Source: Sphingopyxis sp. (GTDB taxonomy: Bacteria; Pseudomonadota; Alphaproteobacteria; Sphingomonadales; Sphingomonadaceae). Taken from it: 64,000 nt of DNA. Numbering within the stretch: position 1 is the stretch's first letter; the number at the start of each line of letters is the position of its first letter. Both the position numbers and the translations under genes were made by a program. Under the pieces are notes generated by a model that did no database searches, had not been told where the DNA came from, and worked only from the letters and a program-made list of their open reading frames with translations. Below are positions 1 through 64,000 of this stretch, one piece after another. Where the stretch lies: positions 1 to 64,000 of the forward strand of contig JASBSJ010000004.1 of the NCBI GenBank assembly GCA_030148985.1, in the 5' to 3' direction.

Positions 1-81
1 CGACCCGTCGGGCATCGGCACCGGCCCTTCGGGAAAGCGCAGGCCGGTGGCGACGACCTCGGGCGCGCCGAAGTCGCTCAT
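1..81 (-). CDS. SMP-30/gluconolactonase family protein (N-terminal fragment)
   Basis: Only the first 27 codons are in the window; the gene runs off the left edge. The translated start contains VVATGLRFPEGPV, which matches the N-terminal strand of SMP-30/gluconolactonase/LRE beta-propellers, calcium-dependent lactonases. The ATG at 81 overlaps the TGA of the upstream gene as ATGA, so the two are translationally coupled and belong to the minus-strand catabolic operon that begins at 3321. The substrate cannot be read from this fragment. Confidence 0.7.
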   Translation of the reverse strand, partial: MSDFGAPEVVATGLRFPEGPVPMPDGS

Positions 82-725
82 TCGGGTTTCGACCGCGGCG
101 CGCTCAGGAAGTCGGCGGCATCGAAGCCTTCGGGTGCCGCGACCTCGACGATCGGATCTTCGCGCGCGTCGAACTCCATGCGCAGCGCGCGGGTGATGAC
201 CGCGTGCATGTCGTAAAGGCAGGTGATGTAGGTGAATTCGAAAATCTGCTCGTCGGTCCAGAAGCTCTTGAGCTTGTCGAACACTTCGAGCGGCACGCGG
301 CCGCCAGCCTGGCTCAGACAATCGGCATAGGCGAGCACGGCACGTTCCTGATCATTATAGCAATCGGCGACCTGCCAATGCGCGATCGACGCGATCTTTT
401 CCTCGCTGACGCCAAGGCCGCGGAGCGACTTGCAATGCTGCGAAAAGACGAACTGGCTGCCCTTGACCCACCCCGCGCGCGTCTGGCCAAGCTCGCGCAG
501 CACTGGATCGATCGTGCGGGCCGGGTTGCGATAGACGGCGAAGCCCTTGACGGCATGTTCGAAAATGTCGGGCGACAGCGCAAAAACGGTCCACCAGTCG
601 CCGGGCGTGCCGGTCGCGGTGCCGGGTTCGGCAACCGGGTCGCGGTCACCGAACAAGCGGTTGTAATAAGCGAGAACGGTTTCGTCGGTGACTTCGGACC
701 GGGGAACCTGGCGCAGGACGGGCAT
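78..725 (-). CDS. Carboxymuconolactone decarboxylase (AhpD-like) family protein
   Basis: This 215-residue protein has the all-helical look of the carboxymuconolactone decarboxylase/AhpD fold. The diagnostic stretch is QFVFSQHCKSLRGLG followed by SIAHW and a helix with ERAVLAYADCL. Only one cysteine stands beside the histidine (HCK), so the AhpD-type CxxC redox pair is absent and a decarboxylase or lactone-processing role is more likely than peroxidase reduction. I chose the ATG at 725 because AGGAG lies 7 bases upstream; an open frame extending to 812 overlaps the previous gene and has no ribosome site. It lies 10 bp after the SnoaL-like gene and overlaps the SMP-30 gene by 4 bp. Confidence 0.75.
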   Translation of the reverse strand: MPVLRQVPRSEVTDETVLAYYNRLFGDRDPVAEPGTATGTPGDWWTVFALSPDIFEHAVKGFAVYRNPARTIDPVLRELGQTRAGWVKGSQFVFSQHCKSLRGLGVSEEKIASIAHWQVADCYNDQERAVLAYADCLSQAGGRVPLEVFDKLKSFWTDEQIFEFTYITCLYDMHAVITRALRMEFDAREDPIVEVAAPEGFDAADFLSAPRSKPE

Positions 726-735
726 GGGATACTCC

Positions 736-1131
736 TCAGGCGTTCGCAAATTTGCGGAATTCGGCGACGTGCGCGCTGTCGAAATATTCGTCGAGCCGCG
801 TGATCTTGCCATTTTCAGCCTTGCAGATGATCGCGCAGGGAAGGCGGACGGAAACGCCGTCGTGCACGCGCACGCCCTTCAAGACATGCTGCTGGACGAA
901 GCCGCCGGGAAAGACGGTGAGCTGGCGGTCGGCATATTCGCGATCCCTTATTCGCGATGCCATGCCGGTCAGTGTCTGCGCGGTCTGTGCGGGGGTCACG
1001 ATCAGTTCGTCGGTATTATGCCAGATTTCGGCGTCGGGCGTGAAGCTGTCCTGCATCGTTTCGATATCGCCTGCCTCGATCGCATCGAAAAAGCGTGTCG
1101 CCATCGCGCGGATGTCGTCTTGCTCGCTCAT
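736..1131 (-). CDS. SnoaL-like / NTF2-fold protein
   Basis: A 131-residue NTF2-fold protein of the SnoaL or ketosteroid-isomerase type. It opens with a helix (ATRFFDAIEAGD), followed by FTPDAEIWHN, and closes with the strand ITRLDEYFDSA, the usual family layout. Members act as small isomerases, hydratases or cyclases, or simply bind a ligand; the reaction here is unknown. There are two ATG codons. The one at 1131 is preferred because GAGGAG is 6 bases upstream, whereas it abuts the ATG at 1137. The gene sits between an SDR and the CMD-family gene in one minus-strand operon. Confidence 0.7.
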   Translation of the reverse strand: MSEQDDIRAMATRFFDAIEAGDIETMQDSFTPDAEIWHNTDELIVTPAQTAQTLTGMASRIRDREYADRQLTVFPGGFVQQHVLKGVRVHDGVSVRLPCAIICKAENGKITRLDEYFDSAHVAEFRKFANA

Positions 1132-1141
1132 ATCCATCTCC

Positions 1142-2029
1142 TCAGATTTTGGCGCCGAACATGCGGCCGCCGTTGGCGGCGATCAGTCCGTCGATGTCGT
1201 CGCCGCGATAGTCGGGATCAGCCGACGGGCCGAAGGACGCCAGCATGTCCTGAGTCACCAGTTCGGCCATCTTTTTCCATTCGGGATGGGTGAAGATCCA
1301 GTAGTCGCCATTCTCGATGGCCTGCACGACACGCGCGCCGACCTTGGCGGGGTCCATCCCGCCAGCGAGTACGCCCTGCATCGACTGACTCGTCGCCGCC
1401 GCCTTGCCGACCTCGACCTCCACGGGCCGCAGGTCGCGCGTCGTCTCGACGATCCGCGTTGCCGACATACCGGGCATCAGCACCGATATGTCGACGCAGG
1501 TCTCGGCCAGCTCGTTGCGCAGCGCCATCGCGATGCCCAGCGTCGCATATTTGGAGCTGATATAGGCGACCGAGATCGGCGGCGGCACGATCGCGACCAT
1601 CGACGATGTGATGATGAGATGCGATGGCTCGCCGCTTGCCTTCATGTCGCCGAGGAAGGTGCGGCACGCATAAAGATGCGCGTGCGCGTTGACCGCATAG
1701 TTCCAGCGCCAGACGTCGGTGTCATATTGCTCGAACGGTCCCGACCCGCCGCCGACGCCCGCATTGCTGAACAGGATGCGTACCGGTCCAAAACCCTGTG
1801 CCTTTGCTCCAGCTTCGGCCCAGCTTTCTTCGCTGGTGACGTCGAGGCGGAGGCCGAGTGCGTTTGCACCTTCGCCGCGCAACGCCGCTGCCGCGGCTTC
1901 GGCGCCAGCGCCGTCGATGTCGGCGAGAATGACCGAGGCCCCTTTGGCGGCGAGCGCTTTCGCGGTGGCGAGGCCGAGGCCACTGGCGCCGCCGGTGATG
2001 AAGGCGGTCTTGCCCGCGACGTCGGTCAT
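1142..2029 (-). CDS. Short-chain dehydrogenase/reductase (SDR)
   Basis: A classical SDR of 295 residues, cytoplasmic and NAD(P)-dependent. The cofactor motif TGGASGLG is at residues 12-19, NAG at 89-91, the catalytic serine at 142/143 and YISSK (Tyr156, Lys160) as the active-site pair. An acidic residue after strand 2 (LADID) favours NAD. The C-terminus is about 40 residues longer than a minimal SDR. The ATG at 2029 overlaps the stop of the MFS gene (ATGA) and has AAGGA 9 bases upstream; a longer open frame upstream is shadow. Its likely job is oxidation or reduction of an alcohol/ketone intermediate of the compound handled by this operon. Confidence 0.85.
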   Translation of the reverse strand: MTDVAGKTAFITGGASGLGLATAKALAAKGASVILADIDGAGAEAAAAALRGEGANALGLRLDVTSEESWAEAGAKAQGFGPVRILFSNAGVGGGSGPFEQYDTDVWRWNYAVNAHAHLYACRTFLGDMKASGEPSHLIITSSMVAIVPPPISVAYISSKYATLGIAMALRNELAETCVDISVLMPGMSATRIVETTRDLRPVEVEVGKAAATSQSMQGVLAGGMDPAKVGARVVQAIENGDYWIFTHPEWKKMAELVTQDMLASFGPSADPDYRGDDIDGLIAANGGRMFGAKI

Positions 2030-3321
2030 TCGGCGAAATCCTTCTCGAGATGGCGCGTCATCCGATACTGTGCGATCCCCGCAGCCGCCGCAAAGGGCAT
2101 CAGCGCCATGAGCGCCCAGCGCAGACTGTCCACGCCGTGCGCATCCTTCAGCGCGTCGCTGACGATTCCGGCGAAGAGTGGGCCGAGGCCAAGGCCGATG
2201 ATGTTGAACATCAGCATAAGCACCGCGGCGGCCGTGGCGCGGCTGCGCGGCGGGGTCAGGTTTTGCACGAGCGCGAGCGCCGGGGCGACATAGGCGGTGC
2301 ACGCCGCCATCGGGATCAGCATCAGCGCGAGCGACAGCTGCCAGCTATCGACGAGCAGTGCGGCGACAAAGGTCGGGATCAGCACGGCGGTCGCGAGCGC
2401 GGGGATCGTGCCATAGGCGCGCGCCGACGTCTTGGCGCGGTGGCTGACAAGCCAGCCGCCGCCGAGTATGCCGATGCCGAAGGTGATGCCCGCGGCGGGG
2501 GCGAACCAGGTCGCCATCGCCTCTAGCGGCATCTGCTGCGTGCGCATCAGAAAAGCGGGGATCCAGTTGAGCATCCCGTAGCTGACGAAAGCAGCGAGTC
2601 CGCTGCCGATCATCACCATGCGCAGCGACGGACGGCGGATGAACATGGCGAGGCTCTGGCTGAAGGGCAGTGCTTCGTCGGCGGGTTTGTGGGTATCCAT
2701 CGCGCCGCGCGCAGGCTCGCGGACGAGCCAGATCAGCAGCGGAGCGATAAGGATGCCGACGATGCCGATGACGATGAAGGCATTGCGCCAGCCGATATTG
2801 GCGGCAGCCCACGCACCGAAGGCTGCGCCGACGAAGACGCCGAACGGCCCGTTGCAGGTGAAGATTCCGATCGCGAGCGGGCGCTGTGCAGAGGGATAAT
2901 AATCGGCGAGTACCGACAGCGACGGCGCCGTGCCGCCGGCTTCGCCCGCGCCGACGCCGAACCGCATTAGCGCCAATTGCCAGAAATTCGACGCCAAGCC
3001 GCACGCCGCCGTAAAGCCGCTCCAAACGACGCAGGCGATGCCGATCAGCCGGATGCGGTTCCAGCGGTCGGCGATCATCGCGACGGGCACGCCCATCGCG
3101 GCGTAGAAAAGCGCGAAGGCTAGGCCGGTGAGCAGGCCGAACTGGGTGTCGCTGAAATTCATGTCGGCGCGGATCGGTTCGACGAGCACCGACAGCAGCT
3201 GGCGATCAACGAAATTGATCGTGCCGACAATGAACAGCATCACCAGCGCGACATTGCGGCGCAGCGCAAGGCCGCTGTCGGGCGCAGCGGTGCCGGCGGG
3301 AACGGCGGTGGCCTCGGTCAT
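2026..3321 (-). CDS. MFS transporter
   Basis: A 431-residue, roughly 12-helix major facilitator protein in the inner membrane. The N-terminal half holds NFVDRQLLSVLVEPI and GLLTGLAFALFYAAMGVPV, followed by ADRWNR, the family's motif A loop, which is typical of spinster/aromatic-acid-type MFS carriers of sphingomonads. The start at 3321 has GGGGAGAG just upstream; an upstream TTG at 3333 is less plausible. It is the first gene of the minus-strand operon MFS-SDR-SnoaL-CMD-SMP30 and is divergent from an SDR at 3429. The substrate is unknown; uptake of the island's growth substrate is the natural guess. Confidence 0.85.
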   Translation of the reverse strand: MTEATAVPAGTAAPDSGLALRRNVALVMLFIVGTINFVDRQLLSVLVEPIRADMNFSDTQFGLLTGLAFALFYAAMGVPVAMIADRWNRIRLIGIACVVWSGFTAACGLASNFWQLALMRFGVGAGEAGGTAPSLSVLADYYPSAQRPLAIGIFTCNGPFGVFVGAAFGAWAAANIGWRNAFIVIGIVGILIAPLLIWLVREPARGAMDTHKPADEALPFSQSLAMFIRRPSLRMVMIGSGLAAFVSYGMLNWIPAFLMRTQQMPLEAMATWFAPAAGITFGIGILGGGWLVSHRAKTSARAYGTIPALATAVLIPTFVAALLVDSWQLSLALMLIPMAACTAYVAPALALVQNLTPPRSRATAAAVLMLMFNIIGLGLGPLFAGIVSDALKDAHGVDSLRWALMALMPFAAAAGIAQYRMTRHLEKDFAE

Positions 3322-3358
3322 AACTCTCCCCAAAACGCGCGATTCTTCGCGCCTGAAA

Positions 3359-3372
3359 AATACTTAGGTATT
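3359..3372. promoter_or_regulatory. Candidate operator between divergent MFS and SDR genes
   Basis: The inverted repeat AATAC-TTAG-GTATT lies in an AT-rich island between divergent start codons at 3321 and 3429. An overlapping repeat ACTTA-N6-TAAGT extends to the right. It contains ATACTTAG, part of the TATACTWAG-like element seen in three other promoter regions of this island. It could be an operator or part of a -10 region. Confidence 0.4.
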
Positions 3373-3428
3373 TAAGTTTATCTGTCAATGTGCTTTACGG
3401 TAGCGACAAGTTTGCCGGGAGAGAAGAG

Positions 3429-4196
3429 ATGGAGATCAGGGGCAGGACCGCGATCGTCACGGGGTCGGCGGGCGGCATCGGCCGCGCAACCGCGGTGATG
3501 CTGGCGGCACGCGGTGCTGCGGACATCCGGCTCGTCGATGTGAAGGAGGACGCGCTTGCGGAAACGGCGCGCCTTGTTGCGGACACGGGTGCGCGCGTGA
3601 CGACGCATATCCTCGACCTCTCCGACATCGCAGCGGTCGAAACCTGGTTCCAGGCGCATGGCGACGTCGACATTTTGCACAATAATGCCGGCGTCGTGTC
3701 GGGGCTGCCGCAATTTCCCGACGTCGATGCGGCGCGGCTGCGCTGGATCATCGACGTCAACGTCACCTCGCTCGTCGCGGCGACGCAGGTTGCCGTGCAG
3801 GCGATGCGGAAACGTGGTGGCGGCGTCATCGTCAACACCGTCTCCACCGTCGCGCTGGGGACCGGGTTTTACGACGCCATGTATGCGACGACGAAGGCGG
3901 CGGTGATGATGTTCACGCGCTGCTGCGCGCCGCTGAAGGACGAATGCAATGTCCGCGTCGCCGGGATGCTGCCGGGGCTCGTCGACACGCCGATCCTCGA
4001 TACGACCGGGGCGGGCGGCAAGTCCGAATGGATGAAGACGGTGCTCGCCAACAACGAGGCGTGCACGCCGGAGGATATTGCGGGCGGGGTGGTCGCGCTG
4101 ATCGAGGACGATAGCCTGGCGGGTGGCGACTGGCTGGCGGTGCGGCGCCTGGACGGCAAGATCGAATATCAGTGGGGTCACGCCGACACGATATAA
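3429..4196 (+). CDS. Short-chain dehydrogenase/reductase (SDR)
   Basis: A 255-residue classical SDR with TGSAGGIG at residues 11-18, NNAG at 85-88, catalytic Ser139, and Tyr152/Lys156 in YATTK. The aspartate in LVDVKED after strand 2 suggests NAD as cofactor. The start at 3429 has GGGAGAGAAG directly upstream; the frame stays open a further 13 codons upstream without a better site. It is transcribed alone, divergent from the MFS operon, and is followed by a palindromic repeat. It probably oxidises a hydroxylated intermediate in the same catabolic island. Confidence 0.85.
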   Translation: MEIRGRTAIVTGSAGGIGRATAVMLAARGAADIRLVDVKEDALAETARLVADTGARVTTHILDLSDIAAVETWFQAHGDVDILHNNAGVVSGLPQFPDVDAARLRWIIDVNVTSLVAATQVAVQAMRKRGGGVIVNTVSTVALGTGFYDAMYATTKAAVMMFTRCCAPLKDECNVRVAGMLPGLVDTPILDTTGAGGKSEWMKTVLANNEACTPEDIAGGVVALIEDDSLAGGDWLAVRRLDGKIEYQWGHADTI

Positions 4197-4204
4197 GATC
4201 AAAG

Positions 4205-4297
4205 CGTCATTGCGAGCGAAGCGAAGCAATCTCCAGCTCGCGTAGCACCCTGACGATGGCTGGAGATTGCTTCGTCGCTGCGCTCCTCGCAATGACG
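4205..4297. repeat. Palindromic intergenic repeat (GTCATTGCGAG family)
   Basis: Two inverted arms beginning CGTCATTGCGAG and ending CTCGCAATGACG flank a loop with CAATCTCCAG/CTGGAGATTG. The same family recurs at 59535-59610 and 59936-60021. It sits between the convergent SDR and GST genes and may also act as a transcription terminator. Confidence 0.8.
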
Positions 4298-4303
4298 AGA
4301 AGG

Positions 4304-5014
4304 CTAGCGCGTCGGCGCGTCCAGCATATTCCTGCCGAATAAATTCGACCATTGTTCCTCGGTCAGCACGGGGCGCGCGCTGGAAAGATTCGCGGCATTC
4401 TTGACGTCGGTGCCCGCGATCACCGCAGGCCGCTCGCCGATCCGCGCGAACCAGTCGGCGACAGCAGGATAGTCATCGAGTGTCAGCCCGATCGCGCGGA
4501 TCGCGCGCGTCCATGGCCAGCAGGCGATGTCGGCGATCGAATATTCCTCGGCCAGATAGTCGGCCTCGCCGAGCCGACCGTTAAGAACATGGAGCAGGCG
4601 CAGCGTCTCGTTGCGATAGCGCTCGACGGGATAGGCCTGTCCCTCGGGCGCATAGCGGATGAAATGATGCGCCTGTCCCTGCATAGGGCCAAAGCTCGCC
4701 ATCTGCCACATCAGCCATTGCTGTGCCTGGCTGCGGTGCCGGGGATTTTCGGGGAGCAGTTGGCCGCTCTTTTCGGCGAGATAGAGCAAAATGGCGCCGC
4801 TCTCGAACACCGGCAACGGTGCGCCGCCGCCGATGGGATCGTGATCGACGATCGCGGGCAGGCGGCCGTTCGGATTGATGCGGCGATATTCGGGCGTCAG
4901 ATGATCGCCCTCGAGCATGTTCATCGCGATCAGCCGGTGCTCCAGCCCGACCTCCTCCAGCATGATCGAAACCTTGTGGCCGTTCGGCGTGGGTGTGAAA
5001 TAGACGTCGATCAT
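4304..5014 (-). CDS. Glutathione S-transferase, Nu class (YfcG-like)
   Basis: A 236-residue cytoplasmic glutathione transferase. The N-terminal thioredoxin-like domain has TPTPNGHK, with Thr9 and Asn11 where Nu-class enzymes such as E. coli YfcG hold glutathione; PAIVDH and FESGAILLYLAEK complete the glutathione site. The C-terminal helical domain has YSIADIACWPW. Nu-class enzymes are disulfide reductases or glutathione-removing enzymes, and a Novosphingobium member is reported in beta-aryl-ether breakdown. The start at 5014 overlaps the stop of the upstream SnoaL-like gene (ATGA). This is the first of three paralogous GSTs within 6 kb. Confidence 0.88.
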   Translation of the reverse strand: MIDVYFTPTPNGHKVSIMLEEVGLEHRLIAMNMLEGDHLTPEYRRINPNGRLPAIVDHDPIGGGAPLPVFESGAILLYLAEKSGQLLPENPRHRSQAQQWLMWQMASFGPMQGQAHHFIRYAPEGQAYPVERYRNETLRLLHVLNGRLGEADYLAEEYSIADIACWPWTRAIRAIGLTLDDYPAVADWFARIGERPAVIAGTDVKNAANLSSARPVLTEEQWSNLFGRNMLDAPTR

Positions 5015-5508
5015 GCGGAATTTCCTTTGGCGAAAATGGCGCGCGCGGTTGCAAAAACAGTGTCGAACGCCTCTTTCCCCGCGGGATAGGCAACGACGGC
5101 CAACGTCACGCCCGCAATCTTCCATCCGTTCTGCCGTACCAGCCGATACGTATAACGGCCGATCAGATCGCCGAGCATCACGCGGCCCTCGACCCCGACG
5201 ACATGGACCGCATCGACGATGCTGGTCACTATCGCACGGTTGCCGTCGACGGTTGCGCTGACATTGTGCAATTGGTGCGCGGTTGCATCGAAGCCTTCGA
5301 GCGCCCTACAACGTTTTGTCCATTCGTCGGCGGACACCGTCGCGACGAGCGAGCCGATCGCGCCATAGTCAATTGCGATCCGGTCGGTGAAGAGGGCTCG
5401 ATAGGCGGTCCAGTCGCGCGCATCGAGCGCGGCCGCATAACAGGTCACGGCCGCGACCGCCGCTTCCCGGTCAAGGAAAGCGTCGATCGCGGCCGATCGC
5501 TGGGACAT
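5011..5508 (-). CDS. SnoaL-like nuclear transport factor 2 family protein
   Basis: A 165-residue protein of the SnoaL-like type. It begins with a helix containing CYAAALDARDWTAYRALF, then DRIAIDYGAIG, and ends with the strand YRLVRQNGWKIAGVTL, the standard order of this fold. Members bind or isomerise small molecules and are frequent in sphingomonad catabolic islands; the reaction is not predictable. It overlaps the GST by 4 bp and follows the TonB-dependent receptor gene by 11 bp, so receptor, SnoaL and GST probably form one operon starting at 7772. Confidence 0.75.
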   Translation of the reverse strand: MSQRSAAIDAFLDREAAVAAVTCYAAALDARDWTAYRALFTDRIAIDYGAIGSLVATVSADEWTKRCRALEGFDATAHQLHNVSATVDGNRAIVTSIVDAVHVVGVEGRVMLGDLIGRYTYRLVRQNGWKIAGVTLAVVAYPAGKEAFDTVFATARAIFAKGNSA

Positions 5509-5519
5509 CGGATGCGAAC

Positions 5520-7772
5520 CTAGAATTTAATCCCCGCCTCAAGCGAAATATTGCGAGTGGGTTCGAGGTACAGGATCGCGCGCGGGCTTGCGGTGATCGG
5601 TGCGGGCAGGTTGAACGCGCTGCCGATGGTTTTCTGGTTGGTCAGGTTCTTGCCGACCAGCGCGACGTGCCAGCGATCGTCCTGATCGGCGAGCTGGACG
5701 CGCAGATCGAGTTTCACATAACCGTTCTGGACGCCGAACACCGGGCTCTGGTTATCCGAGTTGAAATATTTCGACCGGCCCGAGGCAACCCCCGTGATGT
5801 CCAGCTTCACATCGTCCGACATGTCGAACCGCGCGTGCGCTGTCACGCTGCCCGTCCATTTGGACGAATAGGCGACGGGGAAGCCGGCAAGGTTGTTGGC
5901 GGCGATGCTCGCCGGATCGGCGGGGTTGCAGGTGCCGTCGGTGACCTGCACGGCAAGGCAGGCTGCGCCCGGATAGTCATCATATTTGATGTCCGAATAG
6001 GCCGCCGACGCGCTGATGTCGAAATTGGGAATCGGGAAGAAGCTCAGCGATCCCTCAATGCCCTTCGACGTCGCGCTGGCGGCGTTGCCGGTCAGATAGC
6101 TCGACGTTTCGGGGCGATAGACCGAGACCTGCAAATCCTTGAACTGGGTGTGATAGGCCGAGACGTTGGCGACGATCTTGCCGTCGGCGAGCGTCGATTT
6201 GATGCCGGCTTCGAAATTCTCCGACCGTTCGGGTTCGAAAGTGAAGGTGCTGTCGACGGTGCCGAGCGTATTCGACACGAACCCGCCCGATTTAGACCCG
6301 CGGCCCCAGGTCGCATAGAGCATAATCCGCGGCGCGATGTCATATTGCAGCGTCACCGACGGATCGACATTGCCTTCGCTGATCGAACCCGTTGCGCTCG
6401 AGATCGGACGCAGCGCGAAGGGGCCGTAGACCAGCCGCGCCGCAAAATCGCCGTCCTTCTTGGTGTGCGTATAGCGCAGGCTGCCGATCGCGCGGAACGC
6501 ATCGCTGATGTTGAATGTCGCCTGGCCAAAGACCGACCAGGATTCGGCTTTCTGCCGGAACAGGCTATCGATGCGGCCGAAATAGTTCAGGCTCGCGATG
6601 TCGAAGCCCTGATATTGCTCCAGCGTATAGTCCGACTTGTCGTAATAGGCGCCCGCGATGAATTCGAGGGTCTTGCCCGTCGGTGACAGGATGCGGATTT
6701 CCTGCGAAATCTGGTCGAAGCGTTCGGGAAAGGCGTTATAGACCGAGTTCGGAACAAAAGCGCCGCCGCTGTTAGGGATCGTCTGGTCGAACCCGTTGAC
6801 GATTTTCGACTTGAACCAGCTGTAGCCGGTAACCGAGGTCAGCGTGAAATCGCCGAGCGCGAGATTGCCGACGCCCGAGATCATCACCGACTTGTTCTTG
6901 TTGCCCTCGGCGCCGAGCGCCGAGCGTTCGAGATAGCGCGTCGTCTGGGGATCCTGGCCGCTGGTCAGCGGGCTCGACACGGTGATGCCGCCGATGACGG
7001 TGCGCTTGCCGTACTCGACCTTCGCGGTGTAGTCGAAGTTATCCGACGGTTCCCACTTCAGCGTCAGGCGCAGCAGCTGCGACTTGATTTCGGGATCGTC
7101 GTGATCGGTCGCGCGGTTGTAGATATAGCCGTCCTGATTGACGATCTTGTACGCGAGGCGCGCGCCCAGCGTGTCGGTGACCGGACCCGACAGATAGCCC
7201 GAGAAATCGGTGCCCTTGTGATCGAAGTTGTAAAGGCCGGTCAGCGCCCCCTCGAATTCGCGCGTCGGTCCGGCCGACACGACACTGACAGCACCCGCCG
7301 CGGTGTTCTTGCCGAACAGCGCGCCCTGCGGCCCGCGCAGCACTTCGACGCGCTCCAGGTCGAAGAAGGGCGCCTGCGCCTGCCGGTTGCGCCCGGCATA
7401 AATGCCGTCGACATAAAGCGAAACCGACTGGTCGAACGCGAAGTTAGCCGGCGGCGACCCGAAACCGCGGATATAGATGACGTCGTTACCCGCGGTCGAC
7501 TGGACGAAGACGTTCGGCGTGTAATTCATCACCGCCTTGATATCGCTGGTGTTGAATTGCGCGAGCTTCTCACCGCTCACCACTTCCATCGAGATCGGCA
7601 CGTCCTGAAGGCTCTGTTCGCGTTTTTGCGCGGTGACGATGATTTCGTTGGTGACGCTGTCATCGGTGTCCACCGTATCGGCGGGCGCCGTCTGCGCCCG
7701 CGACGGCGCCGCATTGGCAAGCATCGCAATTGCCGCGACGCTGGACAGCAGAAACTGGTTTCGAGCCTTCAT
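5520..7772 (-). CDS. TonB-dependent receptor
   Basis: A 750-residue outer-membrane receptor. The first 26 or so residues form a Sec signal peptide ending near SRA. The plug domain begins with NEIIVTAQKREQSLQDVPIS, continues with YIRGFGSPP and has the plug/barrel signature LERVEVLRGPQGALFGKNT. The C-terminus ends in an aromatic-rich strand finishing with phenylalanine (EAGIKF). The start at 7772 has GGGAGGGTG just upstream; frame continuing to 7829 is not supported. It would import a scarce or bulky substrate for the island. The divergent promoter region upstream carries two palindromes. Confidence 0.9.
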   Translation of the reverse strand: MKARNQFLLSSVAAIAMLANAAPSRAQTAPADTVDTDDSVTNEIIVTAQKREQSLQDVPISMEVVSGEKLAQFNTSDIKAVMNYTPNVFVQSTAGNDVIYIRGFGSPPANFAFDQSVSLYVDGIYAGRNRQAQAPFFDLERVEVLRGPQGALFGKNTAAGAVSVVSAGPTREFEGALTGLYNFDHKGTDFSGYLSGPVTDTLGARLAYKIVNQDGYIYNRATDHDDPEIKSQLLRLTLKWEPSDNFDYTAKVEYGKRTVIGGITVSSPLTSGQDPQTTRYLERSALGAEGNKNKSVMISGVGNLALGDFTLTSVTGYSWFKSKIVNGFDQTIPNSGGAFVPNSVYNAFPERFDQISQEIRILSPTGKTLEFIAGAYYDKSDYTLEQYQGFDIASLNYFGRIDSLFRQKAESWSVFGQATFNISDAFRAIGSLRYTHTKKDGDFAARLVYGPFALRPISSATGSISEGNVDPSVTLQYDIAPRIMLYATWGRGSKSGGFVSNTLGTVDSTFTFEPERSENFEAGIKSTLADGKIVANVSAYHTQFKDLQVSVYRPETSSYLTGNAASATSKGIEGSLSFFPIPNFDISASAAYSDIKYDDYPGAACLAVQVTDGTCNPADPASIAANNLAGFPVAYSSKWTGSVTAHARFDMSDDVKLDITGVASGRSKYFNSDNQSPVFGVQNGYVKLDLRVQLADQDDRWHVALVGKNLTNQKTIGSAFNLPAPITASPRAILYLEPTRNISLEAGIKF

Positions 7773-7824
7773 GTTCACCCTCCCATTGAGTGTATGCCGC
7801 CGGTTCCGGAGATATTTCCGATCC

Positions 7825-7839
7825 GTCAATCTGATTGAC
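7825..7839. promoter_or_regulatory. Inverted repeat GTCAAT-CTG-ATTGAC upstream of TonB receptor
   Basis: A perfect 6-bp inverted repeat with a 3-bp centre lies 53 bp upstream of the receptor start and next to the 7842 palindrome. It may be a second operator or a half of a larger binding region; no known motif is assigned. Confidence 0.35.
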
Positions 7840-7841
7840 CC

Positions 7842-7853
7842 TTAGTATACTAA
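7842..7853. promoter_or_regulatory. Perfect palindrome TTAGTATACTAA, candidate GntR/FCD-type operator
   Basis: A perfect 12-bp palindrome lies between the divergent TonB receptor (7772) and DUF3237 gene (7895). It fits the loose TnGTnnACnA pattern of FadR-subfamily GntR operators. Its strands contain TATACTAAG, the near-identical element found at 3360, 11174 and 13121. No GntR gene is present in the window. Confidence 0.45.
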
Positions 7854-7894
7854 TTGTTTTATGCTTGTCCATAGGCAGCAAGAGGATTCGTGGA

Positions 7895-8401
7895 ATGATC
7901 GAAGAAAATTGGGACAGGGAACCCGCCGCGCTGGCAAGCCGGCATCTGTGCACCGTCGAGTTCGAAGTCGGTGGCGGCATCATCGGCCTTGGCGCCTCGC
8001 CATTCGGCGACCAGCGGCTCGGCTATATCAGCGGGGGGCGTTTCTCCGGCCCGCGGATCAATGGCATAGTTTTGCCCGGCGGCGGCAACTGGTCGCGCAG
8101 CGGGCGGCTCGGCGATAGCGCTTCGGTCGGCACCTTTGACGCGCGCGCTGTGTGGGAGACCGATGATGGCGCCCTTGTCTATGTCAGTTACACGGGCCGC
8201 AATATCATTCCCGACGATGTGCGCGCGACCTTTGCCGATCCAGCGGTGCCCGACGCGGACCCCTCGCGCTATTATCTGCGAATCGCCCCGGTGTTCGAAA
8301 CGGCGAGCCTGCAATATAGCTGGCTCAACGGCGTGCTGGCGGTCGGGGTCGGCGAGCGCACCGATTTCGGCGTCCGCCATGTGATCCACGAGATCCTCTG
8401 A
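7895..8401 (+). CDS. DUF3237 family protein
   Basis: A 168-residue cytoplasmic protein of the DUF3237 beta-barrel family. It is recognised from the opening LCTVEFEVG, the GGRFSGPRINGIVLPGGGNW block, GTFDARAVWETDDGALVYVSY and the ending SLQYSWLNGVLAVGVG. The family has no assigned activity but is common beside SDRs and dehydratases in aromatic and steroid catabolic clusters. The ATG at 7895 is preceded by AGAGGA. It is divergent from the TonB receptor and followed one base later by a GST, forming a two-gene operon. Confidence 0.75.
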   Translation: MIEENWDREPAALASRHLCTVEFEVGGGIIGLGASPFGDQRLGYISGGRFSGPRINGIVLPGGGNWSRSGRLGDSASVGTFDARAVWETDDGALVYVSYTGRNIIPDDVRATFADPAVPDADPSRYYLRIAPVFETASLQYSWLNGVLAVGVGERTDFGVRHVIHEIL

Positions 8402-8402
8402 G

Positions 8403-9128
8403 ATGATCGACCTTCATTATTCGGCGACCCCGAACGGCCAGAAAATCGCGATCATGCTGGAGGAGATCGGCGCATCCTATCGCGTCATTCCCTATGACAT
8501 TTTCAACGGCGACCAGCTGACCGCCGAATTCGGCCGGATCAATCCCAACCACAAGCTTCCCGCGATCGTCGATCATGGTCCGGCGGAGGGCGGCGATCCG
8601 ATCACCGTCTTTGAATCGGGGGCGATTCTGCAATATCTGGCCGAAAAAAGCGGGCGCTTTCTGCCGCGATCGGGCGCCGCGCGCGCGACGACGCTGTCGT
8701 GGCTGACGTGGCAGGTCGCAGGGCTGGGGCCGATGGGAGGGCAGGCGAGCCACTTCCTGCGCTATGCCCCGGCAGGGCAGGATTATGCGATTCAGCGTTA
8801 CACAAAGGAACTGACGCGCCTGCTGATTGTGCTCGAAAAGCGGCTCGAGAAATGCGCCTATGTCGCGGGCGACGATTATACGATCGCCGACATGGCGATT
8901 TGGCCCGGCCGCGCCTCGGCCTTTGTGATGGGGATGAGCCTCGACGAATCGCCCGCGATGCGCGGCTGGTTCGAACGCATCCGCGAGCGCCCGGCGGTTG
9001 CGCGCGCGATGGCGCGGGAGGATTTGAAGGCGCCGGCGAAATATGTCGGGCGGCACCAGCGGCTCGACGAGAAAGAGTGGTCGAACATGTTCGGCGATGC
9101 GAACCAGGCGGCGGTGCGGGGGGATTGA
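8403..9128 (+). CDS. Glutathione S-transferase, Nu class (YfcG-like)
   Basis: A 241-residue Nu-class GST, clearly paralogous to the one at 4304-5014. It has SATPNGQK with Thr9 and Asn11, a PAIVDHGP loop, FESGAILQYLAEK and YTIADMAIWP. The N-terminal domain would bind glutathione and the helical C-terminal domain the co-substrate. Its start follows the DUF3237 stop by a single base, so both are co-transcribed from the 7842 promoter region. A hairpin downstream separates it from the third, convergent GST. Confidence 0.88.
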   Translation: MIDLHYSATPNGQKIAIMLEEIGASYRVIPYDIFNGDQLTAEFGRINPNHKLPAIVDHGPAEGGDPITVFESGAILQYLAEKSGRFLPRSGAARATTLSWLTWQVAGLGPMGGQASHFLRYAPAGQDYAIQRYTKELTRLLIVLEKRLEKCAYVAGDDYTIADMAIWPGRASAFVMGMSLDESPAMRGWFERIRERPAVARAMAREDLKAPAKYVGRHQRLDEKEWSNMFGDANQAAVRGD

Positions 9129-9166
9129 GGGCGAAGGGCTGGAAACGACCGGAAGCGGACGTTGAT

Positions 9167-9191
9167 GATCCTCCCCGTGCCGGGGAGGATC
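9167..9191. terminator. GC-rich hairpin between convergent GST genes
   Basis: Arms GATCCTCCCCG and CGGGGAGGATC are perfectly complementary around TGC. The site lies between the stops of convergent genes ending at 9128 and 9244, so it may end transcription both ways, although no U-run follows. Its flanks (CTGGAAACGACCG before, CACCCCAAAGCTGTCAT after) recur at 61670-61860, so it is also a copy of an intergenic repeat. Confidence 0.5.
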
Positions 9192-9243
9192 GGCAACGGC
9201 AGCTAACCACCCCAAAGCTGTCATTCGTCGTTACGCGACCTTC

Positions 9244-9948
9244 TCACCGCTTCATATGCTGGCGATCCCCCCACAGGATGGCACGATGTTCATCGGTGAA
9301 GCCGGTGAGCCCACCCTCGATCGTTTCGGCGCGGGCGACGCCAACCTTCATGCCCTCCGCGACCGCTGGCCGTTCGAGCATCGCGGCGCCCCAGCGATCG
9401 ACATGGGGGAAGAGTCCGGTCTTTTCGATCAGCTGGCGGCGCAGATAGGGCAGCGTCGCCATGTCGGCGATGGTATATTCGTCGCCCGCCAGCCACTCGG
9501 CCTCACCCAGCCTTTTGTCGAGCACCATCATCAGCCGGTTGACCTCGCGGCTGTAGCGATCGATGGCATATTCGTGCCGGTCCTTGGCATAATGGGTGAA
9601 ATGCGCCGCTTGTCCGAACATCGGCCCGACGCCCGACACCTGGAACATCAGCCATTGCCAGCAGATCGCGCGTTTCACCGGGTCGGTCGGCAGGAAGCGC
9701 CCAGTCTTTTCGGCGAGGTAGAGCAGGATCGCGCCCGTCTCCCACAACACGAAACGCCCCCCGTCCGGGCCATTGTCATCGACGATTACGGGCGTCTTGT
9801 TGTTCGGATTGAGTGCAAGAAATTCGGGCGTCAGCTGATCGCCCGCCAGAATGTCGATATATTCGAGCTGCCAGTCGAGCCCCATTTCGAGGAGTGCGAT
9901 CGCGATCTTGCGCGCATTGGGGGTTGGGCCGCCGTAGAGCGTAATCAT
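9244..9948 (-). CDS. Glutathione S-transferase, Nu class (YfcG-like)
   Basis: The third Nu-class GST, 234 residues. GGPTPNARK keeps Thr9 and Asn11, but Gly12 of the usual TPNG is Ala, and the glutathione loop is PVIVDDNG; WETGAILLYLAEK replaces the usual FESGA. The C-terminal domain keeps YTIADMATLPY. It is more diverged than the other two copies, suggesting a different co-substrate. The start at 9948 has GGAGG 9 bases upstream. It follows the CoA-transferase gene by 4 bp, so glutathione and CoA chemistry are co-expressed here. Confidence 0.87.
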   Translation of the reverse strand: MITLYGGPTPNARKIAIALLEMGLDWQLEYIDILAGDQLTPEFLALNPNNKTPVIVDDNGPDGGRFVLWETGAILLYLAEKTGRFLPTDPVKRAICWQWLMFQVSGVGPMFGQAAHFTHYAKDRHEYAIDRYSREVNRLMMVLDKRLGEAEWLAGDEYTIADMATLPYLRRQLIEKTGLFPHVDRWGAAMLERPAVAEGMKVGVARAETIEGGLTGFTDEHRAILWGDRQHMKR

Positions 9949-9952
9949 TGCG

Positions 9953-11116
9953 TCAATCCTCCCGTCCGAGCCAGCGTTTGAGCACGTCGGCGCTGTCCTG
10001 CCCGACACCAAGCGGGGCGGGGCGGCGCACGCGGCCCGGTGTCGCCGACAGTTTCGGGAACACGCCCTGCATCGTGATCTCGCCGAACTCGTCGTCCGCG
10101 ACCGTCACCAGCGCGTCGCGCGCGGCGAAATGCGGGTCGGCGAGCATGTCCTGTGCGTCGAACACGCGGCCGGCCGGAACGCCCGCCTCGACCATCTTCG
10201 TTTCAAGCTCGGCAATCGTCAGCGCGCGCGTCCATTCACCGATCAGCGCGTCGAGTTCTTCCTGCCGCGCCCCGCGCGCGCGGTGCGTCGCATAGCGTTC
10301 GTCGCTCGCCAGTTCGGGCCGCCCCATCGCCGCGGCGAGCCGCGCAAAAACGCCGTCCTGATTGGCGCCGATCAGATATTCGCCATCCTTGCACGGATAG
10401 ACGTTCGACGGCGCGATGCCGGGCAGCGTCGATCCGGTGCGGCGGCGCTTGGTGCCGCTCGCCGAATAGTCGGACACGGTCGATTCCATCACCTGCAACA
10501 CCGCCTCATAGAGCGCCGAGTCGACAATCTGCCCTTCGCCGGTCTTGCTGCGGTGATGGAGCGCCGCGAGCGCGCCTATGCACCCGTAAGTCGCGGCGAG
10601 CGTATCGCCGATCGACACGCCCATGCGCGCGGGCGGCAGGTCGGGATAGCCGACGATGCCGCGCCAGCCACCCATCGCCTCGCCGATGCCCCCGAAACCT
10701 GCACGCGTCGCATAGGGGCCGGTCTGGCCGTAACCCGACACGCGCACGACGATCAGGCCGGGGTTCGTCTTGCGGAGTTCGACGGGGTCGAGGTTCCATT
10801 TTTCGAGCGTGCCGGGGCGGAAATTTTCGATGAGGATGTCGGCCTTGGTGATCAGCTCGCGCGCGAGCGCTTGTCCATCGCCGCTCCGCAGGTCGCATGC
10901 GACCGAATATTTGTTGCGCGCGATGACGCGCCACCAGCTCGGCTTGTCGCCCTGACCCCAGTGGCGCATCTGGTCGCCGGTCACCGGCGGTTCGAGCTTG
11001 ACGATCTCGGCGCCCATGTCGCCGAGCAACTGGCCGCAGAAGGGGCCGGCGATAAGCTGACCCATTTCGACCACCCTTATGCCTTCCAGCGCACCCCCGC
11101 TGCCCGTCTCGTCCAT
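9953..11116 (-). CDS. Family III (CaiB/BaiF) CoA-transferase
   Basis: A 387-residue formyl-CoA-transferase-family enzyme that moves CoA between carboxylic acids in the cytoplasm. It starts with LEGIRVVEMGQLIAGPFCGQLLGDMGAEIVK, has the ENFRPGTLEKW block and VSIGDTLAA, where Asp171 is the expected catalytic aspartate that forms an aspartyl-CoA thioester. Length is usual for the family. It is co-directional with the GST downstream and divergent from an HMG-CoA-lyase-like gene at 11235, a pairing that suggests CoA activation followed by aldol-type cleavage. Confidence 0.88.
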   Translation of the reverse strand: MDETGSGGALEGIRVVEMGQLIAGPFCGQLLGDMGAEIVKLEPPVTGDQMRHWGQGDKPSWWRVIARNKYSVACDLRSGDGQALARELITKADILIENFRPGTLEKWNLDPVELRKTNPGLIVVRVSGYGQTGPYATRAGFGGIGEAMGGWRGIVGYPDLPPARMGVSIGDTLAATYGCIGALAALHHRSKTGEGQIVDSALYEAVLQVMESTVSDYSASGTKRRRTGSTLPGIAPSNVYPCKDGEYLIGANQDGVFARLAAAMGRPELASDERYATHRARGARQEELDALIGEWTRALTIAELETKMVEAGVPAGRVFDAQDMLADPHFAARDALVTVADDEFGEITMQGVFPKLSATPGRVRRPAPLGVGQDSADVLKRWLGRED

Positions 11117-11168
11117 ATCATTCCTTTCGCGGCCGACTCTGATAGAGACGACCTGCCTCGCCCATGGT

Positions 11169-11186
11169 CATTCTATACTTAGAATG
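11169..11186. promoter_or_regulatory. Inverted repeat CATTCTA-TACT-TAGAATG between divergent genes
   Basis: Perfect 7-bp arms with a 4-bp centre lie between the divergent CoA-transferase (11116) and lyase (11235) starts. The sequence includes TATACTTAG, identical to the reverse complement at 13121-13129. It is a candidate operator for a regulator shared across the island. Confidence 0.45.
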
Positions 11187-11234
11187 CTATGTAATTTTCA
11201 ACCTGCAAATGACCCGGAAAAATCAGGACGCAAG

Positions 11235-12137
11235 ATGTTGAAAAATCGTGCCGTGGAAATCGTCGAGGTCGGCCCGCGCGACGGGCTTCAGAATGAGGCG
11301 GCGATCGTGTCGACCGCCGACAAGCTCGAACTCGTCCGCCGCGCGATCGATTATGGCGTTCGCCGCATCGAGGTGACCAGCTTCGTCAATCCGAAGAGGG
11401 TGCCGCAACTCGCCGACGCCGAAGAGCTGGTCGCCATGCTTCCCGGCCGCAATGACGTGACATACATTGGCCTCGTCCTCAACCGCCGCGGTGCGGAGCG
11501 CGCGCTGGCGACGGGGCGCATCGACGAGCTTGGCGCGGTGTGTGTGACGAGCGACAGCTTCGGCATTCGCAATCAGGGGCAAAGCTCCGATGAATCGCTC
11601 GCCGCCGCGATCGAGATTGTTGCGCTGGCCAAGGAGGCCGGGCGCAGCGGGCAGATCACCATCGCGACCGCCTTCGGCTGTCCGTTCGAGGGCCGGGTGG
11701 CGATCGACCGCGTCGTCGAAATGGCGAAGCGCGCCGCCGCCGCGCATCCGCGCGAAGTCGCGCTCGCCGACACGATCGGCGTCGGCGCGCCCGCACAGGT
11801 CGCCGAGATGGTCGGGCGGGTGCGCGAAGCGATTGGCGGTCTGCCGGTGCGCGTCCATTTTCACAACACGCGCGGCACGGGAATCGCGAATGCCTGGGCG
11901 GCGGTGCAGGAAGGCGCGACGACGGTCGATGCGTCGCTTGGCGGGCTCGGCGGCTGTCCGTTTGCGCCGGGCGCCGCGGGCAATGTCGCGACCGAGGACG
12001 TCGTCTATATGCTCGAGGGCAGCGGCGTCGCGACGGGGCTAGATTTGCCGCAGCTCGTCGATGCGGCCGGGTGGCTGACGGGTGTCATGGGACGGCCGCT
12101 GCCCGCGATGGTCAGCCGGGCGCCCGCCTTCCCCTAA
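11235..12137 (+). CDS. Hydroxymethylglutaryl-CoA lyase family protein
   Basis: A 300-residue TIM-barrel enzyme of the HMG-CoA lyase family, which cleaves 3-hydroxy-3-methylglutaryl-CoA or a similar acyl-CoA to acetyl-CoA and a keto acid. Visible motifs are EVGPRDGLQNE (catalytic Arg15/Asp16), TSFVNPKRVPQLAD, the metal-binding HFHNTRG and the cysteine loop GLGGCPFAPGAAGN. The start at 11235 is preceded by AGGACG. Because a CoA-transferase lies divergently next to it, the true substrate may be a citramalyl-type CoA ester made from the island's growth substrate. It is convergent with, and its stop overlaps, the EamA gene. Confidence 0.87.
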   Translation: MLKNRAVEIVEVGPRDGLQNEAAIVSTADKLELVRRAIDYGVRRIEVTSFVNPKRVPQLADAEELVAMLPGRNDVTYIGLVLNRRGAERALATGRIDELGAVCVTSDSFGIRNQGQSSDESLAAAIEIVALAKEAGRSGQITIATAFGCPFEGRVAIDRVVEMAKRAAAAHPREVALADTIGVGAPAQVAEMVGRVREAIGGLPVRVHFHNTRGTGIANAWAAVQEGATTVDASLGGLGGCPFAPGAAGNVATEDVVYMLEGSGVATGLDLPQLVDAAGWLTGVMGRPLPAMVSRAPAFP

Positions 12138-13045
12138 AGCGTCGCGACCAGCGCCATCACGACGCCGCCGACGACGAGCAGCAGCCCCGCGATTTCGTGC
12201 CAACGCACCGGCTCGCGCAGGTAGAAATGCGCGAAGCCGACGGTGAACACGACCTCGACCTGTCCGACGACGCGCACCAGCGCCGCGGGCGCGGCGGCAA
12301 AACCGATATACCAGCAGGCCGAGCCGAGCGCCGACAGCAGCCCGACCTGGCTCGAATTGCGCCATGTGCGCACGACCGCGGCGAGCGTCGCGCGGTCGCG
12401 CAGAATGACCCACAGCAGGTGCAACGCCGTCTGGATCGCCATCACGACGACGAGCGTCACCAGCGCCGATCCGATCAAATCGACGCCTTCCAGCTCTGCC
12501 GTCGCGAGTTTCACCGCGATGGCGGCGAGCGCGAACATCGACCCCGCGCCGAGTCCGCAGAGCGCTGCCGGCTGGCCGAGCGCGCGTCCGAGTTCGGCGG
12601 CCGAGATGCCGCGCCCCGCCAGAGCAAGGATCAGCACCCCCGCAACCCCCGCGACAATACCGAGCCAAGCAAGCAGCGGCAGCCGCTCACCGAGCAGGAG
12701 CGCGGTCACCAGCGCCGCCTGCACGGCTTCGGTTTTGGAAAAGGCGGTGCCGACGACGAACCCGCGATGCCCGAACGCCATGATGAGCAGGATCGTGCCG
12801 GCCATCTGCGTGACCGCGCCCGCGGCCGCAAAGCCAAGAAAGGCACCGCCCAGCGCAGGAACGGGGTCTCCCGCCGCGCCGAGCCATATGGCCGCAAAGA
12901 CCAGTGCAAAGGGCACGCCATAAAGATAGCGCACCAGCCCCGCGCCGCTGACGCTCAGTTCGGCGCGCAGCCGCTGTTGCAGCGCGGTGCGCCACGCCTG
13001 GAACAGCCCGCCCAAAAGTGCGGCGGGAAGCCAGATCGGATTCAC
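12134..13045 (-). CDS. EamA/DMT family transporter
   Basis: A 303-residue inner-membrane protein with about ten hydrophobic helices in two EamA halves; the second half ends with the family-type PVRWHEIAGLLLVVGG. The GTG at 13045 is preferred: AAGGGG lies 7 bases upstream and the protein then begins VNPIWLPAALLGGLFQAWR. An ATG at 13105 would add a polar, unlikely N-terminus overlapping an inverted repeat. It is probably an exporter of a metabolite or amino-acid-like compound. Its TAG overlaps the stop of the convergent lyase gene. Confidence 0.8.
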   Translation of the reverse strand: MNPIWLPAALLGGLFQAWRTALQQRLRAELSVSGAGLVRYLYGVPFALVFAAIWLGAAGDPVPALGGAFLGFAAAGAVTQMAGTILLIMAFGHRGFVVGTAFSKTEAVQAALVTALLLGERLPLLAWLGIVAGVAGVLILALAGRGISAAELGRALGQPAALCGLGAGSMFALAAIAVKLATAELEGVDLIGSALVTLVVVMAIQTALHLLWVILRDRATLAAVVRTWRNSSQVGLLSALGSACWYIGFAAAPAALVRVVGQVEVVFTVGFAHFYLREPVRWHEIAGLLLVVGGVVMALVATL

Positions 13046-13105
13046 CGTGCCACCCCTTGCGGCGTGGCCGCCGTGATTCGCCCAGGTTTGCGCATGGCGC
13101 CCCAT

Positions 13106-13129
13106 GCAATAGTTTTATTGCTAAGTATA
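13106..13129. promoter_or_regulatory. Inverted repeat GCAATA-GTTT-TATTGC with adjoining CTAAGTATA
   Basis: Perfect 6-bp arms around GTTT lie 60 bp upstream of the EamA start. The right arm runs into CTAAGTATA, the reverse complement of the TATACTTAG element at 11174-11182. It lies between the EamA start and the 3' end of the D-aminoacylase-like gene, so it can only serve the EamA gene. As read on the minus strand TATACT could also be a -10 box. Confidence 0.4.
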
Positions 13130-13155
13130 TCCGCTTCGCGGCGAAGCCGATTCTG

Positions 13156-14853
13156 CTACGGACAGCGGTTCCAGCCGCGCCCGCGCACCGCGCGTCCCGG
13201 CGTTGCACCGCTATGCTCGCCGTCCTTCAGCACCTGCGTGCCATTCACGAACACGTCGCGCACGCCGACCGAATATTGGTGCGGCGCCTCGAAGGTCGAG
13301 CGGTCGGCGACCGTCGCGGGGTCGAACACGACGACATCGGCATAATAGCCAGGCTTCAGCGCGCCACGATGCTCGATCCCTAAATTGGTCGCGGGCAGGG
13401 TGGTGAGCCGATACACTGCCTGTTCGAGCGGGATCAGCTTCTCGTCGCGGACATAGCGGCCGAGCAGCCGCGCGAAATTGCCATAGGTGCGCGGGTGGGC
13501 GCCCGATTTCAGGAAAACGCCCTCGGTCGCCTGCGACGCCGCGTCGGACCCGAAGCTCATCCACGGCAGCTGGATCTGCTTGCGGACATTATCCTCGGAC
13601 ATCAGGAAATAGACGGTGCCGACGCGCGATCCGTCCTCGATCACGAGGTCCATCGCCGTTTCCTCGGGCGACTTGCCGCGCATCGCCGCAACCTCGGCGA
13701 GCGTCTTGCCGGTCAGCGGCTTGAGGGCTTCGCTTTTGAAGCCCGAAAGGATCATCTTGTCGGCGCCCGCACCGAAATAGAGATTTTCCCAGTCGCTGCC
13801 GGGCTTCTTCATTTCCTCGGCCACGCGGGCACGGGTCGCGGGGTCTTTCAGCCGCTCGATCCATGCCTCGAGCCCACCCGCCTGCACCCACGTCGGCATC
13901 GCGGCGTCGAGCCCCGTCGCGCCGGCGGTGTAAGTGTACATGTCGGTCGTGATCTTCAGCCCCGCGGCGCGCGCATCCTCGATCTTCTTCACGATGGTAT
14001 CGAGCTTGCCCCAATTGCTGCGCCCGGCCATCTTCAGGTGATAGATTTCGGCGGGCGCGCCCGATCGGCGCGAAATCTCGATCAGTTCGTCGACCGCCTC
14101 CTCGATCCGGTCGCCTTCGGATCGCATATGGCTGATATACATACCACCGCACTTCGCCGCTTCGCGGGTCAGCGCGACAAGTTCATCGGTTTCGGCGTAG
14201 GAGCCGGGCGCATAGATGAGTGAGCTGCCGACGCCCATCGCGCCTTCGTTCATCGCCTGCCGCACCAGCGCGCGCATCCGGCCCAGCTGCTCGGGCGTCG
14301 GATCGACATCGCCTTCGCCAAGCTCATGCACGCGCACCGTCGCCGCGCCGACGAAGCTGGCGATATTGGTCGAAATGCCCCGCTTTTCGAGCCAGCCGAA
14401 ATAGTCGCCGAGGCTCGTCCATTCGATCGGATATTGGATGTCGCCCTGTCGCGCCGTCTCCTGGGCTTTCATCGCCGCGTTCATCGGACCCATCGACCAG
14501 CCTTCGCCCATCACTTCCAGCGTCACGCCCTGGCGGATGTCGCTCTGGCTTTTGGGATCGGCGATCAGCGATTCGGTCGCCCAGCTCAGCATGTTGATGA
14601 AGCCCGGTGCGACCGCCATGCCCTTGGCCTGCACCTCGCGTGTCGCCGTTCCTTCAACGGTGCCGACCGCGACGATGCGATCGCCCTTGATTCCGACATC
14701 GCCGATGACCGGCGAATCACCCGACCCGTCATAAAGGGTGCCGCCGCGGATGATCAGGTCATAGGCGGGCGCTTGCGCCGCGACCGGCGCTGCGAGCAGC
14801 ATCGAACTGCACAGCAGCCAAAGCGAGGGTGCGAAGCGCCGGGGCGGTGCCAT
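13156..14853 (-). CDS. N-acyl-D-amino-acid deacylase (D-aminoacylase)-like amidohydrolase
   Basis: A 565-residue amidohydrolase with a Sec signal peptide (residues 1 to about 26, ending AAQA), hence periplasmic. DLIIRGGTLYDGSG and the C-terminal NLGIEHRGALKPGYYADVVVFD are typical of D-aminoacylases, which remove the acyl group from N-acyl-D-amino acids. HMRSEG, YHLKMAG and SFGSDA retain likely ligands of the catalytic metal. The usual N-terminal HxH motif after PGF is replaced: residues 83-89 read PGFINML, followed by SWATES. This may define a subfamily. It follows the XRE-cupin regulator by 22 bp in the same operon, beside D-glutamate genes. Confidence 0.8.
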   Translation of the reverse strand: MAPPRRFAPSLWLLCSSMLLAAPVAAQAPAYDLIIRGGTLYDGSGDSPVIGDVGIKGDRIVAVGTVEGTATREVQAKGMAVAPGFINMLSWATESLIADPKSQSDIRQGVTLEVMGEGWSMGPMNAAMKAQETARQGDIQYPIEWTSLGDYFGWLEKRGISTNIASFVGAATVRVHELGEGDVDPTPEQLGRMRALVRQAMNEGAMGVGSSLIYAPGSYAETDELVALTREAAKCGGMYISHMRSEGDRIEEAVDELIEISRRSGAPAEIYHLKMAGRSNWGKLDTIVKKIEDARAAGLKITTDMYTYTAGATGLDAAMPTWVQAGGLEAWIERLKDPATRARVAEEMKKPGSDWENLYFGAGADKMILSGFKSEALKPLTGKTLAEVAAMRGKSPEETAMDLVIEDGSRVGTVYFLMSEDNVRKQIQLPWMSFGSDAASQATEGVFLKSGAHPRTYGNFARLLGRYVRDEKLIPLEQAVYRLTTLPATNLGIEHRGALKPGYYADVVVFDPATVADRSTFEAPHQYSVGVRDVFVNGTQVLKDGEHSGATPGRAVRGRGWNRCP

Positions 14854-14875
14854 TTTCTTTTTCCTTTTCGGTTGC

Positions 14876-15499
14876 TTATCCGTGCAGGCTCATCAGCGAA
14901 TCCATCAGCCCGTCGTCGGCGCTCGAACAGACGCCAAGGACCAGTGCTTCGTCGAAACCGTCGGCGACGACATAGGCGTGACCCATCGACGAATCGATAT
15001 AGATGCCCTGGCCGACGTCGAGCGTGACGGGGTCGTAAAACTCGCTGTGCACCTCGATCCGGCCTTCGAGGACGTAGATGAATTCCTCGCCCTGATGATG
15101 AACCAGCTCGCCGAACTCGCGCGCGCTGTGCGCACGGATACGCGTCAGGATGGGGATCATCCGCTTTTGCCGAAGGTCGGTGCAGAGGTAGTGATAGTCG
15201 TAATTGTCGGTGGTGACGCGCGCGGCGCGGTCGATCGCGGCGATGCTGCGGCGCCCGGTGACGCGGGGGGCGGTATCCTCATCCTCTTCGGCGAACAGGT
15301 CCGACATGCGAATCTTCAGCCGCTGGCTGAGTTGCTGGAGCTTGTCATAGCTCAGCGTCAGCCGGTCATGCTCGACCTTCGACAGCGTCGATACGGGGAT
15401 GCCCGACTTCGCGCTCATTTCCTTGAGCGTCCAGCCGTTTCGCGCCCTTATCCCCTTCATCACCGCGCCGAGCGTCGGCGGGGTTGCACGGTCCGCCAT
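14876..15499 (-). CDS. XRE-family regulator with cupin sensor domain
   Basis: A 207-residue DNA-binding protein. Residues 15-70 form an XRE helix-turn-helix (TLKEMSAKSGIPVSTLSKVE), and the C-terminal half is a cupin with HHQGEEFIYVLEGRIEVH and a later GHAYVV strand, the usual effector-binding layout. The ATG at 15499 has TTGGAAAA upstream; a TTG at 15511 is less likely because the GGGGA site abuts it. It is first in an operon with the D-aminoacylase-like gene and divergent from the serine hydrolase/DgcA-like operon, making it the obvious regulator of the D-amino-acid cluster. Confidence 0.87.
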   Translation of the reverse strand: MADRATPPTLGAVMKGIRARNGWTLKEMSAKSGIPVSTLSKVEHDRLTLSYDKLQQLSQRLKIRMSDLFAEEDEDTAPRVTGRRSIAAIDRAARVTTDNYDYHYLCTDLRQKRMIPILTRIRAHSAREFGELVHHQGEEFIYVLEGRIEVHSEFYDPVTLDVGQGIYIDSSMGHAYVVADGFDEALVLGVCSSADDGLMDSLMSLHG

Positions 15500-15518
15500 C
15501 AGATTTTCCAATCCCCGT

Positions 15519-15546
15519 TTGACAATTTTCTAATCAGGATCATTAT
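15519..15546 (+). promoter_or_regulatory. Promoter of the S12 hydrolase-dgcA operon
   Basis: TTGACA (15519-15524) is followed after 16 bases by CATTAT (15541-15546). The block TTGACAATTTTC is repeated exactly at 18758-18769, and the next bases also match as AT[CT]AGGA. Its position between the regulator and the divergent operon suggests control by the XRE-cupin protein. Confidence 0.55.
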
Positions 15547-15641
15547 GTCCCTATCGGGCTAACAGATGTTCAGCCCTTGGTAAGGGGTCGCGCGACTTGC
15601 CGCAAGGTGTGACAGGACGCGCCGGACAAAAGGGGAAAGCG

Positions 15642-17618
15642 ATGCGTTTCATTCGCAAGGCGATAATGGGGCTCGCGGCATTGGCCGCGCTGCCATTGGC
15701 GGCGCAGGGGCCGGTGCCCGCGCCCGCGGTAAAGAAGGTCGAAGCCGTGGCTCCGAAAGCGGCGGTGTCGGCACCTGTCGCGCTCGATGCAAAGGATCTC
15801 GAAGCGTGGATGGACGGCTATCTGCCCTATGCGCTCGAACGCGGGCGGATTCCCGGCGCGGTGGTCACCGTCGTGCGCGGCGACGAGGTTCTGCTTCAAA
15901 AGGGCTATGGTTTTGCCGACGTCGCCAAGCGCGCGCCCGTGCTTCCCGAAACGACGCTTTTCAGGCCCGGCTCGGTGTCAAAGCTCGTGACCTGGACCGC
16001 GGTGATGCAGCAGGTCGAGGCGGGGAAGATCGATCTCGACAAAGACGTAAACACCTATCTCGATTTCAAGATTCCGCCGTTCGAGGGCAAGCCGATCACA
16101 ATGCGCCAGATCATGACGCACACGGCGGGCTTTGAGGAATCGGTGCGCTACCTGATCAGCAGCGATCCCAAGGCAGTGAAAACGCTGAAGGAACTGATGC
16201 CGCTGGCGCTGCCCGAGCGCGTGTTCGCGCCCGGTACGACGCCCGCTTATTCCAATTACGCGACCGCGCTCGCCGGTTATATCGTCGAGCGCGTCAGCGG
16301 TCAGAATTTCGACGATTATGTCGAAACCCGGATCTTCAAGCCGCTCGGCATGACGCATTCGACCTTCCGTCAGCCGCTGCCCGCGCGTCTCGTGCCATAT
16401 ATGGCAAAAGGCTATCCCGACGTTACGGGCAAGGCGGAGCCATTTGAAATGGTCCTTCCCGGCCCCGCGGGCAGCCTGTCGGCGAGCGGTGCCGATATGG
16501 CCAAGTTCATGATCGCGCACCTGAATGGCGGCGGCGCCATTTTGAAGCCTGAAACCGTAGCGCAGATGCACAATTTCAAAGCTCCCGGCGTCGGCCCGCT
16601 CAACAGCATGGCGCTCGGCTTTTACGAACAACAGGTCAACGGGCGCCGCGCGATCGCGCATGGCGGCGATACGGTGTGGTTCCACAGCTATCTTTGGCTG
16701 TTCCCCGATAGCGACATCGGCATTTTCCTGTCGATGAATGCGCAGGGCAAGGATGGCGCAACGGGCGCGGTGCGCAGTGCGCTCTTTCACAAATTCGCCG
16801 ACCGCTATCTGCCGGGGCCGCCCGAAAAGGCCTCGCAAGTCGATGCCGCGACCGCGCGCGAACATGCGCAGATGATGGTCGGCCATTATGTCAGCAGCCG
16901 CGGCTCCTTCACCAATTTCTTCAGCCTGTTCGGGCTGCTCGGGCAGGCGACGATCTCGCTGACCGAGGACGGCAAGCTCAGCATCCCCGCGCTTGACGGA
17001 CTTGGCGCCGGAGCGCGCGACTGGGTCGAGGTCGAACCTTTTGTGTGGCGCGATACCGGCACCGGCGAGCGGCTTGCGGCCGAGGTCAAGGATGGCCGCG
17101 TTGTGCGGATGAGTGTTGATCCGGGCTCGCCCTTCATGGTGTTCGAACCCGCGCCCGCCAGCGTCAACGCCGCCTGGCTCAATCCGGCATTGATCTTCGC
17201 CTTCGGTGTGATCTTGCTCGCCGCTCTCGCATGGCCGGTGCGCGCACTGGTGCGGCGCCGCTTCCAGGCGGATTTCGCGCTCACGGGCAAATCGCTCCGC
17301 GCCTATCGCCTGTCGCGGGTCTTCGCGTGGCTCGCGCTCGGGGCGCTGGCGGGGTGGATCGGGCTGATCGCGGCTTTCTCGGCCGACATCGGCAGCCTCG
17401 GCGGCCCCCTCGACTGGCTGATCCACCTGCTCCGCATCCTGACCCCGCTCGCCGCTTTCGGCCTGCTCGCGACCGCGGCGTGGCATTTGTGGAACTGCAT
17501 CAAGGACAAGCGACGCTGGACGATGAAGCTCGGCGCGGTGCTGCTGATCCTCGCCGCCGCGGTGCTTGTGTGGGTCACGCTCGCCTTCCATCTCTATGGC
17601 TTCGGGATGGTCTATTGA
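15642..17618 (+). CDS. Serine hydrolase (beta-lactamase/S12 family) with C-terminal membrane helices
   Basis: A 658-residue exported S12-type hydrolase. A signal peptide covers about residues 1-22. The catalytic set is complete: SVSK (Ser111, Lys114), YSN (Tyr203-Asn205) and a later HGG. From about residue 505 onward the chain has about four hydrophobic segments that would anchor it to the inner membrane with the hydrolase domain in the periplasm. Family members are D,D-peptidases, D-aminopeptidases or esterases. The ATG at 15642 is preceded by AAAGGGGAAAG. It overlaps the dgcA-like start by one base, so hydrolysis of a D-peptide is a fair guess. Confidence 0.85.
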   Translation: MRFIRKAIMGLAALAALPLAAQGPVPAPAVKKVEAVAPKAAVSAPVALDAKDLEAWMDGYLPYALERGRIPGAVVTVVRGDEVLLQKGYGFADVAKRAPVLPETTLFRPGSVSKLVTWTAVMQQVEAGKIDLDKDVNTYLDFKIPPFEGKPITMRQIMTHTAGFEESVRYLISSDPKAVKTLKELMPLALPERVFAPGTTPAYSNYATALAGYIVERVSGQNFDDYVETRIFKPLGMTHSTFRQPLPARLVPYMAKGYPDVTGKAEPFEMVLPGPAGSLSASGADMAKFMIAHLNGGGAILKPETVAQMHNFKAPGVGPLNSMALGFYEQQVNGRRAIAHGGDTVWFHSYLWLFPDSDIGIFLSMNAQGKDGATGAVRSALFHKFADRYLPGPPEKASQVDAATAREHAQMMVGHYVSSRGSFTNFFSLFGLLGQATISLTEDGKLSIPALDGLGAGARDWVEVEPFVWRDTGTGERLAAEVKDGRVVRMSVDPGSPFMVFEPAPASVNAAWLNPALIFAFGVILLAALAWPVRALVRRRFQADFALTGKSLRAYRLSRVFAWLALGALAGWIGLIAAFSADIGSLGGPLDWLIHLLRILTPLAAFGLLATAAWHLWNCIKDKRRWTMKLGAVLLILAAAVLVWVTLAFHLYGFGMVY

Positions 17619-18625
17619 TGGCGACGCAGCGAACGCAGGAATTGACGCTCGACCTTCGGGTCGAGCGTTTTCCCTATCACCAGCCTTTCCGTATTTCGGG
17701 ACATGTTTTTACCGAAACCGCGCTGCTCGTCGCCGAACTCTCCGATGGCGAGCATGTCGGGCGCGGCGAGGGGGCGGGGGTCTATTATCTCGGCGACGAC
17801 ATCGACCATATGCTTGGCCAGGCGGCCAGCGTGCAGGGTGCGATCGAGCGCGGCGCGACGCGCGAGGATTTGCAGCAACTGCTGCCGCCCGGTGGCGCAC
17901 GCAACGCGCTCGACTGTGCCTTTTGGGATCTCGAAGCCAGGCAGACGGGGCGGCCGGTGTGGCAGCTTGCCGGACTGGACGCGCCAAAGGCGCTGTGCTC
18001 GACGTTGACGCTCGGCGCCGATACGCCCGAACGGATGGCGGCGGCTGCACGGGCGATTGACGCGGAGGCGCCGGTCAAGGTCAAGCTGACCGGCGACCTG
18101 GTCGACGATGTCGCGCGCATTGAAGCGATCCGCGCGGCGCGGCCCGATGCCTGGATCGGCGTCGACGCCAATCAGGGCTATGATGTCGGAACGCTGCGCG
18201 ACCTGTTGCCCGTGCTGCTCGCGGCCAGGGTCGCGCAGCTCGAACAGCCGCTGAAACGCGGGCACGAGGCCGATCTGGACGGGCTGAAGCGCCCCTTGCC
18301 CTTCGTCGCCGACGAAAGCGCGCTGTCGCTCGCCGACACCGCTTCGCTCGTCGGGCGCTTCGACGTGGTGAACATCAAGCTCGATAAATGCGGCGGACTG
18401 ACCGAAGGGCTGGCGATCGCGCGGCAGGCAAAGACGCTCGGCCTCGATGTGATGGTCGGCAACATGATGGGGACCAGCCTGTCGATGGCGCCATCCTATC
18501 TGGTCGGGCAACTGTGCGACATTGTCGATCTCGACGGGCCGACCTTCCTCGCACGCGATCGCGGGCCGGGCGTCCAGTATCGCGACGGCATGATTCATTG
18601 TCCGGCCGAGGTTTGGGGCGGGTAG
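17618..18625 (+). CDS. dgcA: DgcA-like N-acetyl-D-glutamate racemase / dipeptide epimerase family
   Basis: A 335-residue cytoplasmic enolase-superfamily enzyme of the dipeptide-epimerase type. Catalytic lysines are in VKVKL (Lys154, Lys156) and NIKLDKCGG (Lys254/257); metal ligands are Asp183 (GVDANQ), Glu209 (LEQP) and Asp232 (ADES). Sequence alone would fit L-Ala-D/L-Glu epimerase. The presence of a DUF1611 (DgcN-like) gene in the same cluster points to DgcA, which converts N-acetyl-D-glutamate to the L form in the reported DgcN-DgcA D-glutamate pathway. Its ATG overlaps the preceding stop as TGATG. An intergenic repeat follows. Confidence 0.75.
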   Translation: MATQRTQELTLDLRVERFPYHQPFRISGHVFTETALLVAELSDGEHVGRGEGAGVYYLGDDIDHMLGQAASVQGAIERGATREDLQQLLPPGGARNALDCAFWDLEARQTGRPVWQLAGLDAPKALCSTLTLGADTPERMAAAARAIDAEAPVKVKLTGDLVDDVARIEAIRAARPDAWIGVDANQGYDVGTLRDLLPVLLAARVAQLEQPLKRGHEADLDGLKRPLPFVADESALSLADTASLVGRFDVVNIKLDKCGGLTEGLAIARQAKTLGLDVMVGNMMGTSLSMAPSYLVGQLCDIVDLDGPTFLARDRGPGVQYRDGMIHCPAEVWGG

Positions 18626-18643
18626 CCGTTCCATCACCCCAAC

Positions 18644-18720
18644 CGTCATCCCGGCGAAGGCCGGGATCTCGCCGGCGAGTTGTAACGATAGGTCGAGATC
18701 CCGGCCTGCGCCGGGATGAC
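18644..18720. repeat. Palindromic intergenic repeat (GTCATCCCGGCGAAGG family)
   Basis: Two 27-base arms, GTCATCCCGGC... and its complement, match with one mismatch around a loop. The same family occurs at 27122-27199. It separates the dgcA-like gene from the next promoter and could act as a terminator or mRNA-stabilising hairpin. Confidence 0.85.
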
Positions 18721-18744
18721 AAGCAAATATATATGTCAATCTGA

Positions 18745-18785
18745 TGTCCTAAATGGGTTGACAATTTTCCGATTAGGACAATAGT
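18745..18785 (+). promoter_or_regulatory. Promoter and operator of the dipeptidase-TonB-dgcN operon
   Basis: Perfect inverted arms TGTCCTAA (18745-18752) and TTAGGACA (18773-18780) bracket a -35 TTGACA (18758-18763); AATAGT (18780-18785) is a possible -10 with 16-base spacing. A regulator bound to both arms would cover the whole promoter. TTGACAATTTTC here is identical to 15519-15530 beside the XRE-cupin gene, the likely regulator. Confidence 0.6.
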
Positions 18786-18820
18786 CGTGAAATTGAGATT
18801 TTCGTAAGAGGGAGGCTGGA

Positions 18821-19963
18821 ATGACGCCGTCATTCCCGATGACGCGCCGCGCGATGATCGCGGGCGCGGCCGGGGTCGCTTTGTCTGCACCGATGGTGAG
18901 CCGCGGCGCCTATGCCTTTGCGGCGGCGCCGGCGAAGGTCTATTCGCGCCGTGCGGTCGATCTCGTCGCCTCATCGCTCGTCATCGACATGCTGGCGCCG
19001 CTCAAGATCACGCTCGACGAAAATTATGTCGCGCACCGGCTGACCGAAGCCGAGGCGGCCGAGTTCAGGGCGTCGGGCATCACCGGCTTTCACAACGCCT
19101 TTGGCCTCGGTGGACCCGATGCGAAGGCGCAGGCGCTCGAGTATCTGGCGGCCTGGCAGGGGTTCGCGGGGCGCAACAGCCATGTCTTCACCCTCGTCGA
19201 CACCGCCGCCGACCTCGACCGCGCGAAAGCCGACGGCAAATGCGCGGTCATCATGGGTATCCAGAATGCCGAGCATTTCGAGAGCGTCGCCGACGTAGCG
19301 CTGTTCCGCCGCCTTGGTCTGCGCTGTGCGCAGCTCACCTACAACAGCCAGAACCGCATCGGATCTGGCAGCACCGATCGCGTCGACGGCGGGGTCAGCG
19401 ACTATGGCGCCGCGATCATCGCCGAGATGGAAAAGCAGAAGATGCTGGTCGACGTCTCGCATTGCGGCGACAGGACGACGCTCGACGCGATCGACATCGC
19501 CAAAGGGCCGATCGCGATCACGCACAGCAACGCGCGCGCGCTCGTCGATCACCCGCGCGTCAAGACCGACGAAGCGATCAAGGCGCTCGCGGCAAAGGGC
19601 GGGGTGATGGGCATCACCGGCGTGCGCATGTTCGTGCGTGCGAGCGACCCTACCAACGTCGGGCATATGGCCGATCATATCGACCATGTCGCAAAGCTCG
19701 TCGGCATCGATCATGTCGGCATCGGCTCGGACGCCGACCTGCACGGCTATGACGACATGAAGCCGGAAGAATATGCCGTGCTGAAGGGCGCGTACAAGGA
19801 CAGCTACGCCTTTCGCGACAAGATCGACATCGATGGTTTCGACCATCCTTTGAAGACCTTCGACCTCGTCGAGGAACTCATTCGCCGCAACTATTCGAAC
19901 GATAACATCCGGGCCGTGCTCGGTGGCAATTTCCGCCGCCTGCTCGCCCAAGTCTGGGGGTAA
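18821..19963 (+). CDS. Membrane dipeptidase (M19 family), Tat-exported
   Basis: A 380-residue M19 dipeptidase. A twin-arginine signal (TRRAMIAGAAGVAL) at residues 8-21 indicates folded export to the periplasm, consistent with a metalloenzyme. VSHCGDR, ITHSNARAL and GIGSDADLHG keep the expected later metal and substrate ligands. The usual N-terminal HxD motif is replaced by VIDMLAPL at residues 54-61. Renal-dipeptidase relatives cleave dipeptides with a C-terminal D-residue. The start has GAGGGAGG 6 bases upstream. It leads the operon dipeptidase-TBDR-dgcN-ykvI-S12-dipeptidase. Confidence 0.86.
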   Translation: MTPSFPMTRRAMIAGAAGVALSAPMVSRGAYAFAAAPAKVYSRRAVDLVASSLVIDMLAPLKITLDENYVAHRLTEAEAAEFRASGITGFHNAFGLGGPDAKAQALEYLAAWQGFAGRNSHVFTLVDTAADLDRAKADGKCAVIMGIQNAEHFESVADVALFRRLGLRCAQLTYNSQNRIGSGSTDRVDGGVSDYGAAIIAEMEKQKMLVDVSHCGDRTTLDAIDIAKGPIAITHSNARALVDHPRVKTDEAIKALAAKGGVMGITGVRMFVRASDPTNVGHMADHIDHVAKLVGIDHVGIGSDADLHGYDDMKPEEYAVLKGAYKDSYAFRDKIDIDGFDHPLKTFDLVEELIRRNYSNDNIRAVLGGNFRRLLAQVWG

Positions 19964-19967
19964 GACA

Positions 19968-22154
19968 ATGAACAAGGGACTTTTCATTACCGGAAGCCTG
20001 ATCGCGGTGATCGCCGCGATGCCGGCGCAGGCGCAGACGGCCGCCGCGATCGAGGCGGGAAGCGAAATCGTCGTCACCGCGCAAAAGCGCGTGCAGAATG
20101 TCCAGGACGTGCCGATCGCGATCGCGGTCGTGAACGGCGAGGAGTTGCAGGAACAAGGCTCGGCCTCGCTCGTCGATTATGCGGGCTATGTGCCCGGCAT
20201 GAACGTCAGCAACGGCGGCACGCCGGGACAGACGACGATCACGCTGCGCGGTGTCGCACCCCTGAACGGAAGTCAGACCGTCGGCATCTATCTCGACGAC
20301 GCGCCGGTGGGATCGAGCGCAATCTACAATCGGGCAGGACAGTTTACGATCGACCTGATGCCCTATGATCTCGAACGTATCGAAGTGCTGAAAGGGCCGC
20401 AGGGCACGCTCTATGGCGCCAGCTCGATCGGCGGCCTGCTGAAATATGTGACGGTCCAGCCCGATACGCGCGCGTTCAAGGTGCGCGCGGGGATTGAGGG
20501 GTTCACGATCAAGGGCGGCGACGGGCTCGGCTGGGGCGGTCAGGTCTATGCCAATGCGCCGATAGTGACCGACAAGCTCGCGATTTCGGGCAGCTTCGCG
20601 TGGCGCAAGACGCCGGGCTGGGTCGATAGCGTCAACAATGCGGCGCTGAAGGACCAGAATGATTATGAACAGCGCGGCGGCCGCGCCGCGCTGTTGTGGC
20701 AGCCGACACCCGAACTCAGCGTCAAGCTGGCAGGCATCTGGCAGTCGCTCGATTCGGACGGCAATGGCATCTATGCCGCCGATCTCGCTGGCAACCGGCT
20801 GGGTGACGGGCGCTCGTTCAACAATTTCGTCCCCGAATCCTTTGACATCGACCTCGATTATTATTCGGCAACGATCGATTATGATTTCGGTGCCGCGGTG
20901 CTGACCTCGGCCACGACTTTCAGCGAGACGCAAAGTCGGCAGGTGCAGGACGCAAGCTATGCCTTTGGCGTGCTCTTTCCGCTGCTGACCGGCGGCACGG
21001 TTGACCCGGGCATCACGCCCTTTTCGCTCGACCTCGGGCTCAAGAAATGGACGCAGGAAGTGCGTCTCGCCTCCCCGAGCGGTGGGCGGTTCGAATGGAT
21101 GATCGGCGGTTTCTTCACCGACGAAGAAACGAGCAATGCGCAGCTTGTCCGCTCGTTCGACATGGACGGCAATAGCATCCCTGGCCTCGACCCGCTCGCG
21201 ATCGTCGGCCTGCCCGCAACCTACAAGGAATATGCGGTTTTCGGCAACGCGACCTTCAAGCTGAGCGAGCAGTTCGAGGTCACCGGCGGCCTCCGCTGGG
21301 CACGCAACGAACAGACTTTCACGCAGATCAGCGAGGGTGCGATCGTGCCGCAGGCCAACGATCCGGGCGAATCGGCCGAAAGCGTCTGGACCTTCTCGGT
21401 CAGTCCGCAGTTCCATATCAACGAGGATGCGATGCTCTACGCGCGCGTCGCGACGGGCTATCGTCCCGGCGGCCCGAACGTTATTGTTCCCAATGTCCCG
21501 CCCAGCGTCGATGCCGACCGCATGACCAATTATGAGGTCGGGCTGAAGGCCGATTTTGCCGACCGCATGGTCTCGGTTGATGCCGCCTTCTTCTGGATGG
21601 ACTGGACCGACATCCAGGTCACGCGTGCCTTTGGCGGCGTGTCGGGCGGTGCGAACGGTGGCAAGGCGACGAGCAAGGGTTTCGAGGGCAGCCTCGCGCT
21701 GCGCCCCGCGCCGGGCCTGACGATCAGCGCCACTGGCAGCTACACCGACGCCAGCCTCAGCGAGGATGTTCCCGAAATCAGCGGCGTGAAGGGCGACCGC
21801 CTGCCCGCAGTGCCGAAATTCGCCGGCGCGCTGCGCGCCGATTATGAATTCGAGCTGGGCGGCAGCACGACAGGCAGCTTCGGTGCGGGCATCCGCCACG
21901 CAGGCAACCGTCTCTCGCTCGTCGAGAGCGATCCGCTCGTCGCACGCGCCAAAGCCTATACGTCCGTCGACCTCAATGCGTCGATGACCTTCAACGACCA
22001 CTGGACGCTGCGCGCCTATGCGCGCAACCTGCTCGACAACAAGGGTGAGATGGCGCGCTCGACGCTCGCCGACGGGCTCAACCAGCCGAGCTTCCTCGCG
22101 ATCTCGCCGTTGCAGCCGCGGACGATCGGCGTCGCACTCGACATGGCCTTTTGA
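19968..22154 (+). CDS. TonB-dependent receptor
   Basis: A 728-residue outer-membrane receptor. Residues 1 to about 22 are a signal peptide ending AQA. The plug contains SEIVVTAQKRVQNVQDVPIA, TITLRGVAP and LERIEVLKGPQGTLYGASS. The C-terminal strand ends IGVALDMAF, with terminal phenylalanine as expected for the barrel assembly signal. It starts 4 bp after the Tat dipeptidase and overlaps the upstream end of the dgcN leader. Its position between a dipeptidase and D-glutamate genes suggests import of D-amino-acid-containing peptides or muropeptide fragments rather than siderophores. Confidence 0.9.
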   Translation: MNKGLFITGSLIAVIAAMPAQAQTAAAIEAGSEIVVTAQKRVQNVQDVPIAIAVVNGEELQEQGSASLVDYAGYVPGMNVSNGGTPGQTTITLRGVAPLNGSQTVGIYLDDAPVGSSAIYNRAGQFTIDLMPYDLERIEVLKGPQGTLYGASSIGGLLKYVTVQPDTRAFKVRAGIEGFTIKGGDGLGWGGQVYANAPIVTDKLAISGSFAWRKTPGWVDSVNNAALKDQNDYEQRGGRAALLWQPTPELSVKLAGIWQSLDSDGNGIYAADLAGNRLGDGRSFNNFVPESFDIDLDYYSATIDYDFGAAVLTSATTFSETQSRQVQDASYAFGVLFPLLTGGTVDPGITPFSLDLGLKKWTQEVRLASPSGGRFEWMIGGFFTDEETSNAQLVRSFDMDGNSIPGLDPLAIVGLPATYKEYAVFGNATFKLSEQFEVTGGLRWARNEQTFTQISEGAIVPQANDPGESAESVWTFSVSPQFHINEDAMLYARVATGYRPGGPNVIVPNVPPSVDADRMTNYEVGLKADFADRMVSVDAAFFWMDWTDIQVTRAFGGVSGGANGGKATSKGFEGSLALRPAPGLTISATGSYTDASLSEDVPEISGVKGDRLPAVPKFAGALRADYEFELGGSTTGSFGAGIRHAGNRLSLVESDPLVARAKAYTSVDLNASMTFNDHWTLRAYARNLLDNKGEMARSTLADGLNQPSFLAISPLQPRTIGVALDMAF

Positions 22155-22174
22155 GCGGATTGGAGTTGAACAGC

Positions 22175-23215
22175 ATGAACGCGCCCATCGGCAGGCTGGC
22201 CGACAGCCTGACCCTGCCGCAGCCCTATCTGCTCTTCCTCGGAGATACGACCGAGGCGGGCTATGCCAAGACCGCCTTTGGCCTTGCCGACTGGGCGGCC
22301 GACCGCTGCGTCGGCGAACTTGGGATCGCCGGCTGCACCGTCACCACGGGGTTGCCGCGGCTGTCGCCGGCGGAGGCGCGCGCGGCGGGCGCGCGCTCGC
22401 TGGTGATCGGCGTCGCCAATCAGGGCGGCGTCATCAGCGAAAGCTGGGTCGCCGCGCTGGTTGCGGCGATGGAGGCGGGGCTCGACATCATCAGCGGGCT
22501 GCACACGCGGCTGACGAGCGTGCCCGCGCTGGTTGCGGCGGCGCGGCGCACCGGCCAGCGGCTGATCGACGTCCGCACCCCGCCGCCGGCGATCCCGATC
22601 GGCAACGGGCGCAAGCGCAGCGGCAAGAGATTGCTGACCGTCGGCACCGACTGCGCGCTCGGCAAGAAATATACCGCGCTTGCGCTGCACCGCGCATTCG
22701 TCGCGCGCGGGATCGACGCCGATTTCCGCGCGACGGGGCAGACGGGGATCATGATCGCGGGCGGCGGCATCCCGATGGACGCGATCGTGTCGGACTTCGA
22801 GGCGGGCGCGGCGGAAATTTTGAGCCCCGATGCGCCGGCCGATCATTGGGATCTGATCGAGGGGCAGGGGTCGATCTTCAACCCCGCTTATGCTGCCGTG
22901 TCACTGGGCCTGCTCCACGGCAGCCAGCCCGATGTGTTCGTCGTGTGTCACGATCCATCGCGCAAGGTCATCCTCGGCATGGAAAGCTTCGCGCTGCCCA
23001 GCATCGAGGAAGTGATCGACCTGACGATCCGCCTCGGTAGCCGCACCAATCCGGCGATCCGCTGCGGCGGGGTCAGCCTCAATACGTCGAGCATGGGGGT
23101 GGGTGAGGCTGAAGCGCTGATCGGCGCCGAGGGCCGCCGCCTTAACCTGCCCGTCGCAGACCCGATCCGCGGCGGCGGTGCCTTCGACGCGCTCGTCGAA
23201 AATTGTCTCGCATGA
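22175..23215 (+). CDS. dgcN: DUF1611 protein, DgcN-like D-glutamate N-acetyltransferase
   Basis: A 346-residue cytoplasmic DUF1611 protein. Its centre has a P-loop-like segment, GTDCALGKKYT at residues 157-167, followed by ATGQTGIMIAGGG, both typical of the family. DUF1611 includes DgcN, reported to acetylate D-glutamate to N-acetyl-D-glutamate, the step before DgcA. The ATG at 22175 is chosen because GGAG lies about 8 bases upstream; a TTG at 22151 is in frame but lacks a site. Its stop overlaps the ykvI-like start as ATGA. The assignment rests on family recognition plus the dgcA-like gene 4 kb upstream. Confidence 0.75.
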   Translation: MNAPIGRLADSLTLPQPYLLFLGDTTEAGYAKTAFGLADWAADRCVGELGIAGCTVTTGLPRLSPAEARAAGARSLVIGVANQGGVISESWVAALVAAMEAGLDIISGLHTRLTSVPALVAAARRTGQRLIDVRTPPPAIPIGNGRKRSGKRLLTVGTDCALGKKYTALALHRAFVARGIDADFRATGQTGIMIAGGGIPMDAIVSDFEAGAAEILSPDAPADHWDLIEGQGSIFNPAYAAVSLGLLHGSQPDVFVVCHDPSRKVILGMESFALPSIEEVIDLTIRLGSRTNPAIRCGGVSLNTSSMGVGEAEALIGAEGRRLNLPVADPIRGGGAFDALVENCLA

Positions 23216-24348
23216 GTGTGGGCGCGACGGGCGGCAGGTCGAGCTGGTTCCAGCGCTTCCTGCTGCCCGGTTTCGCGCTGAAGGCCGTCATCATCGGCGG
23301 CGGCTATGCCACCGGTCGCGAGCTTGCCGAATATTTCGTGCCCTCGGGGCCATGGGGCGGACTGGCGGCAATGCTGCTCGCGACCCTGATCAGGAGCGGC
23401 GTCGCCGCGCTGACCTTCGCGCTCGCGCGGCGGATGCAAGCTTATGATTATCGCAGCTTCTTTGAAGGGCTGCTCGGACCCGGCTGGATTGCGTTCGAAA
23501 TCGCCTATCTGATCTTCGTCGTGCTGATCCTCGCGGTATTCGGCGCGGCAGCTGGCGCGATCGGCGCGGCGACCTTCGGCTGGCCCGAACTCGCGGGATC
23601 GGTGCTGCTTGCGGTCAGTATCGTCGCCTTCACCGCCTTCGGCACCGTGATCGTCGAGACATTGTTTAAATATGCCTCGATGTTGATCTACGCGGTCTAT
23701 GCGCTCTTCATCGTCTTTGCGCTTGCGAGCTTTGGCGAGATGATCGGCAATGGCTTCGCTAACGCGCCGCCGCCGTCGGGAAATTGGGTGGCGGGCGGCA
23801 TCACCTATGCCAGCTATAATATCGTCGGCGCGGTGATCATCCTGCCCGTGCTGCGCCATCTGACCAGCCAGCGCGACGCGGTCGTGGCGGGGCTGATCGC
23901 CGGGCCGGTGACGATGTTGCCCGCGATCCTCTTTTTCGCCGCGATGATGGCTTTTTATCCGGCGATCGGCGACGAGACGCTGCCGTCGGACTTCCTGCTC
24001 CGCCAGATGGCAGTGCCGGGCTTTCATACCCTCTTCCAGCTGATGATCTTTGCCGCGCTCCTAGAAAGCGGCGTCGGCGCGATCCACGCGATCAACGAGC
24101 GTGTTTCGGGGGTCGTCGAGGCGCGCGGCCGCCCGCCGCTCGGCACCGGCGCGCGCGCGGCGATCGGTTCGCTCATCCTCGTCGGCTGCATGTTCGTCGC
24201 CGCGCGCGTCGGGCTCGTCGACCTCATTGCCAGCGGCTACCGCTTCCTCGCCTGGCTGTTCCTCGCCGTCTTTGTCCTGCCGCTGATCACCATCGGCACC
24301 TGGCGCCTGCTGCGTCCCGCCGCTCCCCCTACGGAGGCTTTGCCATGA
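23212..24348 (+). CDS. YkvI-family inner-membrane protein, candidate D-glutamate/peptide importer
   Basis: A 378-residue polytopic inner-membrane protein with about ten hydrophobic segments. The opening helix GFALKAVIIGGGYATGRELAEYF has the unwound glycine-rich TM1 expected of LeuT-fold carriers and resembles B. subtilis YkvI, an uncharacterised APC-superfamily member. The translated product starts at the ATG at 23212 that overlaps the dgcN stop. It is the only inner-membrane transporter in the cluster, so I infer that it carries the released D-amino acid or small D-peptide into the cytoplasm for DgcN. It overlaps the next hydrolase gene by 4 bp. Confidence 0.72.
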   Translation: MSVGATGGRSSWFQRFLLPGFALKAVIIGGGYATGRELAEYFVPSGPWGGLAAMLLATLIRSGVAALTFALARRMQAYDYRSFFEGLLGPGWIAFEIAYLIFVVLILAVFGAAAGAIGAATFGWPELAGSVLLAVSIVAFTAFGTVIVETLFKYASMLIYAVYALFIVFALASFGEMIGNGFANAPPPSGNWVAGGITYASYNIVGAVIILPVLRHLTSQRDAVVAGLIAGPVTMLPAILFFAAMMAFYPAIGDETLPSDFLLRQMAVPGFHTLFQLMIFAALLESGVGAIHAINERVSGVVEARGRPPLGTGARAAIGSLILVGCMFVAARVGLVDLIASGYRFLAWLFLAVFVLPLITIGTWRLLRPAAPPTEALP

Positions 24349-25916
24349 AACGCCTGCTCGCCCTCTCGCTCCTCTTGTCGGTCGCGATGCCCGCATGGGC
24401 CGAACCGCCCGCGGACATCGCCGAAAGCGTCGAGGCGCTGCGGCAGAAAGTCGGCGCGGCCGGTGTGTCGATCGCGATCGTCGAGGACGGCCGGACGACG
24501 CTCGCGCGCGGCTGGGGCGTGCGCAAGCTGGGCGAAGCGGCGCCGGTGGATGCCGCGACGATTTTCCAGACCGGATCGACGGGCAAGGCGATGACCGCCG
24601 CGGCGCTCGCGGTACTGGTCGACGAAGGCAAGATCGCGTGGGACGATCCGGTCATCCAGCATATGCCCTGGTTCCGCATGTACGACCCGTGGGTCACGCG
24701 CGAGATCACGATCCGCGACCTGCTCGTCCATCGCAGCGGGTTGGGGCTCGGGCAGGGGGATTTGATGTTCGTGCCGCGCACGCATCTGACGCGCAAACAG
24801 ACGGTCGAGCGCGTCGCCTATCTCAAGCCCAAGACGAGTTTCCGTTCGGCCTATGCCTATGACAATATCCTTTACGCCGTCGCGGGCCAGCTGATCGAGG
24901 AGGTCACCGGCCAGACATGGGAGGATTTCATCCGCGCGCGCGTGCTGCGTCCCGGCGGGATGAACAATGCCACGAGCGACAGCGAAGAACGCTTCGCTAC
25001 GCCCAACCGCAGTTGGCCGCACGCGCGCCTGTCCGGCCCCTTGCGCGGCATCGGCCCGCAGCAGGCGCTCGACGAGCGCGACGAGCTCGGTCGCAACGGC
25101 GCGCCCGCGGGCGGGCTCGCGCTCAGCGCCGACGATATGGCGGCATGGCTCCGCATCCAGCTCGCGCACGGCGCGCTGCCCGACGGCGAGCGGCTGTTCA
25201 GCGAAAAGCAGGCGATGGAGATGTGGGCGCCAGTGACGCCAATGCCGATCACGCCGCTGCCCGACACGCTGAAGCCCGCGCAGCCGACGCAGCAGGCCTA
25301 TGCGCTCGGCTGGCAGGTGCAGGATTATCGCGGCCACCGCATCATCCAGCACGGCGGCGGCGTCTTCGGGTCGATCACGCGCGTCGTGATGATCCCCGAT
25401 AAAAATGTCGGCTTTGCGATCATGATGAACAGCGAGGACAGCGGGATGCTGCTCGGCCTCACTTACGATTTGCTCGATCATTATCTGGATCAACCCGACC
25501 ATGGCTGGATCCAGAAATGGGAGGACTGGTATCAGGCTCGTCTCGCGGGGGGCGTCGCGTTCCTGAAACAGTCGAAGACGTCGCCAGCGCAGAGCGGTCC
25601 CTCGCTCGCGCTGGCGCGCTATGCCGGGCGCTACCGCGATCCCTGGTACGGTGATGTCGTGATCGGCGCGGACAAGAAAGGGCTGACGATCGATTTCACC
25701 TCGACGCCGCGGATGGCGGGGCGGCTCGATCACTGGCAATATGACAGCTTCGTCACCCGGTTCGACGATCCGGCGATCGAGCCCGCCTATGTCACCTTTG
25801 CGCTCGATGCCGACGGCAAGGTGACGGGGGTGACGATGAAGGCGGTGAGCAAGATCGCGGACTTCAGCTGGGATTATCACGATCTCGACTTGAAGCCCGT
25901 GGAGGAAAAGAAGTGA
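24345..25916 (+). CDS. Periplasmic serine hydrolase (beta-lactamase/S12 family)
   Basis: A 523-residue S12-type hydrolase with a cleavable signal peptide (residues 1-19, MPAWA before EPP). Active-site motifs are STGK (Ser78, Lys81) and YDN (Tyr172-Asn174); a QHGGGVFG block takes the KTG/HGG role. A C-terminal lipocalin-like domain follows (about residue 420 to the end), as in D-aminopeptidase and related esterases. It has no membrane helices, unlike the 15642 paralogue. ACGGAGG precedes the ATG. Translational coupling to ykvI-like and dipeptidase genes supports a role in cutting D-residue peptides or esters in the periplasm. Confidence 0.85.
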   Translation: MKRLLALSLLLSVAMPAWAEPPADIAESVEALRQKVGAAGVSIAIVEDGRTTLARGWGVRKLGEAAPVDAATIFQTGSTGKAMTAAALAVLVDEGKIAWDDPVIQHMPWFRMYDPWVTREITIRDLLVHRSGLGLGQGDLMFVPRTHLTRKQTVERVAYLKPKTSFRSAYAYDNILYAVAGQLIEEVTGQTWEDFIRARVLRPGGMNNATSDSEERFATPNRSWPHARLSGPLRGIGPQQALDERDELGRNGAPAGGLALSADDMAAWLRIQLAHGALPDGERLFSEKQAMEMWAPVTPMPITPLPDTLKPAQPTQQAYALGWQVQDYRGHRIIQHGGGVFGSITRVVMIPDKNVGFAIMMNSEDSGMLLGLTYDLLDHYLDQPDHGWIQKWEDWYQARLAGGVAFLKQSKTSPAQSGPSLALARYAGRYRDPWYGDVVIGADKKGLTIDFTSTPRMAGRLDHWQYDSFVTRFDDPAIEPAYVTFALDADGKVTGVTMKAVSKIADFSWDYHDLDLKPVEEKK

Positions 25917-27091
25917 AGCAACTCGCAATCCTGCTGGCTGCAACATCGCTCGCCGCCTGTTCGACCGGCGGCGACAAGCCGAAGGCGCCCGAAGCGCCGC
26001 TGCACAGCCGGATGCTCGTGCTGGACACGCATCTCGACACGCCGCTCCATTTCGAGCGCGCGGGGTGGAGTTTCGCCGGCCGCCACACCCTCGCCGACGA
26101 TATGGTCCAGCTCGACATTCCGCGGATGAAGGACGGCCATCTCGATGGCGGCTTCTTCGTCATCTATACCGAGCAGGGGCCGCTGACGGCCAAGGGCTAT
26201 GCCGACGCGCTCGCCTTTGCGCGGAAACGCTCCGACCTCATCGACTCTACGCTTGCCAAATATCCCGACGCGATTGCTCCCGCGCGCACCGCAGCGGATG
26301 CCGAGCGGCTGACGCGCGAGGGCAAGCTCGTCGCCTTCAAATCGATGGAGAACAGCTATCCGCTCGGCGAAGATCTGACGCTGCTTCAGCAATTCTACGA
26401 CAAGGGCCTGCGCATGGCGGGGCCGGTGCATTCACGCACCAACCAGTTCGCCGACAGCGCGACCGGCGAGGCGCGCTGGAAGGGTCTGAGCCCGCTCGGC
26501 AAACGATGGGTGGCGGAGATGAACCGGCTCGGCATCGTCATCGACGCCAGCCATTCGTCCGATGCGGCGTTCGACCAGATGCTCGAACTTTCGAAATATC
26601 CGATCATCCTCTCGCACTCCAGCCTGCGCTCGGCTTATGACCATCCGCGCAACCTCGACGAAGCGCGGCTGAAGGCGCTCGCGGCGAAGGGCGGGGCGAT
26701 GTGCATTTCGACGATCTTCATGTCCGAAATGAACATGACCCCGGCGCGCGCCGAGCTGTTCGGCCAATATGAGCGGATCGGCACGATGACCCCGGCCGAG
26801 CAGGCCGAGCTCAACCGCAAATGGCGCGAACTCGACAAGAGCGAGGCGCTATGGGCCGCCGATTTCGAGGATTATATGAAGATGGTGCTACGCGCGATCG
26901 AGGTCGCGGCCCCCGATCATATCTGCTTCGGCGCCGACTGGGACGGCGGCGGCGGCCTGAAGGGCATAGAGGACATCACCGCGCTGCCCAAGGTCACCGC
27001 GCGGCTCAAGGAAGCGGGCTATTCGGACGCCGAGATCGAAAAGATGTGGAGCGGCAATGTGCTGCGTATTCTGAAGGCGCAGGTCGGGTAG
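25913..27091 (+). CDS. Membrane dipeptidase (M19 family), lipoprotein
   Basis: A 392-residue M19 dipeptidase. The first 16 residues form a lipoprotein signal with lipobox LAAC (Cys16) and Ser at +2, so outer-membrane anchoring is likely. LDTHLDTP supplies the canonical HxD pair (His40, Asp42), followed by DASHSSD, LSHSSLRS and the late GADWDGGG. Unlike the Tat-exported paralogue at 18821, all metal-binding motifs appear present. The start is GTG at 25913, overlapping the preceding stop as GTGA, with GGAGG 7 bases upstream. It is the last gene of the operon. Confidence 0.87.
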   Translation: MKQLAILLAATSLAACSTGGDKPKAPEAPLHSRMLVLDTHLDTPLHFERAGWSFAGRHTLADDMVQLDIPRMKDGHLDGGFFVIYTEQGPLTAKGYADALAFARKRSDLIDSTLAKYPDAIAPARTAADAERLTREGKLVAFKSMENSYPLGEDLTLLQQFYDKGLRMAGPVHSRTNQFADSATGEARWKGLSPLGKRWVAEMNRLGIVIDASHSSDAAFDQMLELSKYPIILSHSSLRSAYDHPRNLDEARLKALAAKGGAMCISTIFMSEMNMTPARAELFGQYERIGTMTPAEQAELNRKWRELDKSEALWAADFEDYMKMVLRAIEVAAPDHICFGADWDGGGGLKGIEDITALPKVTARLKEAGYSDAEIEKMWSGNVLRILKAQVG

Positions 27092-27121
27092 GGCCAGATT
27101 AGCGGCCGCCTTTTATTCCAT

Positions 27122-27199
27122 CGTCATCCCGGCGAAGGCCGGGATTTCACCCTCCCGCCCTTACGCACCGGCGAGATCCCGGCCTTCGCCGGGATGACG
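27122..27199. repeat. Palindromic intergenic repeat (GTCATCCCGGCGAAGG family)
   Basis: Perfect 24-base inverted arms begin CGTCATCCCGGC and end GCCGGGATGACG. It is a second copy of the repeat at 18644-18720. It lies immediately after the last gene of the D-peptide operon and before an unrelated gene; the remaining bases to 27325 show no clear signal. Confidence 0.87.
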
Positions 27200-27325
27200 T
27201 TTCTAATATCGCAGGTCAGCGGATCGTGATCAGTTGCGGAAACGCCGGGAACAATCGGACCCGCCGGGCGTCCAATAGCCGCGCCGCATCGGTGGACGAT
27301 GCAGCCGCGATGGCTGGAGGATGCG

Positions 27326-27838
27326 ATGGAGGCGATCGAAGGCGTTTCGGCGGAATCGGGTGCGCGAATATGGGATCGCCACGCCAGCCCGATCTCGATC
27401 CTGATCCTGGGCGCCATATTGCTCGCCGCCGGCCTGGGACTGACCGGCGGACAGCCCAGCCCGCCGCGCACCGCGCAATTCGGTGAAGCCCGGCTGACCA
27501 TCAAGACTCCGATGACGATCCGTAACGGCGAATTTTTCGAAACCGACATCACCGTCTTTGCCTCTGCGCCGCTAGGCGATGTGACGATAGCGGTCTCGCC
27601 CTCGCTCTGGCGCGACATGACGGTGAACACGATGATCCCCGCGCCATTGGAGGAAAAATTCGAAAAGGGACATTTCCGGTTTGCTTATGGGCCGCTGAAC
27701 GCCGGTGAAATGCTACGGGTCAAGATCGACGGTCAGATCAACCCGCCGCTGTTCGCCGGCACGAGCGGCGAAATAGGGTTGTTCGACGGCGACCGGCGCA
27801 TCGGGTCGATGCCGCTCCAGATCCGGGTGCTCCCCTGA
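27326..27838 (+). CDS. Hypothetical membrane-anchored protein
   Basis: I do not recognise this 170-residue protein. Residues about 20-40 form one hydrophobic helix (SILILGAILLAAGLGL), and the rest is a polar, strand-rich domain, probably periplasmic. Segments such as FGEARLTIKTPMTIRNGEFF, ITVFASAPLGDVTIAVSP and LRVKIDGQINPPLF read like an immunoglobulin-type beta sandwich. The ATG at 27326 has GGAGG 7 bases upstream; an ATG at 27299 is in frame but weaker. Its stop overlaps the DUF421 start by one base, so it probably works with that membrane protein, as an accessory domain. Confidence 0.7.
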   Translation: MEAIEGVSAESGARIWDRHASPISILILGAILLAAGLGLTGGQPSPPRTAQFGEARLTIKTPMTIRNGEFFETDITVFASAPLGDVTIAVSPSLWRDMTVNTMIPAPLEEKFEKGHFRFAYGPLNAGEMLRVKIDGQINPPLFAGTSGEIGLFDGDRRIGSMPLQIRVLP

Positions 27839-28320
27839 TGGATATCGTCCTGCGCGCCACGGTGATGTTCTTCATCCTGTTTTTTCTGATCCGCCTGCTT
27901 GGCAAGCGCGAGCTGGGGCAGATGACGCCTTTCGAATTCGTGGTGCTCGTTGTCCTTGGCGATTTGATCCAGCAGGGGGTTACGCACAATGATTTCAGCC
28001 TGACCGGCGCAACGCTGGCGATCTGCACCTTTGCCTTCTGGGCGCTGCTGCTCAGCTGGACCGCCTATCTTTTTCCGCGCGTCAAGGATTTGCTCGAAGG
28101 GACGCCGCGGGTCATCGTGCGCGGCGGCAAGATCATCGAAGACAATCTGCGCCGTGACCGGCTGACCCGCGACGAGATACTCTCCGAAATGCGCCTTGCG
28201 GGGATCGGGCGGCTCGCCGACGTCGAATGGGCGATCCTCGAACCGCAGGGCAAGATGAGCTTCGTCAGGAGGGGCGACGGTGGCTCGCCCCAGCAGGATC
28301 GCGACGACCCGGCGGCCTGA
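27838..28320 (+). CDS. DUF421 (YetF-like) membrane protein
   Basis: A 160-residue inner-membrane protein with three N-terminal hydrophobic segments (to about residue 80) and a small cytoplasmic C-terminal domain. FFLIRLLGKRELGQMTPFEFVVLVVLGDLIQ and the domain GTPRVIVRGGKI plus LRLAGI-type RLADVEWAILEPQG are hallmarks of DUF421/YetF proteins, whose Bacillus homologues occur in spore membranes; function is unknown in alphaproteobacteria. The length is somewhat shorter than YetF (about 230). It is coupled to the hypothetical anchored protein upstream. Confidence 0.85.
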   Translation: MDIVLRATVMFFILFFLIRLLGKRELGQMTPFEFVVLVVLGDLIQQGVTHNDFSLTGATLAICTFAFWALLLSWTAYLFPRVKDLLEGTPRVIVRGGKIIEDNLRRDRLTRDEILSEMRLAGIGRLADVEWAILEPQGKMSFVRRGDGGSPQQDRDDPAA

Positions 28321-28414
28321 CAGGATGGGCCGAGCATCCGGCGCGTGGCCGCGGCAACTTTCGCTCTTCTCTGTCGTTGGCAATCATGCGGGACGGGGCC
28401 TGATGGAGGTTCCA

Positions 28415-28909
28415 ATGCAGCCGAACGACACCGACGCCACCCATATCCTCGCTGCCGATCATCGTGCGGTCGAGGCGCTGTTCGACCAGTTCGAAAAGGC
28501 CGATCGCAAGGACAAGAAAGCCAGGATCGCCAGCGAAATCTGCACCGAGCTGAAAATTCATGCCCAGATCGAGGAAGAGGTCTTTTACCCCGCGCTGAAG
28601 GGCAAGATCGACGACGATCTGCTGAAAGAAGCCTATGTCGAGCATGACGGCGCAAAGCTGCTCATCAACGAGATCGAGGCATCGGGCGCCGAGGATGAAT
28701 TTTTCGAGGCGAAAGTCACCGTGCTGTCGGAAGAGATCAAGCATCACGTCCGCGAGGAAGAAAAGCAGCATGATAATATGTTCCAGCAGGCGCGCGCGGC
28801 CGACATCGACCTCGACGCACTGGGTGAGCGGATGCTCGCGCGCAAAAAGGAGCTGAAGGCAAAGGCCGAGGCGGGTGGCCTGCCACCCGCCGAGATGACG
28901 ACGATGTGA
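28415..28909 (+). CDS. Hemerythrin-like HHE-domain protein
   Basis: A 164-residue soluble four-helix protein of the hemerythrin HHE cation-binding type. Expected iron ligands are visible as ILAADHRAVEALF (first His), KIHAQIEEEVFYPAL (His and Glu), YVEHDGAKLLINEI (His) and IKHHVREEEKQ (His, Glu). Such proteins bind a diiron centre and deal with oxygen, nitric oxide or oxidative stress. The ATG at 28415 has GGAGGT just upstream; an ATG at 28403 is 4 codons earlier. It lies 94 bp after the DUF421 gene and 4 bp before the CinA-like gene. Confidence 0.88.
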   Translation: MQPNDTDATHILAADHRAVEALFDQFEKADRKDKKARIASEICTELKIHAQIEEEVFYPALKGKIDDDLLKEAYVEHDGAKLLINEIEASGAEDEFFEAKVTVLSEEIKHHVREEEKQHDNMFQQARAADIDLDALGERMLARKKELKAKAEAGGLPPAEMTTM

Positions 28910-28913
28910 GGTC

Positions 28914-29453
28914 ATGTCGGTCGCGCGCGACATCGAACGGCGGCTGGCTAAATTGGCCCGCACGCTGGAAGGAACCGGTTTGAGCTTTGCGACGGCCGAA
29001 AGCTGTACCGGCGGACAGCTTTCGGCGCTTCTTGCGCGCGATGCGGCGCTTGGTCCGCATATCGAGCGCGGGTTCACTGTCTATTCGGCCGAGGCCAAAT
29101 GCGATCTGCTCGGGGTTAATCGCGGCGACGTCGAGCGCAACGACGCGGTCAATCCGGAAGTCGCCGAAGCGATGGCGCGGGGCGCGGTCGCGATGAGCAC
29201 CGCCGACATCGGCATCGCCATCACCGGATTTTGCGGTCCCCGGCAAAAGGATGAGGAGGTGGGTCTTGTCTTTCTGGCCTGTGCCGACAGGCGCGGCCGG
29301 CTCGTGCAGCAGGAATGCCGGTTCGGCGACATCGGGCGCGGGGCGGTGCTTGATCATGCTGTGCTGGCAGCGCTCGCACTGATGGACGAAGCGGTGCGAA
29401 GCCATGCCGGTCTGACGCGCGGGGCGCTCCGCTGCGAACCGACGTCGGTATAA
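28914..29453 (+). CDS. CinA-family nicotinamide-nucleotide amidohydrolase domain protein
   Basis: A 179-residue stand-alone CinA C-terminal domain (PncC-like). The signature TAESCTGGQLSALL is at residues 26-39, followed by GFTVYSAEAKCDLLGV and ADIGIAITGFCGP. PncC-type enzymes deamidate nicotinamide mononucleotide in NAD recycling. The late GFCGPRQKDEEVGLVFLAC differs from the usual GIAGPGGGT loop, so the substrate may be altered or the protein inactive. It follows the hemerythrin gene by 4 bp, with GAGG upstream of the ATG. Confidence 0.78.
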   Translation: MSVARDIERRLAKLARTLEGTGLSFATAESCTGGQLSALLARDAALGPHIERGFTVYSAEAKCDLLGVNRGDVERNDAVNPEVAEAMARGAVAMSTADIGIAITGFCGPRQKDEEVGLVFLACADRRGRLVQQECRFGDIGRGAVLDHAVLAALALMDEAVRSHAGLTRGALRCEPTSV

Positions 29454-29458
29454 GCCAT

Positions 29459-29487
29459 TTGCCTAGGCTGTATTGGGGCTGTAATAC
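29459..29487 (+). promoter_or_regulatory. Candidate near-leaderless promoter for the PBP1A-type gene
   Basis: TTGCCT (29459-29464) and TAATAC (29482-29487) are 17 bases apart. Transcription would start about 29494, only a few bases before the ATG at 29498, which has no ribosome site. A hairpin TGGGGC-N9-GCCCCA (29474-29494) overlaps the -10 region. Confidence 0.4.
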
Positions 29488-29497
29488 GGCCCCATAG

Positions 29498-31561
29498 ATG
29501 ACCTGGTTCCGCAAACCCGAAGGCACCGACCCCACGCTGGCGATGACGCCCGGGGGACCGTTCGCCGACGTTGCGCCGCCGCTGCCGCCGACCCCGCCGG
29601 TTCCCGAATCGCGGCGGCGCAAGTGGATGCGCCGCATCGCGCGAGGTTTTGCAGCTCTGTGCGTGGTTTTCATCCTGCTCGTCGGCTGGCTCGCGCTCAC
29701 CGCGCCGCTGTCGAAATCGCTCGAACCGATTGCGCCGCCTCAGATTACCTTGCTCGCGTCCGACGGCACGCCGATCGCGCGGTCGGGGGCCATCGTCGAT
29801 CGGCCGGTGAAGGCGCGCGACCTGCCCGAGCATGTCACGGGCGCCTTTCTCGCGATCGAGGACCGGCGTTTCTATTCGCACTGGGGCATCGACCCGCGCA
29901 GCATCGCGCGCGCAGTGTGGAGCAACCTGACCGGCGGCCCGACGCAAGGCGGCAGCACGATCACCCAGCAGCTCGCCAAATTCACCTTCCTGACGCCCAA
30001 GCGCACGCTGGGGCGCAAGGCGCGCGAGGCGCTGATCGCCTTCTGGCTGGAGGCATGGCTGACCAAGGACGAGATACTCGAACGCTATCTGTCGAACGCC
30101 TATTTCGGCGACAATACCTATGGGTTGCGTGCGGCGTCGCTGCATTATTTCTATCGCCAGCCCGAAAATCTGACCCCGGCGCAGGCGGCAATGCTCGCGG
30201 GGCTGGTGCAGGCGCCATCGCGGCTTGCTCCGACGCGCAATCCTGATCTGGCCGAAAAGCGGATGAAGCTGGTGCTGAACGCGATGGTCGCGACGGGGCG
30301 GATGACCGAACAGCAGGCGCGCGCGATCCGCACCCCGCGCATCGATGTGCGGATGCGCAACACGCTGCCGACGGGCACTTACTTCGCCGACTGGGCGCTG
30401 CCCGAAGCGCGCAAATTGAGCGACGTCGGCTATTCGCGGCAGACGATCGCGACGACGCTCGACGCGCGGCTTCAGTCGATCGCGCGGCGCGTCACCGGCC
30501 GGGCGGGGCTGGGCAAGGCGCAGGTCGCGCTCGTCGCGATGCGCCCGAATGGCGAGGTTGTCGCGATGATCGGCGGCAAGGATTATGCCGCCTCGCCCTT
30601 CAACCGCGCGACGCAGGCGCGGCGCCAGCCGGGATCGACCTTCAAGCTGTTCGTCTATCTCGCCGCTCTGCGCGCCGGGTGGGAACCCGATGACATGATC
30701 GACAACCGCGCGATCGAAACCGGCGCCTATCGCCCCAAAAATGCGGGCGACGCCTATTCGCGGCAGATCAGCCTCGAAGACGCCTTCGCATCGTCGAGCA
30801 ACGTCGCCGCGGTGCGGCTGCTCGGCGAGGTCGGCAGCGACAAGGTGATCGACATGGCGCGCGACCTGGGCGTCACCGCGCCGCTGGCCGAAGGCGATCC
30901 CAGCCTTGCGCTCGGCACGTCGAGCATGACCCTGCTCGAACTCACCGCCGCCTATGCCGCGGTCGCGGCGAACAGTTATCCGGTCAAGCCCCACGCGTTC
31001 AAGGCGGAGGAAAAGGGCTGGATCGAAAATCTGGTTTGGGGTCCGTCTCATTTCGGATCGCGTGTGCATGACGATATGGAGACGATGCTGCGCGCGGCGG
31101 TCAACCGCGGCACCGGCCGGGCCGCGCGGCTGCCGCAGCCCAATTTCGGCAAGACGGGCACCAGCCAGGACAATCGCGACGCGCTGTTCGTCGGCTATGC
31201 CAATGGCCTCGTCGTCGGAATCTGGATCGGCAACGACGACAACAGCCCGCTTCAGGGGATTTCGGGCGGCGGCCTGCCGGCGCGCATGTGGCGCGATTTC
31301 ATGACGCAGGCGTCGGGACAAAAGGCAGCGCCGCGACCACGCCCCGTCGATCCGACCGGTCCCGTCGAGCCGCAGGACAGTCCCGCCATCCCCGATGTCG
31401 GCGAGATTTCGGTCGGCGACCGGACGCGCGTGGGTATCGAGGATGGCGATGCGGTGATCTCGACCGAAATCAATGGCAGCCGCATCGACCTCCGCCTGCC
31501 GATCGACCAGCGCACGCCGGAACCCGCCGCGCCCGATCCCGGCGCGCCGCCGGGGAATTAG
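29498..31561 (+). CDS. Class A penicillin-binding protein (PBP1A-type transglycosylase/transpeptidase)
   Basis: A 687-residue bifunctional peptidoglycan synthase. After a proline-rich cytoplasmic tail, one membrane helix spans about residues 48-70. The glycosyltransferase (GT51) domain has EDRRFYSHWG with catalytic Glu121, then GGSTITQQLAK and a second-Glu helix. The transpeptidase domain has SxxK (Ser380-Lys383), SSN (433-435) and KTGT (552-555). A proline-rich C-terminal tail follows. It inserts and cross-links lipid II in the periplasm. The stop overlaps that of the convergent alkC gene. The absence of a ribosome site at the ATG suggests leaderless translation. Confidence 0.92.
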   Translation: MTWFRKPEGTDPTLAMTPGGPFADVAPPLPPTPPVPESRRRKWMRRIARGFAALCVVFILLVGWLALTAPLSKSLEPIAPPQITLLASDGTPIARSGAIVDRPVKARDLPEHVTGAFLAIEDRRFYSHWGIDPRSIARAVWSNLTGGPTQGGSTITQQLAKFTFLTPKRTLGRKAREALIAFWLEAWLTKDEILERYLSNAYFGDNTYGLRAASLHYFYRQPENLTPAQAAMLAGLVQAPSRLAPTRNPDLAEKRMKLVLNAMVATGRMTEQQARAIRTPRIDVRMRNTLPTGTYFADWALPEARKLSDVGYSRQTIATTLDARLQSIARRVTGRAGLGKAQVALVAMRPNGEVVAMIGGKDYAASPFNRATQARRQPGSTFKLFVYLAALRAGWEPDDMIDNRAIETGAYRPKNAGDAYSRQISLEDAFASSSNVAAVRLLGEVGSDKVIDMARDLGVTAPLAEGDPSLALGTSSMTLLELTAAYAAVAANSYPVKPHAFKAEEKGWIENLVWGPSHFGSRVHDDMETMLRAAVNRGTGRAARLPQPNFGKTGTSQDNRDALFVGYANGLVVGIWIGNDDNSPLQGISGGGLPARMWRDFMTQASGQKAAPRPRPVDPTGPVEPQDSPAIPDVGEISVGDRTRVGIEDGDAVISTEINGSRIDLRLPIDQRTPEPAAPDPGAPPGN

Positions 31562-32664
31562 GCGGCTTCGTCCGGCAGGATGTCGAAAGCGGCCTCCGCC
31601 AGCGTCTGCCCATTGACGATCAGTTCGATGCGGTGCCGCCCCGGATGATGGCGGCGGGTCGTGAAATCGCGGATCGTTTGCGAAATCGACAAGGCAGCGG
31701 TGTCGCGCCCCGCCAACGTAAAGCTTTTGAGTTTGAACACCTTGGGCGCGCTCTTGCCGCCGGGGCGCGCATAATGGATGCGGTAATCGACCACCAGCGG
31801 CTGGTCGTCCGGCGACTCCGACACAAGCTCGGTGGTGATGGCAATCTGGTCGCCAAGGCGCACCGTCGCGGGTTCGACGGCAAAGCGGCGCACCGCCACC
31901 GCCGCGCCGTGCCCGACGCCGATCAGCGCGAGCGCGGCAGGATCGCCCTTTTTGATCAGCGTGCGCAGCGCGTGGCGGACGATCGACGCCGTGCGGTCGT
32001 CGTCCTGCGACCATTTTGCAAGCCGCTCGACCAGCCATTCGGGCCGGTCCTTGGCAATGTCGTTCAGATGGTTGGCGACCGACTTGCGGACATAGATGGC
32101 TGCGTCGGCCTTCAGCGCCTCAAGGATCGGCGCCGCGCGCGTCGGATCGACCTTCAGCGCCGGGACACGCGCCGCCCATGGCAGCCGCGGCCGCGCGCCT
32201 TCGCTCGCGAGCCGCCGGACATGCTCGTCGTCGCTCGCGGTCCAGTGCTCCATGATGCCGAGCGCGCGGTCCGCGTCGGCAGTCAGAAACGGACGGATCG
32301 CAAACTCGGCCGAACCGAAGCGCGTCAGCTCGGCAAGCGCGGCCATCGAACGGTCGAAATCGTCAAGGCCATGGCGCGCGACAACTTCGGTGATCGCAAT
32401 CGCCTGAAAGCCGTGCGTCAGCCGCGGCGCCATCGCGCGCAGCGTATCCAGCGTCGCGCCATAATCGTACGGCAGCGCCCCGTGCAGTGCATCGGCGATA
32501 TGGCGTACGCGCTCCATGATCGACAGCGCATCGAGTCCGTCCAGCGCGGCGCGCGTGAACATCGGCCGGTCGAAACGCGGCGTTGCGGCGGTGCCAGCGT
32601 CGGCGATCGTCGCGATCGCTTGCGGGCCCAGCAGGTTTTTGAGCAGCAGCGTTTCGCCGCTCAC
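31558..32664 (-). CDS. alkC: DNA alkylation repair glycosylase, AlkC-like with C-terminal Ig-like domain
   Basis: A 368-residue HEAT-repeat DNA glycosylase. Residues 1 to about 255 are tandem helices with MERVRHIADALHGALPYDY and YVRKSVANHLNDIAKDRPE, characteristic of AlkC/AlkD. From about residue 265 on, the chain becomes strand-rich (VRLGDQIAITTEL, VVDYRIHYARP, HPGRHRIELIVNGQ), as in the Ig-like domain of Pseudomonas AlkC, which excises N3-methylcytosine and N3-methyladenine without base flipping. The GTG start at 32664 overlaps the stop of the efflux outer-membrane gene as GTGA, placing it last in the RND operon. Confidence 0.82.
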   Translation of the reverse strand: MSGETLLLKNLLGPQAIATIADAGTAATPRFDRPMFTRAALDGLDALSIMERVRHIADALHGALPYDYGATLDTLRAMAPRLTHGFQAIAITEVVARHGLDDFDRSMAALAELTRFGSAEFAIRPFLTADADRALGIMEHWTASDDEHVRRLASEGARPRLPWAARVPALKVDPTRAAPILEALKADAAIYVRKSVANHLNDIAKDRPEWLVERLAKWSQDDDRTASIVRHALRTLIKKGDPAALALIGVGHGAAVAVRRFAVEPATVRLGDQIAITTELVSESPDDQPLVVDYRIHYARPGGKSAPKVFKLKSFTLAGRDTAALSISQTIRDFTTRRHHPGRHRIELIVNGQTLAEAAFDILPDEAA

Positions 32665-34076
32665 CGCGCCGCGCTTCCCGTCCGTTCGACCAGCCCGCCG
32701 CCCAGCGCGACATATAGCGTCACCAGATTGTCGACCTGCGCGCGGCGCAGCTCGATCAGCGTTTGTTCGGATGCAAACAGATTGCGCTCGGCATCGAGCA
32801 CTTCGAGATAGGTCGATACACCCTCCCGGTACCGCTTGCGCGCCAGGTCGGCGATCTGCCGCGTCGCCAGCGTGCCGCGTTCCTGCGCCTCGACCTGTTC
32901 GGCCAGATAACGTCGCCCGGCGAGTGCGTCGGCGACTTCGCGGAAGGCGCCCTGCACGGTGCGTTCATAAGTTGCGACGGCGATGTTCTCGCGCGCCTCG
33001 GAGACGGTCAGATTGCCTTGCCGCCGTCCGAAATCGAAGATCGGCAGGCTGATCGACGGACCAAAGCTCCATGTCATCCCGTCGTCGCTGAACAGATTGT
33101 CGAGCGCCCCCGAGGCGAAGCCGAAGCTGCCCGTCAGCGAGATCGACGGGAAAAAGGCCGCGCGGGCCGCGCCGACATTGGCGCGTGCGGCGCGCAGCCG
33201 TTCCTCGGCCGCGACAATGTCGGGACGTGCGACGAGCAGGTCCGACGGCAATCCTGCGGTGAGCGTCGGCGATCCGGCCTGTGCGACGAGCGGAAGCGGT
33301 GCGGGTAGGGGATCGGCCACAGGTCCGCCGGTGAGCACAGCCAGGAAGTTATCGGCCTGCGCCTTGCCGAGCTTCAGGCTCGCGAGCTGCGTCTCCGCCT
33401 GCGTCAGCAGCGTTTCCGACTGGCGATAGTCGAGCGCCGAGGTGACCCCCGCGTCAAGGCGGCGCTTGGCGATGCGCAGCCCTTCCTTGCGGCTCGTCAC
33501 CGTCGCTTCGGCGAGCTCGATCTGCTCCTCGGCGCCGCGCGAGGCGAAATAGGTCGAGGCGACGTCGCGGACGAGCGCGAGGCGAAAGGCACGCTCGGCG
33601 GCTTCGGTCGCGAGATATTGGCTGCGCGCCGCTTCGGAGAGATTCTTGACGCGCCCCCAGAAATCGAGCTCGAACGAGGTGACGCCGACGCCGACCGAAT
33701 AACGGTTCGTCGTGTCGGTCCCGACGCCGGTCAGCGACGCGCCGCGCGTTCGCGCCGCGCCGGCGCTGGCGCCCAGGGTGGGCAGGCGGTCGGCGGCCTG
33801 GATGCGATAAAGCCCGCGCGCTTCCTCGATCTGCGCGACCGCGACGGCAAGGTCGCGGTTGCGCTCCACAGCCTGTGCGATCAGCGCTTCGAGCCGCGGA
33901 TCGACGAGGAAATCGCGCCACGCGATGTTCGTCGCACGCTGGCCAAGCGTCGCGTCGCCGGCAAATTCGGCCGGATAGTCCGACGCGGTCGCCAGCGGCG
34001 GGCGCTCGTGCTTTGGCGCCATGTTGACGCATCCGGCGAGCGTCGTCGCCGCGAGAAGCAGGATCGCCTTACGCAT
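32661..34076 (-). CDS. RND efflux outer-membrane factor (NodT/OprM family lipoprotein)
   Basis: A 471-residue TolC-family channel protein. A lipoprotein signal with LAGC (lipobox) precedes NMAPKHERP, typical of OprM/NodT outer-membrane factors. The two halves carry the coiled-coil helices, e.g. AVERNRDLAVAVAQIEEARG and LAGRRYLAEQVEAQERG, that form the periplasmic tunnel. The ATG at 34076 is chosen because GAGGA lies 8 bases upstream; one at 34091 is less well placed. It overlaps the end of the RND pump gene by 8 bp and completes a tripartite export system. Confidence 0.9.
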   Translation of the reverse strand: MRKAILLLAATTLAGCVNMAPKHERPPLATASDYPAEFAGDATLGQRATNIAWRDFLVDPRLEALIAQAVERNRDLAVAVAQIEEARGLYRIQAADRLPTLGASAGAARTRGASLTGVGTDTTNRYSVGVGVTSFELDFWGRVKNLSEAARSQYLATEAAERAFRLALVRDVASTYFASRGAEEQIELAEATVTSRKEGLRIAKRRLDAGVTSALDYRQSETLLTQAETQLASLKLGKAQADNFLAVLTGGPVADPLPAPLPLVAQAGSPTLTAGLPSDLLVARPDIVAAEERLRAARANVGAARAAFFPSISLTGSFGFASGALDNLFSDDGMTWSFGPSISLPIFDFGRRQGNLTVSEARENIAVATYERTVQGAFREVADALAGRRYLAEQVEAQERGTLATRQIADLARKRYREGVSTYLEVLDAERNLFASEQTLIELRRAQVDNLVTLYVALGGGLVERTGSAAR

Positions 34077-37000
34077 GACCGGGCTCCTCATGATGGCCTC
34101 TTTCGGTGGGGGCAGGGGGCCGCTTGCGACTGAGCCATTTGCGCACCGACAGATAGAAAAGCGGGATGAAGAAAATGCCGAGCAGCGTCGCCGCGATCAT
34201 CCCGCCCATCACGCCCGACCCGACCGCGATGCGGCTCGCGGCGCCCGCGCCGGTCGCGATCACCAGCGGCACCATGCCGAGGATGAAAGCCAGACTGGTC
34301 ATGATGATAGGGCGAAGGCGCAGCTTCACCGCCTCCATCACCGCGTCGAGCGTCGATTTGCCCTCGGCCTCCTGTTCGATCGCGAACTCGACGATCAGGA
34401 TCGCATTCTTCGCGGCGAGGCCGATAATCGTGATCAGGCCGACGTTGAAATAAATGTCGGCCGACAGCCCGCGGAACATCGAGAAAAGCACCGCGCCGAG
34501 CACGCCGAGCGGCACCACGAGCAGCACCGCGACGGGCACCGACCAGCTTTCGTAAAGCGCGGCGAGCAGCAGGAAGACGACGACGAGCGACAGGCCCAGC
34601 AACATGCCGATCTGCCCTGCCGACTGCTTTTCCTCATAGGATATGCCGGTCCATTCGAACGAGAATCCGGGCGGCAGTTGCTCCGCCAGCCGTTCCATCT
34701 CGGCCATTGCCTCGCCCGTCGATTGCCCCGGCGCGGGTTCGCCCGAAATCGTCATCGCCGGATAGCCGTTGTACCGCTGGAGCTGCGGCGGCTCGGCCGA
34801 CCATTCGGCCTTGCTGAACGAACCGAAGGGCACCATGTCGCCCGTCGCGCTGCGCACGCGCAAGTCGAGCACGTCTTGCGGCGTCATGCGGTTCGCCGCG
34901 TCGGCTTGCAGCAGCACGCGCAGCACGCGGCCTTCGCGCGTGAAGTCGTTGGCATAGGCGCTGCCGAAACTGATCGCGAGCGTGGCATTGACCTCACCGA
35001 TCGACAGGCCGAGCGCGCGCGCCTGGATGCGGTCGATGTCGAGCTTCAGCACCGGCGCGTCCTCCTGCCCTTCGGGGCGGACGTTGGCGAGCAGCTTGCT
35101 CTGCATCGCGCCACCGAGCATCTGGTTGCGCGCGGCGACCAGCGCCTCGCGCCCGTTCGCGCCGCGATCCTGAAGCTTGAAGGTAAAGCCGCTGGACGTG
35201 CCGAGTTCGGGGATGGACGGCGGGCTCAGCGAAAAGGCAAAGGCTTCCTTGATGCCCATCAAGGTGCCCATCGCCTTGCCGGCGATCGCGTCGGCGCTGT
35301 CGCCGTCGCCCGTGCGCTCGTCCCAGGGTTTCAGCGGCGTGAACATGATCGCGTTCGCCTGACCCTGGCCGAAAAAGCTGAAGCCGTTGACGAGCACGAT
35401 GTTCGCGACCTGCGGCTGTTCGTCGAAAAAGGCCTTCACCTGCTTTGTCGCTTCGGCCGTTCGCTGCGACGTGGCGCCGGGTGGCGCCTGAATCACGGTG
35501 ATCAGATAGCCCTGATCCTCCTGTGGCAGGAAGGATCCGGGCAGGCGCGAGAAGAGGAGCGCGGTTATCGCAACCATCGCCACGAACACACCCAGCCAGC
35601 GCAGCGGCGTAGCGAGCATCTTGCCCACGCCGCCCTGATAACGATCGGTCGTGCGCCCGAACCAGCCGTTGAAGCGGTCGAAGAAACGATCGAAAAACAC
35701 GCCGACCGGCCCTGTGCGCTTGGTCTGGTCGTGCGGCTTTAACAGGGTCGCGCACAGCGCCGGCGTCAGCGTGAGCGCGAGCAGCGCCGAGAAGGCGATC
35801 GAAATCGCCAGCGTCATCGAAAACTGGCGATAGATGCCGCCGGTCGAGCCGGGGAAGAACGCCATCGGGATGAACACCGCGATCAGCACCAGCGTGATGC
35901 CGATGATCGCGCTGGTGATCTGGCTCATCGCCTTCACCGTCGCCTCATAGGGCGGCAGATGCTCCTCGTTCATGATGCGCTCGACATTCTCGATGACGAC
36001 GATCGCATCGTCGACGAGGATGCCGATCGCCAGCACCATGCCGAACAAGGTCAGCACGTTGATCGAGAATCCGAACATCCACAGGCCAAGGCACGCCCCC
36101 GCCAGCGCAATCGGCACGACGATCGTCGGGATCACCGTCGCCCGCCAGTTCTGCAGGAACAGGAACATGACGAGGAAGACGAGGATCATCGCCTCGACCA
36201 GTGTCTTCACCACCTCCTCGATCGACAGTTCGACGAAGGGCGTCGTGTCATAGGGGATCGACCAGGTGATGTCGGGCGGGAATCCCTTGGCCAGCTCGTC
36301 CATCTGCGCGCGAACGCCCTCGGCGGTCGACAGCGCGTTGGCGCCGGGGGTCAGCTGGACCGCAAGGCCCGCCATCGGCTTGCCGTTGAGTTCGGACGAG
36401 AAGAGATAGCTTGCGGCGCCCAGTTCGACGCGGCCGACATCGGCCAGCGTCACCGCCGACCCGTCGGGGTTGGCGCGCAGGATGATGCTTTCGAACTGTT
36501 CGGGCTTGGTGAAGCGGCCCTGCGTCGTGATGACCGCGTTCAGCTCGGCGCCCTTGGCGATCGGCTGATCGCCCAGCTGGCCGCCCGGCGTCTGGCTGTT
36601 CTGCTCCTGCACGGCGGCTAGCGCTTCGGCGGCGGAGAGATTGTAGGAAGCGAGCTTTTGGGGATCGAGCCAGACGCGCATCGCATATTCGGGCGCGAAC
36701 GCTTGCACATTGCCGACCCCGTTCACGCGCCTGAGCTCGTCGAGCACGCGCGTGTTGGCGAAATTATTGACCTCCATCGGGTCGGTGTTGCCGCTTTTCG
36801 ACGTGACCGCGACGATCAGCAGGAAGCTCGAATTGGCTTCGGTCACCGAAATGCCCTGGCGCCGCACATCTTCGGGCAGCCGCTGTTCGACGCGGCGGAG
36901 GCGGTTCTGCACCTCCATCTGCGCATTGTCGATGTCGGTCCCTGCCTCGAACGTCAGCGTGATCGACGCCGTCCCGTTCGATTCGCTGGTCGAGGCCATG

Positions 37001-37233
37001 TAGAGAAAGCCCTCGACCCCGTTCAGCTCCTGCTCGATGACCTGCGTGACATTCTGCTCAAGCGTGCTCGCGTCGGCGCCCGGATAGGTGACGCCGATCG
37101 TCAGCGACGGCGGCGCGACCGACGGATATTGCTCCACTGGCAGCCCGCGCAGCGCGATGATCCCGGCGAGCAGGATGCCGATGGCGATGACCCAGGAAAA
37201 GATGGGCCGGTCGATGAAAAAGCGGGGGGTCAT
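34069..37233 (-). CDS. RND multidrug efflux pump, HAE1 family permease
   Basis: A 1054-residue AcrB/MexB-type inner-membrane pump with the normal length for HAE1 transporters. It begins MTPRFFIDRPIFSWVIAI, has the TM4 charge-relay segment GMVLAIGILVDDAIVVIENVERIM containing the essential aspartate pair, and the second half repeats the fold with GLITIIGLAAKNAILIVEFA. It exports hydrophobic and amphiphilic compounds across the envelope by proton antiport. The adaptor gene lies 6 bp upstream and the channel gene overlaps downstream. The substrate range cannot be read from sequence. Confidence 0.93.
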   Translation of the reverse strand: MTPRFFIDRPIFSWVIAIGILLAGIIALRGLPVEQYPSVAPPSLTIGVTYPGADASTLEQNVTQVIEQELNGVEGFLYMASTSESNGTASITLTFEAGTDIDNAQMEVQNRLRRVEQRLPEDVRRQGISVTEANSSFLLIVAVTSKSGNTDPMEVNNFANTRVLDELRRVNGVGNVQAFAPEYAMRVWLDPQKLASYNLSAAEALAAVQEQNSQTPGGQLGDQPIAKGAELNAVITTQGRFTKPEQFESIILRANPDGSAVTLADVGRVELGAASYLFSSELNGKPMAGLAVQLTPGANALSTAEGVRAQMDELAKGFPPDITWSIPYDTTPFVELSIEEVVKTLVEAMILVFLVMFLFLQNWRATVIPTIVVPIALAGACLGLWMFGFSINVLTLFGMVLAIGILVDDAIVVIENVERIMNEEHLPPYEATVKAMSQITSAIIGITLVLIAVFIPMAFFPGSTGGIYRQFSMTLAISIAFSALLALTLTPALCATLLKPHDQTKRTGPVGVFFDRFFDRFNGWFGRTTDRYQGGVGKMLATPLRWLGVFVAMVAITALLFSRLPGSFLPQEDQGYLITVIQAPPGATSQRTAEATKQVKAFFDEQPQVANIVLVNGFSFFGQGQANAIMFTPLKPWDERTGDGDSADAIAGKAMGTLMGIKEAFAFSLSPPSIPELGTSSGFTFKLQDRGANGREALVAARNQMLGGAMQSKLLANVRPEGQEDAPVLKLDIDRIQARALGLSIGEVNATLAISFGSAYANDFTREGRVLRVLLQADAANRMTPQDVLDLRVRSATGDMVPFGSFSKAEWSAEPPQLQRYNGYPAMTISGEPAPGQSTGEAMAEMERLAEQLPPGFSFEWTGISYEEKQSAGQIGMLLGLSLVVVFLLLAALYESWSVPVAVLLVVPLGVLGAVLFSMFRGLSADIYFNVGLITIIGLAAKNAILIVEFAIEQEAEGKSTLDAVMEAVKLRLRPIIMTSLAFILGMVPLVIATGAGAASRIAVGSGVMGGMIAATLLGIFFIPLFYLSVRKWLSRKRPPAPTERGHHEEPGHA

Positions 37234-37239
37234 GGCGGA

Positions 37240-38394
37240 TCAGCGCTTCGCGGGCGGCGTCGACGCCGTTCCCTTGGGCGGCGCGATGCGCACCGGCTGG
37301 CCCGGCTGAACCTTTTGCAGCCCATCGACGATCACCCGGTCGCCGGGCTTCAGCCCGTCGAGCACCGCCCATTGTCCCGCGACCATCGCGCCGAGCTTGA
37401 TCGGCCGCGGGGTCGCGACATTCTTGGCATCGAGCACCATCACGCTGGCGGCATCGCCGGTCAATTTGACCGCGCGCTGCGGGATCAGCATCCCGTCCGC
37501 GCGATTGCCGGCGAAAATGCGCGCGCGCACGAACTGGCCGGGGAGCAACGCGGCACTCGGGTTGGGGAATTCGGCGCGCAGCGCGGCGGTTCCCGTGGCC
37601 TCGTCGATCGACAGGTCGAGAAAGTCGAGGTGGCCGACGACTGGATAGGCACTGCCGTCCTCGAGGATCAGCTGCACCTCGACACGCTCGAGCTGCTGCG
37701 CGCTGATCCGACCCGACCCCATGTCGCGGCGCGTTGCAAGCAGGTCCGAACTCGACTGGCCGAAATTCACGTAGACGCGGTCGATCTGTTCGATTGTCGT
37801 CAGCAGCGTGCCCTGCGCCGCGCTGACCAGCGCGCCTTCGGTCACTTCGGCGCGGCGCGCGCGGCCCGAAATCGGCGCGGTGACCGACGCATAGCCGAGA
37901 TTCAGCCGTGCCGACTCCAGATTGGCCTGCGCCGCATGCACATCGGCTTCGGCGGTGCGCTGCGCGGCGACGGCGGCGTCATATTCCTGCTTGCCGATCG
38001 CCTGGTCGGCGAGCAGCGGCTGGTAACGCGCGACGACCTGCCGCGCGTTCGCCGCGGTTGCCTGTGCGCGGGCCAGCTGCGCTCGGGCGGCATTGGCATT
38101 GGCGGTCAGCTGGCGCGGATCGATGCGGAAAAGCGCGGTGCCGGCGCGCACAAAACTGCCCTCGTTGAACAGCCGACGTTCGACGATGCCATCGACACGC
38201 GCGCGCACTTCCGAGGTCCGATACGCCTGGACACGGCCCGGCAGTTCGATGACATTGGGCACCGGCTGCGACCGGACGGTGACGATATTCACCTCGGGCG
38301 GCGGCGGGGCGGGGGGCGCTTCGGATGAACAGGCGACCAATGACAGCGCCAGCACAGCACCGGCGGCGTAGCCGAGAGAGGAGATGCGACTCAT
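37240..38394 (-). CDS. RND efflux periplasmic adaptor (membrane fusion protein)
   Basis: A 384-residue lipoprotein adaptor of the AcrA/MexA type. The first 22 residues hold a lipoprotein signal (LSLVACSS). Then come barrel and lipoyl halves (VIELPGRVQAYRTSEVRARVDGIV, ASVTAPISGRARRAEV) flanking a helical hairpin (RAQLARAQATAANARQVVAR). It bridges pump and channel in the periplasm. It is first in the operon adaptor-pump-channel-alkC. A TetR gene is divergent upstream with an 18-bp palindrome between. Confidence 0.92.
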   Translation of the reverse strand: MSRISSLGYAAGAVLALSLVACSSEAPPAPPPPEVNIVTVRSQPVPNVIELPGRVQAYRTSEVRARVDGIVERRLFNEGSFVRAGTALFRIDPRQLTANANAARAQLARAQATAANARQVVARYQPLLADQAIGKQEYDAAVAAQRTAEADVHAAQANLESARLNLGYASVTAPISGRARRAEVTEGALVSAAQGTLLTTIEQIDRVYVNFGQSSSDLLATRRDMGSGRISAQQLERVEVQLILEDGSAYPVVGHLDFLDLSIDEATGTAALRAEFPNPSAALLPGQFVRARIFAGNRADGMLIPQRAVKLTGDAASVMVLDAKNVATPRPIKLGAMVAGQWAVLDGLKPGDRVIVDGLQKVQPGQPVRIAPPKGTASTPPAKR

Positions 38395-38459
38395 AAAGAC
38401 CCCTGAAAAACGCTGTTGCGCGCGCCCTTCGTATACGCGAAAGCTTGCGCGGAGGCGCC

Positions 38460-38477
38460 CTGTAATTCAAATTACAG
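38460..38477. promoter_or_regulatory. Palindromic operator CTGTAATT-CA-AATTACAG of the efflux operon
   Basis: A perfect 8-bp inverted repeat with a 2-bp centre lies between the divergent efflux adaptor (38394) and TetR (38506) starts. Size and position are standard for a TetR operator that controls both genes. Confidence 0.7.
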
Positions 38478-38505
38478 ATAAGCGCAAGGGAAGAGGAACT
38501 GCAAA

Positions 38506-39153
38506 TTGAATATGTCGGAAACGACTTCATCTCAGAGAGATACAGGTTCACCGCGCGAACGCCGTTACAACGCGATTCTCGACGCGGCGGAGGCGCTGTT
38601 CCTCGAACATGGTTATGACCGCACCAGTCTTGCCGACATCGTTCGGCGTTCGGGTGGTTCCCTCGCCACGCTTTATGACCTTTTCGGGAACAAGCAGGGC
38701 CTGCTGCGTGCCATTGCAGCACGATGGGCCGGCGAAACAGCCTTCCGTCCGCTCGATCCGGCGGTGACTGTAACCATGCCGACCGTCGAAATCCTCAAAT
38801 GCTATGCTTATCGGCAAAGCGACGCGATGCAGTCGCCGCGCGCCATTGCGTTGATGCGGATGCTCGTGTCGGAAAGTTTGCGGGACCGCGATTTCGCGGC
38901 GGGCATCTATCGCGATCTCCATATATCTGCGATCGACGAGCTGGCCGAATTATTCGCCGGATGGGTCGCCGCCGGCAAGGCCAAAATCGACGATCCCGAA
39001 GCCGCGGCAAAATTGTTCCTCAACATCGTCTTCGGCGATTCGATGCTCAATGCACTCGCCGGGATTGAGGAGGAGTGGCTCGGCAGGGACCAGATCGACT
39101 GGCGGCTGCAACCCTTCATTTCGCATTTCGGTATCGCGGCGGACCCGGCCTGA
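38506..39153 (+). CDS. TetR/AcrR family transcriptional regulator
   Basis: A 215-residue TetR-type repressor. The DNA-binding domain covers about residues 18-65, with RYNAILDAAEALFLEHGYDRTSLADIVRRSG and LATLYDLFGNKQGLL as the helix-turn-helix; the C-terminal helical part would bind the inducer. A TTG at 38506 is 8 bases from AGAGGA, whereas the ATG at 38512 is 14 bases away, so the TTG start is favoured by spacing; the difference is only two residues. It is divergent from the efflux operon and almost certainly represses it. Confidence 0.88.
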   Translation: MNMSETTSSQRDTGSPRERRYNAILDAAEALFLEHGYDRTSLADIVRRSGGSLATLYDLFGNKQGLLRAIAARWAGETAFRPLDPAVTVTMPTVEILKCYAYRQSDAMQSPRAIALMRMLVSESLRDRDFAAGIYRDLHISAIDELAELFAGWVAAGKAKIDDPEAAAKLFLNIVFGDSMLNALAGIEEEWLGRDQIDWRLQPFISHFGIAADPA

Positions 39154-39181
39154 TTTCGACTGGCTTCGATCGTTCCGCCGG

Positions 39182-39676
39182 CTATTGGGCGGGCTCGACG
39201 CCAAGCAGTTCGACGGTGAACAGCAGCGTCGCGCCGCCGGGGATCGGCCCCTTGCCGTCGGCGCCATAGCCAAGCTGCCAGGGGATCGCGAGTTCGACCG
39301 TGTCCCCGACGCTCATCAGTGCGACGCCTTCCTGCCAGCCCTGGATGACGCGGTTGAGCGGAAAGCTGGTCGGCTCGCCGCGGCGGATCGAGCTGTCGAA
39401 TTCGCGCCCGTCGGCAAAGGCGCCGACATAATGGACGGTGACGTTATCAGCGGGACGGGGGCGTGCGCCCGTGCCGTCGCCGGCGACGCGGCGCCAGCGC
39501 AGCCCGCTCGGCGTCACGCGCCAGCCATCGGCGCCGTGACGCGCGGCCAGCGCCGCCATCTGGTTGTTGAGATAGGCGGTGCCCTGGGTGGGCAGCGTAT
39601 CTGCCGACTGGGCAAACGCCGCGGTGGCAGTGCCGAGCGCGATGATTGCGGCGAACAGGTGGTTGGCCTTTGACAT
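39182..39676 (-). CDS. FKBP-type peptidyl-prolyl cis-trans isomerase
   Basis: A 164-residue exported FKBP. A signal peptide covers about residues 1-23 (ATAAFAQ). A short linker leads to the FKBP domain, with NVTVHYVGAFADGREFDSS, FPLNRVIQGWQEGV and the C-terminal GGATLLFTVELLGVE, all conserved in this fold. It speeds proline isomerisation of proteins in the periplasm. The ATG at 39676 has GGGAGAAG upstream. It ends 28 bp after the TetR stop, convergently. Confidence 0.9.
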   Translation of the reverse strand: MSKANHLFAAIIALGTATAAFAQSADTLPTQGTAYLNNQMAALAARHGADGWRVTPSGLRWRRVAGDGTGARPRPADNVTVHYVGAFADGREFDSSIRRGEPTSFPLNRVIQGWQEGVALMSVGDTVELAIPWQLGYGADGKGPIPGGATLLFTVELLGVEPAQ

Positions 39677-39865
39677 GCGGTGACTTCTCCCTCGATCGAC
39701 GTCGCATAAACCCATCACGAGCCGGATGCGCAAGGGGGCTTTCGTGCCGCCCGCAATCCGGGGCGAGCCGTCCTGCATTTGCGATGAATAGTTTTGGGAC
39801 GAGCATCGAATGGGGATTGTGTCCGTTTGTCAAAGACTAGCCCCGTCCACCCAAGGGAGATTTAT

Positions 39866-40093
39866 ATGCGCATTTTCAAAAAGGCGGCGATTTCGCTCGC
39901 GGCGCTTTTGGTCGTCGCGCCGCCCGTGGCCGCTTCGGCGGCCAGCGGCGCTCGCGCCACCTCGATGGTATCCGGCGAAAATGAGCTTTCGGGCAATTCC
40001 AGCTGGATTATCGGACTGATCGGCCTGCTCGCGGGTGTGACCGCGATGGTTCTGATCGCCGAGGACGATGACGACGCGCCGGTAAGCCCCTAA
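39866..40093 (+). CDS. Small exported hypothetical protein with membrane segment
   Basis: A 75-residue protein. Residues 1 to about 24 are a signal peptide ending ASA. Near the C-terminus is a hydrophobic stretch (IIGLIGLLAGVTAMVLIA) followed by a short acidic tail EDDDDAPVSP. AAGGGAGA lies upstream of the ATG, giving good support for translation. Similar tiny proteins with a hydrophobic helix and aspartate-rich end are frequent in sphingomonads; no function is known. A strong terminator follows at 40120. Confidence 0.75.
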   Translation: MRIFKKAAISLAALLVVAPPVAASAASGARATSMVSGENELSGNSSWIIGLIGLLAGVTAMVLIAEDDDDAPVSP

Positions 40094-40119
40094 GTTGATC
40101 GTCGCTTGACCCCTAACTA

Positions 40120-40153
40120 ACGGCCGATCGCGGACTGCGCGGTCGGCCGTTTT
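40120..40153 (+). terminator. Rho-independent terminator after the small exported protein
   Basis: A 13-bp stem (ACGGCCGATCGCG against CGCGGTCGGCCGT, with one G-U-type mismatch) with a 5-base loop is followed by TTT. It lies 26 bp after the stop at 40093. Confidence 0.75.
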
Positions 40154-40304
40154 CGCTTTCGCCCCTATGAACGGCGGCGTGTCCTTGCGACATTTTGCGA
40201 CAATTTTCCGGCGGACCGGCACGGGGCTGGGACAAATGGCGCCTAAAACTGCCTTCATCGAACGCGGGGCTCTCCCCGCCGCTTCGCACGAAGGAGTTTG
40301 TGAC

Positions 40305-40904
40305 ATGAACAAGAAGATCAGTCTTTTGACGCTGGGTGTGGCGCTGATTGCCGTGCCCGTTCTCGCCGCCCCCGGCAGCGCGCGGGGCGATGCCGATGGC
40401 AATGGCACGCTGACGCGCGCCGAAGCTCAGGCTCATGCGACGCAGATGTTCGCTCGGATGGATGCGAATAAGGATGGCAAGCTTGATGCTGCCGACCGCA
40501 CCGCCAAGCGCGCCGAAATGCAGGCCAAGATGTTCGAGCGGATCGACGCCGACAAGGACGGCAGCATCAGCCGCGCCGAATGGGATCAGCACGGTGCCGA
40601 TCGCGCCGCGAAACGCGCCGAGCGCGGCGAAAAGCGCGCTGAATCCGGCGAAGGCCGCAAGGGCAAGCGCTATGCAATGCGCGGCCATCACGGCAAGCGC
40701 GGCGGCCATCAAGCGATGATGGGCAAGGCCGACACCGACGGTGACAAGGCGATCAGCCAGGCCGAATTCCAGACCGCGGCGCTCGCGCGCTTCGATGCCG
40801 CCGACGCGAACAAGGACGGACAGGTGACCGCCGACGAACGCGCCGCGCAGCGCAGCGCCTGGCGTGCCAAGCGCGCGGCCCCCGCTGCCCCCGCCGGAGA
40901 ATAA
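40305..40904 (+). CDS. EF-hand domain protein, exported
   Basis: A 199-residue exported calcium-binding protein. Residues 1 to about 22 are a signal peptide. Five EF-hand loops are visible: 29-40, 53-64, 81-92, 144-155 and 168-179. The fourth (DTDGDKAISQAE) has lysine in place of the conserved glycine at position 6, so it may bind calcium poorly. Between the third and fourth loops is a lysine/arginine-rich segment. AAGGAG precedes the ATG. It sits upstream of a two-component system but is separated by hairpins, so a link to calcium sensing is only speculative. Confidence 0.85.
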   Translation: MNKKISLLTLGVALIAVPVLAAPGSARGDADGNGTLTRAEAQAHATQMFARMDANKDGKLDAADRTAKRAEMQAKMFERIDADKDGSISRAEWDQHGADRAAKRAERGEKRAESGEGRKGKRYAMRGHHGKRGGHQAMMGKADTDGDKAISQAEFQTAALARFDAADANKDGQVTADERAAQRSAWRAKRAAPAAPAGE

Positions 40905-40910
40905 ACAATT

Positions 40911-41017
40911 TGGCAGGGACGGGCGGCGGCGCGGTGTCTTCCTCCCCCTCCCGGCATTGCCTTTGCCGCCACGCCCTGCCAGCTATCGCCCACCGGTCCT
41001 TTGCGGCCGGTGGGCGA
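40911..41017 (+). other. Structured intergenic segment between EF-hand gene and response regulator
   Basis: Two stems can form: a long-range TGGCAGGG (40911-40918) with CCCTGCCA (40974-40981), and a perfect 11-bp hairpin TCGCCCACCGG (40986-40996) with CCGGTGGGCGA (41007-41017). No U-run follows the second, so it may be a leader structure for the response regulator or an inefficient terminator. Confidence 0.45.
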
Positions 41018-41046
41018 ACCAGTTTCCGACGGACGGATGACAAGCG

Positions 41047-41781
41047 ATGACCGATAGCGACCTGCCGCGCATCCTGCTGATCGACGACGAACCGTCGATC
41101 CGCGAGCCGCTGAGCGAATATCTGACCGCGCAGGGCTTTGCCGTCACCGACGCCGCAAGCGCGGCCGAGGCGCGGTCGGTGCTGCGCGCCAAATCGGTCG
41201 ATCTGGTCGTCAGCGACATCATGATGCCCGGCGAGGACGGGCTGTCGCTCACGCGCCATCTGCGCGAAACGAGCAGCATCCCCGTCATCCTGCTGACTGC
41301 GCGCGCGGAGGATACCGAACGCATCATCGGGCTGGAGATCGGCGCCGACGATTATGTCGTCAAACCCTTCAACCCGCGCGAACTCGTCGCGCGCATCCGC
41401 ACCGTGCTGCGCCGCACGCAGCAGGGCGGGCGCGCGCTCGACACCGGCGGCACCTGCTATGCCTTTGGCGACTGGGTGCTGCGCGAGGTCGAGCGCGTCC
41501 TGGTCGATAGCGAGGGGACCGAAGTCGCGTTGTCGTCGGGCGAATATCATTTGCTCCACGCGCTGCTCCGCCACCCGCGACAGGTGATGAGCCGCGACCG
41601 GCTGCTCGATCTGGTGCGCGGGCGCGAGGCCGATATTTTCGACCGCGCGATCGACAATCTGGTCAGCCGCCTGCGCAAGAAGATCGAGGTCGACCCCGCG
41701 CACCCGCAAATCGTCAAGACCGTCTGGGGCGGCGGCTACACGCTCGCATGCGAAGTCAAGCGGCTGGGCCCCGCGGCGTGA
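41047..41781 (+). CDS. OmpR-family response regulator
   Basis: A 244-residue response regulator. The receiver domain (residues 8-120) has LLIDDEPSIREPL, phospho-acceptor Asp57 in VVSDIMMPGEDG, and Lys106 in VVKPFNPREL. The C-terminal winged helix (about 135-235) shows LSSGEYHLLHALLRHPRQVMSRDRLL and the ending VKTVWGGGYTLA. It controls transcription when phosphorylated by the partner kinase encoded next, whose GTG overlaps its stop. The ending and promoter architecture are those of OmpR/PhoB-type proteins. No operator can be named. Confidence 0.92.
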   Translation: MTDSDLPRILLIDDEPSIREPLSEYLTAQGFAVTDAASAAEARSVLRAKSVDLVVSDIMMPGEDGLSLTRHLRETSSIPVILLTARAEDTERIIGLEIGADDYVVKPFNPRELVARIRTVLRRTQQGGRALDTGGTCYAFGDWVLREVERVLVDSEGTEVALSSGEYHLLHALLRHPRQVMSRDRLLDLVRGREADIFDRAIDNLVSRLRKKIEVDPAHPQIVKTVWGGGYTLACEVKRLGPAA

Positions 41782-43124
41782 AGCTTCGTCTCTGGCCTCG
41801 CAGCCTGATCGGGCAGTTGGTCTTCGCGGTCGCGGTGATGCTGTTCGTTGCGCAAGCGGTCAATTTCGCGCTGCTCGCGCGTGGACAAAAACAGCAGGCA
41901 CTGGCGCATGGCGGCGGGATGGCGGTCGCGCGGATCATCGACGCGATCGATCGGCAGGGCCGCGGGCAGATGGAGATTTTGCCAGTTCGCGAGGATGGCC
42001 CGCGTCGTCTCCGCATTCCCAAACTATGGGTCGGTGAGACCGCGCCGCCTGTGCCCGAGCGGGCGGTCGCGATGCCCGATCTGGCCGACTATGTGCGAAA
42101 CTTGCTCGCCGAAGCGGACATTCGAACGCAAAACGTCACGGCCTGGGCGCTGCCGCAGCGCCCCCGACTGGGGCGCACGCAGCTGCCCGGACGCACCGTC
42201 CTGGTCGTCGCCGAAGTCGACGGGCGCTTTTACGGGGTGCGCAGCCGCGTCGCATCGGGCGGCGCCCGGTTGCAGGGCTTTCTGGTCTGGCAGACGCTCT
42301 CGCTTTATCTGCTGCTGCTCATCCCGATCCTGGTGATCGCGTGGCGCGTCGCGGCGCCGCTGCGCGACCTGACGCGCGCGGCGCGCGCCAACCCGGCGCA
42401 GCGCGATACGGTTCCCCTCGAAGCGGCCGGCCCCTCGGACGTGCGCGACCTGATCGCCGCCTTCAACGCCTATCGCGAGCGGATCACGACGATGCTCTCG
42501 GACAAGGACCGGATGCTCGGTGCGGTCGGCCACGACCTGCGCACCCCGCTCGCCAGCCTGCGCGTGCGTGTCGAACAGGTCGAGAATGATCGGTTGCGCG
42601 AAAAGATGATCGCCAGCATCGACGAGATGACCGCGATGCTGACCGACATATTGGCGCTGGCGCGCTCGGGTGCGGGGACCGAGGGAATCGAGACGGTTTC
42701 GCTGCGCAAACTGGTCGGCGAGCTCGCGGCCGATTATCGCGAACGCGGCAAGGATGTCGCGGCGGGCGCCCTCGCCGATGCGGCCGTGCGGGCACGGCCG
42801 ATGTTGTTGAAGCGTGCGATCCGCAACCTGGTCGATAATGCGGTGTCCTATGGCGCGCGCGCGCGGCTGTCGGTGACGGTCGAGGGCGGGCAGGCGCGGA
42901 TCATCGTCTCGGACGATGGCCCCGGCCTGACCGACGAGCAGATCCGCACGCTGATCGAACCCTTCGCGCGCGGCGAGCAGTCGCGCAATCGCGCAACCGG
43001 CGGCGCGGGTTTGGGCCTGTCGATCGCGCGCGAGATCGCCGAGGGCGAAGGCGGCACGCTGACGCTCGTCAATCGCGTAGGCGGCGGACTCGATGCGGTG
43101 ATCGCGCTGCCGGTTCAGGTGTAA
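41778..43124 (+). CDS. Sensor histidine kinase (EnvZ-like)
   Basis: A 448-residue membrane kinase. TM1 (about 11-30) and TM2 (about 172-190) enclose a periplasmic sensor of about 140 residues; a HAMP linker follows, then the dimerisation helix with phosphorylated His252 in GAVGHDLRTPLASL. ATP-binding boxes are RNLVDNAVSYG, VSDDGPGLT and GGAGLGLSI. It phosphorylates the response regulator upstream. The start is GTG at 41778, overlapping the stop of that gene as GTGA. The stimulus is unknown. Confidence 0.92.
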   Translation: MKLRLWPRSLIGQLVFAVAVMLFVAQAVNFALLARGQKQQALAHGGGMAVARIIDAIDRQGRGQMEILPVREDGPRRLRIPKLWVGETAPPVPERAVAMPDLADYVRNLLAEADIRTQNVTAWALPQRPRLGRTQLPGRTVLVVAEVDGRFYGVRSRVASGGARLQGFLVWQTLSLYLLLLIPILVIAWRVAAPLRDLTRAARANPAQRDTVPLEAAGPSDVRDLIAAFNAYRERITTMLSDKDRMLGAVGHDLRTPLASLRVRVEQVENDRLREKMIASIDEMTAMLTDILALARSGAGTEGIETVSLRKLVGELAADYRERGKDVAAGALADAAVRARPMLLKRAIRNLVDNAVSYGARARLSVTVEGGQARIIVSDDGPGLTDEQIRTLIEPFARGEQSRNRATGGAGLGLSIAREIAEGEGGTLTLVNRVGGGLDAVIALPVQV

Positions 43125-43461
43125 AACGTCTTTGGTCATGCCGGGATTGGGCCGGGCAATGGTTCCAAAGTTCAGGAAAGGTCAGCCTAGTGCGCTCGCC
43201 TTTCTGTCGCTCCGGACGGACATGCAGTAGCCGGCTCCCGATCTACAGGCCGGGCAGCAATCGCTTTTGTCCACATATTGAAAGAGCCGGAATGAAGGCT
43301 GGCATAGCCGGCGCATGTAGGACAGCGTTTTTTCGGTGTCCGGTTAGCGGTGTGAGCTGCCGATCCTCCCCCTGCGGGGGAGGAGCGCAACGGCCGCAAC
43401 CGGTCGTTTTCGGACCTTCTCACTCAATGTAAATGGCGCCGCGAGGCCGGACGTCCACCAA
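43125..43461. other. Intergenic region with a GC hairpin repeat, no gene seen
   Basis: The 337 bases between the kinase and the thioesterase contain no credible coding sequence. At 43370-43395 a GATCCTCCCCCTGCGGGGGAGGAG hairpin-like block recurs, related to 9167-9191, and the ending ACCTTCTCAC is also found after that copy. Confidence 0.5.
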
Positions 43462-44262
43462 TCAGACGTAGATTGCAATCGCCTGGCTACCGCTCAGAAT
43501 CGGCTCGCCCGCGCGGTTCCACAGCATCATGTCCTGCACCGATAGGCCGTGGCGCGCATAGCCGGTCTTTGCCGACAGGAGCCACCAGCCGTCGTCGGTT
43601 GCGGGCGCGGCGGTCAGCATGTTGACCGTCCAGTTCATCGAGCTGATCGGCCCGAACTGGCTGAAAAGCGCCATCGCCGCGGGGGGCAGCGCGTCGCCCA
43701 TCGCGAGCAGCGCGACCGCGGGATGGCAGACGGGTTCCTGGGCGAAGCGCACCCAGGTCAGATATTCGCCGACCTCGCTTTTCCAGTCGAAGCGCGGGCC
43801 GGTGGTCGGCCGCATGTCGAAATGGCGCACGAAGCTTGGACGCGCCTTATGCTCGGGCACCGGCTCCAGCGTTTCGGGGTTGGGGGCATCGGGCATGGTG
43901 AGGCGGTTGTGGTCGAGATGACTTTGACGATCGCCGGAGAAGGCGAAGACTGCTGCGGTGCCGAACCCCATGTCGCTCGACACGCCGGCGTCGATGAACA
44001 GCGAGGATTTCGACTGGCGCAGCACGCGCGTTTCGACCGTGCAGTCGCCGCCGACGGGGCCGACGAAACTGATCTGCGCATAGCGGAGCGGCACTTCGGT
44101 CGGGTGGAGCGCCATTGTGCCCGCGAGTGCGACCGCCGAACTGATCCCGCCATAGGCGGTGCGCCCCTGCATCCAGCCGTCGTCGATATGCGCCTTGGCC
44201 GCGCCGTCTTCGGTGCGGATGGTTGAAAGCAGCGCGTCGAGCGCGCTGGGAGAGGTCGTCAT
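43462..44262 (-). CDS. Acyl-CoA thioesterase family protein (TesB-like double hotdog)
   Basis: A 266-residue protein with two hotdog halves. The first half has DDGWMQGRTAYGGISSAVALAG and RYAQISFVGPVGGDCTVETRV; the second half ends with WNRAGEPILSGSQAIAIYV, a layout of TesB-type acyl-CoA thioesterases that release fatty acids from CoA. It lies 7 bp after the enoyl-reductase-like gene, so both are controlled from the same palindromic promoter region at 45440. Whether the substrate is an acyl-CoA of a degradation pathway cannot be told. Confidence 0.82.
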   Translation of the reverse strand: MTTSPSALDALLSTIRTEDGAAKAHIDDGWMQGRTAYGGISSAVALAGTMALHPTEVPLRYAQISFVGPVGGDCTVETRVLRQSKSSLFIDAGVSSDMGFGTAAVFAFSGDRQSHLDHNRLTMPDAPNPETLEPVPEHKARPSFVRHFDMRPTTGPRFDWKSEVGEYLTWVRFAQEPVCHPAVALLAMGDALPPAAMALFSQFGPISSMNWTVNMLTAAPATDDGWWLLSAKTGYARHGLSVQDMMLWNRAGEPILSGSQAIAIYV

Positions 44263-44269
44263 CCTGTTC

Positions 44270-45439
44270 TTATTCCTCGATCTGAAAGGTCAGGCCGGCG
44301 TTGGCAGTCAGCCGGTCGATCAGCGCCTGGCCAAGCAGCGCCCCCGGCGTCCATACCCCGGCCGCGCCCTTGTTTTGGAGCAGCGCCATGCCGGTTTCGG
44401 CGAGCATCTTCGACGTCGAACCATAGCCGGGATCGCGGTCGCCCTGAACGCTCGCGCGCACCGTGGTGCCGTCGGGATATTCGCCGATGAACAATATGTC
44501 GTAAAAGCCGTTTTCGCGCTCTTCCTTGCTCGGCCCTTCGCCGGGCTGGAGCCTGGAATCGCCGAACGGATTGGCCTTGGCCATGGCTTCGGCCATCGCC
44601 TTGCCCGCATCGCCGATCGTCGTCATCACCATCTCGTCATAAACGAGGTCGGCGCCCCATTGGTGGCCGAGCAGGAAATTCGTGCGGTGGACATTTTTAG
44701 TGTTGATCGGTGCCATAATGAAGGGCGCGGTCCAGGTGCCCGTTGCGCTGTCATATTCGGGGACCAGCCCGGTCGGCTGCGAGGGGCCCTCGAAGCCCGG
44801 GGTCAGCGCGAAGGAGGATTTGAGCAGCAGCGCGAGCGATGGCTTTTTCGCGACGGCTTTGAGCGTTTCGGTGAGGCTGGCGATCGTGCCGCCCGATGCG
44901 CCCCCCGCCATTTTGCGGACGCGGCCCTTGACGCGCGGCGCGGGCTTGCCGTGGCGGCGCACCGCCTCTTCCTGCAGGAACAATACGCCAAGATCGAACG
45001 GGATGGAATCGAAGCCGCACGAAAAGGTGATGCGCGCTCCCGATGCTTTTGCGGCGGCTTCGTGCGTGTCGATCATCTCGCGCATCCAGCCGGGTTCGCC
45101 GCACAGGTCGGCATAGGCAGTGCCGGCGCGGACACAGGCGGCGACGAGGTCGCTGCCATAGAGCTGGTACGGGCCGACGGTGGTCAGGATGACCGTGGCG
45201 CGCGCCGCCATTGCGTCGAGGCTGGCGGGATCGCTCGCGTCGGCGACGACCAACGGCGTGTCGGCATCGGCGCCGATCAGGCCGCGAACCTCGGCCAGCT
45301 TGGCAAGGCTGCGCCCGGCCATCGCCCATTTGGGGGCGTCGGTGCGGCCGCGATAATGCTGCGCCAGATATTCGGCGACGAGGCGCCCGGTGAAACCCGT
45401 TGCGCCATAAACGATGATGTCGAACTCGCGGCTGGCCAT
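44270..45439 (-). CDS. Saccharopine dehydrogenase-like / trans-acting enoyl reductase family protein
   Basis: A 389-residue oxidoreductase with an N-terminal Rossmann fold, DIIVYGATGFTGRLVAEYLA, followed by MAGRSLAKLAEV and DASDPASL, as in saccharopine-dehydrogenase-like and mycobacterial trans-acting enoyl reductases. TTVGPYQLYGSDLVAAC and SCGFDSIPFDLG are also family features. A lipid-related reductase role is the usual inference. The ribosome site GGGAGG and start codon are next to a 38-bp palindrome, suggesting tight control. It is co-directional with the thioesterase. Confidence 0.82.
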   Translation of the reverse strand: MASREFDIIVYGATGFTGRLVAEYLAQHYRGRTDAPKWAMAGRSLAKLAEVRGLIGADADTPLVVADASDPASLDAMAARATVILTTVGPYQLYGSDLVAACVRAGTAYADLCGEPGWMREMIDTHEAAAKASGARITFSCGFDSIPFDLGVLFLQEEAVRRHGKPAPRVKGRVRKMAGGASGGTIASLTETLKAVAKKPSLALLLKSSFALTPGFEGPSQPTGLVPEYDSATGTWTAPFIMAPINTKNVHRTNFLLGHQWGADLVYDEMVMTTIGDAGKAMAEAMAKANPFGDSRLQPGEGPSKEERENGFYDILFIGEYPDGTTVRASVQGDRDPGYGSTSKMLAETGMALLQNKGAAGVWTPGALLGQALIDRLTANAGLTFQIEE

Positions 45440-45477
45440 GCTAGCCTCCCTTTACGTAAACGTAAGGGGAGGCTAGC
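45440..45477 (-). promoter_or_regulatory. 38-bp near-perfect palindrome abutting the start codon
   Basis: Outer arms GCTAGCCTCCC and GGGAGGCTAGC enclose an inner repeat TTACGT-AA-ACGTAA on the same centre; only one base pair is mismatched. On the mRNA it would place the ribosome site GGGAGG of the reductase in the stem right before the ATG. The inner motif resembles TTTACGTnnACGTAAA sites of LiuR-type MerR regulators of branched-chain amino acid and fatty acid catabolism. Confidence 0.65.
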
Positions 45478-45508
45478 GCAGCCTGCTCGCGATGCCAAGT
45501 GCGAAGCG

Positions 45509-46024
45509 TCAGCGGCGCCAGAAGGGGCGTTTCTCCACCACGACCGGCTCTCCGACCGTGGCTTCTGCCCGACCTTCGGCCCGCGCGGCACGCACTTCGG
45601 CTTCGGTGGCGCGCAGTTGTGCGTCGCGGGTGGCGATCTCGTCGCGGCGGCGTTGGCGCAGCGCGTCATAGCTCCAGCGGGTATGGCCATAGCCGAACAG
45701 GCAGAGCAGGCCGCCCGCAATCGCCAGATTCTTCATCGCTGCCATGGCCTGCACCGGGTCGGTGACTTCGCGGTGAAAGAACAGGATCGTCGCGAGCACG
45801 AAGCCCGCGAGCAGGACCGACCACAGCCGCACCGCAATGCCGAATGCAATGCATACGCCGGCGATCAGTTCGAACAGGCCGACGGGGATGGCGAGGCCGG
45901 CAGGAAGGCCGGTGGCGGTGATCATCGCGTCGGTGGTGTTGACGTGGATCAGCTTGTTGATCCCCGAAACGATAAAAATCACCGAGATGAAAAGGCGCCC
46001 GATAAAGACAGCGATCATGGACAT
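45509..46024 (-). CDS. DoxX family membrane protein
   Basis: A 171-residue inner-membrane protein with four hydrophobic helices in residues 1 to about 120. IGRLFISVIFIVSGINKLIH, FELIAGVCIAFG and AILFFHREV-like TDPVQAMAAMKNLAIAGGLL are DoxX features. Beyond the family helices there is a charged C-terminal tail rich in Arg/Glu (RQRRRDEIATRDAQ), possibly coiled. The ATG at 46024 is favoured by GGAGG 8 bases upstream. Function in respiration or redox homeostasis is general for the family and not demonstrated here. Confidence 0.82.
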   Translation of the reverse strand: MSMIAVFIGRLFISVIFIVSGINKLIHVNTTDAMITATGLPAGLAIPVGLFELIAGVCIAFGIAVRLWSVLLAGFVLATILFFHREVTDPVQAMAAMKNLAIAGGLLCLFGYGHTRWSYDALRQRRRDEIATRDAQLRATEAEVRAARAEGRAEATVGEPVVVEKRPFWRR

Positions 46025-46109
46025 GCGTCGGTCCTCCAAACGATGCCCCCGCCGCTTGTGCTTTCAGGACGCGCGGCGCGAAGGGAGGTTCCGTTTTTCG
46101 GTTTGACCG

Positions 46110-46664
46110 TCAGAGCTTGGGCAGCGTGACGCCCTTTTGCCCCATATATTTGCCCGCGCGGTCGGCGTAGCTCGTCTCGCACGGTTCATTGCCCTGAAGG
46201 AACAGGAACTGGCATGCGCCCTCATTGGCGTAAATCTTCGCGGGCAGGGGGGTGGTGTTCGAAAACTCCAGCGTCACATGGCCCTCCCAGCCGGGTTCGA
46301 GCGGGGTGACGTTCACGATTATGCCGCAGCGCGCATAGGTCGACTTGCCAAGGCAGATGACGAGCACATCGCGCGGAATGCGGAAATATTCGACGGTGCG
46401 CGCCAGCGCGAAGCTGTTCGGCGGAATGATGCAGACGTCGGTTTCGCGGTCGACGAAATTCTTGGGATCGAAATCCTTGGGATCGACGATCGTGCTGTCG
46501 ACGTTGGTGAAAATCTTGAACTCGGGCGCGACGCGCGCGTCATAGCCGTAGGACGACAGACCATAGCTGATGCACCCGTCGCGCCGCTGCGCCTCGACGA
46601 AAGGTTCGATCATGCCCTGCGTTTGGGCGGCTTCGCGAATCCAGCGGTCGGAAAGAATGGCCAT
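46110..46664 (-). CDS. dcd: dCTP deaminase
   Basis: A 184-residue enzyme that deaminates dCTP to dUTP for thymidylate synthesis. The sequence starts [13 protein letters not shown] and has [32 protein letters not shown], the active-site stretch [24 protein letters not shown] and the ending [15 protein letters not shown], closely matching bacterial Dcd over its whole length. It acts as a homotrimer in the cytoplasm. It is a single gene, followed downstream by the DoxX gene. Confidence 0.96.
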
Positions 46665-46717
46665 GCGTGTCTCTTGTAAGGGCGGCGCGTTTTGCGCAAG
46701 CGGTCAAGTAACCCTGC

Positions 46718-46818
46718 GCCCCTGCGAAGGCGGGGGCCCATCACCCATGCTCTCCGTTTTTCATCGCCGCTGAGCGCGAACGCAGCGACCGGAGATGGGC
46801 CCCTGCCTTCGCAGGGGC
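46718..46818. repeat. Palindromic intergenic repeat (GCCCCTGCGAAGGC family)
   Basis: Arms GCCCCTGCGAAGGC...CCCATC and GATGGGCCCCTGCC...AGGGGC are complementary except for single positions. The family recurs at 50189-50284 and 62583-62684. It lies between dcd and cdd. Confidence 0.85.
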
Positions 46819-46826
46819 ACGGTCGG

Positions 46827-47282
46827 CTAGTCGATCAGCCCCAGATCCTTCGGCCCGAAAGATGCGGGCAGCAGTTCGCTCAGCCGATAGCTCTTCACCG
46901 CGCTGCCGTCGCCCGACGCGCAATGGACGAGGATATCGATCTTCGACCGCTCGGCGGCCTCGTTCAATATCTGGCGGCAGCGCCCGCACGGGTGCACCGG
47001 GTCGCTGCCGACCAGCGCTTCGCCGTCCGGACGCCCGCCGATAATCGCGACTTCTGCAAGCTCGCCGATCCATCCTTCGTTCGCGATCTTCGCCACCGCA
47101 GCGGTTTCGGCGCAGAGTGTCAGGCCATAGCTCGCATTTTCGACGTTGGCGCCGGTCACGACATCGCCATTCTTGAGCAGCAGCGCGGCGCCGACATGAA
47201 AGCCCGAATAAGGGGCGTAAGCGCGGCTCGCGGCATCGCGCGCGGCGTCGATCAGCGCGTCGCGGGTCGTCGTGTCCGTCAT
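46827..47282 (-). CDS. cdd: Cytidine deaminase
   Basis: A 151-residue zinc enzyme that converts cytidine and deoxycytidine to uridine forms. YAPYSGFHVGAALLLKNG opens the domain; zinc ligands and catalytic glutamate are in CAETAAV and PCGRCRQ, the normal Cdd set. It acts in pyrimidine salvage in the cytoplasm. Its ATG overlaps the stop of the GH25-like gene as ATGA. The nearby dcd gene makes this a pyrimidine metabolism neighbourhood, although the repeat between them may separate transcription. Confidence 0.95.
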   Translation of the reverse strand: MTDTTTRDALIDAARDAASRAYAPYSGFHVGAALLLKNGDVVTGANVENASYGLTLCAETAAVAKIANEGWIGELAEVAIIGGRPDGEALVGSDPVHPCGRCRQILNEAAERSKIDILVHCASGDGSAVKSYRLSELLPASFGPKDLGLID

Positions 47283-48034
47283 CGCATCTCTCCTCGCGCA
47301 CGGAGCGCATTCCAGCCGACGGTGCCGTCGGCGCCCGACAGGCGGACATAATCATTCGCCTGCCACATCGCCCAGGGGTGCGCGCCATAGTCGGGCTCGA
47401 AAAAATCGCGCCGCAGCCAGGTCGTGCGCGCGATGCCGCGCGTCACCTGATAATCGGCCTCGAACGTCGGGCCCGGCGCGATCAGGCTTTGCTTGCCCAT
47501 ATGCGCCTCGATCTGCGCGAGGAAGGTCGCGAGTTCGGAAAGCAGCAGCGCGCGCGTCGGCCGGTCGGGGCAGCGGTCGTCATAATCGAGCCACACCACG
47601 GCGGGCAGCATGTCGGCGCGGCGCGGGACGTGGCGGATGAAATTGGCGGCCTGATCGGTCGCGAGGCGGCAGAGGCTGTAACGGTGGATCGCGCCCGCCT
47701 GCACCCCCGCTTCGCGCGCGCCGACGAGGTTGCGCGCGAATTTCGGATCGATGCGCGCGGCGCCGCCGGTCGCGGCGATATAGGCAAAATCGGCGCCCGC
47801 GGCCTTGATCGATCCCCAATGCACATCACCGTTGCCCGCGTCGATCGTCACCCCCTGCACCGGATAGGTGGCGCGGTCGGGCGTCCAGCGTGCCGCCCAC
47901 CAGAGAGCCAGGCCCGCGGCGAGGAGCAGCAGGACGACGGCGGCGCCGATCCGGCGCAGAAACCGCGCAATCGCACGGCGCCAGTCGCCGCTGCGCTTTG
48001 CTCGCTGTCCGCCCCCGATCGTCCCCGTCTTCAT
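47279..48034 (-). CDS. GH25-type lysozyme-like membrane-anchored protein
   Basis: A 251-residue protein with an N-terminal hydrophobic anchor (about residues 31-48) and a GH25-type domain: GVTIDAGNGDVHWGSIKAAG, FAYIAATGG, IDPKFARNLVGAREAG, GAIHRYSLCR, PAVVWLDYDD and the ending PWAMWQANDYV. GH25 enzymes cut peptidoglycan. However, by eye alignment the first active-site Asp of the usual GxDVS is Thr63, and the DxE pair is Asp150-Tyr-Asp152. It may be weakly active or inactive. It is coupled to cdd. Confidence 0.75.
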   Translation of the reverse strand: MKTGTIGGGQRAKRSGDWRRAIARFLRRIGAAVVLLLLAAGLALWWAARWTPDRATYPVQGVTIDAGNGDVHWGSIKAAGADFAYIAATGGAARIDPKFARNLVGAREAGVQAGAIHRYSLCRLATDQAANFIRHVPRRADMLPAVVWLDYDDRCPDRPTRALLLSELATFLAQIEAHMGKQSLIAPGPTFEADYQVTRGIARTTWLRRDFFEPDYGAHPWAMWQANDYVRLSGADGTVGWNALRARGEMR

Positions 48035-48036
48035 CG

Positions 48037-48534
48037 TCAGCCCTTGATGTGGAGCACGCAGATCAGCGTGAACAGCCGCCGTGCGGTGTCGAAATCGACC
48101 GCAATCTTGCCGTCGAGCCGGTCCATCAGCATCTCCGCCGCCTCGTTATGCAGCGCGCGGCGCGCCATATCGACCGTCTCGATCTGCTGCGCAGTCGAGG
48201 TCTTGATCGCCTGATAATAGGAGTCGCAGATCGCGAAATAATCGCGGATCGGGCGACGGAAGCGGCCGAGGCCGAGGATGATCGCCTCCAACGGCGATCC
48301 ATCTTCGCGCGATATTTCAAAGATCAGCCGCCCGTCTTCGACACGCAGTTTCAACCGATAGGGGCCGGCATAGCCGTCGGGGTGGCCGCGCTGCGGCACG
48401 AACTTGTTATCCTCAATGAGGTCAAAGATTGCGACGCGCCGTTCCTGCTCGACGTCCGGATTGCGCCAGACGATCGAGCCTTCGTCGAGCTCGACCGAGA
48501 TGATGCGCTGCTTGGAAGGATCGGCGTCGGACAT
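48037..48534 (-). CDS. UPF0262 family protein
   Basis: A 165-residue protein of the alphaproteobacterial UPF0262 family. IISVELDEGSIVWRNPDVEQERRVAIFDLIEDN, the strand YRLKLRVEDGRLIFEI and the ending IAVDFDTARRLFTLICVLH are characteristic. Function is unknown. The ATG at 48534 is taken in preference to a GTG at 48558. It lies just upstream (2 bp) of the GH25-like gene and divergent from dnaB, sharing their intergenic region. Confidence 0.88.
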   Translation of the reverse strand: MSDADPSKQRIISVELDEGSIVWRNPDVEQERRVAIFDLIEDNKFVPQRGHPDGYAGPYRLKLRVEDGRLIFEISREDGSPLEAIILGLGRFRRPIRDYFAICDSYYQAIKTSTAQQIETVDMARRALHNEAAEMLMDRLDGKIAVDFDTARRLFTLICVLHIKG

Positions 48535-48581
48535 GCTGTCCGTGCTTCTACCGGCCACGCGGCGAAGGGCAAGGGGGCGAC

Positions 48582-48608
48582 TTATTCACAGCATTCCACA
48601 GTTATGAT
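48582..48608 (+). promoter_or_regulatory. Candidate DnaA box and -10 element upstream of dnaB
   Basis: TTATTCACA (48582-48590) differs by one base from the DnaA box TTATCCACA; CATTCCACA follows as a weaker repeat. TATGAT (48603-48608) is a good -10 box. These lie between UPF0262 and dnaB. Confidence 0.45.
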
Positions 48609-48664
48609 AAGCTGGCCCACATCGCCGGTTGCGCCGCCGGGGCCACCGGCGCATGAAGGTCGCC

Positions 48665-50176
48665 ATGCCCGAACTCGCCCTTATCCCGACCCCGGCAACC
48701 ACCGGGGATGAGCGTCAATTACCCCGCAATATCGAGGCTGAGGCCGCGTTTCTGGGCGCGATCCTGATCGACAATCGAGTCGTCGAGGATCTGCCCGTCC
48801 ATCTCACCCCCGAACATTTCTTCGAGCCGCTCCACGGCCGCATCTTTCAGCAAACGATGGCGCTGATCGAGCGCAACAGCATCGCCACCCCGGTGACGCT
48901 CAAACCCTATTTCGAGGCCGATGAGGCGATGAAGGCGGTCGGCGGCGTCGGCTATCTGGCGCAGCTGACGGGCAGCGGCGCGGGCCTGATCGGTGCGCGC
49001 GATTTCGCCAAACAGATTTTCGACCTCGCGCTGCTCCGCGAACTCGCCGGCGTCGGGCGCACGCTCGTCGAAAATGCGCTCGATACCAGCGAGCGCGTCG
49101 ATCCGCAGGCGCAGATCGAGGAAGCCGAAACCGCGCTCTATCGCGTCGCGGGGGGCGAGGCCGAGATGGGATCGGTCAAAAGCTTCAGCCAGGCGAGCCT
49201 GACCGCGCTGCAAGCGGCCGAGCGCGCGCTCAATTCGGGCGGCCATCTGTCGGGGATCACCACCGGCATCGCGAGCATGAACGCCAAGATCGGCGGCATG
49301 CATAATTCGGACCTGATGATCCTTGCGGGGCGTCCCGGCATGGGCAAGACCTCGCTCGCGACCAACATCGCCTATAATGCCGCCGAGCGCTGGCGCCGCG
49401 ACGAGGAAGACGGGATTCCGCCCGAAAAGAATATGGGCGCCAAGGTCGCTTTCTTCAGCCTCGAAATGTCGGCCGACCAGCTCGCGACGCGCGTGCTTGC
49501 CGAACAATCGGGCGTGTCGGGCGAGGCGCTGCGCATGGGCAAGATCAGCAAGGAGCAGTTCCAGCAGCTCTCGCGCGCGGCGCAGACGCTCCAGACCTTG
49601 CCGCTCTATATCGACGATACGCCCGGCCTGACGATCGCGGGGCTGCGCACGCGCGCGCGGCGGCTCCAGCGGCGTCATGGCATCGGCTTCATCATCGTCG
49701 ACTATCTTCAGCTGCTGCAGGGATCGTCGAAAAGCGGCGACAATCGCGTGCAGGAAATTTCGGAAATCTCGCGCGGTTTGAAGACGTTGGCGAAGGAGCT
49801 TAACGTCCCGGTGATGGCGCTTTCGCAGCTCAGCCGTCAAGTTGAAAGCCGCGAGGACAAGCGCCCGCAGCTGTCCGACCTTCGCGAATCGGGGTCGATC
49901 GAGCAGGACGCCGATATGGTGCTGTTCGTGTTTCGTGAGGATTATTATGTCGCGGCGCGCGAGCCCAAGCGCCCGATCGAGGGCGACGATGTCAAGATCC
50001 ATGCGCAGCACGAGGAATGGGCCGCCGAAATGGAGCGCGTCTTCGGCCTCGCCGAAGTCATCGTCGCCAAATCGCGCCACGGCTCGACCGGCAAGATCCG
50101 CCTGCACTTTGAGGCGAAGACGACGAAATTCAGCGATCTGGCCGACGATAGTCAGGCGTATGACGATTATGAATAG
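48665..50176 (+). CDS. dnaB: Replicative DNA helicase DnaB
   Basis: A 503-residue hexameric replicative helicase. The N-terminal domain begins QLPRNIEAEAAFLGAIL. The RecA-like motor has Walker A at residues 221-229 (AGRPGMGKT), SLEMSADQLATR, the Walker B/DnaB-typical IIVDYLQLL and the later LSQLSRQVESREDKRPQLSDLRESG. It unwinds the chromosome at the fork. The ATG at 48665 is taken with GAAGG just upstream; an ATG at 48653 is four codons earlier. It is a monocistronic gene with a possible DnaA box upstream. Confidence 0.96.
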   Translation: MPELALIPTPATTGDERQLPRNIEAEAAFLGAILIDNRVVEDLPVHLTPEHFFEPLHGRIFQQTMALIERNSIATPVTLKPYFEADEAMKAVGGVGYLAQLTGSGAGLIGARDFAKQIFDLALLRELAGVGRTLVENALDTSERVDPQAQIEEAETALYRVAGGEAEMGSVKSFSQASLTALQAAERALNSGGHLSGITTGIASMNAKIGGMHNSDLMILAGRPGMGKTSLATNIAYNAAERWRRDEEDGIPPEKNMGAKVAFFSLEMSADQLATRVLAEQSGVSGEALRMGKISKEQFQQLSRAAQTLQTLPLYIDDTPGLTIAGLRTRARRLQRRHGIGFIIVDYLQLLQGSSKSGDNRVQEISEISRGLKTLAKELNVPVMALSQLSRQVESREDKRPQLSDLRESGSIEQDADMVLFVFREDYYVAAREPKRPIEGDDVKIHAQHEEWAAEMERVFGLAEVIVAKSRHGSTGKIRLHFEAKTTKFSDLADDSQAYDDYE

Positions 50177-50188
50177 ATAACCCCCCGT

Positions 50189-50284
50189 GCCCCTGCGAAG
50201 GCAGGGGCCCATCACGAGATTTATCAAATTAGCGCCGCCCTTACCGAGAAAGGGATGGTGATGGGCCCCTGCCTTCGCAGGGGC
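50189..50284. repeat. Palindromic intergenic repeat (GCCCCTGCGAAGGC family)
   Basis: Arms of about 27 bases beginning GCCCCTGCGAAGGCAGGGGC are perfectly complementary to the block ending at 50284. It separates dnaB from the convergent cysH. Confidence 0.88.
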
Positions 50285-50293
50285 GCGGCCGTG

Positions 50294-51097
50294 TCAAAAC
50301 GCCGGATCGTTCGCCGGATCGTCGTCGATTGGCGTCACGACTTCGTGGATCCCGCATTCGGTCTTGTCCCACCCGCGCCAGCGGCCCGAGCGCGGATCTT
50401 CGCCGGGCTTCACCTTCGACGTGCAGGGAGAACAGCCGATCGAGGGGTAACCTTCGGCCTCCAGAGGGTGCCGCGGCAAATCGTGCGCTTTGAAATATTC
50501 GTCCAGCATCTCGCGCGTCCAGTTGGCGAGCGGGTTGAACTTCAGGCGGCCGGTGTTGCCGTCGAGTTCGAAGCGCGGCAGACCCTGCCGCGTCGCCGAC
50601 TGGAAGCCCTTGCGGCCGGTGATCGAGGTGTCGAAGTCGGCCAGCGCTTTTTCGAGGGGCTTCACCTTGCGGATTTCGCAGCAGCCATCGGGGTCGTACG
50701 ACCAGCGCAATTCGGTCGCGTCCTTCTGCGCCAGATCGTCGGGGTCGGGAGTCAGGTTGACGATGTTGAGCCTCAGCTTGGCCGCCAGTTCGTCGCGATA
50801 GGCGAGCGTTTCGGGGAAATGCTTGCCGGTGTCGAGGAACAGCACCGGCATATCGGGTGCCACGCGGCTGACGAGGTGCAGCAGCACCGCGCTTTCGGCG
50901 CCAAAGCTCGATACGATTGCGGTTTCGCCGAGCAATCCGGCACCGATCACGCTCGCGACGACCTCCGCAGCGTCCTGACCGCGGAAGAGATTGTTGAGGC
51001 GGATGACGTCGGCTTGCGTGAAACGCGGCGCGACGTCGATGCGATCGCGGGTGCGGTCTTCGCCGGCTTTCGGGAGAGAGTGTTTCACGTCAACCAT
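50294..51097 (-). CDS. cysH: Phosphoadenylyl/adenylyl-sulfate reductase
   Basis: A 267-residue enzyme that reduces PAPS or APS to sulfite in assimilatory sulfate reduction. SSFGAESAVLLHLVSRVAPDMPVLFLDTGKHFPET is the nucleotide loop. Paired cysteines in DGCCEIRKVKPLEKAL and SIGCSPCTSKV are those that bind a [4Fe-4S] cluster in APS-using enzymes; the catalytic cysteine is in ECGIHEV near the end. The cluster cysteines favour APS as substrate. It overlaps the DUF934 gene by 8 bp, last of the cys operon. Confidence 0.93.
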   Translation of the reverse strand: MVDVKHSLPKAGEDRTRDRIDVAPRFTQADVIRLNNLFRGQDAAEVVASVIGAGLLGETAIVSSFGAESAVLLHLVSRVAPDMPVLFLDTGKHFPETLAYRDELAAKLRLNIVNLTPDPDDLAQKDATELRWSYDPDGCCEIRKVKPLEKALADFDTSITGRKGFQSATRQGLPRFELDGNTGRLKFNPLANWTREMLDEYFKAHDLPRHPLEAEGYPSIGCSPCTSKVKPGEDPRSGRWRGWDKTECGIHEVVTPIDDDPANDPAF

Positions 51098-51503
51098 GCC
51101 TCAATTTCCATATCGGTACCGCGCCGTCCGCGGCGGTCTGATAATGTTCGGGCCAGCGCGTCAGCGCCGCCTCGACATCGGCGGGATTGAGCGATTTTTC
51201 GGGAGCAAAGCTGTCGAAGCCGCAGCGCTTCATATAGGCGATCTGATCGACGAGAACGTCGCCCTGCGCGCGCAGCTCGCCCGTGAAGCCCGCCTCGCGA
51301 AGGATGCGCGCCGACGAATAGCCGCGGCCGTCGCGGAATTTCGGGAAAGCGACCTCGATCAGCTTGAGCCGGTCGAGATAAGGGATCAGCGCCCGCGCAT
51401 CCTCGTCGGATTCGAGCCGCACCGCGGTCGCGTTCGACTGTTCGAGGAAGGCGTCGAGCGTGACGCACGGCTCTTCGCCGTCGCTGTGCAGATGTTCAAC
51501 CAT
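51090..51503 (-). CDS. DUF934 family protein of the sulfite reduction operon
   Basis: A 137-residue DUF934 protein. LIEVAFPKFRDGRGYSSARILREAGFTGELRAQGD and VLVDQIAYMKRCGFDSFA are the family's conserved blocks. DUF934 genes sit almost always beside cysI/cysH in proteobacteria and are thought to assist sulfite reductase, but the role is unproven. It starts at the ATG at 51503, overlapping the cysI stop by 8 bp. Confidence 0.9.
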   Translation of the reverse strand: MVEHLHSDGEEPCVTLDAFLEQSNATAVRLESDEDARALIPYLDRLKLIEVAFPKFRDGRGYSSARILREAGFTGELRAQGDVLVDQIAYMKRCGFDSFAPEKSLNPADVEAALTRWPEHYQTAADGAVPIWKLRHG

Positions 51504-53127
51504 AGATCGCCTCCTTGAACGGGGCCATGCCGACGCGGCGGAAGGTGTCGACGAAACGCTCGCTATCGGTTCGTTCGGCAAGATATTTGTCCGTGACCCG
51601 CTCGATCGCGTCGACGATGCCGTCCTCGTCGAAACCGGGGCCGGTGATCGTGCCGAGCGACACATCCTCGGCGCCCGATCCGCCAAGCAAAAGCTGGTAA
51701 TTCTCGGTGCCTTTGCGATCGACGCCCAAAATGCCGATGTGGCCGGCGTGATGATGGCCGCAGGCGTTGATGCAGCCCGAAATCTTGAGCTTGAGTTCGC
51801 CCAGTTCCTTCTGGCGGCCAAGGTCCGAAAAGCGCTCCGCGATCTTCTGCGCGACGGGGATCGAACGCGCATTGGCAAGGCTGCAATAATCGAGGCCGGG
51901 GCAGGCAATGATGTCGCTGATCAGGTCGAGGTTTGGCGTCGCAAGCCCCGCTTCGTCGAGCTTTTGCCAGATGGCGTAAAGATCGGCCTTGCGGACGTGC
52001 GGCAGCACGATGTTCTGCGCATGGGTGACGCGAAGTTCGTCGTGGCTGTACGTCTCGGCAAGGTCGGCCATCAGGTCGATCTGCGCCGAGCTGGCGTCGC
52101 CGGGGATGCCGCCGACGGGTTTCAGGCTGATGTTGACGATCGCATGGCCCGGCACCTTGTGCGCGGCGACATTCTGGTCGACCCAGACCGCGAAATCGGG
52201 ATCGCTGCGGTCGATTTCATCCGGAGCCAATGCGTCGAGCGGCGGCATCGCGAACTGCGCCGCGATGCGGTCGAACTCGGCCTTCGGCGGGTCGATGCCG
52301 AGCGACTTCACATGCGCAAATTCTTCCTCGACCTGGCGGCGATATTCGTCCGCGCCGAGTTCGTGGATCAATATCTTGATCCGCGCCTTGTAGATATTGT
52401 CGCGGCGGCCATAGCGGTTGTAAACGCGCAGGCACGCCTCGGCGTAGCTCAAGAGATCGTCCAGCGGCACGAAATCCTTGATCAGCGGCGCGATCATCGG
52501 GGTGCGGCCCATGCCGCCGCCCACGTAAAAGGCGGCGCCGTGCTGCCCATCCTTCTCGACGATCTGGATGCCGATGTCGTGCAAACGCATCGCGGCGCGA
52601 TCCTCGTCGGCGGCGATCACAGCGATTTTAAATTTGCGCGGCAAATAGCTGAATTCGGGGTGAAAGCTCGACCATTGGCGCAGAAGCTCGGCCCAAGGCC
52701 GCGGATCGGTGATCTCGTCGGCGGCGGCACCGGCCCACTGATCCGAGCTGATGTTGCGGATGCAATTGCCGCTGGTCTGGATCGCGTGCATTTCGACCGA
52801 CGCCAGATCCTCGAGGATCGCGGGCGCGTCCTCCAGCTTGATCCAGTTATACTGGATATTCTGGCGCGTGGTGAAATGGCCGTAGTCGCGGTCATATTTG
52901 CGCGCGATGTGCGCCAGCATCCGCATCTGCCGGCTGTCGAGCGTCCCATAGGGCACCGCGACGCGGAGCATATAGGCGTGAAGCTGAAGATAGAGGCCGT
53001 TCATCAGCCGCAGCGGCTTGAACTGGTCCTCGGTGATCTCGCCCGCGAGGCGGCGCTTCACCTGGTCCGAAAATTCGGCAACGCGGGCAGCGACCATCGC
53101 ATGGTCATATTCGTCATATTTATACAT
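51496..53127 (-). CDS. cysI: Sulfite (nitrite/sulfite) reductase hemoprotein
   Basis: A 543-residue siroheme/[4Fe-4S] reductase that takes sulfite to sulfide. DYGHFTTRQNIQYNWIKLEDAP and the two half repeats of the NiR/SiR fold are visible. The iron-sulfur/siroheme cysteines are in ACPGLDYCSLANA and SGCINACGHHHAGH. The length and start fit the single-chain ferredoxin-type reductases found in alphaproteobacteria. It is the central gene of the operon cobA-DUF2849-cysI-DUF934-cysH; the ATG follows the DUF2849 stop by 1 bp. Confidence 0.94.
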   Translation of the reverse strand: MYKYDEYDHAMVAARVAEFSDQVKRRLAGEITEDQFKPLRLMNGLYLQLHAYMLRVAVPYGTLDSRQMRMLAHIARKYDRDYGHFTTRQNIQYNWIKLEDAPAILEDLASVEMHAIQTSGNCIRNISSDQWAGAAADEITDPRPWAELLRQWSSFHPEFSYLPRKFKIAVIAADEDRAAMRLHDIGIQIVEKDGQHGAAFYVGGGMGRTPMIAPLIKDFVPLDDLLSYAEACLRVYNRYGRRDNIYKARIKILIHELGADEYRRQVEEEFAHVKSLGIDPPKAEFDRIAAQFAMPPLDALAPDEIDRSDPDFAVWVDQNVAAHKVPGHAIVNISLKPVGGIPGDASSAQIDLMADLAETYSHDELRVTHAQNIVLPHVRKADLYAIWQKLDEAGLATPNLDLISDIIACPGLDYCSLANARSIPVAQKIAERFSDLGRQKELGELKLKISGCINACGHHHAGHIGILGVDRKGTENYQLLLGGSGAEDVSLGTITGPGFDEDGIVDAIERVTDKYLAERTDSERFVDTFRRVGMAPFKEAIYG

Positions 53128-53128
53128 G

Positions 53129-53425
53129 TCAGATCACCCAGTCGCCGGCCGCGGGATCGGCGGGTTTCAGTGTCAGGTCGGGGCGCACCGTCGGTCCCAA
53201 GGCACGGATACGGTCCTTGATATGCGCGGGGCGCGGGCCGTCTGCGGTCATTTCGCCGCTGATGATATAAGGCGCGTTGACGCGGCGCGCGGCTTCCTCG
53301 ACGGCGAGGATCGCCTCGCCATGTTCGCCGACATCGGCGGCGTCCTCGATATGGATCGACCAGTCGCTGCCGGTCCACCAGGTGACGAATCCGGTTTTCA
53401 GATCGTTGCCCGTGAGCAATTTCAT
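53129..53425 (-). CDS. DUF2849 family protein
   Basis: A 98-residue small protein. LTGNDLKTGFVTWWTGSDWS and AILAVEEAARRVNAPYIISG plus the ending GPTVRPDLTLKP identify DUF2849, a family restricted in practice to siroheme/sulfite reductase operons of alphaproteobacteria. Its exact function is unknown. The start at 53425 overlaps the end of the SUMT gene as ATGA. Confidence 0.88.
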   Translation of the reverse strand: MKLLTGNDLKTGFVTWWTGSDWSIHIEDAADVGEHGEAILAVEEAARRVNAPYIISGEMTADGPRPAHIKDRIRALGPTVRPDLTLKPADPAAGDWVI

Positions 53426-54210
53426 GTGAAGTCCCTTATTTGAGCGGCGACGCCGGGCGCGCCAAGGCAGTCGAGCGCGTCGGCGCGCGCGGCGACCTTG
53501 CCGACGATGATGAGCGCGGGGCTTTGCACCTGTTCGCGCGCGACAAGGTCGCCGAGGTCGGTGAGCAGCGTGCGCAGGACACGCGCATCTTTGGTGGTGC
53601 CGCGCTCGATCACGGCAACGGGCAGGTCGGGCGAAACGCCGTCCGCGATCAGCTTGTCGGCGATCGCACTGGCGGTCGCGAGTCCCATATAGATGACCAG
53701 CGTACGGCCATGGCCTGCAAGCCCCGACCAGTCCTGATCGGTCAGATCCTTGCACTGGCCCGCGACGAAGCTGACCGCGCTCGCGTCTTCGCGGTGGGTG
53801 AGGGGGAGGCCCGCCTGCGCCGCGCAGCCCGCGGCGGCGGTGATGCCGGGAACGACTTCGACTGCGACGCCCGCTTCGCGTGCGGCGTTGAGTTCCTCGC
53901 CGCCGCGGCCGAAGATGAACGGATCGCCGCCTTTCAGGCGCACGACCTGCTTTCCGGCCAGCGTTTCATTGACGAGCAGTTCGTTGATGAGATCCTGCTT
54001 CATCGTGTGGCGGCTGCGCTGCTTGGCGACGCTGATCCGTTCGACATGCGGCGGGATCAGCGCAAGCACGCCTTCGCCGACGAGACCGTCGTGGACCACA
54101 AGGTCCGCGCTTTCGAGCAGCCGCGCGGCGCGCAGCGTCAGCAGGTCGGGATCGCCGGGGCCGGCGCCGACGAGCCACAGCTTGCCCGCAGGGATGAGAG
54201 ACTTTTCCAT
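53422..54210 (-). CDS. cobA: Uroporphyrinogen-III C-methyltransferase
   Basis: A 262-residue SUMT enzyme that adds two methyl groups to uroporphyrinogen III to give precorrin-2, the precursor of siroheme (and cobalamin). VGAGPGDPDLLTLRAARLLE, VRLKGGDPFIFGRGGEE, VVPGITAAAGCAAQAGLPLTHRE and VIYMGLATA are diagnostic. The operon context (sulfite reductase needs siroheme) suggests the siroheme branch. It is first in the cys operon; no dehydrogenase/ferrochelatase domain is attached. Confidence 0.93.
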   Translation of the reverse strand: MEKSLIPAGKLWLVGAGPGDPDLLTLRAARLLESADLVVHDGLVGEGVLALIPPHVERISVAKQRSRHTMKQDLINELLVNETLAGKQVVRLKGGDPFIFGRGGEELNAAREAGVAVEVVPGITAAAGCAAQAGLPLTHREDASAVSFVAGQCKDLTDQDWSGLAGHGRTLVIYMGLATASAIADKLIADGVSPDLPVAVIERGTTKDARVLRTLLTDLGDLVAREQVQSPALIIVGKVAARADALDCLGAPGVAAQIRDFT

Positions 54211-54290
54211 GCTGGGGAAGATGGTTCACGCACCCCGAAAGCGCAAAGCAGGCTTTGTTGACGGGGGTGTAGGTAAAATTGCCCCCACTT

Positions 54291-54363
54291 CGTCACCCCG
54301 GACTTGATCCGGGGTCCATCACTTCGCCGCTGAAATGGACCCCGGATCAAGTCCGGGGTGACG
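54291..54363. repeat. Perfect 28-bp palindromic intergenic repeat (CACCCCGGACTTGATCC family)
   Basis: Perfect inverted arms of 28 bases start CGTCACCCCGGACTTG and end CAAGTCCGGGGTGACG with a 17-base loop. It is the only copy of this family in the window. It lies between the cys operon promoter and the downstream end of astD. Confidence 0.9.
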
Positions 54364-54371
54364 AGGATTTG

Positions 54372-55817
54372 TCAGAGATATTTCTTTGTCACCAATTGCG
54401 ACCCCTCGGGGTCACGCAAACCCACCCCGATTGAGGCTCGCATTGCGTCGCTTTCGGCGCTCGCGACCGGATAGGCGCAATAATCGGCGGCGTAGAAGGC
54501 GCTGGGGCGATGATTGCCCGACAGGCCGATCCCGCCGAACGGCGCCGCCGACGAAGCGCCGTTGGTCGGGCGATTCCAGTTGATCACCCCGGCGCGCGCA
54601 TTGGCCCAGAATTGGTCGTACAGCTGCGGGGTGCCGCCGACCAGCGCCGCCGACAGGCCGAATGCGGTGTTGTTCGCCTCGGCGATCGCCGCCTCGAACG
54701 TCTCGACGCGGATGACCTGGAGCAGCGGGCCGAACAATTCGACGTCGGGGCGCTCTGCCATCGCCGTGACGTCGATGATGCCGGGGGTCAGGAACGGGCG
54801 ACCCGCGACGGGGCGTGTCATGTGGCGGATGACCTGCCCGCCGTTCGACATCAGGACCAGGAAGCTTTCGGTCAGCGCGTCGGCCGCCTCATTGTCGATG
54901 ACCGGCCCCATATAGGGCGCGGGGTCGGCGTGCGGATGATCGACGATCAGCCGGTTCGCAAGCTCGCGCACTTCGTCGATCAGCGCGTCGGCCAGGCCGT
55001 CCTTGACGATCAGCCGCCGGGCGTTGCTGCATCGCTGCCCGGCGCTGAGGAAAGCCGACTGGACGATGATGATCGCGGCGGTGCGAAGGTCGGCGGTATC
55101 CCACGCGACGATCGGATTGTTGCCGCCCATTTCGAGCGCAAGCATCTTGCCCGGTTGCCCCGCGAACTGACGATTGAGCGCCAGTCCGGTGCGCGCCGAT
55201 CCGGTGAAGAGCAATCCGTGGATGCCGGGATGGCCGGCAAGCGCCTTGCCCGTATCCGGGCCGCCGGTGACGAGGCGCAACACTTCGGCCGGCACGCCCG
55301 CGCTGTGGAACAGTTCGACAAGTTTGGCGCCGACCGCCGGAGTCTTTTCGGACGGCTTGAAGACGACCGAATTGCCCGCGATCAGCGCGGGGACGATATG
55401 GCCGTTCGGCAAATGCGCCGGGAAATTATAGGGACCGAGCACCGCGAGCGTGCCATGCGGTTTGTGGCGCACCGCGCTCCGCAGGCCCATCGCGCCTTCG
55501 ATGCGGCGATTGGGGGTGCGTTCGGCATAGGCCTTGACCGAAATATCGACCTTGTTCGCGACCGATTCGACCTCGGTGCGTGCTTCCCAGAGCGGCTTGC
55601 CGGTCTCGCGCGCGATCAGGTCGGCGAGCGCCTCGCCCTCCGCCTTCACCCGGTCGGCAAAGCGGCGCAGCGTTTCGGTGCGGAACGTGACGGGCTTCGC
55701 CGCCCATTCGGGCCAGGCGCGCCGCGCCATCTCGACCTCTGCGTCGATGTCGCTCACCGTGCCGCGCCAAAGCTGTTCGCCGGTGGCGGGTTCGAAGGAA
55801 AGCAGCTCTTCGCTCAT
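54372..55817 (-). CDS. astD: Succinylglutamate-semialdehyde dehydrogenase
   Basis: A 481-residue NAD-dependent aldehyde dehydrogenase. LGPYNFPAHLPNGHIVPALIAGNSVVFKPSE, ALEMGGNNP and the catalytic cysteine in SAGQRCSNARRL are AstD hallmarks; NWNRPTNGASSAAPFGGIGLSGNHRPSAFYAADY near the end is typical of this subfamily. It oxidises N-succinylglutamate semialdehyde in the AST arginine pathway. No other ast genes are in the window. The start at 55817 lies in a long open frame; the upstream part is shadow of the hydrolase. Confidence 0.93.
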   Translation of the reverse strand: MSEELLSFEPATGEQLWRGTVSDIDAEVEMARRAWPEWAAKPVTFRTETLRRFADRVKAEGEALADLIARETGKPLWEARTEVESVANKVDISVKAYAERTPNRRIEGAMGLRSAVRHKPHGTLAVLGPYNFPAHLPNGHIVPALIAGNSVVFKPSEKTPAVGAKLVELFHSAGVPAEVLRLVTGGPDTGKALAGHPGIHGLLFTGSARTGLALNRQFAGQPGKMLALEMGGNNPIVAWDTADLRTAAIIIVQSAFLSAGQRCSNARRLIVKDGLADALIDEVRELANRLIVDHPHADPAPYMGPVIDNEAADALTESFLVLMSNGGQVIRHMTRPVAGRPFLTPGIIDVTAMAERPDVELFGPLLQVIRVETFEAAIAEANNTAFGLSAALVGGTPQLYDQFWANARAGVINWNRPTNGASSAAPFGGIGLSGNHRPSAFYAADYCAYPVASAESDAMRASIGVGLRDPEGSQLVTKKYL

Positions 55818-55970
55818 GGTCGTGCCGCTCTTATCGGCGAAAGCGCGCGGCGGCAACCGCGACGGCCGCTTTCGCGACGGATCGCTTGCACCTTCGGGCC
55901 GGGTTGGCGATAGACTTGCCGCGAATCCCGCGCGCCGTGCGAGCGGGGCGAAAATCCAAGGGGACAATCG

Positions 55971-56867
55971 ATTCTGGCCAGACAGGACAGCCGCCGCGAA
56001 TGGGCCGACCATTTTTGGTGGTCGCACGACGGCGTCCGGCTGCACGCGCGCGTCTATCCGGGGCCTGCGGGGAGCGAGGGCGCGCCGCCGATCCTGTGTA
56101 TGCCGGGCCTCGCGCGGAACGCCCGCGATTTCGAGGATCTGGCACCGCATGTCGCGCAGCAACGCAAGGTCATCGTGGTAGAGTTCCGCGGCCGCGGCGA
56201 AAGCGCCTACGCCAAAGACCCCATGACCTATGTTCCGCTCACCTATGTCCAGGATGTCGTGGCCTTGCTCGACGATCTGGGCATATCGCGCTTCGTGGCG
56301 ATCGGCACCTCGCTCGGCGGGCTTGTGTCGATGCTGATGGCGGCAAGCCTGCCGGGACGGATCGTCGGCGCGGTGCTCAACGACGTCGGGCCCGAATTGC
56401 AGGCCGCGGGGCTGGAGCGCATCCGCGACTATATCGGCGCCGGCGGCAGCCAGCCGACGTGGATTCACGCCGCGCGCGCCTTTGCCGACCTCAACGGCGC
56501 CATCTATCCCGATTATGGCATTCACGACTGGCTGCGGCTGACCAAGCGGACGCACAAGCTGACCCCCGAAGGGCGGATCGTCACCGATTACGACAAGCAG
56601 ATCGCGGCGCCGCTGCGCGTTCCCAACGGCGGCGACGCGGGCATCGACCTGTGGCCCGCCTATCGCGCGCTCTCCGGCATTCCGCTGCTGATCCTGCGCG
56701 GCGCGCTGTCGGACATATTGGCGCGCGGCGCGGCGGAAAAAATGGCCGCCGAACTGCCCGCCGCGCGCTTCGTCGAAGTGCCGGGGGTCGGCCACGCGCC
56801 GACGATGGACGAACCCGAAGCGCGCGCGGCGATCGACGCATGGGTAGCGGAACTGCCGCAAGCGTGA
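55971..56867 (+). CDS. Alpha/beta hydrolase with apparent non-ATG start
   Basis: An approximately 298-residue alpha/beta hydrolase. PILCMPGLARNARDFEDLAPH, VEFRGRGESAYA, the nucleophile elbow GTSLGGL, and histidine in VGHAPTMDEPEA form the catalytic frame. The family-typical N-terminus (EWADHFWWSHDGVRLHARVY) lies upstream of the first ATG (56100). The frame is open from 55914 but has no ATG, GTG or TTG before 56100. ATT at 55971 or CTG at 55974 follows AAGGGGA at 6 or 9 bases. A non-canonical start is likely. It overlaps the glycosyltransferase by 4 bp. Confidence 0.78.
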   Translation: MLARQDSRREWADHFWWSHDGVRLHARVYPGPAGSEGAPPILCMPGLARNARDFEDLAPHVAQQRKVIVVEFRGRGESAYAKDPMTYVPLTYVQDVVALLDDLGISRFVAIGTSLGGLVSMLMAASLPGRIVGAVLNDVGPELQAAGLERIRDYIGAGGSQPTWIHAARAFADLNGAIYPDYGIHDWLRLTKRTHKLTPEGRIVTDYDKQIAAPLRVPNGGDAGIDLWPAYRALSGIPLLILRGALSDILARGAAEKMAAELPAARFVEVPGVGHAPTMDEPEARAAIDAWVAELPQA

Positions 56868-58036
56868 GCGCTGCCCCGCCCGCGACGCGCTGGCCGATCC
56901 GCATCCTGCACCTTCACTCGAGCTTTTCGCTCGGCGGCAAGGAAGCGCGCGCGGTTCGCCTGATGAACCTGATGGAGGGCCGCGCGCATCACACGATCCT
57001 GTCGGCAATGCCCGATGCGCTGGGCGCCCGCGAGGCGATCGACCCCGCCATTGCCGTCGATTTTCCGCAGGATGCACCGCCGCTCCATGGCAAGCCGGGG
57101 CAAATGCGCTACCGCGCGCTTGCGCGGTATATGCGCGGTTTCGACCTGGTGCTCAGCTATAATTGGGGCGCGATGGACGGGGTGATGGCGCATCGGTTGT
57201 TTGCGCCGCTTATGCGCCTGCCGCCGCTGATCCATCACGAGGACGGCTTCAACGAGGATGAAAGCGTCGGGCGCAACTGGAAACGCAACATGTTCAGGCG
57301 CCTTGCGCTGCCGACCGCTCGGGCGCTCGTCGTGCCGTCGACGCTGCTCGAACGGATCGCGGCGGACGAATGGGGCGCGGGCGAACGGACGGTGATGATC
57401 CGCAACGGGATCGACACGGCATCCTATCAGGCCCCGCCATCGGTTACGATTCCGGGGCTGGAACGTCGGCCGGGCGAGGTGGTGATCGGGACCGTCGCCG
57501 GGCTGCGCAAGGTCAAGGATCTGCCGCGGCTGGTGCGCGCGGTGGCGACGCTGCCCTCCAATGTCCGGCTGGCGATCGTTGGCGAGGGGCCGGAACGCGA
57601 CGCCATCAAGGCCGAAGCCGCATCGTGCGGCATGGCCGACCGCCTCGTCATGCCCGGCTTCATGGCTGAGCCTGCGCGCTGGATCGGGCATTTCGACCTG
57701 CTGGCTCTCTCGTCGCTCAGCGAACAGGCGCCGATCGCAGTGATCGAGGCAATGGCGGCAGGCCTGCCGGTGGTCAGCCCCGACGGCGGCGACGTCGCCG
57801 CGATGCTGTCCGACGCGAACCGGCCCTATGTCGCCGCCGACGAGGCAGGTTTCCGCGCAGCGCTTGCGCAATTGGCGGGACAGGCGGCGCTCCGCGCGGA
57901 CGTCGGCGCCGCCAACCGGCGCGCCGCGGCGGCGCAGTTCGACGAATCCGATATGGTCGGGGCCTATGAAAAGCTCTATGCTCGCGCCCTTCAAGGCTAT
58001 GGGCCGTTCAGCGGCGGATGGATCGGCTGCGATTGA
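56864..58036 (+). CDS. Glycosyltransferase family 4 protein
   Basis: A 390-residue GT-B enzyme. RILHLHSSFSLGGKEARAVRLMN is the acceptor-side N-terminal strand; RNGIDTASY, VVIGTVAGLRKVKDLPRLVRAV and the donor-site helix QAPIAVIEAMAAGLPVVSPDGGDV (with the E-x7-E type pair) are GT4 motifs. It would transfer a nucleotide-activated sugar in envelope polysaccharide or glycolipid assembly; sugar and acceptor are unknown. The GTG start at 56864 overlaps the hydrolase stop as GTGA. Confidence 0.86.
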   Translation: MSAAPPATRWPIRILHLHSSFSLGGKEARAVRLMNLMEGRAHHTILSAMPDALGAREAIDPAIAVDFPQDAPPLHGKPGQMRYRALARYMRGFDLVLSYNWGAMDGVMAHRLFAPLMRLPPLIHHEDGFNEDESVGRNWKRNMFRRLALPTARALVVPSTLLERIAADEWGAGERTVMIRNGIDTASYQAPPSVTIPGLERRPGEVVIGTVAGLRKVKDLPRLVRAVATLPSNVRLAIVGEGPERDAIKAEAASCGMADRLVMPGFMAEPARWIGHFDLLALSSLSEQAPIAVIEAMAAGLPVVSPDGGDVAAMLSDANRPYVAADEAGFRAALAQLAGQAALRADVGAANRRAAAAQFDESDMVGAYEKLYARALQGYGPFSGGWIGCD

Positions 58037-58121
58037 CAAGCGGGCCGAATTTCCGCTTACGCAAGCGGTAACGGGGAGCCGGTTCGCGCTCGCGCGCCGG
58101 CGGAGAGAGAGAAGGTTTAGC

Positions 58122-59525
58122 GTGTTCAAAGGTTTGAAGCCCATTCTTTACGGCGGGCGGGAAGTGTGGCCGCTCGTCGAAGGCGGCAAGGGCGTGTCGG
58201 CAACCAACCATATGTCGAGCGGCGCCTGGGCTGCCGCGGGCGGCATCGGCACCGTGTCGGCGGTCAACGCCGACAGCTATGACGCCGAGGGCAAGATCAT
58301 TCCCCAAATCTATCGCGCGCTCACGCGCCGCGAACGCCACGAAGAGCTGATCCAGTACGGCATCGAAGGCGCGGTCGCGCAGGTCAAACGCGCCTATGAC
58401 GTGTCGGGCGGCAAGGGCGCGATCAACATCAACGTGCTGTGGGAAATGGGCGGCGCGCAGCAGATATTGGAAGGCGTGCTGGAACGCACCAAGGGCCTGG
58501 TCGCCGGCGTCACCTGCGGCGCGGGAATGCCGTATAAGCTGAGCGAAATCGCGGCGCGGCACAATGTCCTATACCTACCCATCATCAGCTCGGCGCGCGC
58601 CTTTCGCGCGCTGTGGAAGCGCGCCTATAGCAAGGTGCCGCATCTGCTGGGCGCGGTGGTGTATGAAGACCCCTGGCTCGCGGGCGGGCACAATGGTCTG
58701 TCGAACGCCGAAGATCCGCTGGTGCCGCAGGATCCCTATCCGCGCGTCGCTGCGGTGCGCGAGACGATGCGCGCCGAGGGGATCGCCGACGACGTGCCGA
58801 TCGTGATGGCGGGCGGCGTCTGGTATCTGCGCGACTGGGAGGATTGGATCGACAATCCCGAGCTCGGCCAGATCGTCTTTCAGTACGGCACGCGCCCGCT
58901 GCTGACCGAAGAAAGCCCGATCCCGCAGCAATGGAAGGACCGCCTTCGCACGCTCGACGAGGGCGACGTGCTGCTCCATCGTTTTTCACCGACGGGATTC
59001 TACTCCAGCGCGGTGCGCAATCCGTTCCTGCGCGACCTTGAGGCACGATCGGAGCGCCAGATCCCCTATTCGAAACAGGAAGCGGGCGATCATGTCGTCC
59101 AGCTCGACGTCGGGGTAAAGGGCAAGAATTTCTGGGTCACCCCGCATGATCGGGATCGGGCGCGCGACTGGTTTGCCGAGGGTTATACCGAGGCGCTGAA
59201 GACCCCCGACAATACGGTGGTATTCGTGACCGATACCGACAAGGCGATGATCCGCAAGGACCAGACCGATTGCATGGGCTGCCTGTCGCATTGCGGTTTT
59301 TCGTCATGGAAAGACCATGATGATTACACCACCGGCTATCTCGCCGATCCGCGCAGCTTCTGTATCCAGAAGACGCTGCAAGACATCGCGCATGGCGGCG
59401 ATGTCGAACAAAATCTGATGTTCGCGGGCCACGCCGCGTTCAACTTCAAGACGGACCCGTTCTATTCGAACAACTTCACGCCGACGGTAAAGCAGCTGGT
59501 TGACCGGATTCTGACGGGGGATTGA
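58122..59525 (+). CDS. Nitronate monooxygenase-family (NPD) flavoprotein
   Basis: A 467-residue protein with a TIM-barrel flavin domain of the 2-nitropropane dioxygenase/nitronate monooxygenase family. Recognisable parts are NHMSSGAWAAAGGIGTVSAVN, INVLWEMGG, GVTCGAGMPYKLSEI and IVMAGGVWYLRDWEDW. It is longer than the typical 330-380 residues; the added C-terminal part has a cysteine cluster CMGCLSHCGFSSW that could bind a metal or be redox active. The GTG at 58122 has GAAGG 6 bases upstream. It lies 85 bp after the glycosyltransferase. Confidence 0.82.
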   Translation: MFKGLKPILYGGREVWPLVEGGKGVSATNHMSSGAWAAAGGIGTVSAVNADSYDAEGKIIPQIYRALTRRERHEELIQYGIEGAVAQVKRAYDVSGGKGAININVLWEMGGAQQILEGVLERTKGLVAGVTCGAGMPYKLSEIAARHNVLYLPIISSARAFRALWKRAYSKVPHLLGAVVYEDPWLAGGHNGLSNAEDPLVPQDPYPRVAAVRETMRAEGIADDVPIVMAGGVWYLRDWEDWIDNPELGQIVFQYGTRPLLTEESPIPQQWKDRLRTLDEGDVLLHRFSPTGFYSSAVRNPFLRDLEARSERQIPYSKQEAGDHVVQLDVGVKGKNFWVTPHDRDRARDWFAEGYTEALKTPDNTVVFVTDTDKAMIRKDQTDCMGCLSHCGFSSWKDHDDYTTGYLADPRSFCIQKTLQDIAHGGDVEQNLMFAGHAAFNFKTDPFYSNNFTPTVKQLVDRILTGD

Positions 59526-59534
59526 ACCAAGCTT

Positions 59535-59610
59535 CGTCATTGCGAGCGCAGCGAAGCAATCCAGAGCGGCTTGTCACACTCTGGATTGCTTCGCTGCGCT
59601 CGCAATGACG
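59535..59610. repeat. Perfect 32-bp palindromic repeat (GTCATTGCGAG family)
   Basis: Perfect inverted arms of 32 bases begin CGTCATTGCGAGCGCAGCGA and surround a 12-base loop. It is the left of two related repeats that bracket the GIY-YIG gene. Confidence 0.92.
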
Positions 59611-59630
59611 GACATGTAGCGGGAGCTGCC

Positions 59631-59933
59631 ATGCGCGAACGGTATCCGGCGGTCTACATCATGGCAAACATGCGCAACGGCACGCTTTATACGGGGGTGA
59701 CGGCGCATCTCGTTCAACGGATATGGCAGCATCGTGAAGGCCTCGGAGGCTTTTCGGCGCGCTACGATTGCAAGCTGCTTGTTTGGTTCGAAATTCATGC
59801 GACGATGGAATCCGCGATTGCGCGCGAAAAACAGATTAAAGCGGGGAGCCGAGCGAAGAAACTCGCGTTGATCGAGGCGGAAAACCCGCTTTGGCTCGAC
59901 CTATGGCCGACGATCCTCGACGGCAGTGAGTGA
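59631..59933 (+). CDS. GIY-YIG nuclease domain protein
   Basis: A 100-residue stand-alone GIY-YIG domain, UPF0213/YhbQ-like in size. VYIMANMRNGTLYTGVTAHL contains the two short signature strands (VYIM and TGV instead of GIY and YIG); catalytic-type Arg is in LVQRIWQHREG, and Glu in IAREKQIKAGSR. It could cut or bind branched or single-stranded DNA. The gene is placed exactly between repeats at 59535-59610 and 59936-60021, which makes an association with repeat DNA worth asking. GGGAG precedes the ATG. Confidence 0.82.
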   Translation: MRERYPAVYIMANMRNGTLYTGVTAHLVQRIWQHREGLGGFSARYDCKLLVWFEIHATMESAIAREKQIKAGSRAKKLALIEAENPLWLDLWPTILDGSE

Positions 59934-59935
59934 CG

Positions 59936-60021
59936 CTCTGGATTGCTTCGCTGCGCTCGCAATGACGATGTCTCAACAAGCTTCGTCATTGCGAGGAGCA
60001 TAGCGACGACGCAATCCAGAG
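59936..60021. repeat. Palindromic repeat (GTCATTGCGAG family)
   Basis: CTCTGGATTGCTTCGCTGCG (left arm start) and a right arm with CGTCATTGCGAGGAG and GCAATCCAGAG form an imperfect inverted pair. The left arm is identical to the right arm of the copy at 59579-59610. Confidence 0.88.
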
Positions 60022-60049
60022 CGGCCGCACGCAGCCACCTTGAGGCTGG

Positions 60050-61048
60050 TCAAACCCACCCCTCCAGCACCTGATCGGGCGGCCGGTGCCCGTCGCACCA
60101 TGCGCGGATGTTGGCGATGACCTTTTCGCCCGACGCTTCGCGTCCCTCGATCGTCGCCGAACCCAGATGCGGGAGCAGCACGACATTCTGGAGCGCGAGC
60201 AGCGCGGGGTCGACCGCGGGCTCGTGCGTATAGACGTCGAGCCCCGCGCCCGCGATGCGCCCGGTCTGGAGCGCCGCGATCAGCGCCTTTTCATCGACGA
60301 TTTCGCCGCGCGCGGTGTTGATCAGGTAAGCCGTCGGCTTCATCGCGCCGATGCGCGCTGCGTTGACCATCTCGTGCGTTTCGGCCGTGTGCGGACAATG
60401 GATCGTCACGACGTCGCTGATGCGCAGCAGCGTATCGACGCTCGCATGATAGCTCGCGCCCAGCTCTTCCTCGATCGCCTCGGGCAGCCGCCGCCGGTTG
60501 TGGTAATGGATCGACAGCCCGAACGCCCGCGCGCGCCGCGCGACCGCCAGCCCGATGCGCCCCATGCCGATGATGCCGAGCAGCTTGCCGCCGACGCGGT
60601 GCCCGAGCATGGCGCTTGGCGCCCAGCCGGCCCATTTGCCCGATCGCATCAGCTTCTCACCCTCGGCCAAACGTCGCGGCACCGACAGGATCAGCGCCAT
60701 CGTCATGTCGGCGGTGTCTTCGGTAAAGACGCCGGGCGTATTCGACACCATGATGCCCTTGGCGCGCGCCGCGGCGAGGTCGATATGGTCCACCCCCGCG
60801 CCGAAATTGGCGATCAGCTTCAGCCGCTCGCCCGCCGCGCCCAGCACATCGGCGTCGATCTGGTCGGTCACGGTCGGGACGAACACGTCGCAGTCGGCGA
60901 CCGCGGCCTTCAGCTCGTCCTTGGTGAAGGCATGATCGTGCGCCGACAGCGCGACGTCGAACAATTCGGCCATGCGCGCCTCGACATGCGGCATCAGCTG
61001 GCGGGTGACGATGACGCGCGGGCGTTTCGGGCGGGATGAATCGGGCAT
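60050..61048 (-). CDS. D-2-hydroxyacid dehydrogenase (glyoxylate/hydroxypyruvate reductase-like)
   Basis: A 332-residue NAD(P)-dependent dehydrogenase. The Rossmann motif GIIGMGRIG, catalytic arginine in NTARGE, glutamate in LDVYTHEP and histidine in PHLGSAT form the usual active set. NRRRLP after strand 2 has the basic residues that favour NADPH, so glyoxylate or hydroxypyruvate reduction is likely. The start at 61048 is the first in-frame ATG of the family-like sequence (MPDSSRPKRPRVIVTRQL). It is single and divergent from the SH3 gene. Confidence 0.92.
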   Translation of the reverse strand: MPDSSRPKRPRVIVTRQLMPHVEARMAELFDVALSAHDHAFTKDELKAAVADCDVFVPTVTDQIDADVLGAAGERLKLIANFGAGVDHIDLAAARAKGIMVSNTPGVFTEDTADMTMALILSVPRRLAEGEKLMRSGKWAGWAPSAMLGHRVGGKLLGIIGMGRIGLAVARRARAFGLSIHYHNRRRLPEAIEEELGASYHASVDTLLRISDVVTIHCPHTAETHEMVNAARIGAMKPTAYLINTARGEIVDEKALIAALQTGRIAGAGLDVYTHEPAVDPALLALQNVVLLPHLGSATIEGREASGEKVIANIRAWCDGHRPPDQVLEGWV

Positions 61049-61174
61049 GGCCGCCGATAGAGCGCGCCCGCGCGAAGGGGTCAAGGGGGCAGGCGGGATC
61101 AAGCCTGTGGACGACCGCGCCTTTGGCCGATGCCGCCGGTTGATAATGGTGCGCGACTTTGACAAGGGAAAGCG

Positions 61175-61633
61175 ATGACCAGCTGGAAATTTGCCCTGAT
61201 TTTGCTTGGCCTCGCCGTCGCGAGTCCGGCCGCGGCGCAATCGGACCCCGAATTGCCCTATTGGGCGTCGATCAGCGTCGACGAGGCGCGGATGCGCAAG
61301 GGGCCGTCGATCGACGTGCCCGTATTGTGGGAATATCGCCGCAAGGATCTGCCGGTAAAGGTGATCGCGCGCCACGAAAACTGGCGCCGTGTCGAAGACC
61401 CCGACGGCACGCGCGGTTGGATGGCGGCGCGGCTTTTGAGCCGCACGCGCACCGCGATTGTCACCGGCGCGGTCCGCCCGTTGCGCGAGGAGCCTAGCCT
61501 ATCCGCCGCCATCGCCTATCGCGCCGAACCCGGCGTTGTCGGTCGCATCAGCGATTGCAAGGACGGCTGGTGCCGCTTTGATGTCAAGGGCCGCAAGGGC
61601 TGGATCGAAACCGACCATATCTGGGGCGATTGA
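61175..61633 (+). CDS. Exported SH3-domain protein
   Basis: A 152-residue exported protein. Residues 1-22 are a signal peptide (ending AAAQ). Two bacterial SH3-like units follow: SVDEARMRKGPSIDVPVLWEYRRKDLPVKVIARHENWRRVED with GWM, and RPLREEPSLSAAIAYRAEPGVVGRI with CRFDVKGRKGWIETDHIWG. Such domains bind peptidoglycan or proteins in the envelope; a target is unknown. AAGGGAAAG precedes the ATG. Confidence 0.86.
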   Translation: MTSWKFALILLGLAVASPAAAQSDPELPYWASISVDEARMRKGPSIDVPVLWEYRRKDLPVKVIARHENWRRVEDPDGTRGWMAARLLSRTRTAIVTGAVRPLREEPSLSAAIAYRAEPGVVGRISDCKDGWCRFDVKGRKGWIETDHIWGD

Positions 61634-61667
61634 CGCGGCGGGGTGTGGCGGGTTTCGGCCGAAAGCT

Positions 61668-61860
61668 AACGACGGCTGGAAACGACCGATTGCGGACGGT
61701 TCCTCTCCCCTCCCGCTTGCGGGAGGGGTTGGGGGTGGGCAGCGACGGTGCGGTAGCCCACCCCGCTGCGACTAACGAGCAAGCTCGCAAGTCTCGCTGC
61801 CCCTCCCGCAAGCGGGAGGGGAGAAAGTCAACGTCCGCTCCCCACCCCAAAGCAGTCATC
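61668..61860. repeat. Composite intergenic repeat with two CCCCTCCCGC hairpins
   Basis: CTGGAAACGACCG near the left end and CACCCCAAAGCAGTCAT near the right recur at 9140-9230. Inside are CCCCTCCCGCTTGCGGGAGGGG (hairpin at 61706-61728) and CCCCTCCCGCAAGCGGGAGGGG (61800-61822). No gene is seen in 61634-61923. Confidence 0.8.
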
Positions 61861-61923
61861 CAACCCGCCGACAAAAGAAAGCCGGACGATCACTCGCCCG
61901 GCCCTCCTCGTCATCCGTGACGC

Positions 61924-62391
61924 TTAACGCCAGCGGAAATGGTTGCGATACACGCGGACGACCTTGCCGTTGCGCACATTGACCAGCAGCAGGTCGTTGT
62001 AATGGCGCACATAGGTCAGGTTGCGGGCCGCGCGCGGCACGCCCCAGCGGCTGTCCCAGGCCGAGCGATAGGCCGGCGCATAATAGGTCGGGCGCAGCGT
62101 CGTGCCGACGCGGAACGACTGATAGCGGAAGGGCGCGCGGTAATTCTGGTAACGCTTGTCGCGACGCCAATCCTGCTTGCTGTCGCGCAAGTCGCGGCGC
62201 GCGTCATTATATTCGCGCCGTTCCTCGCGCACGTCGCCGCGGTCACCATAGCGGACGGCATCCTTGTATTCGCGGCGCTCCTCGCGCACGTCGCGGCGGT
62301 CTTCGCGAATGTCGCGGGTCTGCGCCTGCGCGGCCGCCGGGACGATCATCGCGGCGATCAGGCCGGCGGCGAGAAATTTCATCTTCTTCAT
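61924..62391 (-). CDS. RcnB-like exported protein
   Basis: A 155-residue exported protein with a Sec signal peptide (residues 1-23, ending AQA). A strongly charged repeat segment follows: DIREDRRDVREERREYKDA and DVREERREYNDA are near-copies of one 12-residue unit. The C-terminal part with RNLTYVRHYNDLLLVNVRNGKVVRVYRNHF is typical of the RcnB family, linked to nickel/cobalt homeostasis in E. coli. Function here is uncertain. The upstream 62392-62580 region has no recognisable gene. Confidence 0.75.
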   Translation of the reverse strand: MKKMKFLAAGLIAAMIVPAAAQAQTRDIREDRRDVREERREYKDAVRYGDRGDVREERREYNDARRDLRDSKQDWRRDKRYQNYRAPFRYQSFRVGTTLRPTYYAPAYRSAWDSRWGVPRAARNLTYVRHYNDLLLVNVRNGKVVRVYRNHFRWR

Positions 62392-62692
62392 GTGCCATTC
62401 CTTTCAAATCCGTCAGGGGGGAGGGGGATCTGCCCGATGACAGGAGAAGGATTAGGCGCGTCCGTTTGAACGGCGCCGGAATGCCGCGTTTATTTTCAGG
62501 TCATTAGTGTCGCAATTTGTCGCGGGGATGGCGACGGGGCGTGCGGAGTGTGCGACCATCGCCGGGAATCGCGGCGAACCGTGCCCCTGCGAAGGCAGGG
62601 GCCCATCTCCGGCCACCGCATTTCTTAACTGGCGGCCATTTGGCAACGATGGGTCAGGTGATGGGCCCCTGCCTGCGCAGGGGCATGGGTAA
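62392..62692. other. Intergenic region with one palindromic repeat, no gene seen
   Basis: This 301-bp gap between the RcnB-like gene and the thiolase holds a copy of the GCCCCTGCGAAGGC repeat (62583-62684). The rest is unassigned; I see no coding sequence or clear promoter. Confidence 0.6.
62583..62684. repeat. Palindromic intergenic repeat (GCCCCTGCGAAGGC family)
   Basis: Arms GCCCCTGCGAAGGCAGGGGC... and ...GATGGGCCCCTGCCTGCGCAGGGGC are complementary apart from single positions. It is the third copy of this family, downstream of the thiolase. Confidence 0.87.
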
Positions 62693-63880
62693 TTACACCA
62701 GCTCGATCGCCACCGCGGTCGCTTCGCCGCCGCCAATGCACAGGCTGGCGATGCCGCGCTTTTTTCCGTGGCGCTGGAGCGCCGCGATCAGCGTGGTGAT
62801 GATGCGCGTGCCGCTGGCGCCGATCGGATGACCGAGCGCGGTCGCGCCGCCGTGGACGTTGATCTTGTCGTGCGGGATGCCGAGGTCGTGCATCGCGAAC
62901 ATCGCGACGCAGGCAAAGGCTTCATTGACTTCGAACAGGTCGACGTCGCCGATGCTCCAGCCGGTCTTGGCGAGCAGCTTGTTGATCGCGCCGACGGGGG
63001 CGACAGTGAAATCCTTGGGCTCCTGCGCATGCGCCGCGTGCGCAACGAGGCGCGCGACGGGCTTCGCGCCCTTGGCGTCGGCGACCGACTGGCGCGTCAG
63101 CACGACCGCGGCGGCGCCGTCCGAAATCGACGAGCTGGTCGCCGCGGTGATCGTGCCGTCCTTGGCAAAGGCGGGCTTCAGCGTCGGGATTTTGTCGGGC
63201 ATCGCCTTGCCGGGCGCTTCGTCGGTGTCGACGATCACGTCGCCCTTGCGTCCAGCGATCGTCACCGGCGCGATTTCGGCGGCAAAGGCGCCGTCGGTGA
63301 TCGCCGCCTTGGCGCGGCTCAGCGAGGTCAGCGTATAATCGTCCTGCGCCTGGCGGCTCAGTTGATAGGCATCGGCGGTATCCTGCGCAAAGGTGCCCAT
63401 CGCGCGGCCCGCCTCATAAGCGTCCTCCAGCCCGTCGAGGAACATATGGTCATAGGCCGTGTCGTGGCCGATCCGCGCGCCCGAACGATGCTTCTTGAGC
63501 AGATAGGGCGCGTTGGTCATCGATTCCATGCCGCCCGCGACGATCAGGTCGACGCTGCCCGCGGCGAGCGCCTCGGCGCCCATGATCACGGTCTGCATGC
63601 CCGAACCGCACACCTTGTTCACGGTCGTCGCCTGCACCGACTTGGGCAGGCCGGCCTTGATCGCCGCCTGGCGCGCCGGCGCCTGGCCGAGCCCGGCGGG
63701 GAGGACGCAGCCCATATAGATACGCTCGATGTCGTCACCCGAAACCCCGGCGCGCTCGACCGCCGCCTTGACTGCAGTCGCGCCCAGATCGGTCGCGCTT
63801 GCATCCGACAGGCTGCCCTGCATGCTGCCCATCGGGGTGCGGGCGTAGGACAGGAAGACGACGGGATCGGTGGCGGTCAT
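62693..63880 (-). CDS. Acetyl-CoA C-acetyltransferase (thiolase)
   Basis: A 395-residue thiolase. The nucleophile Cys91 lies in NKVCGSGMQ; the C-terminal catalytic histidine is in GGATALGHPIGASG and the second cysteine in CIGGGEATAVA. The acyl-CoA loop VFLSYARTPMGSMQG is typical of degradative/biosynthetic acetoacetyl-CoA thiolases. It joins two acetyl-CoA or cleaves 3-ketoacyl-CoA in the cytoplasm. The ATG at 63880 has GGAG upstream at 10 bases; the frame stays open upstream to 63979 without a better site. Confidence 0.92.
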   Translation of the reverse strand: MTATDPVVFLSYARTPMGSMQGSLSDASATDLGATAVKAAVERAGVSGDDIERIYMGCVLPAGLGQAPARQAAIKAGLPKSVQATTVNKVCGSGMQTVIMGAEALAAGSVDLIVAGGMESMTNAPYLLKKHRSGARIGHDTAYDHMFLDGLEDAYEAGRAMGTFAQDTADAYQLSRQAQDDYTLTSLSRAKAAITDGAFAAEIAPVTIAGRKGDVIVDTDEAPGKAMPDKIPTLKPAFAKDGTITAATSSSISDGAAAVVLTRQSVADAKGAKPVARLVAHAAHAQEPKDFTVAPVGAINKLLAKTGWSIGDVDLFEVNEAFACVAMFAMHDLGIPHDKINVHGGATALGHPIGASGTRIITTLIAALQRHGKKRGIASLCIGGGEATAVAIELV

Positions 63881-64000
63881 GGCAAAAGACTCCGTAAGGG
63901 AAAGCAATGTCGGCGGCCCGATTAGCGGCTTTGCTGCAATTGCGAAAGGGGCAGCGCCAAGATGGGAAGCGCGTTTCATCTTGCAACCCGCCGCGCGCCA

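Follow-up and report, generated by a model that had tools for sequence, protein, structure and literature searches.

A conserved gene cluster of Sphingomonadales joins peptide hydrolases to a DgcN/DgcA-like pair whose substrate is probably not D-glutamate

TonB-linked nutrient utilisation loci, as a general concept, bring together a receptor, periplasmic hydrolases, an inner carrier, cytoplasmic catabolism and a regulator, and the same arrangement is found in the cluster at 13156-27091 of the window (the whole stretch of 64,000 nucleotides of Sphingopyxis sp. DNA analysed here). The cluster differs from such loci by its putative peptide and D-amino-acid cargo and by a TonB slot that is exchanged while the core is kept. 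The closest described pathway is the DgcN-DgcA route for D-glutamate (Yu et al. 2023, ISME J 17:537, as cited in PMC12363236), with which the window shares a DUF1611 protein and an AEE-like racemase with P-loop and catalytic residues kept; its pair differs, however, in scoring below the curated cut-offs, in having lost basic residues and in being set among a receptor, hydrolases, a carrier and an XRE-cupin regulator. The epimerase, for its part, is of the same family as E. coli L-Ala-D/L-Glu epimerase (1jpd) and 4gfi, sharing K-x-K/D-E-D/K and DLDGP, but alignments place G28, F31 and Y57 where both of these have R28, R31 and R57. No paper describing this cluster was found in the literature searched. 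The reading preferred here, with a probability of roughly 0.55, is that of a regulated system for D-peptide scavenging whose inner pair, a DgcN/DgcA paralogue, would act on a D-amino acid with a neutral or hydrophobic side chain.

Every gene named in the preliminary description was located by Pfam/NCBIfam models and motifs, at or near where it had been placed (Table 1). The XRE-cupin regulator is distantly PuuR-like (44.5 with the PuuR model versus a cut-off of 211).

Table 1. Genes and predicted control sites of the cluster, in window coordinates.
Feature	Position	Strand	Basis
Amidohydrolase AHyd3, D-aminoacylase-like, exported (predicted)	13156-14853	-	Pfam Amidohydro_3 84 bits
XRE-cupin regulator, divergent from operon	14876-15499	-	Pfam HTH_3 + Cupin_2
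Promoter/operator 1 (predicted): TTGACA, TTTTCTAATCAGGA at 15526-15539, then ATTATG; upstream of S12a	15519-15547	+	Conserved motif
S12a serine hydrolase, hydrophobic C-terminal segments, exported (predicted)	15642-17618	+	Pfam Beta-lactamase 219 bits
DgcA/AEE-like epimerase (MR_MLE), window type	17618-18625	+	NCBIfam model, alignment, motifs
Promoter/operator 2 (predicted): TTGACA + TTTTCCGATTAGGA at 18765-18778; upstream of M19a unit	18758-18784	+	Weaker motif copy
M19a, twin-arginine-type signal	18821-19963	+	Pfam Peptidase_M19 255 bits
TonB-dependent receptor	19968-22154	+	Pfam Plug + TonB_dep_Rec
DUF1611 (DgcN-like) P-loop protein, window type	22175-23215	+	Pfam DUF1611 + DUF1611_N
Inner-membrane carrier, LeuT/APC fold (predicted)	23212-24348	+	AF2 model + Foldseek
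S12b serine hydrolase + DUF3471, exported (predicted)	24345-25916	+	Pfam, motifs
M19b lipoprotein-type dipeptidase	25913-27091	+	Pfam 299 bits

Throughout Sphingomonadales the families of the cluster were found again in the same order, and an altered form is present in some Gammaproteobacteria. In 40 genomes of the genus an M19 gene adjoins DUF1611 (within 10 kb) in at least 35, and at least 45 of the 92 DUF1611 genes have one or more M19 genes within 10 kb, at least 30 of them having two; at least 75 M19 genes lie within this distance as against about 2.5 expected, all of these counts being lower bounds obtained from 150 of 226 M19 matches. Named loci were the best 80 of at least 549 confirmed DUF1611 relatives and therefore lean to the window type. 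Among these 80 loci (best match to window proteins, E 1e-10, paralogues counted), S12a-type proteins were found in 76, the carrier in 71, DgcA and S12b in 68 each, XRE-cupin in 66, TonB in 58, M19b in 56, M19a in 47 and the amidohydrolase, which is accessory, in 41; these tallies are slightly low because the gene caller missed genes (DUF1611 in L063, M19a in L015) and clipped starts. The right-hand neighbour genes of the window, used as control, were found again in only 0-3 of the best 80 loci, the left-hand ones beyond EamA lying more than 10 kb from DUF1611 and outside the fetched flanks. The cluster is thus a real conserved unit in which the S12/M19 hydrolases, the TonB slot, the APC-fold carrier and the DgcN/DgcA-like pair belong together. 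Consequently, the proposal of an outer-membrane-to-cytoplasm cluster joining peptide or D-peptide-type hydrolases to an acetyltransferase-like/racemase-like pair is borne out, and so is the co-occurrence of these families in other sphingomonad genomes. A plasmid origin was considered and rejected, the DUF1611 gene having no match in the plasmid collection ('near' mode).

An alignment of 59 intergenic regions defined a motif whose first site is at the same position in 51 of 55 window-type loci. With at most one mismatch it was found at 87 sites in 70 of 123 loci, versus 0-2 for each of 20 shuffled motifs, and in the genome itself the sole perfect copy is site 1 upstream of S12a, four one-mismatch copies lying elsewhere. 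Site 2 (TTTTCCGATTAGGA) has two mismatches; the window holds three sites of such quality as against 0.29 expected, a number reached by 1 of 100 shuffles, and the position is kept in 47 of the 55 window-type loci (upstream of M19a in 32, of TonB in 12 and of DUF1611 in 3). The cluster is probably under joint control, with site 1 serving the first half and site 2 the second.

As for the hydrolases, SxxK, YxN and HxG are retained in S12b as well as in S12a (motif tally of 73 sequences for the latter). Among the solved structures matched by S12a are alkaline D-peptidase 4y7p (5.9e-27) and D-Ala-D-Ala carboxypeptidase 1cef (1.1e-21). The metal ligands of M19 dipeptidases are HxD, a bridging Glu, two His and an Asp. 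M19b has this full site, its nearest solved structure being 2rag (1.7e-123), and a lipobox is present in 52 of 54 orthologues. M19a (nearest solved 2i5g) has the two His and the Asp but neither HxD nor the metal-bridging Glu, and 'IDML' or a close variant occupies the HxD site in 48/48 sequences; export by the Tat route is likely from its signal, the strict Tat regular expression being matched by 20 of 45 orthologues. In D-aminoacylases of the 1m7j type the metal ligands are HxH and a Cys. The amidohydrolase finds its best PDB match in 1m7j (8.9e-77) and also matches N-acyl-D-Glu deacylase 3gip (4.7e-69), but its alignment with the former pairs HTH with 'LSW' and leaves a gap where the Cys ligand would stand, HxH being replaced by 'MLSW' in 27 of 42 relatives. 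The activities listed for M19a and the D-aminoacylase-like protein are therefore doubtful, since canonical metal ligands are missing.

Loci that are alike in other respects differ in the receptor at this slot, those of 53 loci forming 13 groups at 70% identity. Such exchange is expected if the cargo varies, as it would if the cluster served to detoxify or consume D-residue peptide natural products (microcystin, non-ribosomal peptides) and not general nutrition; the PDB relatives of the S12 proteins, which include D-peptidases and ClbP, and a close relative named Sphingopyxis microcysteis point the same way. This explanation is nevertheless judged very improbable, given how nearly universal the linkage is among the sampled genomes of the genus. 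The microcystin-related MlrC_C model had no match in the genome itself, but the control likewise matched none anywhere, so that this says nothing on microcystin.

The carrier belongs to no Pfam or NCBIfam family. Its AF2 model (mean pLDDT 88.6) has the APC/LeuT fold, with Foldseek matches to BasC (TMq 0.71), xCT (0.70) and AdiC (0.66-0.67), whereas the Nramp metal carriers reach TMq 0.45-0.59 with E-values equally good, and a YcsG model ranks alongside too. On this predicted structure, the carrier probably takes a free amino acid. In favour of the preferred reading, 16 of the best 80 loci have a leucine/phenylalanine-dehydrogenase-like gene with an AsnC/Lrp-type regulator close to the cluster end. 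Against this, the dehydrogenase-like gene is confined to these 16 loci and is not adjacent to the cluster in the window, no motif site was found upstream of it, and its best NCBIfam model is tryptophan dehydrogenase, with a score far short of the cut-off (288.7 versus 600).

The window epimerase scored 368 with the NCBIfam DgcA model (NF042940; curated cut-off 400) and 237 bits with that of L-Ala-D/L-Glu epimerase (cut-off 343). The catalytic K-x-K, the metal D/E/D, the second Lys and DLDGP are all present. Classical DgcA proteins have basic residues at positions 28/31/57, 7 of the 24 classical rows lacking coverage of position 28; across 105 epimerase rows, 77 are non-basic (mostly G/F/Y), 22 basic (two or three R/K) and 6 unscored, and the split corresponds to a single change on the FastTree tree (support 100). 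In B. subtilis AEE the side chain of Glu is recognised by the Arg of the 20s loop. The basic residues of the 20s and 50s loops, which would be family-defining for L-Ala-D/L-Glu epimerase, are lacking in the window protein, and the presumed side-chain pocket appears to have turned from basic to aromatic/hydrophobic. R28 and R57 alone are not decisive, because Bacteroides 3iji, which we take to be an epimerase of Glu dipeptides, keeps only R31 in the alignment, next to T28 and Y57; moreover, the window type has a His29, present in 89% of class A, that could substitute for the lost basic residues.

The DUF1611 protein likewise remained below the curated cut-off of DgcN (NF041892), with 445.5 versus 480, while having the P-loop GTDCxxGKKYT and the DUF1611 domains, VGTDCALGKKYTA being found in 81 of 84 sequences. 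The window type has A49, I139 and L275 (numbering from 22151) where the solved 7xrj has R, H and R. Non-basic residues at these positions were counted in 98 of 125 rows and basic ones in 26, 1 being unscored; the split is again one change on the tree, with a support of only 65. H139 was rejected as a marker, since the 11 classical proteins from outside differ at this position (7 with H, 3 with F, 1 with T).

The changes in the two proteins go together: by a two-of-three rule, the fetched loci comprised 79 non-basic/non-basic pairs, 22 basic/basic and none mixed, next to 4 unscored loci and 20 without DgcA nearby. An outside check on a phylum-wide draw of 120 genomes, in which 15 loci were looked at, gave 12 pairs; L136, L142 and L143 (distant DUF1611, no adjacent epimerase) were not counted as pairs, and five weak DUF1611 matches (L137-L141) were not part of the 15. 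In 11 of these pairs the epimerase carries R28 and R57 and its partner, without exception, R275, while one pair is non-basic throughout (FLF in the epimerase, AVG in its partner). In pair L127 the epimerase is basic and the DUF1611 protein has V, F and R, which is mixed by the two-of-three rule, so that only R275 holds. This coupling may largely reflect shared descent.

A second locus in the same genome (G000 contig C67; L083) carries a classical basic pair that passes both cut-offs (DgcN 510, DgcA 422.5); other classical copies that were scored gave 560.9 and 498 respectively. Like the window cluster, the second locus has an S12 hydrolase and an amidohydrolase next to its epimerase and DUF1611 genes, but it differs by the basic pair and by its neighbours, an AmpG-family permease, S13 (D-Ala-D-Ala carboxypeptidase family) and S45 hydrolases and a LysR regulator; the 15 kb fetched contained nothing that matched the TonB receptor of the window. 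This pair is the better candidate for D-Glu, and the peptidoglycan link is stronger there, through the AmpG-family permease and the S13 family, than at the window cluster. That the window pair is DgcN/DgcA proper, the cluster feeding on D-Glu peptides such as peptidoglycan stem peptides, is rather unlikely, although DgcN and DgcA are its best-named models, missed by only about 35 and 32 bits, the catalytic residues and DLDGP are retained in 68-69 of 69 epimerase sequences, and three DUF1611 loci have an S12-related protein (component c37), the examined member of which, in L040, combines an S12 domain with a D-Ala-D-Ala dipeptidase domain in one protein. Against it stand the epimerase loops without the three basic residues, the matching losses in DUF1611 and the classical pair of the same genome. 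The earlier assignment of the pair to D-Glu was consequently not kept as the preferred interpretation: with a pocket that appears remodelled to fit neutral or hydrophobic side chains, the pair probably has a substrate other than D-Glu.

Retention of DLDGP in the window-type epimerase also bears on the view that this enzyme acts on imported dipeptides (L-Xaa-D-Xaa), as dipeptide epimerases do, DUF1611 having another role. The DxD of DLDGP holds the dipeptide N-terminus. In 6 of the best 80 loci there is a component of which the member looked at is a POT peptide transporter, and PMC13338154 describes dipeptide epimerases that take hydrophobic residues, such as the T. maritima enzyme. However, DLDGP is equally retained in the classical DgcA type (24/24) and was therefore rejected as a discriminator between dipeptide and N-acetyl substrates; furthermore, the carrier that is regularly present has a predicted amino-acid-carrier-like fold and DUF1611 and epimerase stand together in 68 of the best 80 loci, which makes a dipeptide epimerase quite unlikely.

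With D-peptide scavenging as the preferred reading, which holds for the cluster through its conserved linkage and its S12/M19 hydrolases beside the acetyltransferase-like/racemase-like pair, the route that we infer in each enzymatic step, direction of flow, regulator-motif pairing and substrate class would run as follows. Peptides would enter the periplasm via the TonB receptor, and the two S12 hydrolases with the lipoprotein M19b would cut them down to free amino acids; the D-amino acid would then pass into the cytoplasm via the APC-fold carrier, be N-acetylated by the DUF1611 protein and have its N-acetyl derivative racemised by the enolase-superfamily enzyme, the L-amino acid being released by deacetylation elsewhere. 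The XRE-cupin protein would govern the two motif-bearing promoters, and the conserved motif offers a handle on the inducer.

A DUF1611 gene adjoining an enolase-superfamily epimerase is likely to be named a D-glutamate enzyme by homology, and dgcN counts serve as a sign of marine D-acidic-amino-acid turnover (PMC12363236). Two pathways may be lumped together in these counts, should a large group of sphingomonads act on other D-amino acids; the split is directly testable through the diagnostic residues R28 and R57 of the epimerase and R275 of DUF1611. It is tentatively suggested, at somewhat less than even odds, that at least two DUF1611/enolase systems exist, one for D-Glu and one common in sphingomonads that would salvage neutral or hydrophobic D-amino acids (e.g. 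D-Leu, D-Val, D-Phe) from D-residue peptides. If true, protective acetylation and subsequent racemisation would be a general way of dealing with D-amino acids, and the diet would be set by the exchangeable TonB receptors.

The cluster is a real, conserved unit, and is probably co-regulated. All ten genes named in the preliminary description were recovered in it by gene and family searches (10/10), the carrier giving no family match in Pfam or NCBIfam. The source assembly is a draft (2.94 Mb, 73% complete, 86 contigs), and, judged by the DUF1611 gene, its closest named relatives belong mostly to Sphingopyxis. Recurrence was counted in 80 named loci, the best 80 of at least 549 confirmed relatives and leaning to the window type, with flanks reaching at most 10 kb to either side, each gene being assigned to the window protein that it matched best (E 1e-10; paralogues counted as well). 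Around DUF1611, the first S12 type was found in 76/80, the carrier in 71/80, the epimerase and the second S12 type in 68/80 each, the XRE-cupin gene in 66/80, the TonB receptor in 58/80, the lipoprotein-type M19 in 56/80, the first M19 type in 47/80 and the amidohydrolase in 41/80; DUF1611, the XRE-cupin gene, both S12 types, the epimerase, carrier, lipoprotein-type M19 and receptor occurred together in 45/80. As controls, the right-hand neighbours lying within the flanks were found again in 0-3 of the 80 loci and EamA, at the left edge and the sole left-side control since genes further left fall outside the flanks, in none. Sphingopyxis shares its gene order with relatives including Altererythrobacter and Pelagerythrobacter; in Steroidobacter, Rudaea and Povalibacter the order is retained with changes. 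Among 40 genomes of the genus, 36 hold DUF1611 and 35 have such a gene with an M19 gene no more than 10 kb away, with at least 75 M19 genes so placed, among the 150 of 226 M19 matches listed, against about 2.5 expected. Among the papers listed in literature searches, none describing such a cluster was found.

Features located in the cluster and at related loci
Feature	Position	Context	Basis
Conserved motif, first site	15526-15539	before S12	intergenic alignment
First S12, likely start codon	15642		
Conserved motif, second site (weaker, two mismatches)	18765-18778	before M19/TonB/DUF1611 half	
TonB receptor slot	19968-22154	likely start codon 19968	
DUF1611, likely start codon	22175		
Carrier, likely start codon	23212		
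C67 locus (contig C67, same genome)	L083 474-12072	classical DUF1611/epimerase pair, S45, S13, S12, AmpG-family permease, LysR, amidohydrolase	
S12 fused to D-Ala-D-Ala dipeptidase (VanX/DdpX-type) domain	L040 10308-12686 (-)	near DUF1611 gene	
Sodium:dicarboxylate symporter	L098 10389-11642 (+)	C67-type locus	

The inner pair, DUF1611 and the epimerase, departs from classical DgcN/DgcA. Both proteins fall below their NCBIfam cut-offs, with scores of 445.5 (cut-off 480) and 368 (cut-off 400) respectively. In classical epimerases Arg stands at window position 57 in 24/24 and at position 28 in all 17 rows covering it, and position 31 is Lys or Arg; window-type epimerases (57 of class A, 17 of class B) have Gly28 in all covering rows, Tyr57 in 98% and 100%, and mostly Phe at position 31. 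Thus the 20s and 50s loops change from FRISRGVKTA and VPYPRYGE to FRISGHVFTE and GVYYLGD. Alignments of E. coli AEE (1jpd) and of 4gfi place Arg at positions 28, 31 and 57, unlike the window epimerase. The Arg in the 20s loop of B. subtilis AEE recognises the Glu side chain. In DUF1611, positions 49 and 275 are Arg in classical proteins and in solved 7xrj, and Ala and Leu in the window type. In FastTree trees each split is one change, with support of 100 for the epimerase and 65 for DUF1611.

The two members change together. Among fetched loci, 79 pairs were non-basic in both partners, 22 basic in both and none mixed, with 4 loci unscored and 20 having no epimerase nearby. A phylum-wide draw of 120 genomes gave 12 further scored pairs, in which 11 epimerases carry Arg28 and Arg57 and all 11 partner a DUF1611 with Arg275; one of these, L127, keeps Arg275 alone of its three DUF1611 positions and would be mixed by a two-of-three rule. 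The sole non-basic epimerase, at L144, has a non-basic partner, scores under both cut-offs with it (DUF1611 468.6, epimerase 338) and lies with S12 genes, a TonB receptor and an S58 peptidase; a basic pair scored for comparison (L146) exceeds both (560.9 and 498). Reading specificity from these residues calls for caution, since the Bacteroides epimerase 3iji, which acts on Glu dipeptides, keeps Arg at position 31 alone of the three. On residues and scores, D-Glu is probably not the substrate of the inner pair.

A second pair on contig C67 exceeds both cut-offs (510 and 422.5). Its neighbours include genes of the penicillin-amidase (S45) and D-Ala-D-Ala carboxypeptidase (S13) families, and all eight families occur together in 17 of the 23 C67-type loci examined in the genus, its own included. 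The AmpG-family permease scores 320 against a cut-off of 350; another AmpG-family gene lies elsewhere in the genome (342.9 bits, also under the cut-off), and the C67 gene is therefore an additional copy. One C67-type locus, L098, has a symporter in its place.

Motif tallies showed SxxK, YxN and HxG retained in both S12 proteins and a complete metal site in the lipoprotein-type M19. The first M19 (18821-19963), whose nearest solved structure is 2i5g, belongs to a group of 48 in which HxD is absent throughout (48/48) and, among the 45 members displayed, Asn or Asp takes the place of the bridging Glu. The D-aminoacylase-like protein misses both HxH and the Cys ligand; its MLSW is common to 27/42 relatives, and HxH is absent in most others shown. 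The S12 fusion protein's component (c37) occurs in two other loci too, its domain make-up being read from the L040 copy alone.

The TonB receptor slot is exchanged while the core stays. A receptor immediately precedes DUF1611 in 53 loci and falls into 13 groups at 70% identity; in 268 of 634 locus pairs with DUF1611 at least 82% identical, receptors are less than 45% identical, and therefore the receptor has been exchanged and the core kept. At locus L004, from about 1.1 kb, the protein in the amidohydrolase slot beside the XRE-cupin gene is 30% identical to that of the window, with other cluster proteins at 81-89%; this slot is perhaps a second exchanged one.

Between the XRE-cupin and S12 genes, a strongly conserved block (alignment of 59 regions) runs from TTGACA through TTYTCYAATCAGGA to ATTATG and can be read as a promoter whose spacer holds the motif. 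With up to one mismatch, the motif occurs at 87 sites in 70 of 123 loci (2.31 Mb), 50 of them between these two genes, and 20 shuffled motifs gave 0-2 sites each. In its own genome the single perfect site lies inside the cluster, with four one-mismatch sites elsewhere and one for the control pattern. Among 55 loci of window-type order (S12a-DgcA-DUF1611), the first site is present in 51 and the second in 47 (before the first M19 in 32, the receptor in 12 and DUF1611 in 3), being absent in 8. The motif (0-2 mismatches) also stands beside the first M19 in L055, L059, L075 and L076, stretches holding no XRE-cupin gene; therefore one regulator may act in trans on several loci. We infer that the XRE-cupin regulator pairs with this motif.

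The carrier model (AF2, pLDDT 88.6) has a LeuT/APC fold, with TMq of 0.71 to BasC, 0.70 to xCT and 0.66-0.67 to AdiC; by E-value a model of YcsG (0.62) ranks level with or above these amino-acid carriers, as does Nramp (0.45-0.59). The modelled fold would make a free amino acid a likelier cargo than a peptide. In 16 of the 80 named loci (best 80 of at least 549), a leucine/phenylalanine-dehydrogenase-like gene and an AsnC/Lrp-type regulator lie near the cluster's far end; one copy compared matched LeuDH at 8.6e-87, TrpDH at 1.6e-70, PheDH at about 3e-57 and GDH at about 1e-25, and no NCBIfam model reached its cut-off. Carrier fold and dehydrogenase-like gene agree with a neutral or hydrophobic product, without proving one.

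The cluster had been proposed to serve D-glutamate or D-peptide catabolism. Of this proposal the D-peptide part stands, and the locus is best regarded as a D-peptide scavenging cluster. A D-glutamate role is more likely true of the C67 locus in the same genome, whose neighbours may link the classical D-Glu pathway to peptidoglycan.
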